Assembly (NCBI GenBank): GCA_003142595.1
Contig: PLMU01000017.1
Location: forward strand, 1 to 37,198
Length of the DNA: 37,198 bases
Source: Phycisphaerales bacterium
GTDB lineage: Bacteria > Planctomycetota > Phycisphaerae > Sedimentisphaerales > UBA12454
Direction of reading: 5' to 3'
Made by a program: the position numbers and the translations under genes. This document shows, piece by piece, positions 1 to 37,198 of this stretch (within the stretch, counting starts at the first letter, position 1; each line of letters begins with the position of its first letter). The notes under the pieces are model-generated. The model did not search any database and was not told where the DNA came from. It worked only from the letters and a program-made list of their open reading frames with translations.

Positions 1-438
1 GCCGACTGGCTGACCAAGCCGCGCCAGTGGACGATTGGCAAGATACTTCGTTTTATTCTGTTTATCGGGCCGATAAGCTCTCTCTTCGATTACTTGACGT
101 TTTTCATGATGCTATATGTTTTCAACTGCTGGAACAATCCGGCACTGTTCCACACCGGCTGGTTTGTGGAGTCGCTTTTCACTCAGACGTTAATTATCCA
201 TGTCATTCGCACCAACAAGATACCGTTTATCGAAAGCCGGGCCAGTTGGCCGCTAATCTTCACTTCCGTAATCATCGTCGCGGTAGGCGCATGGCTGATA
301 GTTTCGCCTCTGGCGAAAACGCTCGGGTTTGTCTCGCTGCCGCCGCTGTACTGGCTGTTTCTGGCAATCATGCTGCTGGGCTATGCGATTCTGACACAGG
401 TGGTTAAGACCTGGTTTGTTCGCAGGTTTGGAGAATGA
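1..438 (+). CDS. mgtA: Magnesium-translocating P-type ATPase, C-terminal part (partial)
   Basis: The window opens inside this gene; the reading frame is open from base 1 and ends in TGA at 436-438, leaving about 145 residues. They match the C-terminal membrane region of MgtA/MgtB type Mg2+ P-type ATPases. Visible are the segment GPISSLFDYLTFFMM, then a GWFVESLFTQTLIIHVIRT-type stretch followed by KIPFIESRA, and two further hydrophobic helices before a short basic tail. The family imports Mg2+ into the cytoplasm at the cost of ATP. The catalytic DKTGT and nucleotide-binding parts lie outside the window, so only the family is supported. It is followed after 72 bases by an RNB ribonuclease on the same strand. 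Any Mg2+-responsive leader would be upstream and cannot be seen. Confidence 0.88.
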   Translation, partial: ADWLTKPRQWTIGKILRFILFIGPISSLFDYLTFFMMLYVFNCWNNPALFHTGWFVESLFTQTLIIHVIRTNKIPFIESRASWPLIFTSVIIVAVGAWLIVSPLAKTLGFVSLPPLYWLFLAIMLLGYAILTQVVKTWFVRRFGE

Positions 439-510
439 TGGCCGTGGCGAAAAGAATACATTCATTGAGCAAGAAATCAAAATATGGTATTATTTTAGGA
501 AGGTGATAAT

Positions 511-1986
511 ATGACGAATACAGACGACAGGCAACATCGCTCTATCTTAAAAACAATTGCGCATCGGGTGATGATAGAAAGAGGATTTTTTCCTGATTTT
601 TCTCCCGGGGCGATCGCTGAACTCGACGGAATCCACGGACCGGCGACGCGAACTGAGGAATCGACTCGCGATTTGAGAAACCTTCTCTGGTGCTCCATCG
701 ATAATGATGATTCGCGTGATCTGGACCAGCTTACCGTTGCTCAGGCTATGCCCAACGGGGCCGCAAAAGTTCTTGTCGCAATTGCCGATGTTGACGCTGT
801 CGTCAAGAAGCAATCGGTACTTGACGAACATGCCAAGCAAAACACCACCTCGGTCTATACTGTTGCCGAGACATTTCCGATGCTGCCCGAGAAACTCTCC
901 ACGGATCTTACTTCTCTCAACTATGAATCAGACCGCCTTGCCATCGTAATTGAAATAGTTCTCGCCGGAGATGGTTCGCTTCAGAGTTCAGACCTCTATG
1001 GAGCGACAGTCCGTAATCGTGCAAAGCTTGCCTACAACAGCGTTGCCGCCTGGCTCGAGGTTAATGCCCCGATGCCGCAAGGAATCGGCACGGTCAAAGG
1101 TCTCGACGAGAACATTCGACTTCAGGACAGCGTGGCCCAGAAACTGAAATCGCTCCGGCATCTTAACGGTGCGCTTGACCTGGAAACAATAGAAGCACGT
1201 CCGGTCTTTGACGGAGATGAGCTTAAGGACTTACAAGCCGAAAAAAAGAACAGGGCCAAAGAAATTATTGAGGAATTTATGATTGCTGCCAACGGCATTG
1301 TCGCACGATACCTCGCGTCCAAAAACTTTACATCGCTGCGGCGCGTAGTCCGTATACCCAAACACTGGGACCGAATTATCGAGCTTGCCGCAGAACGTGG
1401 CACAACGCTGCCAAAGGAGCCTGACTCAAAAGCCCTGGATCAATTCCTGGTATCGGCGAAAGCTGCCGATCCTCTCCGTTTTCCTGACCTCTCTCTGAGC
1501 GTCATCAAGCTCATGGGTGCGGGTGAATACGTCGTCGAACTTCCGGGAAGCAGTGTCGCCGGGCACTTCGGTCTTGCGGTCAAGGACTATACTCACTCCA
1601 CCGCCCCGAACCGCCGATACCCCGATTTGATTGCACAACGGCTGCTTAAAGCAGCAATGGCGGGACATTCTGTGCCCTACGGGAACGACGAATTGGAATC
1701 GCTCGCAAAGCATTGCACCGAACAGGAAGACGCAGCGGAAAAAGTTGAACGGCAGGTCACAAAATCCGCAGCAGCAATACTGCTGGAATCGAGGATCGGA
1801 GAGCAGTTCGATGCCATCGTTACCGGCGCATCTGACAAAGGCACGTGGGTCCGTCTTTTTCATCCGCCCATTGAAGGAAGACTGGAGAACGGTTTTGAAG
1901 GTATGAATGTCGGCCACGAACTTCGCGTGCAATTGGTCCGCACGAATGTGGATCTTGGATATATCAATTTTAAGAGAGTGATGTAA
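511..1986 (+). CDS. RNB-domain (RNase II/R family) exoribonuclease
   Basis: This 491-residue protein has the RNB catalytic domain of RNase II/RNase R, which degrades RNA 3' to 5' using Mg2+. The acidic metal-binding cluster SIDNDDSRDLD lies at residues 62-72 (D64, D66, D67, D70, D72). The second family block, HSTAPNRRYPDLIAQRL, begins near residue 362. The last 70 residues look like a short S1-type RNA-binding barrel. At 491 residues it is much shorter than RNase R and lacks the N-terminal cold-shock domains, as in the compact RNB proteins of some bacteria. The start ATG has a good ribosome-binding site (GGAAGG, about 8 bases upstream). It lies between the Mg2+ ATPase and a HAD phosphatase, all on the + strand. 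The RNA substrate cannot be inferred. Confidence 0.9.
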   Translation: MTNTDDRQHRSILKTIAHRVMIERGFFPDFSPGAIAELDGIHGPATRTEESTRDLRNLLWCSIDNDDSRDLDQLTVAQAMPNGAAKVLVAIADVDAVVKKQSVLDEHAKQNTTSVYTVAETFPMLPEKLSTDLTSLNYESDRLAIVIEIVLAGDGSLQSSDLYGATVRNRAKLAYNSVAAWLEVNAPMPQGIGTVKGLDENIRLQDSVAQKLKSLRHLNGALDLETIEARPVFDGDELKDLQAEKKNRAKEIIEEFMIAANGIVARYLASKNFTSLRRVVRIPKHWDRIIELAAERGTTLPKEPDSKALDQFLVSAKAADPLRFPDLSLSVIKLMGAGEYVVELPGSSVAGHFGLAVKDYTHSTAPNRRYPDLIAQRLLKAAMAGHSVPYGNDELESLAKHCTEQEDAAEKVERQVTKSAAAILLESRIGEQFDAIVTGASDKGTWVRLFHPPIEGRLENGFEGMNVGHELRVQLVRTNVDLGYINFKRVM

Positions 1987-1995
1987 GGAAAACCA

Positions 1996-2049
1996 ATGCT
2001 GCAAATACCACATATTGAAGGCACGATTGTGCTGAAGGAGGCTGAGTGA
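1996..2049 (+). CDS. Possible 17-codon ORF overlapping the next gene
   Basis: A short frame reads MLQIPHIEGTIVLKEAE and stops at TGA 2047-2049, overlapping the GTG start of the HAD gene by three bases. An AAGGA element lies about six bases before its ATG, and the ribosome-binding site of the HAD gene lies inside it. It could be a coupling peptide or chance; it matches no family I recognise. Confidence 0.22.
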   Translation: MLQIPHIEGTIVLKEAE

Positions 2050-2672
2050 AAAAGAGCAGTTCAATTACGGCATTGTTCCTGGATATTGGCGGTGTCCTGC
2101 TCACCGACGGATGGGATCATCATGCCCGCAAACGGGCGGCGAAGGCATTTGGTCTGAATATCAAGGAAATGGACGACAGACATAATATGATAATAGATAC
2201 GTATGAGATAGGTAAGCTCACGCTGGAAGAATATTTAGATTGGGTGGTCTTCTACCGAAAGCGACCGTTCACACGTGCTCAATTTCGGAAATTCATGTTC
2301 GCCCAGTCGAAGCCGTATCCCGAAATGATCGAGTTGGTCCGCCGGCTTAAGGAACGGTATGGATTGAAGATTGTCGTGGTCAGCAACGAAGCACGCGAAC
2401 TGAATGCGTATCGGATTCGAAAGTTCAAGCTTGATGGTTTTGTGGATTTTTTCATTTCCTCCTGCTTCGTCCACTTGCGAAAGCCTGACGTGGACATCTT
2501 TCGTATGGCGATCGATATCGCGCAGGTTCCGGCCAATCAGATAGTCTATATTGAGAACCTTCCGATGTTTGTCCAGGTCGCAAAAGGCCTGGGAATTCGA
2601 GGTATTTGTCACACGGATTACAAGTCTACATGTGTGAAACTGGCTTCGTTTGGATTGGAGGCTGCAGAATGA
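2046..2672 (+). CDS. HAD-superfamily hydrolase
   Basis: This 208-residue haloacid dehalogenase-like hydrolase is probably a phosphatase. Motif I appears as FLDIGGVLL near residues 11-19; the second Asp of the usual DxD is replaced by Gly (D-I-G). Motif II is VVVSNEA near residue 115, and the motif III Lys is in HLRKPD near residue 143. The equivalent of motif IV is YIENLPM near residue 172, which carries E-N instead of the usual DD or DN. Changes at the second motif I Asp and at motif IV could mean altered chemistry, as in several DxG-type HAD proteins. The start is GTG, supported by AAGGAGG five bases upstream. It lies between the RNB ribonuclease and phosphoketolase. The substrate is not predictable. 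Confidence 0.85.
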   Translation: MKKSSSITALFLDIGGVLLTDGWDHHARKRAAKAFGLNIKEMDDRHNMIIDTYEIGKLTLEEYLDWVVFYRKRPFTRAQFRKFMFAQSKPYPEMIELVRRLKERYGLKIVVVSNEARELNAYRIRKFKLDGFVDFFISSCFVHLRKPDVDIFRMAIDIAQVPANQIVYIENLPMFVQVAKGLGIRGICHTDYKSTCVKLASFGLEAAE

Positions 2673-2757
2673 CAAACCAGTCATCCGCACGAATGAAGAA
2701 TTGATGATTGCCATCGCGATTTGTTGGTTTGGGTTTTACAATTGAAAAGGAATGATT

Positions 2758-5163
2758 ATGAAGGCAAAAAAAGTGTCTGAAAATAAAAATGAAAATGACA
2801 AGCCGTTGTCACCCGATCTGCTGCGAAAGATAAACGCCTATTGGCGAGCCGCCAATTATTTGTCGGTCGGTCAGCTATATCTCTGTAACAATCCTTTGCT
2901 TCGGGAGCCGCTGAATTTATCACACGTCAAGTCTATGCTGCTCGGGCATTGGGGCACGACGCCGGGTCAGAACTTTATTTATGTACATTTGAACCGGGTC
3001 ATCAAAAAGTACGATCTAAATATGTTTTATATTGCAGGCCCAGGCCACGGCGGCCCTGCGCTGGTAGGCAATACTTATCTCGAAGGCACTTACAGTGAAG
3101 TCTATCCGAATATCACCCAGGACGAAGCCGGTCTGAAAAAGCTGTTTAAGCAATTTTCATTTCCCGGCGGTATTTCCAGCCATGTTGCGCCGACGACGCC
3201 GGGGTCGATTCATGAAGGCGGCGAGTTAGGATATTCGCTAAGCCATGCCTTTGGTGCCGCGTTCGACAATCCCGATCTGGTCGTTGCCTGCATCATCGGC
3301 GACGGTGAAGCGGAAACCGGACCCTTGGCAACCGCATGGCACTCCAATAAATTTCTCAATCCGATAACCGACGGAGTCGTGCTGCCGATCCTGCATCTCA
3401 ACGGCTATAAAATAGCCAACCCAACTGTGTCGGCCCGCATAGAGCATGAGGAATTGGAGCAATTCCTGCGAGGCTGCGGATGGACGCCTTACTTTGTCCA
3501 AGGGGACGATCCGGAAAAAATGCATCAACTCATGGCCGGTACTTTGGAAGAGGTCATCGAGAGTATTCAGCAGATCAAAAATAACGCGCGAAATAAAAAC
3601 GATACCACTCGGCCACGCTGGCCGATGATAGTACTTAAGTCGCCTAAGGGCTGGACCGGACCGAAAGTCGTCGATGGTCTGCAAATCGAGGGCACCTTTC
3701 GAGCACACCAGATTCCATTACTGGTGGATTCCGAGCACCCCGGTCATCTCAAGCTCCTTGAGAGCTGGATGAAAAGCTATAAGGCGGAGGAACTCTTTGA
3801 TAAAGAGGGACGTCTAATGCCGGAATTGGTCGAACTGGCACCCAAAGGTGAGCGAAGAATGGGCGCAAATCCTCACGCCAACGGCGGATTATTATTGCAC
3901 GACCTGATTATGCCTGATTTTCGGAAATATGCGGTGAATGTGCCATCTCCAGGATCAGTTGAGGCCTCAGACGCGCATATGCTCGGAGAATTCTTGCGCG
4001 ATGTGATTAAGCTCAATCAGGAGCAGCGAAATTTCCGGATATTCGGTCCTGATGAAACGCTTTCCAACAGGTTGAATTGTGTTTTTGAGGTTACCAACCG
4101 GCAGTGGGAAGCCCGAACAAAAGAGAACGATGAATTTCTTGCATCCGACGGTCGGGTAATGGAGATGCTTAGCGAGCATCAATGTGAAGGTTGGCTCGAG
4201 GGATATCTGCTGACAGGCAGGCACGGGTTGTTTAACTGCTATGAAGCGTTCATTCACATTATCGATTCGATGTTTAACCAGCACGCCAAGTGGCTGAAAA
4301 TTACCGCGGAATTACCATGGCGGCGGAAAATTGCTTCGCTTAATTACCTGCTCGCATCGCACGTCTGGCAGCAAGCTCATAATGGTTTTACCCATCAAGA
4401 TCCCGGCTTCATCGACCACGTGGTAAACAAGAAAGCTTCTATTGTGCGCGTTTACCTTCCGCCCGACGCCAACTGCCTGCTATCGGTTGGAGATCATTGT
4501 TTGAGGAGCCGACATTACGTTAACGTCATAGTCGCGGGTAAATACCAGGCACCTCAATGGTTGAGTATGGATGCCGCCATTGAACATTGCACTAAAGGGA
4601 TTGGCGTATGGCAATGGGCGAGCAATGACCATAGCGTCGAGCCGGACGTGGTGATGGCTTGCTGCGGCGACGTGCCAACGCTCGAGACTCTGGCCGCTGT
4701 TTCTATCCTTCGTAAGCATCTGCCCGATTTAAAAATACGCGTGATCAATGTTGTAGATCTGATGAAACTCGAACCGAATACGGAACATCCGCACGGACTG
4801 AGTGATCAAGACTTCGATGCATTATTCACTAAAGACAAGCCAATCGTCTTCGCGTTCCACGGCTACCCCTGGCTGGTGCACAGGTTGACATACCGCCGTA
4901 ACAACCACGAAAACATGCATGTTCGGGGCTATAAGGAAGAAGGCACCATCACAACATACTTCGACATGACGGTTTTAAACGATCTTGACAGATTCCACCT
5001 GGTGCAAGATGTGGTTGATCGGCTGCCGCGATTGGGCGCCAAAGGGGCTCAACTGAAGCAGATGGTGCAGGACAAACTCGTCGAACATAAACAGTATATC
5101 GACAAGTACGGCCAGGACATGCCGGAAATTCGCAACTGGAAATGGGACGTAGAAGAGGTATAA
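2758..5163 (+). CDS. xfp: Phosphoketolase (xylulose-5-phosphate/fructose-6-phosphate type)
   Basis: About 800 residues long, the usual family size, this thiamine-diphosphate enzyme splits xylulose-5-P (and often fructose-6-P) with phosphate into acetyl-phosphate plus glyceraldehyde-3-P or erythrose-4-P. The family signatures are clear: GPGHGGPA near residue 98, [14 protein letters not shown] near residue 155, and the GDGEAETGP cofactor-binding segment near residue 182, followed by [11 protein letters not shown] second ATG lies two codons after the ORF's first ATG (2752); the second is preferred because AAAAGG sits seven bases before it. No acetate kinase or phosphotransacetylase lies nearby in the window, so acetyl-phosphate use must be encoded elsewhere. 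It is the last large gene of the + strand block that begins with the Mg2+ ATPase. Confidence 0.96.
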
Positions 5164-5213
5164 CATCACCGCATTGGAATTATTGGAAATTGAATTAAGA
5201 AAGGACAGGACCA

Positions 5214-5438
5214 ATGAATGAAAATGGACAAAATCACCATCGGCAGGAAAGGGAAGAGCACAACAAGAAGCATCATGACGATAAGCCTTACTGGAAACGG
5301 ATACATCATACCTGGAGTTTTTGGGTTTTCTTGTTTTTGATGTTAGCTGCCATCATATATTACATGCTGAGCGATAACTTGTCATTGCGGCCTCGCATCC
5401 AACCACAGCAACCGCCTTCAGGTGCCGTAGGAAAATAG
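5214..5438 (+). CDS. Small His-rich single-pass membrane protein
   Basis: This 74-residue protein has a hydrophilic N-terminal part with several His pairs (HH at residues 8-9, 20-21 and 31-32) rich in Glu and Lys. One strong transmembrane helix follows (about residues 34-52, WSFWVFLFLMLAAIIYYML) and then a Pro/Gln-rich tail. A GAAAGGACAGGA element precedes the ATG. It lies 50 bases after the phosphoketolase and may share its transcript. I do not recognise a named family. The His-rich segment could bind metal, but that is only a guess. Confidence 0.65.
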   Translation: MNENGQNHHRQEREEHNKKHHDDKPYWKRIHHTWSFWVFLFLMLAAIIYYMLSDNLSLRPRIQPQQPPSGAVGK

Positions 5439-5466
5439 AACCATAGAAAAATGATAGGAGACGCCT

Positions 5467-5580
5467 ATGAAGGAAAATGAACAAGCAACCGGAAATAAAC
5501 CCGAATCGAAGCCGGGATCGAAGAACGATTTGAAATCCCTGTCCATGCCGGAATTGGAGAAAAAATTGGGCAATCCATAA
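5467..5580 (+). pseudogene. 37-codon stub resembling the N-terminus of a proton-efflux P-type ATPase
   Basis: The frame from ATG 5467 to TAA 5580 encodes 37 residues: a polar, Lys/Pro-rich start, then DLKSLSMPELEKKLG and NP before the stop. Plasma-membrane proton-efflux P-type ATPases typically begin this way, with a polar leader and a sequence close to LKSLPMPELEKKLGSSPDGL. Here the similarity stops exactly where the cation-ATPase N-domain should continue, and the following DNA is repetitive non-coding sequence. It has a ribosome-binding site (ATAGGAGA) so may still be translated. I read it as the surviving 5' end of a deleted ATPase gene; the match is from memory of the family. A genuine small protein is the alternative. 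Confidence 0.5.
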
Positions 5581-5592
5581 TGTCCATAATTA

Positions 5593-5613
5593 GTTATCGG
5601 TTATCAGTTATCA
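5593..5613. repeat. Heptamer tandem repeat (GTTATCR x3)
   Basis: Three consecutive copies of the 7-mer GTTATC(G/A) lie directly after the ATPase stub. The following 160 bases hold further low-complexity sequence (repeats around AATACAG) and a small perfect palindrome CCCGCC-GAG-GGCGGG at 5720-5734. Confidence 0.6.
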
Positions 5614-5776
5614 GTTTAAGCGGATGAATTTGGTGCCTATGGCATGGCATAATAGCCATTGTGTTTGGAAAAAGAGAGAGTAAAATAGAATACAGAATAC
5701 AGTAGACAGAATAAGGAATCCCGCCGAGGGCGGGGCTGGTTCAGGAGACAGAAGAAAAAACAAGGAGAAAAATAAA

Positions 5777-6508
5777 ATGAAAATGAAAGTGAAAGACACC
5801 TGGTTCGAATTCAAAATGGCAAGTTTTGTATCAGTTGGTATGGGGTTAACGGCGTGGGTAACTACATATGTGGATGCAAGATTGACAACGTGTTTGCCGT
5901 ACCATGCCAGGGAATATCCAATGGGGTATTGGATTCTATTTATCATTCCTATTATTTTCGTTGCCATGTATTTGGGTAGTGTTTGGGATGTATCCTGGTA
6001 TAAGAAAATTATGCTTGCAGAGATGGGGCTTGTAATAGTGGGAGTGATTTCATTATTTAATTTTATCCCCGGATTTCCTCACGGGAATATGTCTACATGG
6101 CTCGTTCTTTATTGCATTGCAAGTACCATTGCTTACTGGATTCATTATACCCCTGTGAGGAGTGATTACACATCATGGCCGGACATTGTGGATGATGCGA
6201 AAATAGAAAGGGCTAAAGAGTCGATCAATTTGTGGCGCATTATAGGCATAACAATAGGCGCAGGCTATTTGGGGATTATATTGCAGTGGAGCCATCTATT
6301 AGGGATTGAGGCGCCCAATAATATTGCTTCAGATGTCAACGAGAAGTCTCTTGTCGGTATATTCCTTTCGATCCAATTGGTGTTCTTTTCCATTTTTATT
6401 ATATTTGGCCTGCTATATGAGAGCTACAAAAAAACTGAGGACGCAGCGAATGTTTTGTTAAGTATCAAGAAGGATAAAACTCATAAGGCTCAGGAAACTG
6501 AAGAATGA
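5777..6508 (+). CDS. Six-helix membrane protein of unknown function
   Basis: This 243-residue protein has about six predicted membrane helices, near residues 14-30, 50-68, 78-97, 104-122, 150-170 and 195-217. A soluble loop of about 25 residues lies between helices 4 and 5, and a charged Lys/Glu-rich tail ends the protein. A purine-rich ribosome-binding site (AAGGAG) lies about nine bases before the ATG. The gene is markedly more AT-rich than the phosphoketolase block and sits in an accessory stretch flanked by repeats. No family motif is recognised and no function is proposed. Confidence 0.7.
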   Translation: MKMKVKDTWFEFKMASFVSVGMGLTAWVTTYVDARLTTCLPYHAREYPMGYWILFIIPIIFVAMYLGSVWDVSWYKKIMLAEMGLVIVGVISLFNFIPGFPHGNMSTWLVLYCIASTIAYWIHYTPVRSDYTSWPDIVDDAKIERAKESINLWRIIGITIGAGYLGIILQWSHLLGIEAPNNIASDVNEKSLVGIFLSIQLVFFSIFIIFGLLYESYKKTEDAANVLLSIKKDKTHKAQETEE

Positions 6509-6660
6509 TAAATTAAACCGTTTTTGTCTAATGGACTATGTCATGCGGGAGGCAGATAAGATTTGTTGATGTTTTGTTGCCGGCCCCGATGAGATAGTTG
6601 CGACATCTCACAGGGCAGGTAAAGTAAAATGTTTTCAAGCAAAAAGTGTGGTAGATTATT

Positions 6661-7251
6661 ATGAGATCAATTGCCATGGAGGCTGAGAATAAATTTGCTA
6701 AAGAGTATGAAGCGATCTGGGAACACTGTGATACCAAAAGTGATATCGAGTGGATTGTATTAAAGGCCCATTTAGTATCAGAAAGTTATATGGATCGCTT
6801 TTTCAACACATTTTTTATGAGTGGAAAAAAGTTGCTAGATAGCGGTAACCTATCGTATCGACAAAAACTTGTCTTATCAAAAGCTATAGGCTTCTTCCCC
6901 GATGATATGTTGGATTGTCTGAGTAAATTGAACTTACTAAGAAATAAGCTCGCACATGACTTGGAATATCAAATATCAATTGAAGATGTTGATCTTATTG
7001 GACATTCTTTAGGGAGGTATTATTCAAAACTAAAAAGGGAGCGTACAGGAGGAATCAAAGATTTATTAATTGGTGTTTTGGGATTTGTGGTCGGTGGAAT
7101 GGCATATGGTTTGGTTGACTATGAATGTAAAATAGATCGCGGAAAGAAAACACAAAATGAAAATCAGAATATGTCACTTCCGCTGAAAGCGGGGAATCTT
7201 CGCGTCAGGAGAGATAAACGTCCTACTAAAAGGCAACGCAATACTGTATGA
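6661..7251 (+). CDS. HEPN-like protein with C-terminal membrane segment
   Basis: This 196-residue protein begins with an all-helical domain of about 115 residues. Near residue 93 it carries LRNKLAHD, which fits the R-x4-H signature of HEPN domains; this region also resembles the short bacterial families that share RNKLAH, such as DUF4145-type proteins. Many HEPN proteins are RNases of toxin-antitoxin or defence systems. A glycine-rich hydrophobic segment (LLIGVLGFVVGGMAYGLV, about residues 131-148) could be one membrane helix, then a basic tail. The start is uncertain: ATG 6661 or ATG 6676 (MEAENKF), neither with a clear ribosome-binding site. No nucleotidyltransferase or antitoxin partner is visible next to it. 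Nuclease activity is inference only. Confidence 0.6.
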   Translation: MRSIAMEAENKFAKEYEAIWEHCDTKSDIEWIVLKAHLVSESYMDRFFNTFFMSGKKLLDSGNLSYRQKLVLSKAIGFFPDDMLDCLSKLNLLRNKLAHDLEYQISIEDVDLIGHSLGRYYSKLKRERTGGIKDLLIGVLGFVVGGMAYGLVDYECKIDRGKKTQNENQNMSLPLKAGNLRVRRDKRPTKRQRNTV

Positions 7252-7286
7252 CAAGAATGTTGATATTAGCATAATGGCAGGATAGC

Positions 7287-7308
7287 CCCGCACCGGATTA
7301 GGTGCGGG
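7287..7308. repeat. Short perfect palindrome, 8-bp arms
   Basis: CCCGCACC and GGTGCGGG flank a six-base loop (GGATTA). No T-tract follows, so it is more like a small REP-type palindrome than an intrinsic terminator, though it could act as a weak 3' end for the HEPN-like gene. Confidence 0.5.
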
Positions 7309-7364
7309 ATGAAATTGGTGAGAGTTGTGATAGAAATTAGTATGTTATGTAAGGAGAAAAAAGC

Positions 7365-7913
7365 ATGTTTGGAATCGTTGTAATTTTTACCGTGCTTATG
7401 AGTGCTTTTCTGCTGGCGCTGGATACTAAATGGAGGAGAGGTAGAATTTTATATATACGTGTTATTATTGCGGTTGTTATAAATTTCATGGCTGCTGGTA
7501 TAAGTGCTGGTCAAAGCGGCGTTCCTTACGATGCTGCGGATTTTGTCGTAAGGTATTTCGCAATGCTGGCTTTTTTATGGTTCATTTTTATGCGACCAAG
7601 AAAATTAGCTGATGCTTACCTGCGCAAAGGGGCATACTTACTTAATGGTGGAAGGATTCAAGAAGCGTTCACTTATTTGAATGAAGCATTGGCAGTTACG
7701 AAATCTGATGAGACTAAAGGGGCAATCCTGTACAAGATAGCTATCTGTAATCTTCGTCTTGGACAAAAAGAACTTGCGGTTAAAGCATTAACTGATGCTA
7801 TTAAGGCTCAGCCATCTCTTAAAAATCAGATTGCCAAGGACAAGAATTTTGCCGAGCTTCAAGGCGATAGTGATTTCCGGAATTTAATTTCAACAGGTGT
7901 AACGGCACACTAA
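7365..7913 (+). CDS. Membrane-anchored TPR protein
   Basis: This 182-residue protein has three hydrophobic helices in its first half (about residues 1-18, 27-47 and 64-78). About 100 soluble residues follow, containing two tetratricopeptide-like repeats (LADAYLRKGAYLLNGGRIQEA and AILYKIAICNLRLGQKELA). The last part (NFAELQGDSDFRNLIS) resembles the end segment of many bacterial TPR proteins. TPR repeats mediate protein-protein contacts; the partner is unknown. The ATG has a clear TAAGGAG ribosome-binding site. It is the last gene of the AT-rich accessory stretch, without obvious functional links to its neighbours. Confidence 0.68.
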   Translation: MFGIVVIFTVLMSAFLLALDTKWRRGRILYIRVIIAVVINFMAAGISAGQSGVPYDAADFVVRYFAMLAFLWFIFMRPRKLADAYLRKGAYLLNGGRIQEAFTYLNEALAVTKSDETKGAILYKIAICNLRLGQKELAVKALTDAIKAQPSLKNQIAKDKNFAELQGDSDFRNLISTGVTAH

Positions 7914-8010
7914 GTATAAAAAAAATTGTTTAGCTAATGTTCTTCTTGGTTGGCGCATATAGCTCATTTCTTATGTATTGAATAGAGGAGGATTTCATGA
8001 TTTTAGATTT

Positions 8011-8040
8011 CTGGATTCCCGTTTGCACGGGAATGACAAT
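8011..8040. repeat. REP-like palindrome (ATTCCCGT-TTGC-ACGGGAAT)
   Basis: The 8-bp arms at 8015-8022 and 8027-8034 enclose a 4-base loop, preceded by CTGG and followed by GACAA. The minus strand would read VIPVQTGIQ, a conceptual peptide commonly seen where this type of dispersed palindromic repeat falls in a frame. It lies in the gap between the TPR protein and the PLP decarboxylase. Confidence 0.6.
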
Positions 8041-8130
8041 TCCCTTGATTATAAGATAGTTCCATATTATTCTTATGATACGAAAGGACACGGACGGAAA
8101 CACTGATAACCACAGACTGAAAAGGAAGTT

Positions 8131-9264
8131 ATGAAAGAAGAGCTTATCAAACTGGCCAAGGAACACGGGACGCCGCTGTTTATTATTGACCACGCCAAAA
8201 TACGGGAGAATTTTCAGACATTTAAGAAGAATCTGCCGAATGTTCAGGCTTATTACGCGGTAAAGGCAAACTCCAATCAGGAAATTATCAAAACCCTGTT
8301 CAACGAAGGGGCGAGTTTCGATGTCGCTTCGTATAACGAGTTTATGCAGATTTATAACCAGATAAAAAGCTTCAAAAAGGCGGAAAAAGACTTTTTTATC
8401 TGGGACAAAATCATCTTCTCCAATACCATCAAAGACAAAGACACTTTAAGAAAAATCAAAAGATATAAGCCTTTGGTAACTTATGATAATGCCGAAGAGG
8501 TGGACAAGATAAAGGAAAATTGCGAGACGGCTGGGCTGGTTTTGCGATTGAAGGTGCCGGATACGGGGTCGCAGGTTGAGATGAGCTCGAAATTCGGAGC
8601 TGAGCCGAGCGATGCGGCGGGACTGATAAAAAAAGTTTTCGATTCGGGACTTGCGGTTGAAGGTTTGAGCTTTCATGTCGGAAGTCAATGCACGAATTTC
8701 GATAATTACGCGGTCGCGCTGCAGATTACATCTGAAATTTTTAATGAAGCCAGAAAGAACGGCTATAATCTGAAAATAGTCGATATCGGCGGCGGGTTTC
8801 CGGCGTCTTATGATGCGGGTGTGCCGCGGTTCGAGCGGCTTGCGGAGATAATTGAATCGGAATGTAAAAGGCTATTTCCGGCGGATATAGAAATTATAGC
8901 TGAGCCGGGCAGGTTTATGGTTGCGACGACGGCGGTGCTGGTGTCGGAAATTATCGGCAAGGCGGTCAGAAACGGCAAGATATTCTATCATATAAACGAC
9001 GGCGTATATCATACGTTTTCGGGCATTGTTTACGACCACTGGATACCGAATTTCCAGCCGTTCAGGGATGGGCCGATAGAAGTTTGCGCGGTTGTCGGGC
9101 CGACGTGCGATAGTTTCGATAAAATATCGCTGTCGGAGCAGCTGCCGGCGGACCTTAAACTCGGCGATTACCTTTATACGGAAAATATCGGAGCATACAG
9201 CGTTGCATCATCGACGAAATTCAACGGGTTCGAAGGAGCGAAGATACTGCACATTAATAATTAG
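8131..9264 (+). CDS. Fold-III PLP-dependent decarboxylase (ornithine/lysine decarboxylase family)
   Basis: At 377 residues, this matches the eukaryote-like (alanine racemase fold) basic amino acid decarboxylases. The PLP-binding lysine is K45 in YYAVKANSN. The glycine loop GGGFPAS follows at 220-226, EPGRF at 258-262 contacts the cofactor phosphate, and GPTCDSFDK carries the active-site Cys at about residue 326. The CDSxD arrangement favours ornithine decarboxylase (ornithine to putrescine, EC 4.1.1.17) over diaminopimelate decarboxylase. Lysine/ornithine dual specificity or carboxynorspermidine decarboxylase cannot be excluded. AAGGAAG lies just upstream of ATG 8131. The secreted hydrolase and kdu genes follow on the same strand, but a polyamine role does not obviously connect to them. 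Confidence 0.88.
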   Translation: MKEELIKLAKEHGTPLFIIDHAKIRENFQTFKKNLPNVQAYYAVKANSNQEIIKTLFNEGASFDVASYNEFMQIYNQIKSFKKAEKDFFIWDKIIFSNTIKDKDTLRKIKRYKPLVTYDNAEEVDKIKENCETAGLVLRLKVPDTGSQVEMSSKFGAEPSDAAGLIKKVFDSGLAVEGLSFHVGSQCTNFDNYAVALQITSEIFNEARKNGYNLKIVDIGGGFPASYDAGVPRFERLAEIIESECKRLFPADIEIIAEPGRFMVATTAVLVSEIIGKAVRNGKIFYHINDGVYHTFSGIVYDHWIPNFQPFRDGPIEVCAVVGPTCDSFDKISLSEQLPADLKLGDYLYTENIGAYSVASSTKFNGFEGAKILHINN

Positions 9265-9295
9265 TTGTTAGTTGCTGGTTGATAGTCGCTAGTAT
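9261..9295. repeat. Degenerate heptamer tandem repeat (TTAGTTG-like x5)
   Basis: Five successive 7-mers read TTAGTTG, TTAGTTG, CTGGTTG, ATAGTCG and CTAGTAT. The first contains the TAG stop of the decarboxylase gene, so the repeat begins inside the coding sequence. It parallels the 7-bp repeat at 5593. Confidence 0.5.
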
Positions 9296-9314
9296 TTGGT
9301 ATAAGGAATATGAG

Positions 9315-10154
9315 ATGAAGAAAATAATTTTTGCGGCAGTAATAATCCTTAATGTTTTATCATTTGCCTGGGCGGGGGATATGAAGATGGATGTTGAATA
9401 CGGGAAAGCGGGGGATGAAACACTGCTGCTGGATGTAAACTCGCCGAATGGCGCTGGGCCGTTTCCGATAGCGATAATTGTGCACGGTGGCGGGTGGACT
9501 CGCGGCGATAAGCAGGGCGATGAAAAGGTTTTATTTGCGCCGCTGACTGACGCGAATTTCGTAGTGGTTTCGATTAATTACCGGCTTGCGCCGAAGAATA
9601 AATGGCCTGCGTGTATAGATGATGTTCTAACCGCAATCAAATGGGTCAAGGCCAACGCGGCCAAATTCAAAGGCGACCCGGACAAGGTTGCGCTATTCGG
9701 CTATTCGGCCGGCGGGCAGCTTGCCTGTCTTGCGGCGGTGATTGCGGAGAAGGAGACGACTGTGCAGGCGGTGGTAGGATTAGCTGCGCCAACGGATTTG
9801 GTGTTTGACTCGCTGCGGCGCGGGAATGTATCGTCATATTTGAAAGATTTGTTTGGATTGCAGGGTGCTGACGTCAATACGCCGCAGACGGTGCAGATAA
9901 TTTGGGAGGCTTCGCCGATAAATCATTTGCATACGGGTTTGCCGCCGTTTCTGCTGGTGCACGGGACAGCGGATAAGTCTGTGCCTTATCAGTTGTCGCT
10001 GAATTTTCAGGACAGGCTTAAAGAGTTTAAGGTGCCATGCGAACTTATTACGGTAAACGGAGCATCGCACAAGATTGTCGAATGGGGCAGTTTCGACGCT
10101 GATTTTACGAAGAAAATTGTCGATTGGTTGAATAAGACGCTGAATAAAAAATGA
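9315..10154 (+). CDS. Secreted alpha/beta hydrolase (acetyl esterase/BD-FAE-like)
   Basis: This 279-residue esterase starts with a signal peptide (MKKIIFAAVIILNVLSFAWA, cleavage near residue 20). It carries the hormone-sensitive-lipase/esterase marks: oxyanion-hole HGGGW near residue 57, nucleophile GYSAGG near residue 132, catalytic Asp in HGTADKSVP near residue 217, and His in GASHKI near residue 250. Secreted esterases of this kind remove acetyl or feruloyl groups from plant or algal polysaccharides. ATG 9315 is chosen over the upstream TTG 9279 because it starts the signal peptide and has AAGGA seven bases upstream. Position just before kduI-kduD suggests deacetylation of a uronate-containing polymer such as pectin; that is inference. 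Confidence 0.87.
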   Translation: MKKIIFAAVIILNVLSFAWAGDMKMDVEYGKAGDETLLLDVNSPNGAGPFPIAIIVHGGGWTRGDKQGDEKVLFAPLTDANFVVVSINYRLAPKNKWPACIDDVLTAIKWVKANAAKFKGDPDKVALFGYSAGGQLACLAAVIAEKETTVQAVVGLAAPTDLVFDSLRRGNVSSYLKDLFGLQGADVNTPQTVQIIWEASPINHLHTGLPPFLLVHGTADKSVPYQLSLNFQDRLKEFKVPCELITVNGASHKIVEWGSFDADFTKKIVDWLNKTLNKK

Positions 10155-10174
10155 TTTAACCGGAGAATTGAAAA

Positions 10175-11005
10175 GTGGAAACGCGATACAGTGCCGATGC
10201 GGTAAGATTTGAGAGAATGAATACAGAAGAGGTTAGAAATACTTTTCTGGTGAGAACTCTTTTTGCGCCGGACAAGGTGGAACTGATATATTGGTTTGAT
10301 GACAGGGCGATAATCGGCTCGGCTGTTCCTGCGGGCAAGCCTTTGAAATTAGAGGCGGGCGAACAAATGGCGAGCAAATATTTTGCCGAGAGGCGCGAAC
10401 TGGGCGTTATAAATATCGGCGATGCGGGAATTATTACGGTTGACGGGAAAAAATTTAATCTGGCTCACAAGGATTTGCTTTATATACCAAAAGGCAGCAA
10501 GGATATTCAATTCGAAAGCGCGAACGCGGGGAAAAACGCGAAATTTTATATCGTAAGTTATCCGGCGCATAAGGAATACCCTTTGGCGGCGGCGAAACAA
10601 AGCGAGACGCAGGCGGCTGCGCTTGGCAGCGAAGCAGAAGCGAATAAAAGAACCATACATAAATATGTTCATCCGGACGGGATAAAAAGCTGTCAGCTTG
10701 TGATGGGATGCACGGACATTGCGGGCGGAAGCGTTTGGAACACGATGCCGGGACATACGCATATCAGACGGACAGAAGTTTATTTGTATTTCGCGGTGGA
10801 CGCGAATGCGGTTGTATTTCATTTTATGGGCAAGCCGGAGCAGACGCGGCATATCGTTGTCAGGAATGAGCAGGTTGTGCTTTCGCCGAGCTGGTCGATT
10901 CACAGCGGAGCGGGGCTGAAAAATTATAGTTTCGTTTGGGCGATGGGCGGCGAAAATCAGGATTTTTCGGATATGCAGGGATTTTCATTGGAGCAGATAA
11001 AATGA
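10175..11005 (+). CDS. kduI: 5-dehydro-4-deoxy-D-glucuronate isomerase
   Basis: At 276 residues, this is the normal KduI length. It isomerises 5-keto-4-deoxyuronate, produced by lyases acting on pectin and other uronate polymers, to 2,5-diketo-3-deoxygluconate (EC 5.3.1.17). The cupin metal site is visible as PGHTHIRRTEVY (two His and a Glu) near residues 192-203, with the final His in WSIHSG near residue 245. The N-terminal METRYSADAV is typical of the family. The start is GTG, 20 bases after the esterase, with CGGAG upstream. Its stop overlaps the kduD start by four bases (ATGA), so the two are translationally coupled. Confidence 0.96.
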   Translation: METRYSADAVRFERMNTEEVRNTFLVRTLFAPDKVELIYWFDDRAIIGSAVPAGKPLKLEAGEQMASKYFAERRELGVINIGDAGIITVDGKKFNLAHKDLLYIPKGSKDIQFESANAGKNAKFYIVSYPAHKEYPLAAAKQSETQAAALGSEAEANKRTIHKYVHPDGIKSCQLVMGCTDIAGGSVWNTMPGHTHIRRTEVYLYFAVDANAVVFHFMGKPEQTRHIVVRNEQVVLSPSWSIHSGAGLKNYSFVWAMGGENQDFSDMQGFSLEQIK

Positions 11006-11763
11006 TTTTAGATAAATTTAAACTCGACGGGAAAGTAGCGATAGTAACGGGTGCGGCAAAAGGGCTCGGCAGGGCGATTGCGGAAGGATTGGCTGAGGCG
11101 GGGGCGGATATTTGCGCGGTCGATATTCTCGATATGAAAGAGACGAATCGCCAGATTGAAAAGCTCGGGCGGAAATGCGTAACGGTAAAAGCAGATTTAA
11201 GCACGAAAGACTGTGTTGCGGAGATTGTTGATACTGCCGTCGAAAAATTAGGTGGAATTGATATTCTTGTGAATAACGCAGGAATAATACGCAGGGCGCC
11301 GTTCGTTGAGTTTAGCGAAAAAGACTGGGACGATGTGATGAATATAAATATTCGCACGCTGTTTTTTTTGAGCCAGGCGGTAGCGAAAATTTTTATTAAG
11401 CAGGGCAGGGGCGGAAAAATTATCAATACGGCATCGATGCTGAGCTTTCAGGGCGGGATACTTGTGCCGTCATATACAGCGTCGAAAAGCGCGGTGGCGG
11501 GATTAACGAGACTGATGGCGAATGAACTTGCGAAAAATAATATAAATGTCAACGCGATTGCGCCGGGGTATATGGCGACTGATAATACCGCACCAATCAG
11601 GCAGGATGCGGCGCGGAGCAAGACGATTCTCGATAGGATTTCTGCGGGAAGATGGGGCGAGCCGGAAGATTTGAAAGGGGCGGTTGTGTTTCTTGCGTCT
11701 GAGGCGTCGGCGTATCTGTGCGGGGCGATTATACCTGTCGACGGCGGGTGGCTGACACGATAG
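11002..11763 (+). CDS. kduD: 2-dehydro-3-deoxy-D-gluconate 5-dehydrogenase
   Basis: This 253-residue short-chain dehydrogenase acts after KduI, reducing 2,5-diketo-3-deoxygluconate to 2-keto-3-deoxygluconate with NADH (EC 1.1.1.127). The cofactor loop TGAAKGLGRA lies near residue 16 and NNAG near residue 90. The catalytic Ser, Tyr and Lys are in INTASML and YTASKSA (residues about 142-159), and the C-terminus has the usual PVDGGWLTR. The start is ATG 11002, overlapping the kduI stop; an upstream in-frame start inside kduI is not needed. The last bases of the gene recur at 13705-13727, downstream of the next two genes. Confidence 0.95.
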   Translation: MILDKFKLDGKVAIVTGAAKGLGRAIAEGLAEAGADICAVDILDMKETNRQIEKLGRKCVTVKADLSTKDCVAEIVDTAVEKLGGIDILVNNAGIIRRAPFVEFSEKDWDDVMNINIRTLFFLSQAVAKIFIKQGRGGKIINTASMLSFQGGILVPSYTASKSAVAGLTRLMANELAKNNINVNAIAPGYMATDNTAPIRQDAARSKTILDRISAGRWGEPEDLKGAVVFLASEASAYLCGAIIPVDGGWLTR

Positions 11764-12010
11764 TAATATATGCATATTTTGAATTATATTGACATTATTT
11801 AATTGACAAATCCAGGCTTAGTGATAGCCTATAATCTATAAACAACGAGACGAGATAAGCAAAACAGGGCGCAACTAACAACGTAGTCGTGTTCACAGCC
11901 GCGGCGAAAAGTATATTAGTGTCAGTGTCAAACGGCTAAAGAACAATAGGTGGTTCTGGATAGTATTTCAGATTATGAGGAAGTAAGGACATCGAGGAGG
12001 TGTTTTAAAA

Positions 12011-12952
12011 ATGGCAGAGGAATTGTCATGGAGCTACCCAGTAAGTGCTTGGTATAAGGTGGGGAATATATACATCGAACCCACAAACCATTGCAATTTA
12101 CGATGTGTAATGTGCCCGCACAGCAAACTGACGATGAAAGAGGGGTTTATGGACTGGGATTTATTTCTAAAAATAGTGAATGATATTTCCTTATATAATC
12201 CTGAGACATTTATACAATTGTTTTATGTGGGCGAATCGCTGCTGCATCCGAGGATTTTGGAGATGTTAAAACATCTGAAGCAAAATAATTTTAGAGTCCA
12301 TTTAGCCACAAACACCACTCTTTTGAATGAAAAGATGGCCTATGGCTTGATTAATGCCGGGTTGGATTTTATTACATTTTCTTTTGAGGGCGTAGATAAA
12401 GAAAGTTATGAGTCAATAAGAATAGGTGCAAATTATGAAAGTGTGTTGGAGAACATACTTGGGTTTTTGCGTATAAAGGATAAAGAAAAAACCAATATTC
12501 ATGTAGCAATAGAAATAATTGGAATGAATGCTACAAAAGATAAAATTCCCGTTTTCACGGACAGATTTAAGGGATTACCGGTTGACGAAATTCGCATAAA
12601 ACCGTTTCTTGGCTGGGCTGGAACAGTAGGTTATGACAAAATAGCCGTTAAATCCTCCGGCAAACCAACCTATCCGTGCAATAGACCTTGGAGGATGCTG
12701 GCAATTACATGGGACGGTTTATTTTTGCCGTGTTGTGTGGATGCTGAAAAAAAGTGCATTATAGGTGACGCGCATAACGACTCCATAGCAGATATATGGA
12801 ATGGTGAAAAGATGCAAGTCCTGAGAAAAAAAATGAGAAACGGAAAATACGATGAAATCGAGTTGTGCAAAAATTGTAAAGACATAGAACTGTTGTCTGA
12901 ACGCTTTACATTCCCGAAAATGAATAACAACTATGCCGCAGGCACGAAATGA
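12011..12952 (+). CDS. Radical SAM/SPASM domain protein
   Basis: This 313-residue protein binds a [4Fe-4S] cluster at C28, C32 and C35 (CNLRCVMC) and should cleave S-adenosylmethionine to make a radical. Its C-terminal part is a SPASM domain: Cys at about 223, the pair 241-242, 249, 286 and 289 (LPCCVDAEKKC, LCKNC) can ligate auxiliary clusters. ATG 12011 has a very strong ribosome-binding site (GAGGAGG) and a 247-base non-coding leader after kduD. The next gene is a phosphoglycosyl transferase, so a role in sugar or lipid-linked glycan modification is likely. SPASM proteins also modify peptides, but no small peptide gene is evident beside it. The substrate is unknown. Confidence 0.86.
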   Translation: MAEELSWSYPVSAWYKVGNIYIEPTNHCNLRCVMCPHSKLTMKEGFMDWDLFLKIVNDISLYNPETFIQLFYVGESLLHPRILEMLKHLKQNNFRVHLATNTTLLNEKMAYGLINAGLDFITFSFEGVDKESYESIRIGANYESVLENILGFLRIKDKEKTNIHVAIEIIGMNATKDKIPVFTDRFKGLPVDEIRIKPFLGWAGTVGYDKIAVKSSGKPTYPCNRPWRMLAITWDGLFLPCCVDAEKKCIIGDAHNDSIADIWNGEKMQVLRKKMRNGKYDEIELCKNCKDIELLSERFTFPKMNNNYAAGTK

Positions 12953-12986
12953 AACATTCAAAATGAATAAAAAAAACTGACCCATA

Positions 12987-13649
12987 TTGAGCTTTTTGAT
13001 TTCTGATTCTGATTTTTTAGGAACGATTAAATTAGTGGAACCGGTTATTAAACGAATTTTTGATATATTAATTTCGACTTTGGCGATAGTATTTTTATTT
13101 CCGGTCATTATTCTTGTCCCTATAGTTATAAAACTGACGAGTAAAGGGTCGGCGATTTTCAGGCAGGAAAGGGTGGGTAAAAATGGCAAGCCGTTTATTT
13201 TTTATAAATTCCGAACAATGAAATTAGATGTTGACGCCTTTGGACTGAGTCCAACCTCCAGTGATGACCCAAGACTGACAAGAACAGGAAGATTTCTGCG
13301 AGAGTATTCGCTTGACGAATTGCCCCAGCTGTTCAATATTCTAAAAGGGGAGATGAGTATTGTTGGACCTCGGCCACTATACATTTCACAAATGCTGAAA
13401 TGGAATGAACAACAAAAGAAACGCTTGCTTGTCAAGCCCGGTTTAACTGGATTGGCGCAGATATCCGGACGGGGAGAATTGACACATGAGGAAAAACTCA
13501 AACTCGATGTTAAGTATGTGGAGACAGCAGGTTTTTGGGCCGATGTAAAAATAGTTCTGACGACTATTATTCGGGTGTTTGGACGAAAAAATATATATGA
13601 AAAAAGACAGTTACAGTCTAAGGAACCTGAAGGGGAAATAGGAAATTAG
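12987..13649 (+). CDS. Monotopic phosphoglycosyl transferase (bacterial sugar transferase family)
   Basis: About 200-220 residues, this is the catalytic core of the WcaJ/PglC type family (PF02397). The family transfers a sugar-1-phosphate from a UDP-sugar to undecaprenyl phosphate at the inner face of the membrane, the first step of capsule, exopolysaccharide or glycoprotein glycan synthesis. Visible are the re-entrant membrane helix (IKRIFDILISTLAIVFLFPVI), RQERVGKNG, YKFRTM, the catalytic Asp-Glu in SLDELPQ, and GPRPL and PGLTGLAQ. It is a short form without the polytopic N-terminal domain of WcaJ. The start is unclear: TTG 12987 gives 220 residues, GTG 13035 gives a start nearer the family norm. 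It lies 34 bases after the radical SAM gene. Confidence 0.9.
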   Translation: MSFLISDSDFLGTIKLVEPVIKRIFDILISTLAIVFLFPVIILVPIVIKLTSKGSAIFRQERVGKNGKPFIFYKFRTMKLDVDAFGLSPTSSDDPRLTRTGRFLREYSLDELPQLFNILKGEMSIVGPRPLYISQMLKWNEQQKKRLLVKPGLTGLAQISGRGELTHEEKLKLDVKYVETAGFWADVKIVLTTIIRVFGRKNIYEKRQLQSKEPEGEIGN

Positions 13650-13704
13650 AAGGCAGAAAATATATTGCTTATCGATAATAAACTTAGGCCAATCTGAAGT
13701 ATTA

Positions 13705-13727
13705 ACGGCGGGTGGCTGATGCGATAA
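13705..13727. repeat. Copy of the kduD 3' end
   Basis: ACGGCGGGTGGCTGA at 13705-13719 is identical to 11741-11755, near the end of kduD, and the next eight bases differ at three positions. The copy lies in the gap after the phosphoglycosyl transferase, so the two glycan genes sit between kduD and a fragment of its end. A remnant of another short-chain dehydrogenase is an alternative, because DGGWLT is a common ending in that family. Confidence 0.55.
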
Positions 13728-13743
13728 TCGGGTTTCCTATAAA

Positions 13744-15246
13744 TCAATCTATCTCGGCGGCGCGACGTTTTGCCATAACACTGTGCCGACGTCCATAAAA
13801 GAAGTAAATGAGGATTCCTATTACCATCCAGATTGCCAGCCGCAGCCAATTCGCCGCTGGAAGTGAGAACATAAGAAGCAGGCACAAAAGCGCGCCGAGA
13901 ATTGGTATGAGCGGCACCCAGGGACAACGAAAAGGCCGATGCGCCTCTGGGTGGTGATATCGCATAATAAGAACTGACAAACACACAATAATAAACGCAA
14001 ACAGTGTTCCGATATTGACCAGTTCGGCCAGGATTCCCAGGGGAATGAGCGAGGCTAACGTTCCGACTGCCAGGCCGGTCAGGATGGTTGATTTCCAAGG
14101 CGTGCGGAAACGCAGGTGGATGTCGGCAAAGAAACTTTCGGGGAGCAAGCCATCACGTGCCATCGCGAGAAGCACACGCGGCTGGCTGAGCATAAGCACA
14201 AGGAGAACAGATGTGATGCCGGCGACGGCGCCAAGTGAGATGACGAATTGTCCCCAGTGCAGGCCGACTCTCTGGAACGCGGCGGCGACGGGGGCATCGG
14301 TGTCTATCTGGTCGTAGGGAACCATTCCGGTAAGCACAATTGTTACGGCGATATAAAGAATGGTGCAGATGATGAGCGAGGTGATGATTCCGAATGGGAC
14401 GTCACGCTGAGGATTGCGCGCCTCTTCGGCGTGGGTCGAAACGGAGTCGAAACCTATGTAGGCGAAGAAAATCATCGCGGCACCGGCCATCATTCCGACG
14501 GGTGAGCCATCAGGACCGGTTTGGCCCCAGAGCGTTTTGCCAAAGAGACTCAGACCTGTCCAGCCAAATGGGGCGAATGGATGCCAATTTGCGGCTTTAA
14601 CGTAGAATGCGCCTGCTGCGATAACGAGCAGCACTACGGTGACTTTTATGACGACCATTGCGTTGTTGAAACGGGAGCTTTCGCGAATGCCAATCACCAG
14701 GACGGTAGTAACAATCGCGACGATTACCAGAGCTGGCAAATCGAATAAGCTGCCGGTTGGTATAAAGAGCCCTTTGGCGGGGTCGAAATCAAATGGCGCA
14801 GTGGAAAGGGCGAGCGAAACGTGGATGTGAAAAATGCTTAGAAAATTTTGAAAATATTTCGACCAGCCGTGAGCGACAGATGCGGAGGCGACAGTGTATT
14901 CGAGGACGAGGTCCCAGCCGATTATCCAGGCGAGCAATTCGCCCAGTGTGGCGTAGGCATAAGTATAAGCTGAGCCTGCCACGGGAGCCATTGAGGCGAA
15001 TTCCGCATAACAGAGGGCGGAAAAAATACAGGCAAATCCGGCGACGACGAACGAAATTAATAATGCCGGGCCTGCCTTATAGTGGGCGGCGTAACCGGTA
15101 ACAACGAAAATGCCGGCTCCGATGACGCAGCCGATTCCGAGACTTGTGAGCGACCAGGGGCCAAGGACGCGTTTGAGGCGATTGTCACTTTGCATTTCCT
15201 CGTGGAGCAGACTAAGCGGTTTTCTCTTGAATAAATTTTTGTACAT
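13744..15246 (-). CDS. APC-superfamily amino acid permease
   Basis: This protein of about 500 residues with about 12-13 membrane helices belongs to the amino acid-polyamine-organocation superfamily, closest in look to the cationic amino acid transporter group. The N-terminal LGIGCVIGAGIFVVTG (helix 1) is the family hallmark. It is followed by YAEFASMAPVAGSAYTYAYATLGE and later by FFAYIGFDSVSTHAEEARNPQRDVP, the conserved loop after helix 6. Start options are ATG 15270 or ATG 15246 (MYKNLFKRKPLS); the latter fits the usual N-terminus, and neither has a good ribosome-binding site. It is convergent with the phosphoglycosyl transferase and stands alone on the minus strand. Substrate specificity is not determined. 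Confidence 0.9.
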   Translation of the reverse strand: MYKNLFKRKPLSLLHEEMQSDNRLKRVLGPWSLTSLGIGCVIGAGIFVVTGYAAHYKAGPALLISFVVAGFACIFSALCYAEFASMAPVAGSAYTYAYATLGELLAWIIGWDLVLEYTVASASVAHGWSKYFQNFLSIFHIHVSLALSTAPFDFDPAKGLFIPTGSLFDLPALVIVAIVTTVLVIGIRESSRFNNAMVVIKVTVVLLVIAAGAFYVKAANWHPFAPFGWTGLSLFGKTLWGQTGPDGSPVGMMAGAAMIFFAYIGFDSVSTHAEEARNPQRDVPFGIITSLIICTILYIAVTIVLTGMVPYDQIDTDAPVAAAFQRVGLHWGQFVISLGAVAGITSVLLVLMLSQPRVLLAMARDGLLPESFFADIHLRFRTPWKSTILTGLAVGTLASLIPLGILAELVNIGTLFAFIIVCLSVLIMRYHHPEAHRPFRCPWVPLIPILGALLCLLLMFSLPAANWLRLAIWMVIGILIYFFYGRRHSVMAKRRAAEID

Positions 15247-15383
15247 ATCGAATCTCAGGAAGTGTAACATTTAAATATATACTTCCATCGAGCTAAGACG
15301 TTAACATTTAACTCTTGAAAAGTCAATAATTTATGCTAATCTTTCAGTGCGAATCGGCCGGTTTGGCAAATTGCTTAATCTTC

Positions 15384-15412
15384 TTGCAAAACTTGCAATC
15401 GGTCTGTAAATT
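15384..15412 (+). promoter_or_regulatory. Probable sigma-70-type promoter of the tRNA pair
   Basis: TTGCAA (15384-15389) and TAAATT (15407-15412) are separated by 17 bases and end 24 bases before the first tRNA, which suits a short tRNA leader. Confidence 0.5.
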
Positions 15413-15436
15413 AAGGCTGTTTAAAGGTTTTAGACA

Positions 15437-15510
15437 GGGCTCGTAGCTCAGTCTGGTAGAGCAGTAGACTCATAATCTATTGGTCCAAGGTTCAAATCCT
15501 TGCGGGCCCA
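15437..15510 (+). tRNA. tRNA with CAT anticodon (Met elongator, or Ile2)
   Basis: This 74-base cloverleaf has acceptor stem GGGCTCG/CGGGCCC, D-arm TAGCTCAG, anticodon loop CTCATAA and T-arm CAAGG-TTCAAAT-CCTTG, with discriminator A. CCA is not encoded. The anticodon stem lacks the three G-C pairs of initiator tRNA. CAT can also belong to the lysidine-modified Ile tRNA, and sequence alone does not separate these here. Confidence 0.93.
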
Positions 15511-15526
15511 GTAATTAAATGGTTAT

Positions 15527-15597
15527 TGGGGAATAGTGTAACGGTAGCACGAGTGGCTCTGAACCATTTAGTCAAGGTTCGAATCCTTGTTCCCCAG
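15527..15597 (+). tRNA. tRNA-Gln (CTG)
   Basis: This 71-base cloverleaf has acceptor TGGGGAA/TTCCCCA, the weak first pair and G discriminator typical of glutamine tRNAs, anticodon loop CTCTGAA (anticodon CTG) and T-arm CAAGG-TTCGAAT-CCTTG. CCA is not encoded. It lies 16 bases after the CAT tRNA and probably shares its transcript. Confidence 0.93.
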
Positions 15598-15601
15598 TTA
15601 A

Positions 15602-15632
15602 ATCCCCGTCATTTATGGTGGGGATATTTTTT
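15602..15632 (+). terminator. Intrinsic terminator after the tRNA pair
   Basis: ATCCCCGTC (15602-15610) pairs with GGTGGGGAT (15617-15625, with two G-T pairs) around a 6-base loop, followed by ATTTTTT. Confidence 0.8.
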
Positions 15633-15754
15633 AAAATAATGGGGGTTTTGGTTGTAAATAATTTGTTCTGCATTTAGAATTGCAATTTAAGTATAGACAA
15701 TAAGACCAAAATGAAAGTTCGCCTCTGGCGGATTGATATGGGAAAAGTCAGTTT

Positions 15755-17023
15755 ATGAATTTTTTTGCAAAATCATTTTACGAATATCGCAGAGTATGGA
15801 AAGCGATAAAGATTTTCCTGATGATTTCGGGGCCGGGGATAATCGTTATGGTCGCCGACAATGATGCCGGCGGAATCACCACTTACGGAGTTACCGGCGC
15901 CGCATACGGATACGGTCTAATCTGGTTTTTGGTGCTTCTGGGACCGATTGCATATTTTGTTCAGGAAATGACGGTCAGGCTCGGGGCGGTAACAAAACGC
16001 GGACACGCAGAGGCGATTTTCGATGGGTTCGGCGCGTTCTGGGGCTGGTTTTCGCTGCTTGATTTGTTCCTTGTCGATTTTCTAACGCTGGTTACGGAAT
16101 TTATCGGTATGACGGCTGCGCTAAGTATTTTTCATATCCCGCCGGTCATAACGGTAATCGGCGTGTGTATAGTTATGAGTATTATGGTGCTGCAGGGCAG
16201 ATACTGGACGTGGGAAAAAGTTGCACTGGTGTTTTGCGCGGTAAACCTGATTTATATCCCCGCAGCGTTTATTGTCCATCCATCTGTTTCGGATATAATC
16301 AGGCAGGGATTGATTCCTAACTTTCCGGGCGGATTCAATAATAAGATATTCTTTTTCCTGATGGCAAATATCGGAACGACAATCGCACCGTGGATGGTAT
16401 TTTTCCAGCAAAGTGCAGTGGTTGACAAGAGTATGCAGGAAAAAGACATTTTATGGGGGAAAGTCGATACGATGGTGGGTTCGTTTTTTACAGTGCTGGT
16501 GGCGATTTTTATTGTTGTAGTTACCGGGACCGTGCTGAAGGGTCAGCCGATTGAAAGCGCCGCACAGGCGAGCATTGCACTAATGAAAGTAAATTCTCAC
16601 CTTGGAACGTTTCTGGCGATAGGTCTTTTTGACGCAGGTTTCCTTGGCGCGATTTGTATTTCGCTGGCGAGTTCCTGGGCTGTCGGGGAGGTATTCGGCT
16701 GGGCACATTCGCTGAACAATAAGATTAAGGATGCGCCATGGTTTTATGCTATTTATTTTCTGACCCTTATCGGTGCCGGTATTGTTGTTCTGATTCCAAG
16801 GGCACCGCTCGTTCTTATTACGCTGTTTGTGCAGGTTATAGCGGTAACGCTGCTGCCTGCGGCACTGGTATTTTTAATACTGCTGCTTAATGACGAAAAA
16901 ATGATGGGAAAATATAAGAATACGCTGTTTCAAAATATAGTAACAACAACGATTGTCCTTGGTATAATCGTGCTATCTACGCTGTATGCCATAAGTGCTA
17001 TTTTTCCCAAGCTGTTTGGGTAG
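15755..17023 (+). CDS. Nramp-family divalent metal transporter
   Basis: This 422-residue protein with about 11 membrane helices is Nramp-like. In helix 1 it has SGPGIIVMVADNDAGGITTYG, where the classical DPGN metal-binding motif is replaced by DNDAGG. The helix 6 segment NIGTTIAPWMVFFQQSAV takes the place of the usual MPH motif. Loss of the canonical helix 6 Met is reported for Nramp-related transporters that move Mg2+ rather than Mn2+ or Fe2+. It is followed by a small membrane protein and a soluble MgtE-like sensor, which supports Mg2+ as substrate; that is inference. No M-box-type riboswitch fits in the 122 bases between the tRNA terminator and the start. Confidence 0.88.
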   Translation: MNFFAKSFYEYRRVWKAIKIFLMISGPGIIVMVADNDAGGITTYGVTGAAYGYGLIWFLVLLGPIAYFVQEMTVRLGAVTKRGHAEAIFDGFGAFWGWFSLLDLFLVDFLTLVTEFIGMTAALSIFHIPPVITVIGVCIVMSIMVLQGRYWTWEKVALVFCAVNLIYIPAAFIVHPSVSDIIRQGLIPNFPGGFNNKIFFFLMANIGTTIAPWMVFFQQSAVVDKSMQEKDILWGKVDTMVGSFFTVLVAIFIVVVTGTVLKGQPIESAAQASIALMKVNSHLGTFLAIGLFDAGFLGAICISLASSWAVGEVFGWAHSLNNKIKDAPWFYAIYFLTLIGAGIVVLIPRAPLVLITLFVQVIAVTLLPAALVFLILLLNDEKMMGKYKNTLFQNIVTTTIVLGIIVLSTLYAISAIFPKLFG

Positions 17024-17050
17024 AATCAGATAATATTTTAGAGAAAATGT

Positions 17051-17263
17051 ATGACACGACGATTTAGAATATTCGTTTATCAGATTGAGAAAATTCTGAA
17101 GACCAGATTCAGCAAGATAATCGAAATAAATAAAAAGTATTCTCATCCGCGTCTTGTGGTGAATAAAAGTACGGCCTTTGCACTGCTTATGCTGAGAATA
17201 TATCTGCTTTTTCTGGTCGGATTGCTGATATTTAAATTTATATTAACGGCCAGAGGCAAATAG
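17051..17263 (+). CDS. Small basic single-pass membrane protein
   Basis: This 70-residue protein lies between the Nramp-like transporter and the MgtE-like protein, with gaps of 27 and 8 bases, so it very probably belongs to the same operon. The first 40 residues are basic (MTRRFRIF, several Lys/Arg). A single membrane helix follows (about residues 43-66, AFALLMLRIYLLFLVGLLIFKFI) before the short end ARGK. A weak GAGAAAA element precedes the ATG. No family is recognised. It could be an accessory subunit of the transporter, but only position supports this. Confidence 0.68.
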   Translation: MTRRFRIFVYQIEKILKTRFSKIIEINKKYSHPRLVVNKSTAFALLMLRIYLLFLVGLLIFKFILTARGK

Positions 17264-17271
17264 GGTGCAAA

Positions 17272-18552
17272 ATGAATGAGCAGATTAAAACAGGCCCGGC
17301 AAAACCAGAAGCCGTGTATTTTCTCAGTGAGATAAAAGAAAAAAAAGTACTCCTCAACGGTAAAAAAATAGGGTGGCTTTCCGATATCGTTATTGTGGAC
17401 GCGGATAAAGCCGCGGAAGTAACGCATATCGTTGTCGAAAGGCCGTTTGGATATCCGTCACTGCTGATACCGTGGGAGAAAGTCGTTTCGATAAACGATG
17501 TTGTTACAGTGGCCATTGAAAGTGTTGAAAAGTATGAAGGCAAACCGGCGGAGAATATGGTGCTGCTGCGAGACCATATCCTCGACAAAAAAGTGCTGGA
17601 CCTGAACGGCAATGAAGTCGAAGTGGTTTACGACATCAAACTTGTCCTTCGTAATAACCGGCTTTATGTCAGCGATGTGGATTCAAGCAGGTATGGACTG
17701 CTGCGGAGAATAGGACTCAAAGGATTGGCGAATTTTATTTACGGCCTGGCGAAAAAGATAAGAAGCGACACGATTCCGTGGCGATATATCGAACGGCTGC
17801 CTGAACAGATTACGAGTTTTAGAGGGGATGTGAAATTGAAAATCCTCAAGGAAAAGCTTTCTGATATACCGCCTGTGGATTTGGCGGATATGCTCGAAGA
17901 GCTGGACCATGAGCAGCGGGTGACAATATTCAAGCAGCTTGAAAGCGACCATGCGTCAGATACACTCGAAGAAATTGAGCCGCGAGTGCAGAGAGACCTG
18001 ATTTCCGCATTAAAGAAAGAAAAAGTGGCCGAACTGATAAATAAAATGACTCCCGCGCAGGCGGCAGATATCCTTGCGATTCTGCCGGGGGCGGACGCAA
18101 ACGACCTTATCAAACTTCTCGATGAAATAAATCGCAATAAGGTTAAGATGATTTTAAGTGATAAAGACCAGAAAAATATAGATATCGCGACGTCGAAATT
18201 TATCAAATTCTCGCCTGAAACGATGGTGCAGGAAGTTATTGACCATCTGCGTATTATCGCGGCAGGTAAAGATGTCATAATGTATATTTATGTCGTTGAT
18301 GAACAGGACACACTGCGAGGCGTGGTTGACCTGCGTGAACTGCTGCAGGCAAAGGCGGATGCAAAATTAAATGATATAATGATAACAGGGGTAAGAAGTC
18401 TTAACGCCACCAGCACACTGTATGATGCCTCGGAAATGTTTAATCATTACGGATTCCGCGCTATTCCGCTTGTCGATGACAACAACAAGATACTTGGGGT
18501 AATAACATCTAAAGATGTGACGAACTTAAAACACCTGTGTTTCATCGATTAA
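17272..18552 (+). CDS. PRC-barrel/MgtE N-domain/CBS protein without a membrane channel
   Basis: This 426-residue soluble protein has two PRC-barrel-like segments in the first 175 residues (FLSEIKEKKVLLNGKKIGWLSD and VLLRDHILDKKVLDLNGNEV). An MgtE N-domain follows (about 196-290, with LADMLEELDHEQRVTIFKQL and repeats of the ADILAILP kind). A pair of CBS domains ends the protein (about 300-426, closing with GFRAIPLVDDNNKILGVITSKDV). In the MgtE channel, the N and CBS domains bind Mg2+ and gate the pore; here the C-terminal membrane part is absent. Its place eight bases after the small membrane protein and downstream of the Nramp-like gene suggests it senses Mg2+ and regulates that transporter. 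No clear ribosome-binding site beyond AGGGTG. Confidence 0.85.
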   Translation: MNEQIKTGPAKPEAVYFLSEIKEKKVLLNGKKIGWLSDIVIVDADKAAEVTHIVVERPFGYPSLLIPWEKVVSINDVVTVAIESVEKYEGKPAENMVLLRDHILDKKVLDLNGNEVEVVYDIKLVLRNNRLYVSDVDSSRYGLLRRIGLKGLANFIYGLAKKIRSDTIPWRYIERLPEQITSFRGDVKLKILKEKLSDIPPVDLADMLEELDHEQRVTIFKQLESDHASDTLEEIEPRVQRDLISALKKEKVAELINKMTPAQAADILAILPGADANDLIKLLDEINRNKVKMILSDKDQKNIDIATSKFIKFSPETMVQEVIDHLRIIAAGKDVIMYIYVVDEQDTLRGVVDLRELLQAKADAKLNDIMITGVRSLNATSTLYDASEMFNHYGFRAIPLVDDNNKILGVITSKDVTNLKHLCFID

Positions 18553-18721
18553 ACGATATGAAAAAATATAGCCGCGAGTAATTGTATTTTTTGCGTAAGT
18601 AAGCCTGAAAATGGGGGTTAGGTTCGTTTGGTGGTAAATATTTCGCCGGGAATTTCTGCTTGCCCTTGACCGGTTTTTATTATATCATTTTTTCTTTTAG
18701 TCATTTATTAGGAGTATTATT

Positions 18722-20758
18722 GTGGCTGAAATTGATAATTTTCGCAATATAGTATTACTCGGGCACGGCGGGGCGGGCAAAACAAGTCTTGCCGAGGCGA
18801 TTCTCCATAAGACCGGAAAGACCAACAGGTTAGGTTCTGTCGAGGAGAAAAACACCGTTTCCGATTATGACGATGAGGAAAAGGAACGAGGCCATTCGAT
18901 TCACTCGGCTATTATGTATACAAGCTATAACGGCAAGGTTGTTAACCTGATAGATACTCCCGGCTATCCGGATTTTGTCGGTGCGGCACTGACTTCAATT
19001 CCCGCCGCCGATTGCTGCGCGATAGTAATAAATGCCGCTGCCGGTATCGAGAATAATACACGAAAACTTTTTCAGGCCGCCACAGATGCAGGAAAGGCCA
19101 GGATTATAGTCATCAATAAAATTGACGCTGAAAACGCCGACATTCCTGAACTGATTAAGATTATCCAGCAGACTTTCGGCACAAATTGCAAATGCGCAAA
19201 TCTGCCGTCCGAAGACAAGTCATCCGTTATTGACTGCCTTAAAAACGACAGCGGCAAAACGCTCTTCTCGAATGTCGCATCGGCCCATACGGAGCTTATC
19301 GAAAGCGCGATTGAAGCCGACGACAAACTTATGGAAGCATATCTCGGCGGCGAGCCGGTATCTCCTGATCAAATCGCCGGCGTTTTCGCCAAGGCTCTTG
19401 CCCAGGGAAATATTATTCCTATTCTTTTCACAAATGCCCGCAAAGAAGTCGGCACAACAGAGCTTTTGGAGTTGCTGACTGCTTACGCTCCTTCGCCGGC
19501 ACAGGTAAAACCGGCAAAACTTATCGATGGCGAAAAAGTGGTAGAACTCAAGGCCGATGCCTCAGGTCCGCTCGCGGGCCTTGTTTTCAGAGTCGGCAGC
19601 GACCCTCGTTCGAATATGAAATATGCGTCAATGAGAATTTTCAGCGGAACGCTCAAAAGCGATACTGGTATGCTGCTGAATACCGATAGAAAAGCTATTC
19701 GCCCCGGCCATGTCCTTAAAAATCAGGGTTCTGAAACCCATGAAATACCCGCTGGCGTCGCAGGCGATATCGTTACTCTTGCCAAACTTGAAGAGCTCAA
19801 GATGGGAGACCTTATTCACGACGGAAAAGTTTCCGGTAAATTCGAAATGCCGAAAGTGCCGGCCCCGATGTACAGTCTGGCGCTTGAGCCGACATCGAAG
19901 GGTGACGAGCAGAAATTAGGCACCGCGATGGAAAAGCTTACTGAAGAGGACGTTTGCTTCAAAGTCAGCCGCGACCATCAGACGCATGAGCTTGTTATCA
20001 GCGGTATGGGCGATTTGCATCTGCGGGTAATGCTTTCCAAAATGGAAAAGCGATTCAAACTTTCAGTTACAACCAAACGGCCCAAGATTCCATATCGTGA
20101 AACGATTACCGCAAAGGCCGACGGCCATTATCGCCACAAAAAACAAACCGGCGGTGCAGGCCAGTTCGGCGAAGTTTTCCTTACGGTCGAACCCGCTCCT
20201 CGCGGGTCGGAACCGACTCTCGTGTTTTCATGGGATATTTTCGGCGGCACAATTCCAGGCCAATTCGAAGCTCCGATTCTCAAAGGTATTCAGGAAATTA
20301 TGGAAAATGGCGCAGTTGCCGGCTTCCCGATGAAAGATGTAAAAGTATCCATAACCGATGGAAAGCACCATCCTGTTGACTCGAAAGAAGTCGCTTTCCG
20401 GGCCGCAGGCAAAGGCGCATTTCTCGACGCCATTCATAAAGCAAAACCAGGTCTGCTTGAGCCGATAGTTAATATTGAAATTACAGTTCCAGCCGAGTTC
20501 GTCGGCGGAATCGCAGGCGACCTGTCAAGCCGCCGCGGCAGAGTGCAGGGTCAGGATATGCTCGCGGGAAATATGATGGTGATTAAAGCTCTAGTGCCTC
20601 TGTCTGAAGTCGCGAATTATGATAGCCAGCTCAAAAGCGTTACCGGCGGTCAGGGCAGTTATTCAATGACGCTCAGTCACTATGAAGTCGTGCCGCCCAA
20701 CGTCCAGCAGCAGGTCATTGCCCAATACGCCAAGCAGAAACAGGTAGAAGCAGAATAA
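18722..20758 (+). CDS. Elongation factor G paralogue (EF-G2-like)
   Basis: This 678-residue translational GTPase has all EF-G domains. G1 is GHGGAGKTSL at residues 14-23, G3 DTPGYPDF near residue 80, and G4 NKID near residue 138; the G2 region reads DEEKERGHSI. Domain IV is recognised by YRHKKQTGGAGQFGEV near residue 463 and domain V by the RRGRVQGQD segment near residue 600. Classical EF-G has GHIDAGKTTT in G1; the GHGGAGKT form and the length place it in the EF-G2-type branch, whose members translocate ribosomes or have specialised roles. It starts with GTG after a good TTAGGAG site. Its stop is immediately followed by the end of aroDE on the other strand. Confidence 0.9.
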   Translation: MAEIDNFRNIVLLGHGGAGKTSLAEAILHKTGKTNRLGSVEEKNTVSDYDDEEKERGHSIHSAIMYTSYNGKVVNLIDTPGYPDFVGAALTSIPAADCCAIVINAAAGIENNTRKLFQAATDAGKARIIVINKIDAENADIPELIKIIQQTFGTNCKCANLPSEDKSSVIDCLKNDSGKTLFSNVASAHTELIESAIEADDKLMEAYLGGEPVSPDQIAGVFAKALAQGNIIPILFTNARKEVGTTELLELLTAYAPSPAQVKPAKLIDGEKVVELKADASGPLAGLVFRVGSDPRSNMKYASMRIFSGTLKSDTGMLLNTDRKAIRPGHVLKNQGSETHEIPAGVAGDIVTLAKLEELKMGDLIHDGKVSGKFEMPKVPAPMYSLALEPTSKGDEQKLGTAMEKLTEEDVCFKVSRDHQTHELVISGMGDLHLRVMLSKMEKRFKLSVTTKRPKIPYRETITAKADGHYRHKKQTGGAGQFGEVFLTVEPAPRGSEPTLVFSWDIFGGTIPGQFEAPILKGIQEIMENGAVAGFPMKDVKVSITDGKHHPVDSKEVAFRAAGKGAFLDAIHKAKPGLLEPIVNIEITVPAEFVGGIAGDLSSRRGRVQGQDMLAGNMMVIKALVPLSEVANYDSQLKSVTGGQGSYSMTLSHYEVVPPNVQQQVIAQYAKQKQVEAE

Positions 20759-22309
20759 TTATTCACTAAGTGCTTTTATTGTTGTTTTTCGCAGAACGTC
20801 CATCGGACAATCTTTGTGCGTAAACAGTTTGAATTGCTCAGCGGCCTGGCCGATAAACATTTCCGACCCCATTACGGTTTTTGCATCCGCTTGATTAGCT
20901 TGCTTTAACAATAGTGTTTCCAAGGGGTTATAAACCGTATCAAAAACAACCATTGATGGTTTCAGGTATTTGGCCGGCACAGGGCTGGCATCGATTTTTG
21001 GATACATTCCAACGCTTGTGCAGTTGACAATTATTTGCGCATCAGTTTCTTCGATTTTTTCCAGAGCCGCGAATCTGCACTTGAAATCTTCGGCAAGCTC
21101 CTGCGCCTTTGAGACGGTGCGATTGTATATTGTTACCTTTGCCCCCGCATCGACAAGTCCTGCGACGATGGCTCTTGCCGCGCCGCCTGCTCCGATAACC
21201 GCGGCGATTTTATTATAAAGCGGTTTTTTAGTCCCCATTGCTTCTGTCAACGCATTCATTGCTCCGGCATAATCAGTGTTGAAGCCGGTTATTCTTTCAT
21301 TGACTCCGATTACCAGCGTATTGACCGCGCCGATTTGTATCGCTACCGGCTCGATATATTCTCCTTTTTTCTGCGAGTATTCCAGGGCGCTGACTTTATG
21401 CGGAATCGTTATGCTGAATCCCCTGAAATTCAGCCATACTCTTGCGGTAATGCTATCGAGAAATTCGTCGAATCCCGCTTGTCCATCTGTAACCAGCAGC
21501 GGCAGATAAACCTTGTTCATTTTTTCCGCGGCGAAACAGGCATTTAATACTGCCGGGCTTATCGAATGTTCCACAGGGTCTGCGATAACGCCGAAAAGCT
21601 CGGTATCGCTATTTATCGAGTCATATCGATAAAGATTTTTCATTTTTTCTATCGTTAATTGTCCCTCTGCGGTTGCCTGGTCCTCTGCGATGCTCGCGAA
21701 AGTTAAAAACGCGTTTAATTTCTTTGCGATTATCCTGCTTATAATGCCGAACCGGCCCATACAAATAGCGATAGCTTTATCGCCGTATTCCCGGAGGATA
21801 TCGAACGCATCGAAACAATCGTTAATATGTTTTGCCTGGTAAGCTGTTTTGGCAATTGCATCCGGGAAAACACTGTAAATCTCTTCGTAAATTTCGTATA
21901 GATTTTCAATTGGCTCTTTAAAGTTATGTTCGGAAAGAATAAGTTTTGTTTTCTTGTTTTCGGCAAGTGCTTTTTTTATTGTCTGGCCAAAATCTTCTTT
22001 TAGGAAATTTGCGAATTCGCAGTCGATTAAATCAGCGCCGAGTTTTACGGCTTCCGTGAGGATTTGCCTGCGGAGCGGGGCAGGTAAATTATTTTGTCCG
22101 CCCTGGGCGGTATCCCGGCAGGTAACGATTATTGGAAGGCTGGTTTGTTTTGCCGCGGCGATTAACTCTTTTAATTTATTAGTATCGAGTCCCTCGATGA
22201 AATCCGTTCGCAATTCAAGCATTTCAGCGCCGGCTTTGCAGGCTGCCGCTATATGCTCTTTGCAGCTTTTTAAGTCTTTTGCTGCTATTGGTACCGCAAG
22301 ATAAGTCAT
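20759..22309 (-). CDS. aroDE: Fused 3-dehydroquinate dehydratase / shikimate dehydrogenase
   Basis: This 516-residue bifunctional shikimate pathway enzyme has type I dehydroquinate dehydratase at residues 1-230: EMLELRTDF, the general acid/base His in SEHNF (H128), the Schiff-base Lys in AKTAYQ (K154), and SIAEDQATAEGQL. Residues 238-516 are shikimate dehydrogenase: GVIADPVEHSISP, FRGFSITIPHK (catalytic Lys near 305), GFNTDYAGA, NADP loop GAGGAARAI, NRT and NCTSVGMYP. Together they convert 3-dehydroquinate to shikimate. Such fusions are known in plants and in some bacteria, including planctomycetes and chlamydiae. It is divergent from ribF across 106 bases and converges on the EF-G paralogue with no base between the two stops. 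No ribosome-binding site is seen before ATG 22309. Confidence 0.95.
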   Translation of the reverse strand: MTYLAVPIAAKDLKSCKEHIAAACKAGAEMLELRTDFIEGLDTNKLKELIAAAKQTSLPIIVTCRDTAQGGQNNLPAPLRRQILTEAVKLGADLIDCEFANFLKEDFGQTIKKALAENKKTKLILSEHNFKEPIENLYEIYEEIYSVFPDAIAKTAYQAKHINDCFDAFDILREYGDKAIAICMGRFGIISRIIAKKLNAFLTFASIAEDQATAEGQLTIEKMKNLYRYDSINSDTELFGVIADPVEHSISPAVLNACFAAEKMNKVYLPLLVTDGQAGFDEFLDSITARVWLNFRGFSITIPHKVSALEYSQKKGEYIEPVAIQIGAVNTLVIGVNERITGFNTDYAGAMNALTEAMGTKKPLYNKIAAVIGAGGAARAIVAGLVDAGAKVTIYNRTVSKAQELAEDFKCRFAALEKIEETDAQIIVNCTSVGMYPKIDASPVPAKYLKPSMVVFDTVYNPLETLLLKQANQADAKTVMGSEMFIGQAAEQFKLFTHKDCPMDVLRKTTIKALSE

Positions 22310-22377
22310 AAAAATAATTTATCAGAAAACCCCGGCAGTTGCGACAAAAAACTCTACATTTTATACCCTTAAATTCC

Positions 22378-22406
22378 TTGCCCAAACCGTCCTTTCGTCG
22401 TAAAAT
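22378..22406 (+). promoter_or_regulatory. Candidate ribF promoter
   Basis: TTGCCC (22378-22383) and TAAAAT (22401-22406) are separated by 17 bases. The ribF ATG begins nine bases after the -10, so the message would be nearly leaderless, in line with no visible ribosome-binding site. Confidence 0.42.
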
Positions 22407-22415
22407 AAGTGTCTT

Positions 22416-23387
22416 ATGCAAATAATAGACAAACTTGAAAAGATTGATAAGAGTTTAATGGGCTGCTGCCTGACCATAGGTAATTTTGACGGCGTTCATC
22501 TCGGTCATCAGGAAATAATCCGCACTGCCCGCAAAATTGCCGCCGATTTGGGAAATTGTCCCGTTGTAGCGGTAACTTTTGACCCTCATCCGGCCGCAAT
22601 TCTTAATCCGGAAAGTATGCCGCGAGTTTTAACGCCTATGCCGTTGCGGGCGGCTCTGCTCGAAGCGGCAGGTGTTGACTATCTGGTTGTTTTAAAAGAC
22701 AGTTATCAGATGCTGACACTTTCTCCGCAGGATTTTGTTGAAAAATTTTTGATGAAGTCTCTTTCTCCGCGGACTGTCGTGGAAGGCGATGATTTTCATT
22801 TCGGTTACGGCCGCAGCGGCGATTCCAAATTCCTTCAGCAGCTCGGCAAAACTTACGGCTTCGATGTTGTTATTGTCCAGTCGAAGCAGATTGATATTGA
22901 TGGTGTGATGACTAAAATTTCCAGCACGCTTATTCGTCATTTGCTCCAGAAGGGCAGTGCTGCTGATGCCGCCAAAGTCCTCTCCAGGCCTTATCGTTTA
23001 ATGGGCAAAGTTGTCAAAGGCCGCGGCAAGGGCACGGAACTGGGCTATCCGACCGCCAACATCGACCCGCACGAGCAGATTATTCCTGTCGAAGGCGTTT
23101 ACGCGGGGTTAGTTTCTGTTGCTGATACGGCTGAAGAACTCAGCAGGCTGAATCAGAAAATTCCTGCTGTCTTTAGTCTTGGCAGGGCGAAAACTTTTGT
23201 TTCGAACCATCCTTTGCTCATTGAGGCTCATATTCTTGACGAAAAGAGCGGCGATTTATATGATAAATACCTTGCGATGGACTTTGTAGATTTCATCCGT
23301 ACCCAGCAAAGATTTAAAACGCCGGAAAAACTAAAGGAACAAATCACAAAAGATTGCCGTGCGGCAAAAGATATTTTAAAAAACTAA
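22416..23387 (+). CDS. ribF: Bifunctional riboflavin kinase / FAD synthetase
   Basis: At 323 residues, the normal length, this enzyme phosphorylates riboflavin to FMN and adenylates FMN to FAD. The N-terminal FAD synthetase domain has the nucleotidyl-transferase signature TIGNFDGVHLGHQ near residues 19-31, TFDPHP near residue 54, and the ISSTLIR segment near residue 168. The C-terminal riboflavin kinase domain has GRGKGTELGYPTANI near residues 203-217 and the expected closing helix. It is followed after 11 bases by nrnA; the same pairing occurs in many bacterial rbfA-nrnA-truB-ribF clusters, but rbfA and truB are not here. Confidence 0.96.
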   Translation: MQIIDKLEKIDKSLMGCCLTIGNFDGVHLGHQEIIRTARKIAADLGNCPVVAVTFDPHPAAILNPESMPRVLTPMPLRAALLEAAGVDYLVVLKDSYQMLTLSPQDFVEKFLMKSLSPRTVVEGDDFHFGYGRSGDSKFLQQLGKTYGFDVVIVQSKQIDIDGVMTKISSTLIRHLLQKGSAADAAKVLSRPYRLMGKVVKGRGKGTELGYPTANIDPHEQIIPVEGVYAGLVSVADTAEELSRLNQKIPAVFSLGRAKTFVSNHPLLIEAHILDEKSGDLYDKYLAMDFVDFIRTQQRFKTPEKLKEQITKDCRAAKDILKN

Positions 23388-23398
23388 CAGGAATTTAT

Positions 23399-24406
23399 AT
23401 GGTAACAACGGATGATTTTAAAAAAGCGATTGAATTAATTAATAAATCTAAAAACTGGCTTGTAACTTCGCACACACGGCCTGACGGCGATGCGGTAGGG
23501 TGTATCAAGGCTATTTGTGAGATTGCCGGGCAATTAAACAAAAACGTCAAACCGATTTTGCTTTCGCCGCCGGCTCAATGGTATAAAAATATTTTTAATT
23601 CACCGGTGCCTGTTCTTGGCAACGATTTAAAATCTGCCGAACTCCAAAACGGCTCGTTTGGCCAGTTCGACCTTGTTATAATTGTTGATACCAATAGTTA
23701 TATTCAGCTTATTCAGTTCGACAAATGGCTTAAAACCTCAAAAGTTCCCGTGCTGGTCATCGACCACCACGTTACAGGCGACAATCTCGGCACTGTCGAA
23801 GTAATCGATTCGACCGCCGCGGCAACCGGCGAAATAGTATTCGACCTGTTCAAATCGGCCGGCTGGAAAATCACGCCTGCGATTGCCGAGGCACTGTTTA
23901 TCGCGATTTCAACCGATACCGGCTGGTTCAGGTTCGACAACACAGATGCCAGAGTGATGCGTAATGCTTCGTCGCTTATCGAACTGGGCGCTAAACCTTC
24001 CGACATCCATCGCAAGATGTTTCAGAATTATTCGCCTGAGCGAATTAAGCTGCTGGGCAAAATGCTCGAAAATCTTGAGCTTTACCACGACGGTAAAATC
24101 GCCTTGCAGTATATTATGCGCAGCGACTTCGACTCTACCGGCGCAACCGGCTCAGATACCGAAGATTTTGTCAATGAATGTCAGCGAGTAGGCTCTGTCC
24201 AGGCTGTCGCACTGTTCGTTGAGCTTAAAGACGGCGGTTTCCGCTGCTCGCTGCGGAGCGACGGCAGCGTCGATGTCCAGAAAATCGCCAGCGAGCTCGG
24301 CGGAGGCGGCCACAAGGTCGCTTCTGGTGTAAATCTCAAAGGTTCTCTGGCAGAGGTAAAAAAGCTTATCCTCGAAAAATTCGAAAAAAGTTTATTGAAA
24401 AAATAA
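23399..24406 (+). CDS. nrnA: DHH/DHHA1 phosphoesterase (NrnA-like nanoRNase/pAp phosphatase)
   Basis: This 335-residue protein has the DHH-family metal motifs: SHTRPDGDAVG (H25, D29, D31), VDTN near residue 98, and IDHH (D122, H123, H124). It also has the DHHA1 substrate-binding motif GGGGHKVASG (H305). NrnA proteins degrade 2-5 nucleotide RNAs and dephosphorylate 3'-phosphoadenosine 5'-phosphate; some members act on cyclic dinucleotide products. ATG 23399 is chosen because AGGAA precedes it and the protein begins at the usual place; a longer frame would overlap ribF. It is co-transcribed with ribF. Confidence 0.92.
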   Translation: MVTTDDFKKAIELINKSKNWLVTSHTRPDGDAVGCIKAICEIAGQLNKNVKPILLSPPAQWYKNIFNSPVPVLGNDLKSAELQNGSFGQFDLVIIVDTNSYIQLIQFDKWLKTSKVPVLVIDHHVTGDNLGTVEVIDSTAAATGEIVFDLFKSAGWKITPAIAEALFIAISTDTGWFRFDNTDARVMRNASSLIELGAKPSDIHRKMFQNYSPERIKLLGKMLENLELYHDGKIALQYIMRSDFDSTGATGSDTEDFVNECQRVGSVQAVALFVELKDGGFRCSLRSDGSVDVQKIASELGGGGHKVASGVNLKGSLAEVKKLILEKFEKSLLKK

Positions 24407-24467
24407 AATTAGTAACCATAATAATAAAAGAAATTGAATAACTATTTTTTTGACGGGAGGTAATACT

Positions 24468-25109
24468 ATGAAATGGTACATTACTTTAGCATTGCTTGTT
24501 TTATGTAGTTCCTGCACTCCGACAGAAAAAAGGACAGAGGTTCCTAAGACGCAGCCTGATAAGCAAAAAGTAGAAACTCCTAAGACGCAGCCTGATAAGC
24601 AAAAAGTAGAAACTCCTAAGACGCAGCCGGATAATAAAAAAGTAGTAACTCCTTATTTGCACCCTGATCAGGTTTTAACTTTTAATGGAACATTTTATGC
24701 AGATAAGGGTTCAAAAAATCCTAAATTGGAAGTCAGTCGTTATTTACGGACCAATAGGGCGGGCATGCGGGTTACTCAAGAAGGCGCCAGTTGTTTTATT
24801 GCCGTTAGTGTTCTTCAGGAGATTCCTCAGGGCAGCTATATCAAAGTTGAATTCCCTAATCCAGGTAATCCGTCAGTGCCGTCTCTTGGTGGAATTGATT
24901 ATAAATCCGGCATTAAAGGTTATAAATTTACTTCGCCGAGCACAGTTGCTGGTTTGAAAATCGGGAAAGATTATAAAATTAAGATATTGGTGTTAAAAAC
25001 AAGGGATTCTACTAAACCTATCGATGTCTTAGTTCAGGAGTTCCGTTCTTATTTAGATACAACAGGGGGGGGTACGAAGGCAGTTACGCTGCCGGAATAT
25101 ATGAAATAA
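24468..25109 (+). CDS. Putative lipoprotein with a 12-residue tandem repeat linker
   Basis: This 213-residue protein starts with a short signal peptide (MKWYITLALLVLCSSC), where C16 could be a lipidated Cys; the lipobox is imperfect. A linker of three 12-residue units (PKTQPDKQKVET twice, then PKTQPDNKKVVT) follows. A C-terminal domain of about 150 residues seems to contain beta strands (FNGTFYADKGSKNPKLEVSRY, GSYIKVEFPNPGNP) and matches no family that I know. ATG 24468 is chosen because GGGAGG lies seven bases upstream. A terminator follows. It probably sits on the periplasmic face of a membrane with the linker as a spacer. Confidence 0.7.
   Translation: MKWYITLALLVLCSSCTPTEKRTEVPKTQPDKQKVETPKTQPDKQKVETPKTQPDNKKVVTPYLHPDQVLTFNGTFYADKGSKNPKLEVSRYLRTNRAGMRVTQEGASCFIAVSVLQEIPQGSYIKVEFPNPGNPSVPSLGGIDYKSGIKGYKFTSPSTVAGLKIGKDYKIKILVLKTRDSTKPIDVLVQEFRSYLDTTGGGTKAVTLPEYMK
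24543..24650. repeat. 36-bp tandem repeat x3 inside the lipoprotein gene
   Basis: Copies start at 24543, 24579 and 24615. The first two are identical over all 36 bases; the third differs at a few positions. The period is a multiple of three, so copy number can change without a frameshift. Confidence 0.9.
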
Positions 25110-25548
25110 CGAATTTCCGTTATTTTAGTTTGGTATGAACAAAAAAAAACGCTGCCGGGAGGAGGAACGGTAGCGTTCATTTTATAAGAGGCCATGTTAT
25201 TTTTACATTCCTCTATTTCAATTACAGTTTATAGTTTACTCGTAACTTTACCGGCTTGAAATAGGGAAATTCCTTATTTAGAGATTCGTAATTGCTCTAT
25301 CTAAATGTTATTGTGCTCAACAAAACATTAAGGTAAGGCAATTACGTTACCGTATATTGTGTATCTATATTGTGTTGTTATTCTTCTGTAAATCTGCATT
25401 CTTTTGAAAATATTATTCTTGACTATATTTTGGAGCGTATATATACTTGCAAAATTGCAATGGGGTTGGAAATCTCATTGTAAATGGTGGTGGAAAAGAT
25501 TTTCGGAGAAGAATTGCGAGAAATTTTAAAAATCGTTAATTTTTGTCC
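25110..25548. other. Non-coding gap before the rRNA operon
   Basis: Apart from the terminator at 25148-25180 this AT-rich stretch shows no gene. It does not contain the 3' end of a 16S rRNA (no anti-Shine-Dalgarno GGATCACCTCC motif), which would normally lie here upstream of tRNA-Ile. Confidence 0.7.
25148..25180 (+). terminator. Intrinsic terminator of the lipoprotein gene
   Basis: AACGCTGCC (25148-25156) pairs with GGTAGCGTT (25169-25177), one G-T pair, followed by CATTTTAT. The A-rich run before the stem could also serve the opposite strand. Confidence 0.7.
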
Positions 25549-25577
25549 TTGACTGCTTATTAGTAAGAAATTACTAT
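25549..25577 (+). promoter_or_regulatory. Promoter of the tRNA-Ile/Ala-23S-5S operon
   Basis: TTGACT (25549-25554) and TACTAT (25572-25577) lie 17 bases apart, about 130 bases before tRNA-Ile. It supports independent transcription of this 16S-less rRNA operon. Confidence 0.65.
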
Positions 25578-25629
25578 GTCGCGTCTGTTAAAATGTCGCT
25601 GGCAGTATTGAGCAGCGGCATTTTTATTT

Positions 25630-25644
25630 GTTCTTTAAAAAGTA
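25630..25644 (+). promoter_or_regulatory. boxA-like antitermination element (leader copy)
   Basis: GTTCTTTAAAAAGTA resembles bacterial rRNA boxA (consensus near TGCTCTTTAACA), the NusB/S10 recognition site. The same 15 bases recur exactly at 25987-26001. Confidence 0.6.
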
Positions 25645-25709
25645 TGAAAATAAGGTTCAATTGAGTCCGAACAACGGCTTTAACAAAACCAGAAAAATAG
25701 TATGGTTTT

Positions 25710-25783
25710 GGGCTCGTAGCTCAGTTGGTTAGAGCGTGCGCCTGATAAGCGCAAGGTCGGAAGTTCGACTCTTCCCGGGCCCA
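25710..25783 (+). tRNA. tRNA-Ile (GAT)
   Basis: This 74-base cloverleaf has acceptor GGGCTCG/CGGGCCC, D-arm TAGCTCAG, anticodon loop CTGATAA (GAT) and T-arm GGAAG-TTCGACT-CTTCC, with discriminator A. CCA is not encoded. This is one of the two tRNAs usually found between 16S and 23S. Confidence 0.96.
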
Positions 25784-25834
25784 CTAATGTAAATTGAGAT
25801 TTCAGATTTGAGATTTAAGATTTAGTATCGGCTC

Positions 25835-25907
25835 GGGGATGTAGCTCAACTGGGAGAGCGCCGGCTTTGCAAGCCGGAGGTTGCAGGTTCGATCCCTGTC
25901 ATCTCCA
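25835..25907 (+). tRNA. tRNA-Ala (TGC)
   Basis: This 73-base cloverleaf has acceptor GGGGATG/CATCTCC, D-arm TAGCTCAA, anticodon loop TTTGCAA (TGC) in a GC-rich CCGGC/GCCGG stem and T-arm GCAGG-TTCGATC-CCTGT, with discriminator A. CCA is not encoded. Confidence 0.96.
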
Positions 25908-25986
25908 TTGAATTAAGGTCTCGTCGAAGACGGGACAGAAAATAGTATGATAGCTCCGGACTACGATTCGGCAGACTATCGGTAAA

Positions 25987-26001
25987 GTTCTTTAAAAAGT
26001 A
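25987..26001 (+). promoter_or_regulatory. boxA-like element (23S spacer copy)
   Basis: This is an exact copy of the 15-base boxA-like element at 25630, here between tRNA-Ala and 23S. A processing-type hairpin lies just upstream (25918-25925 with 25929-25936). Confidence 0.6.
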
Positions 26002-26098
26002 AATAGCGTAGATGTCTCAAGGTGGGTTGTGGATTAGTATACACAACTTTCACCGAGCGCCATTATGAAAAAACCTACAATCAGTTTTTGATTGATAT

Positions 26099-29072
<2,974 letters not shown>

Positions 29073-29142
29073 ATCAATCATTTACTGATATATGGTTTTT
29101 TTATAATACGCTCAATTGAGCATCTACGCTTTTGATATTTAA

Positions 29143-29174
29143 AATCTGAGATTTTAAATTTGAAATCTCAGATT
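29143..29174. repeat. 12-bp perfect inverted repeat between 23S and 5S
   Basis: AATCTGAGATTT and AAATCTCAGATT enclose an 8-base loop. Similar words (TTGAGATTT, CAGATTTGAGATTT) occur between tRNA-Ile and tRNA-Ala at 25795-25824. It is likely a processing hairpin of the transcript. Confidence 0.6.
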
Positions 29175-29183
29175 AGTCAAACT

Positions 29184-29292
29184 TCCTGGTGACTTTACTG
29201 GCGGGGAAACGCCTGATCCCATTCCGAACTCAGAAGCTAAGCCCGTCAGGCCAATGGTAGTCCTTCGGGGCGAGAGTAGGTCATCGCCAGGA
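29184..29292 (+). rRNA. rrf: 5S ribosomal RNA
   Basis: About 109 bases: the terminal stem TCCTGGTGAC pairs with GTCATCGCCAGGA, and the conserved core CCATTCCGAACTCAGAAG lies near 29219. It lies about 110 bases after 23S and is followed at once by a terminator. Confidence 0.95.
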
Positions 29293-29296
29293 TTAT

Positions 29297-29330
29297 AAGG
29301 GCCGACGTCCTAAAGATGTCGGCCCTTTCC
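29297..29330 (+). terminator. Intrinsic terminator of the rRNA operon
   Basis: AAGGGCCGACGTC (29297-29309) pairs with GATGTCGGCCCTT (29315-29327, one G-T pair) around CTAAA, followed by TCCTTTG. Confidence 0.85.
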
Positions 29331-29441
29331 TTTGCGCGGTATAATATAAATTGACTTATGCATACTCAGTAGAAATTTTTTCCCGATGCGAGCATCATCA
29401 AAAATTTCTTCTTCGTCTGCCGGTAGTCGATTCCGAGAGAC

Positions 29442-30464
29442 CTATCCCAGCCACTGCGGATTATGCGCAGTGCCGTCGAAACGATTGTTGGTCTTAAACA
29501 GCTCATAGTTGCCGGTTGCCGCCGCCTTGGCCGTTCGGCCGAGCAAATCAGCGACGTAGCCGCTGCTTAACGGTTTGAACGTTTGTGCGGCCTCAATCGC
29601 CTGGTCGAGTATTTTCATACTGTCGATTCCCGTGATTACAACCGAGGTCGGCAGATTCATTGCATAGTGCAGGCACTCGATGGGCGTAACTGTTTTACTC
29701 TGGAGAATGAATGGGTCACCCATTGATTTCATTCCCAGCACGCCAATCTCGTCTTTTACCAGAAGCGGCAAAACCTGGTGTTCGAAGCTGCGAAAATGCG
29801 CATCCATAACGTTCAATGGCATTTGCACGGTGTCGAATCGGAATTTGTGGGCTGCTGCGGTATCCAGCATCCGCAGATGGACCATCGGGTCCTTATGTCC
29901 GGTAAAGCCTATATAACGAATCTTTCCCGCCTGCTTTGCTTCCAGCATCGCCTCGATTGCTCCGCCGGCTGCGAAGATGCGGTCCGGGTCTTCCAGCCGG
30001 ATAACCTCGTGAAATTGCATCAGGTCGATGTGGTCGGTCTGCAATCGCCGCAGAGATTCATTAATCTGGCTGGCCGCGGACTGTTTGGTGCGACCGTCAA
30101 TTTTAGTCATTAGAAATGCCTTTTGACGGTAGCCGTCGCGCAAGGCCTTGCCCATGCGGATTTCGCTTTGTCCGTCGTTGTAGTCCCAGCAGTTATCGAG
30201 AAAATTGATTCCGTTGTCGATTGCCTTGCGGATAATACTGATGCTGTCTGACTCCGTGACTTTTGGGTCGCCGATGTGATAACCGCCAAGTCCGATGGCG
30301 GAAACTTTCTCGCCAGTGCGGCCCAGCGTTCGGAGGAGGACTACTCCCTTTGCTTTTTCTGCAAACAAAAGTGATGGGAAGGCCGCCGCAATCGATGCGC
30401 CGGCGGCAATTTCCAAAAATTCCCTGCGAGTAACCGCCATCCGCTTTTTTGTTACAGTCCGCAT
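29442..30464 (-). CDS. Tat-exported aldo/keto reductase
   Basis: This 340-residue protein begins with a twin-arginine signal (TRREFLEIAAG, R13-R14, then a hydrophobic stretch ending SLLFAEKA). An aldo/keto reductase barrel follows. Catalytic elements are the Asp and Tyr in FLDNCWDYNDG near residues 88-98, the Lys in LMTKIDG near residue 120, and the His in LMQFHEV near residue 152. Bound NADP(H) could be carried by Tat as a folded holoenzyme, as for other cofactor-bearing oxidoreductases. The start is uncertain by a few codons (ATG 30464 or the ATG eight codons later); the Tat motif supports one of the two. The substrate is unknown. It converges on the rRNA operon terminator. Confidence 0.9.
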   Translation of the reverse strand: MRTVTKKRMAVTRREFLEIAAGASIAAAFPSLLFAEKAKGVVLLRTLGRTGEKVSAIGLGGYHIGDPKVTESDSISIIRKAIDNGINFLDNCWDYNDGQSEIRMGKALRDGYRQKAFLMTKIDGRTKQSAASQINESLRRLQTDHIDLMQFHEVIRLEDPDRIFAAGGAIEAMLEAKQAGKIRYIGFTGHKDPMVHLRMLDTAAAHKFRFDTVQMPLNVMDAHFRSFEHQVLPLLVKDEIGVLGMKSMGDPFILQSKTVTPIECLHYAMNLPTSVVITGIDSMKILDQAIEAAQTFKPLSSGYVADLLGRTAKAAATGNYELFKTNNRFDGTAHNPQWLG

Positions 30465-30506
30465 AAATTTTCCTTTCTTTTTTTCACCGCTTAAAGATTT
30501 CTGTCA

Positions 30507-30733
30507 TTACTTTGCGAGAAAGTCGAGCAGGGTAGAATTAACTTTTCAGCATGGGTCCAGATGATGCCGTGCGGCCCGTCTTGAACCACTACCCGCCGGT
30601 TTTTTTTGATACACTTCGAGAGCGGGATTGCAGCAGCATCTATGGGAAGAATGCGGTCGGCATTACTGTGAAGGATAAGCGATGAGATATTGATGTTGCT
30701 GAAGTTCTCCTTGCCGACATTTGTGTAATTCAT
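30507..30733 (-). pseudogene. Truncated, frameshifted alpha/beta hydrolase (chloroperoxidase-like) remnant
   Basis: The minus strand encodes only the last quarter of an alpha/beta hydrolase of the non-haem chloroperoxidase/esterase group. LILHSNADRILPID carries the catalytic Asp, and VVVQDGPHGIIWTHAE the catalytic His. After WTHAE the frame loses one A in a run; reading on in the next frame gives VNSTLLDFLAK and a stop at 30507-30509, the expected family ending. About 200 N-terminal residues with the nucleophile Ser are missing. An AAGGAG element precedes the present ATG 30733, so a short peptide may still be made. It is probably a relic of the oxidoreductase cluster around it. Confidence 0.75.
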
Positions 30734-31088
30734 TTGAAATCTCCTTAAAACGCATTACGCATTTCAATGGACGATACAGCGATAACATAAAATAGGAAAT
30801 GTGTCAAATATTCTATCTCGCTTTTTCCTGTTGCGAGACAAGCATAGCAAAGAGGGCGTAAATATGAATAAGGAAAATGCTGAATCTTGCTTCGGAATTG
30901 CTTGATGAAACCCTGAGGAATCAGCGAGGTCGTCTCGCTATACAATCAGATTTCCAGGGAATTCTTTGTTCTTCTTTTCCTGCCGTTTCTGCTGATTAAA
31001 CATTTAGTATTCTAAATGTTATATTGAGCACAGACCTGCCTGAATTTATTTTTTGACACAGTCTGCTAATGCGTTTACTATTATCTCA
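30734..31088. other. Intergenic gap without a recognisable gene
   Basis: Only short frames are found here; none has codon use or motifs that suggest a gene. It lies between the hydrolase relic (- strand) and the Nudix gene (+ strand) and must hold the Nudix promoter, which I could not place. Confidence 0.6.
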
Positions 31089-31619
31089 ATGAGCATTCTA
31101 AGCAATAACAGGCGGCTTTTTAAATACTGTCCGAAATGCGGCGAAGCTGCGCTGCGTTTCGTCAAAAGCAGCAAGTTAGTATGCGGCAAATGCCGATTCG
31201 AGTACTATCACAATAACGCCGCCGCTGCCGCTGCGATTATCACAGACAATAAAGGCAAAATTCTTTTTGTTAAACGGGCGCAGGAACCCAAAAAAGGAAT
31301 GTTAGACCTGCCCGGCGGTTTTGCCGACCATGGCGAATCCGCAGAAGAAGCAATAAAACGGGAAATAAAAGAAGAACTGTGCCTGAAAACCGCTTCTGTC
31401 AAATACCTCTGTTCAGCCGCAAATATTTATAAATATAAAGGTGTAACATATTCAACTGTTGACTTGGGGTTTTTCTGTAAGGTAAACGATATTTCAGAGG
31501 CTAAAGCAAGTGATGACGCCCAATCCATTATTTTTATAGCACCAGATAAAATCCAAATGAAAAAAATCGCCTTCAAATCAATAAGAAAGATAATTTCCTT
31601 CTATCTTGCCGGTCTATAA
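31089..31619 (+). CDS. Nudix hydrolase with N-terminal zinc ribbon
   Basis: About 176 residues. The N-terminal zinc ribbon has Cys pairs CPKCG and CGKC, as in NADH pyrophosphatase NudC and related enzymes. The Nudix domain follows, with GGFADHGESAEEAIKREIKEEL at about residues 75-96. The box keeps the catalytic Glu residues, but the final Gly (REUXEEXGU) is replaced by Cys. Enzymes of this group hydrolyse nucleoside diphosphates linked to another moiety, such as NADH or ADP-ribose. ATG 31089 starts 15 codons before the zinc ribbon; an upstream TTG at 31053 is possible. The substrate is not determined. Confidence 0.87.
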   Translation: MSILSNNRRLFKYCPKCGEAALRFVKSSKLVCGKCRFEYYHNNAAAAAAIITDNKGKILFVKRAQEPKKGMLDLPGGFADHGESAEEAIKREIKEELCLKTASVKYLCSAANIYKYKGVTYSTVDLGFFCKVNDISEAKASDDAQSIIFIAPDKIQMKKIAFKSIRKIISFYLAGL

Positions 31620-31635
31620 CACTTAATTTTTTAGC

Positions 31636-31664
31636 TTTTCTACGCTCCCTGATTCCCTTATAAT
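31636..31664 (+). promoter_or_regulatory. Possible promoter of the nucleotide-sugar dehydrogenase gene
   Basis: A consensus -10, TATAAT (31659-31664), lies 35 bases before the start with a weak -35 (TTTTCT, 17-base spacer). TAGGAGA just before the ATG is the ribosome-binding site. Confidence 0.35.
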
Positions 31665-31698
31665 ACCCAAAATTTCATTTTTTAGGAGATATAAAATA

Positions 31699-33336
31699 AT
31701 GGTAGAGTATTCAATCAACCCAGCAGGAGAAAAATTCGCAATTCCACAGGCCGGCGACTACGCGGCGGAACTTCAGCGTGTCCGCAAACTTGCAGATGCC
31801 GCCCGCAAAGAGGGCAAGGAAATAGTCGTAGTTATGGGAGTAGGATTTGTCGGAGCGGTAATGGCGGCAATTGTGGCCGATACTGTCGATAAAAAAACCG
31901 GAAAACCATCCAAATTCGTAATCGGCTGCCAGCGGCCAAGCCCGCGCAGCTACTGGAAGATTCCAATGCTCGACAAGGGGCAATCGCCCGTCAAGGCAGA
32001 GGACCCGGAAGTTGACCCGATGATTTCCCGCTGCGTGCTTGAGAAAAAAACACTAATTGGCACGTACAACAGCGATTGTCTCGAACTTGCCGACTGCGTT
32101 GTTGTCGATGTTCAGTGCGATTATTTAAAGAAAGACTTAGGCCAGCTCCGGACAGGTTCAACCGATATGGCAGCGCTGGAAGCGACGATTAAAACTATCG
32201 CCCAGAAAATTCAGCCGAATTGTCTGACACTGATTGAGACAACCGTAGCGCCCGGTACGACGGAATTTGTCGCCTGGCCGATAATGAAAAAGGCTTTTGC
32301 TGCGCGAGGCATCAAAACCGAGCCGCTGCTGGCTCACAGTTTCGAACGCGTTATGCCTGGCAAGCAATACGTTGCATCTATTCGCGACTTCTGGCGAGTC
32401 TGTTCCGGCTGCGATGCCGAAGCCAGAAATCGCGTTGAAAAATTCCTGCATGAAGTGCTCAACACCAAAGACTTCCCGCTGACGGTTATGGACAGACCAA
32501 TCGAATCTGAAACCACCAAGATTGTCGAAAACTCTTACCGCGCAACAATCCTTGCATTTCTAAATGAATGGTCGATTTTTGCCGAACGCAACGGCGTTGA
32601 CCTGATTAAAGTTATTAAAGCAATCAAAATGCGTCCTACTCACAACAATATGATTTTCCCCGGCCCCGGCATCGGCGGATACTGTCTGCCAAAGGACGGC
32701 GGTCTGGGTTTCTGGGCATACAAACACATTCTCGGATTCGACGATGATATTTTCAAACTCTCGACGATGGCCATTGACATTAACGATACCAGAGGCTTGC
32801 ACGTTGCGACTCTGACGCGGGACGCTCTGCGGAATATGGGCCGATATATCGCAGGCGCAAAGGTTTTACTCTGCGGAGCAAGCTATCGGCAGGATGTAGC
32901 TGATACAAGATACAGTGGTTCAGAAATCGTTGTGCGAAAATTAACCGAAATGGGCGCGGACTTGTCCGTGCACGACCCATATCTCGAACACTGGTATGAA
33001 ATGGAGCAGCAGGATACATATCCGGCTCCGGGGCATTCATGGGCCAGATTCTTCCGCAACCAGGCAAACTTGAAAGACATTCATGTTCAGAGCGACCTGC
33101 CGAAAGCTCTTAAAGGGGTAGAAGTGCTCATTCTCGCTGTGCCGCACGAACCATATTTGAAATTGAATCCTGATGATATTGTCAAATGGGCAGGCGGACC
33201 GCTGGCAGTGGTTGACTGTTTCGGTATTCTCAGCGATGACAATATTAAACGGTATTTCGAGCTTGGCTGTGAGGTCAAAGCGCTCGGCCGCGGACATATC
33301 CAGCGGATTAAGGAATCGGTTAGAAGCAAGAAATGA
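31699..33336 (+). CDS. UDP-glucose/GDP-mannose dehydrogenase family protein
   Basis: At 545 residues this is longer than typical UDP-glucose dehydrogenases (about 390-450). The family oxidises a nucleotide sugar twice to the uronate (or UDP-N-acetyl sugars to uronates), using NAD+. Seen are the Rossmann start VVMGVGFVGAVMA near residue 48, ETTVAPGTTE near residue 180, the catalytic Cys (about residue 329) in GIGGYCLPKDGG, and the C-terminal domain with LCGASYRQDVADTR. A divergent insert (residues 70-110, with QRPSPRSYWKIP) accounts for part of the extra length. Activated uronic acids feed surface polysaccharide synthesis. It is probably monocistronic or co-transcribed with the aldo/keto reductase 42 bases downstream. 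Confidence 0.9.
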   Translation: MVEYSINPAGEKFAIPQAGDYAAELQRVRKLADAARKEGKEIVVVMGVGFVGAVMAAIVADTVDKKTGKPSKFVIGCQRPSPRSYWKIPMLDKGQSPVKAEDPEVDPMISRCVLEKKTLIGTYNSDCLELADCVVVDVQCDYLKKDLGQLRTGSTDMAALEATIKTIAQKIQPNCLTLIETTVAPGTTEFVAWPIMKKAFAARGIKTEPLLAHSFERVMPGKQYVASIRDFWRVCSGCDAEARNRVEKFLHEVLNTKDFPLTVMDRPIESETTKIVENSYRATILAFLNEWSIFAERNGVDLIKVIKAIKMRPTHNNMIFPGPGIGGYCLPKDGGLGFWAYKHILGFDDDIFKLSTMAIDINDTRGLHVATLTRDALRNMGRYIAGAKVLLCGASYRQDVADTRYSGSEIVVRKLTEMGADLSVHDPYLEHWYEMEQQDTYPAPGHSWARFFRNQANLKDIHVQSDLPKALKGVEVLILAVPHEPYLKLNPDDIVKWAGGPLAVVDCFGILSDDNIKRYFELGCEVKALGRGHIQRIKESVRSKK

Positions 33337-34412
<1,076 letters not shown>

Positions 34413-34435
34413 TCAATAATATAGGAGATAAATCC

Positions 34436-35497
34436 ATGTACAAGATAAAAGCTTACTCTGCTAACAGTGCGATATCGCCGCTTGCGGCCACCACGATCAT
34501 GCGACGCGATCCGACCGAACACGACGTGCAGATAGAAATCCTTTTCTGCGGCATCTGCCACTCCGACCTCCACCAGGTGCGTAACGAGTGGAGCAGCATC
34601 ATGCCCACTGTTTACCCGATTGTGCCGGGCCATGAGATCGTTGGCCGTGTCACCAAAGTCGGCTCCGCGGTCACGAAGTACAAGCCCGGCGACCTCGCCG
34701 CGGTCGGTTGCATGGTTGACTCGGACCGCACCTGCCCTCAGTGCAAGGCCAACCTCGAAAACTTGTGCCCGAACCAGACTCTCACATTCAACTCACCGGA
34801 CAAGCACAAGACCGCACCGGTCACCTATGGCGGCTACTCCGACACCATCGTCGTTGATGAACACTTCGTCCTGCGCGTCCCGACCAACCTTAACCTTGCC
34901 GGCGTTGGACCGCTTTTGTGCGCGGGCATTACGACTTATTCGCCGCTGCGCCGCTGGGGCGTTACCAAGGGCAAGAAGGTTGGCATCGCTGGCCTTGGCG
35001 GCTTGGGTCACATGGGTGTGAAACTCTCGCATGCGTTTGGGGCGCACACTGTCGTCTTCACGACCTCGCCGAAAAAGAAGGAGGATGCGATTCGCCTCGG
35101 TGCTGACGAGGTCGTCGTCTCACGCAATGCTGATGAGATGAAAAAGCACGCGGGCAGCTTCGACTTCATCCTTGATACCATTGCTGCAGATCACGACGTC
35201 AATGCCTACCTCAACCTGCTCGCCCACGACAGCACGCTCACCATTGTCGGCGCGCCAGCCAAGCCAATGCCCGTCTTTGCCTTCAGCCTGTTGATGGGTC
35301 GCCGCAATCTTGCCGGCTCGCTCATCGGCGGTATTGCCGAGACCCAGGAGATGCTAGACTTTTGCGGCTCGCATAACATCACCGCCGATGTCGAAGTCAT
35401 CCCCATCCAGAAGGTCAACGAAGCTTACGAAAGACTGCTTAAGTCCGATGTGAAGTACCGCTTCTCCATCGATATGGCTTCTCTCAAATCTGAATAA
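34436..35497 (+). CDS. Zinc-type NAD(P)-dependent alcohol dehydrogenase (YahK/CAD-like)
   Basis: At 353 residues, this medium-chain dehydrogenase reduces aldehydes to alcohols. Catalytic zinc ligands are C41 (CGICHSD), H66-E67 (PGHEIVG) and a later Cys (LLCAGITTYSPL). The cofactor loop GLGGLGHMGVK lies near residue 185. The structural zinc site normally has four Cys spaced C-x2-C-x2-C-x7-C; here the first is Asp (D97), followed by C100, C103 and C111, so the site may be altered. A TAGGAGA-type site precedes the ATG. It follows the aldo/keto reductase by 49 bases, consistent with a joint aldehyde-detoxification operon. Codon use is more GC-rich at third positions than its neighbours, suggesting a separate origin. 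Confidence 0.93.
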   Translation: MYKIKAYSANSAISPLAATTIMRRDPTEHDVQIEILFCGICHSDLHQVRNEWSSIMPTVYPIVPGHEIVGRVTKVGSAVTKYKPGDLAAVGCMVDSDRTCPQCKANLENLCPNQTLTFNSPDKHKTAPVTYGGYSDTIVVDEHFVLRVPTNLNLAGVGPLLCAGITTYSPLRRWGVTKGKKVGIAGLGGLGHMGVKLSHAFGAHTVVFTTSPKKKEDAIRLGADEVVVSRNADEMKKHAGSFDFILDTIAADHDVNAYLNLLAHDSTLTIVGAPAKPMPVFAFSLLMGRRNLAGSLIGGIAETQEMLDFCGSHNITADVEVIPIQKVNEAYERLLKSDVKYRFSIDMASLKSE

Positions 35498-35530
35498 TCA
35501 GTATGATGACGAGGCATGAAAGGGCTGAAA

Positions 35531-35596
35531 ATGAGCAAAAATATCATTGCGATTGTCGGCACATATAGAAAAGCCGGCATGGTATTGGCCGATTAG
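35531..35596 (+). pseudogene. N-terminal stub of a flavodoxin-like NAD(P)H oxidoreductase
   Basis: From ATG 35531 (or in-frame ATG 35516) the frame reads MSKNIIAIVGTYRKAGMV and stops at TAG 35594-35596. This matches the first strand and FMN-binding loop of the flavodoxin-fold oxidoreductases that often accompany aldo/keto reductase and alcohol dehydrogenase genes. The rest is gone; a terminator follows 55 bases later. The identification rests on only about 18 residues. Confidence 0.5.
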
Positions 35597-35651
35597 AGAA
35601 AAATCCGGCCGTAACAAAGCGGGGGAGCAGTAGAGCAGTAGAAAGTTGACC

Positions 35652-35680
35652 GCCCCGACAAGTCGGGGCTCTGTTTTTTT
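35652..35680 (+). terminator. Intrinsic terminator of the reductase/dehydrogenase operon
   Basis: The perfect stem GCCCCGAC (35652-35659) / GTCGGGGC (35662-35669) is followed by TCTGTTTTTTT. Confidence 0.9.
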
Positions 35681-36086
35681 GCAGAAGCAAAAAACGGAGA
35701 GAGCGGGATTTAATTTGCCCTCTTTTTGTAAACTCATTAAAAACCTGTAGTTAGCACTTAACACCAACTAAAACAAGGATTTGGACTCTCTTGTTTCTTT
35801 ACTATCTCAGCACGATTTCTTACTATCTTGATACCCTTTTTAAGGGCAACTTTAAGGGCAACTCTGAAATGGGCTGCCCTTAGATAACAAAAGTATTGTA
35901 TCAGGAACTGGTTTATCTGTCATCACTTTTTGACTTTTAATGTGATGGCATAAAGCGGTAATTATTTGGTCTAACCCCCGCCCCCATAGAGATTCCTTAA
36001 GAGTTTGTACTATTCTATTGTTATACATCTTATCCTTATCAGGGAGTACGATATTCCCTGGCTATGCAAAAAAATAAAAAATTCTC
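35681..36086. other. AT-rich intergenic stretch with a dodecamer repeat
   Basis: No gene is recognised. A 12-base tandem repeat, TTTAAGGGCAAC twice (35839-35862), lies next to a pair of complementary arms (AAGGGCA at 35854-35860 and TGCCCTT at 35875-35881). In one frame the repeat ends a short open stretch that stops at TAG 35881-35883, which could be the tail of a lost gene. Confidence 0.45.
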
Positions 36087-36115
36087 TTGCAATCATACTT
36101 ACTTTGTGATATAAT
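36087..36115 (+). promoter_or_regulatory. Strong sigma-70-type promoter upstream of the PEP-CTERM gene
   Basis: TTGCAA (36087-36092) and the consensus TATAAT (36110-36115) are separated by 17 bases. The leader to the PEP-CTERM start would be about 225 bases; inverted arms AAGTTATT (36253-36260) and AATAACTT (36302-36309) lie within it. Confidence 0.6.
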
Positions 36116-36345
36116 ACTTTAAGAATTGGGGATAGGGAAAACTCATTACGATTTTGTTTCATCTTTTTGGATTCAGAGGTTGTAGAGGTTGTTATTGTTG
36201 CACCGTTCTGCGCTATTTTTCTTTGCAGAGCCTGTATTTTTAAAATGGAGAGAAGTTATTTAACAGAGAGATTGCGCGCGTCTGTGGGACTCGCGACGAA
36301 GAATAACTTAATTTAGAAATGCAGAGATCTGGAGAGAAAAACAAG

Positions 36346-37071
36346 ATGCGATCGAAGAAGATAATAATAAAAACATTCGTGGCAGTTGCTCTAATTAGTA
36401 TCGCGATAACTACGGCAGCAAGTGCGACGATTCTCGGCACTACAAACATCCAGAATCACAATAATAGTCTTTCTGACCAGGGCGACCTCTGGGGCGGCGG
36501 CCTTAACGGCGGAACCTATCGCACGGGCATCTATTCGTGGACTAACGAAATCAGCGGCAGCACTGGTTTGGGGACGCAGGTTCCTGATTGGGGCTTCTGT
36601 ATAGAATTAACTCAGGGCGCAAATAATGGCAACGTGAATGTTATTCCCCTGGAAGAAGGACCTCTGCCTGTTACGGCTGTTACGCCTATGGGAACTACCA
36701 AAGCCAATTACATTCGTGAGCTTTGGGGCAGAGATTTTGACCAAAATTGGATAACCAACCCAACTACAGCAAATAAACAAATGGCGGAAGCCTTCGGTGC
36801 CTGTTTATGGGAAATTATTTACGAAACCAATGGCAGCCCTGCCACCTGGAATGTTTCCAACGGCGCAGGTTTTCATGCTACTGGAATCGAACAGGCCGCT
36901 ACAGCCAATAGCTGGCTTAGCCAGTTGGATGGCAACACAGCGTATTTTGCAAACAATTTGTACGTAACCAGTACACTTAATGGTCAGGATTACTTAGTAC
37001 AGATTCCCGAACCGGCCACGATTTGTCTGCTTGGCCTTGGCGCTTTGAGTCTGATTCGAAGAAGGAAGTAA
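36346..37071 (+). CDS. PEP-CTERM sorting-signal surface protein
   Basis: This 241-residue exported protein has a signal peptide (about residues 1-26, MRSKKIIIKTFVAVALISIA, cleavage after ASA). Its secreted body is rich in Asn, Gly, Thr and Trp. The C-terminal sorting signal is IPEPATICLLGLGALSLIRRRK: a PEP motif, a membrane helix and a basic tail. PEP-CTERM proteins are processed by exosortase and occur with exopolysaccharide production. The body motif GFCIELTQG and the ACLWEIIYET stretch recall PEP-CTERM families that bear a conserved Cys pair, without further function. ATG 36346 is chosen because GGAGAG lies upstream and it starts the signal peptide; a longer frame begins at 36319. No exosortase is in the window. 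Confidence 0.88.
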   Translation: MRSKKIIIKTFVAVALISIAITTAASATILGTTNIQNHNNSLSDQGDLWGGGLNGGTYRTGIYSWTNEISGSTGLGTQVPDWGFCIELTQGANNGNVNVIPLEEGPLPVTAVTPMGTTKANYIRELWGRDFDQNWITNPTTANKQMAEAFGACLWEIIYETNGSPATWNVSNGAGFHATGIEQAATANSWLSQLDGNTAYFANNLYVTSTLNGQDYLVQIPEPATICLLGLGALSLIRRRK

Positions 37072-37179
37072 AGAAGTAAATAAGGAAAGAAAAAGTTATT
37101 GCGGACAGAACAGTGAAGTATGTGAGCGTGAAGAAGTTAATTAAAAAAATTTAGAACAAACAAAATTAGGAGAATAATT

Positions 37180-37198
37180 ATGAAAAAGTTAATTACAA
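37180..37198 (+). CDS. Start of a further gene (partial, cut by window end)
   Basis: ATG 37180 follows a very good ribosome-binding site (TTAGGAGA, about seven bases upstream) and encodes MKKLIT before the window ends. The basic start fits a signal peptide, so it may be another exported or PEP-CTERM protein, in line with its neighbour. Confidence 0.5.

Follow-up and report, generated by a model that had tools for sequence, protein, structure and literature searches.

The DNA analysed here, called the window below, is a stretch of 37,198 nucleotides from a Phycisphaerales bacterium (contig PLMU01000017.1). It contains three closely spaced genes on one strand, which encode an Nramp-related transporter, a small membrane protein, and a soluble regulator (Table 1). 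The first two genes are 27 bases apart, and 8 bases separate the small protein from the regulator. The three reading frames lie where the initial annotation had placed them and in the order it gave, and both the 8-base gap and the size of 70 residues were right. Its description of the regulator as a protein without a channel was borne out as well. A Pfam scan found the PRC (E 8.9e-05), MgtE_N (E 7.3e-22), and CBS domains (E 7.9e-19, in two stretches), while a channel domain was absent. The regulator may also hold a second PRC-like repeat. Beyond tRNA and rRNA, no conserved RNA was found in the window with Rfam. The tRNA-Met/tRNA-Gln pair of the window recurs in a relative (G003), where it borders an MgtA-type ATPase.

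Table 1 Features of the three-gene locus and its borders in the window
Feature	Position	Strand	Remarks
tRNA-Met(CAT)	15437..15510	+	Left border of the insertion site; ARAGORN, Rfam
tRNA-Gln(CTG)	15526..15598	+	Left border of the module; ARAGORN, Rfam
Nramp-related transporter, 422 aa, 11 predicted membrane helices	15755..17023	+	Pfam Nramp, E 6.7e-72
Small membrane protein, 70 aa, single helix	17051..17263	+	One hydrophobic stretch; no Pfam match
Soluble PRC-MgtE_N-CBS regulator, 426 aa	17272..18552	+	Pfam
Regulator domains: PRC barrel 15-81, MgtE_N 200-296, two CBS domains to 418			
EF-G-like elongation factor	18722..20758	+	Right border of the insertion site, outside the module; Pfam and synteny

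The transporter departs from the DPGN and helix-6 methionine pattern, as the initial annotation had stated. Aligned on EleNRMT, it shows DxxG and TxxA in place of DPGN and AxxM. The helix-1 site reads D37-A-G-G40 and the helix-6 site T208-T-I-A211, with D37 corresponding to EleNRMT D55 and T208 to T224. According to passages of PMC8806188, NRMT transporters are marked by a DxxG motif on helix 1 and a TxxA/T motif on helix 6, as opposed to DxxN and A/CxxM. The glutamate of TM3 (E115, EleNRMT E133) and the glutamine of TM10 (Q360, EleNRMT Q379) are present too. The TM6 histidine of proton-coupled Nramps is replaced by W213, while the TM3 glutamate is kept. EleNRMT (7qia) is the closest solved structure (E 1.2e-63, compared with only about 1e-14 for MntH), and a model of the window transporter matched it with a Z of 42 (AF2 and VIA). 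The likeness thus covers the DxxG/TxxA site, the TM3 glutamate, the TM10 glutamine, and the 11 helices described in parts of PMC8806188. Nevertheless, the two proteins share only about 32% identity, no small protein was found at loci of the EleNRMT clade, and TM3 of EleNRMT is without D103. At this TM3 position, an aspartate occurs in 84/84 transporters accompanied by the small protein and in 0/8 of the EleNRMT type. A tree of 44 Nramps, in which clade A was sampled by the window and 11 of the 79 usable loci, placed the transporters with a small protein in a single clade (support 100/99). The EleNRMT-type clade (98/94) is its sister, and 20 other Nramps stand apart from both. In the same tree, the A, C, and EleNRMT-type rows are grouped (100/99), with the 20 other Nramps outside.

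The conservation of the gene set was studied by a contig scan. The window transporter and one relative of 55% identity served as queries and yielded 386 relatives, the best 80 of which were kept. These transporters (55-79% identity) come from more than 20 phyla and from both bacteria and archaea. The initial annotation had proposed a neighborhood survey for co-occurrence, and the three genes do co-occur: among these best 80 of 386, the regulator adjoins the transporter at 80/80 loci and the small protein is present at 79/79 testable ones. Of the small-protein copies, 78 were detected by tblastn and one (L124) through its reading frame; locus L136 was left out of this count because its contig stops inside the regulator. 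The order transporter, small protein, regulator was seen at 67 and the order transporter, regulator, small protein at 12 of these 80 loci. At the latter 12 loci, the small protein is only 36-39 aa long, its entire N-terminal segment being absent. Each of the 50 module genomes searched (50 of the 80 loci) holds exactly one strong copy of the small protein. The genes are also co-inherited, with Mantel r values of 0.68, 0.43, and 0.42 that were matched by 0 of 999 permutations (60 loci). The arrangement exceeds chance, and the three-gene set is conserved. Since the three genes recur together in very distant bacteria and archaea, the tiny protein suggests itself as a missing subunit of the transporter. 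For the residue counts below, the L115 transporter (in-frame stop) and the L075 regulator (short reading frame) were dropped, as were the regulators that run off their contigs (L080, L092, L103, L115, L117, and L136). This left 80 transporters and 74 regulators, window included.

Part of this system has been described before. Passages of Shin et al. 2014 (PMC4072509) state that most NrmT genes neighbor a homologue of the N-terminal cytosolic domain of MgtE and that some are under M-box control, and feedback regulation is speculated upon. The NrmT of Clostridium acetobutylicum with its MgtE-N neighbor resembles the present locus in that an Nramp-related transporter lies beside such a homologue, with an M-box in some cases (PMC4072509, in part). 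For the pair of Acidobacterium capsulatum, these passages report one co-expression test, in which the partial MgtE gene gave no better Mg2+ rescue. The A. capsulatum NrmT itself rescued a Mn2+ transport mutant, and its Mg2+ rescue was weak (PMC4072509, in part). The systems differ in other respects. At the EleNRMT-type loci examined, the regulator gene lies upstream or elsewhere or is lacking altogether, and no small protein was found; the window transporter falls in the sister clade, whose members have one. The initial annotation knew of no description of the three-part arrangement. Two of the parts, the transporter and the detached MgtE sensor, were reported together in 2014. For the third, the open-licence PMC literature yielded no description of an Nramp-type transporter accompanied by a small membrane protein. 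The pairing of transporter and sensor is therefore already known and the small membrane protein is the new part. Together with its two gene orders, it is new to the searches made in that literature.

Several lines of evidence bear on the transported metal. An M-box riboswitch (RF00380) precedes the transporter gene by 210-807 bases, in the same orientation, at seven of the 61 clade-A loci (of the 80) searched with Rfam. These seven include L068 and L062, with transporters 77-79% identical to that of the window. The yybP-ykoY manganese riboswitch was found at 0/61 of these loci, and no M-box was found by Rfam in the window itself. Neither CorA nor an MgtE channel was recognized in the host genome (98.5% complete), while the control genomes were positive in 14/14 and 9/14 cases, respectively. 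Among 12 relatives, nine have CorA and eight have MgtE. The synteny of the site is also informative. The tRNA-Gln directly adjoins EF-G, with no module, in G007, G010, and G012. G003 and G009 carry an MgtA-type ATPase exactly between tRNA-Gln and EF-G, and no other of the 13 genomes exceeds the TIGR01524 cut-off. As for the other relatives, G006 has inverted tRNAs, G011 another gene at the site, and G008 no close EF-G match, and G001, G002, G004, and G005 have no tRNA in the vicinity. Riboswitches, genome content, and locus synteny point indirectly to Mg2+ as the most likely substrate. A C-terminal fragment of another MgtA-type ATPase lies at window positions 7-435, at the contig edge. Hence, the module is not claimed to be the sole Mg2+ importer, as another may exist.

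The regulator was compared with the cytosolic domain of Thermus thermophilus MgtE (2yvy, E 3.2e-22), and its residues were mapped with the site assignments in passages of PMC5882242 and PMC5529423. Both proteins have MgtE_N, two CBS domains, and the ATP site. Some metal-binding positions are well preserved in the 74 regulators, with acidic or Asp equivalents of E59 in 68, D95 in 71, and D247 in all 74. Others are not: the equivalent of D91 is Asp in 0/74, that of D226 is acidic in about a third, and that of D250 is mostly non-acidic, N or K being commonest. At these Mg4/Mg5 sites, the window regulator has A262, G394, and N418. As a control, 22 full-length MgtE proteins of the window's relatives were inspected, which keep D91 in 22/22 and an acidic residue at D226 and D250 in 21/22 and 22/22 cases. 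The ATP site shows the reverse picture. Y170 is found in 74/74 regulators, F227 as F or Y in 72/74, and an acidic residue at D188 in 65/74, while N203 varies; the F227 equivalent is Leu in all 22 controls. Parts of PMC5882242 describe the sites of the D91/D226/D250 type, lost here, as bridging to the MgtE plug helix. Besides these plug-facing sites, the regulator lacks the channel and the plug helix of T. thermophilus MgtE and has gained a PRC barrel. Because the plug-bridging sites and the plug helix are missing and the ATP site is kept, the regulator would be nucleotide-responsive and would contact the carrier in another way. It more probably acts as a brake that responds to nucleotide than as an equivalent of the Mg2+ sensor of MgtE. 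The initial annotation, which saw the Mg2+-sensing half of MgtE re-used, was right about the cytosolic half lying beside an Nramp-type transporter in a conserved unit; it was only partly right about the sensing, with the plug-facing Mg2+ sites gone and the ATP site retained.

The small protein has the conserved core EINxKYxxP..LxxLRxYLxxLxxLLxYKF. L48 and Y51 do not vary among the 55 aligned members, and P33, L45, R49, L52, L55, and F63 hardly do; R49 is kept in at least 90% (alignment A5). The gene is under purifying selection, as dN was below dS in all 12 pairs with a computable dS (out of 13 close pairs), at ratios of about 0.1-0.4. No Pfam family was assigned to the window copy, and the 55 members gave single matches at chance level (best E 0.023). 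Homology to a chain of solved structure was rejected, the matches being due to chance (best E 0.35). An origin as a remnant of MgtE TM1 or the plug helix was also rejected after profile-profile comparison with the 22 full-length MgtE proteins (probability 0.1).

The distribution of the small protein was studied independently of its neighbors. In the phylum to which a Methanoregula locus belongs (196 genomes), the small protein gave four matches, three of them in the module and one attributed to chance. A search of 199 Acidobacteriota genomes, the phylum of an Acidobacteriaceae locus, turned up 18 places, 12 of them in the module. Five more lie right behind a related Nramp gene with no regulator alongside, and one was taken as chance. 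These five transporters are 42-44% identical to a module transporter. No regulator was found around four of the five loci; three were covered for several kb on each side and L181, close to a contig end, for only about 1 kb upstream. All five genomes carry a regulator gene elsewhere, which is solitary in four. The fifth genome (G367) has one regulator in a module of its own and another beside an EleNRMT-type transporter. The small protein was absent from the EleNRMT-type loci examined, including those with an adjacent regulator. At locus L079, the genes are ordered transporter, small protein, regulator, EleNRMT-type transporter. As the small protein occurs beside the clade's transporters without an adjacent regulator and is missing at the EleNRMT-type loci examined, it tracks the transporter clade more than the regulator.

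Structure prediction gave hints on the placement of the small protein. With AF2, the L131 triple and the window transporter with its small protein were folded as single chains, stops being read as Ser. The models have 913 residues (mean pLDDT 90.5, pTM 0.61) and 502 residues (mean pLDDT 91.2, pTM 0.89), respectively. Aligned to both, 11-helix Nramp structures stop at transporter helix 11, while human NRAMP1, DMT1, SiNRAT, and EcoDMT run on through the small-protein helix. For human NRAMP1 and DMT1, the aligned end coincides between the models, falling on R+4/R+5 of the small protein, although the whole regulator lies between transporter and small protein in L131. This predicts that the small helix takes the place of TM12 in 12-helix Nramps, with one register shared by the models of the two gene orders, as judged from the first and last aligned residues only. 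In both models, the small protein comes behind the transporter in one chain, an order that may bias AF2 toward TM12. Human DMT1, NRAMP1, and EcoDMT have their 12th helix where AF2 sets the small protein, but in the same chain and not as a separate gene. Moreover, the modelled helix runs parallel to TM12, with the N-terminus outside, whereas the charge pattern puts the N-terminus inside in 74/80 cases. The pTM of 0.61 means that the place of the regulator in the L131 triple is not fixed. D103 of the transporter is a candidate salt-bridge partner for R49 of the small protein. In L124 and L125, R49 is replaced and D103 retained, so this bridge is not strictly kept.

Taken together, we assign a probability of roughly 0.6 to the reading that the locus is one mobile Mg2+-uptake module made of an NRMT-type transporter, a single-helix subunit, and an adenine-nucleotide-responsive regulator. 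The three genes would form a horizontally mobile unit. By analogy with EleNRMT, the 11-helix transporter would move mostly hydrated Mg2+ down its gradient, without proton coupling. The 70-residue protein is most likely a transporter subunit. It would be dedicated to this clade. Packed against its transporter, it would probably take up the peripheral position that the covalent 12th helix fills in DMT1, NRAMP1, and EcoDMT, and may there stabilize or gate the transporter. From the cytosol, the regulator would act as a brake or throttle in response to ATP or Mg-ATP, perhaps through residual Mg2+ sites as well, and would do so without the plug-helix mechanism of MgtE.

Other roles of the small protein were considered. 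It could couple the regulator to the transporter, the basic N-terminal segment binding the former and the helix the latter, as the initial annotation had surmised. Such a role would agree with the small gene lying between the two others at 67 of the best 80 loci and with an N-terminus placed by its charges on the side of the regulator. It is not favored, and we regard it as unlikely, given that 12 loci have the small gene after the regulator and without the entire N-terminal segment, that five have it with a related transporter and no adjacent regulator, and that the EleNRMT-type loci examined are without it even where a regulator is adjacent. The regulator genes elsewhere in the five Acidobacteriota genomes would still permit coupling in trans. 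It is similarly doubtful that the small protein is no structural subunit and instead a regulatory micropeptide for transporter stability, acting as MgtS, MgtR, and MgtU do on MgtA and MgtB. Its size and single helix resemble this known class (PMC10710835, in part), but it is encoded in the run of the transporter at every testable locus, its invariant residues fall within the helix, and one strong copy per genome was seen in 50/50 genomes. The subunit role remains the preferred one.

The substrate and the signal allow other readings, too. If the module imported Mn2+ or another transition metal, the MgtE-like gene would be a general nucleotide sensor. The better preservation of the ATP site over the Mg2+ sites is compatible with this, as is the rescue of the Mn2+ transport mutant by the A. 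capsulatum NrmT (PMC4072509, in part). The reading appears improbable in view of the riboswitches (M-box at 7/61 loci, Mn2+ riboswitch at 0/61), a transporter site without the soft methionine ligand, the MgtA-type ATPase at the identical site in two relatives, and a host without recognized CorA or MgtE. Still less credence is given to a regulator whose Mg2+ sensing is identical to that of the MgtE cytosolic domain. The MgtE_N and CBS domains and the acidic equivalents of E59, D95, and D247 (68, 71, and 74 of 74) would fit, but the losses at D91 and D226, kept in 22/22 and 21/22 full-length MgtE proteins, the mostly non-acidic D250 equivalent, and the missing plug helix speak against it. Mg2+ import under nucleotide control is therefore retained as the main reading.

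To our knowledge, SLC11/Nramp transporters are regarded as single-chain machines. A bolder and only tentative proposal, to which we give less than even odds, is that the 12th Nramp helix has moved to its own gene. The module would then be the first multi-subunit SLC11 system, an obligate 11+1 assembly governed by a free-standing, MgtE-like nucleotide regulator. It would have spread as a unit among bacteria and archaea and be able to stand in for an MgtA-type Mg2+ ATPase at one and the same genomic position.

The small gene, with only 36-39 codons in one group, is likely to be overlooked by many annotations because it is so short, and biochemistry on such transporters may omit a subunit. The module is also a natural experiment on the way in which an unrelated carrier can be fitted with a CBS/MgtE sensor. 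If a separate helix does accompany a whole clade of these transporters, it would be a new subunit and would provide a clean handle on the role of the peripheral 12th helix.

The ribosomal RNA operon of the window is unlinked or split. No 16S rRNA gene lies upstream of its run of tRNA and rRNA genes, and about 600 bases upstream of the tRNA-Ile gene a protein-coding ORF ends.

Positions of the features discussed, each in the coordinates of its own region
Region	Coordinates	Strand	Feature
Window	7-435	+	MgtA-type P-type ATPase, C-terminal fragment
Window	25710-29292		tRNA-Ile, tRNA-Ala, 23S rRNA, 5S rRNA, in that order
L079	5434-10037		four genes downstream of an M-box: clade-A transporter, small protein, regulator, EleNRMT-type transporter
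L108	4950-5174; 5566-5790		tandem M-boxes upstream of the module
L115	near 1511		in-frame stop in the transporter
L210	7916-12897		tRNA-Gln/EF-G junction
L214	2125-7319		tRNA-Gln/EF-G junction

The gene order of the four-gene run in L079 places a single regulator between two kinds of NRMT. The two Mg2+ riboswitches (M-boxes) of L108 score identically and represent either double control or an assembly duplicate. The L115 transporter matches at full length apart from its stop, which is either a sequencing error or the mark of a pseudogene.

The ATPase fragment lies at the contig edge, shares about 50% identity with the MgtA-type ATPase beside EF-G in the related genome G003, and its remainder was not found in the host assembly.

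In related genomes, the tRNA-Gln/EF-G junction is empty in some and holds an MgtA-type ATPase in two; in the window, the Nramp module occupies it. In these genomes, the junction appears to be a place where Mg2+ importers are swapped.
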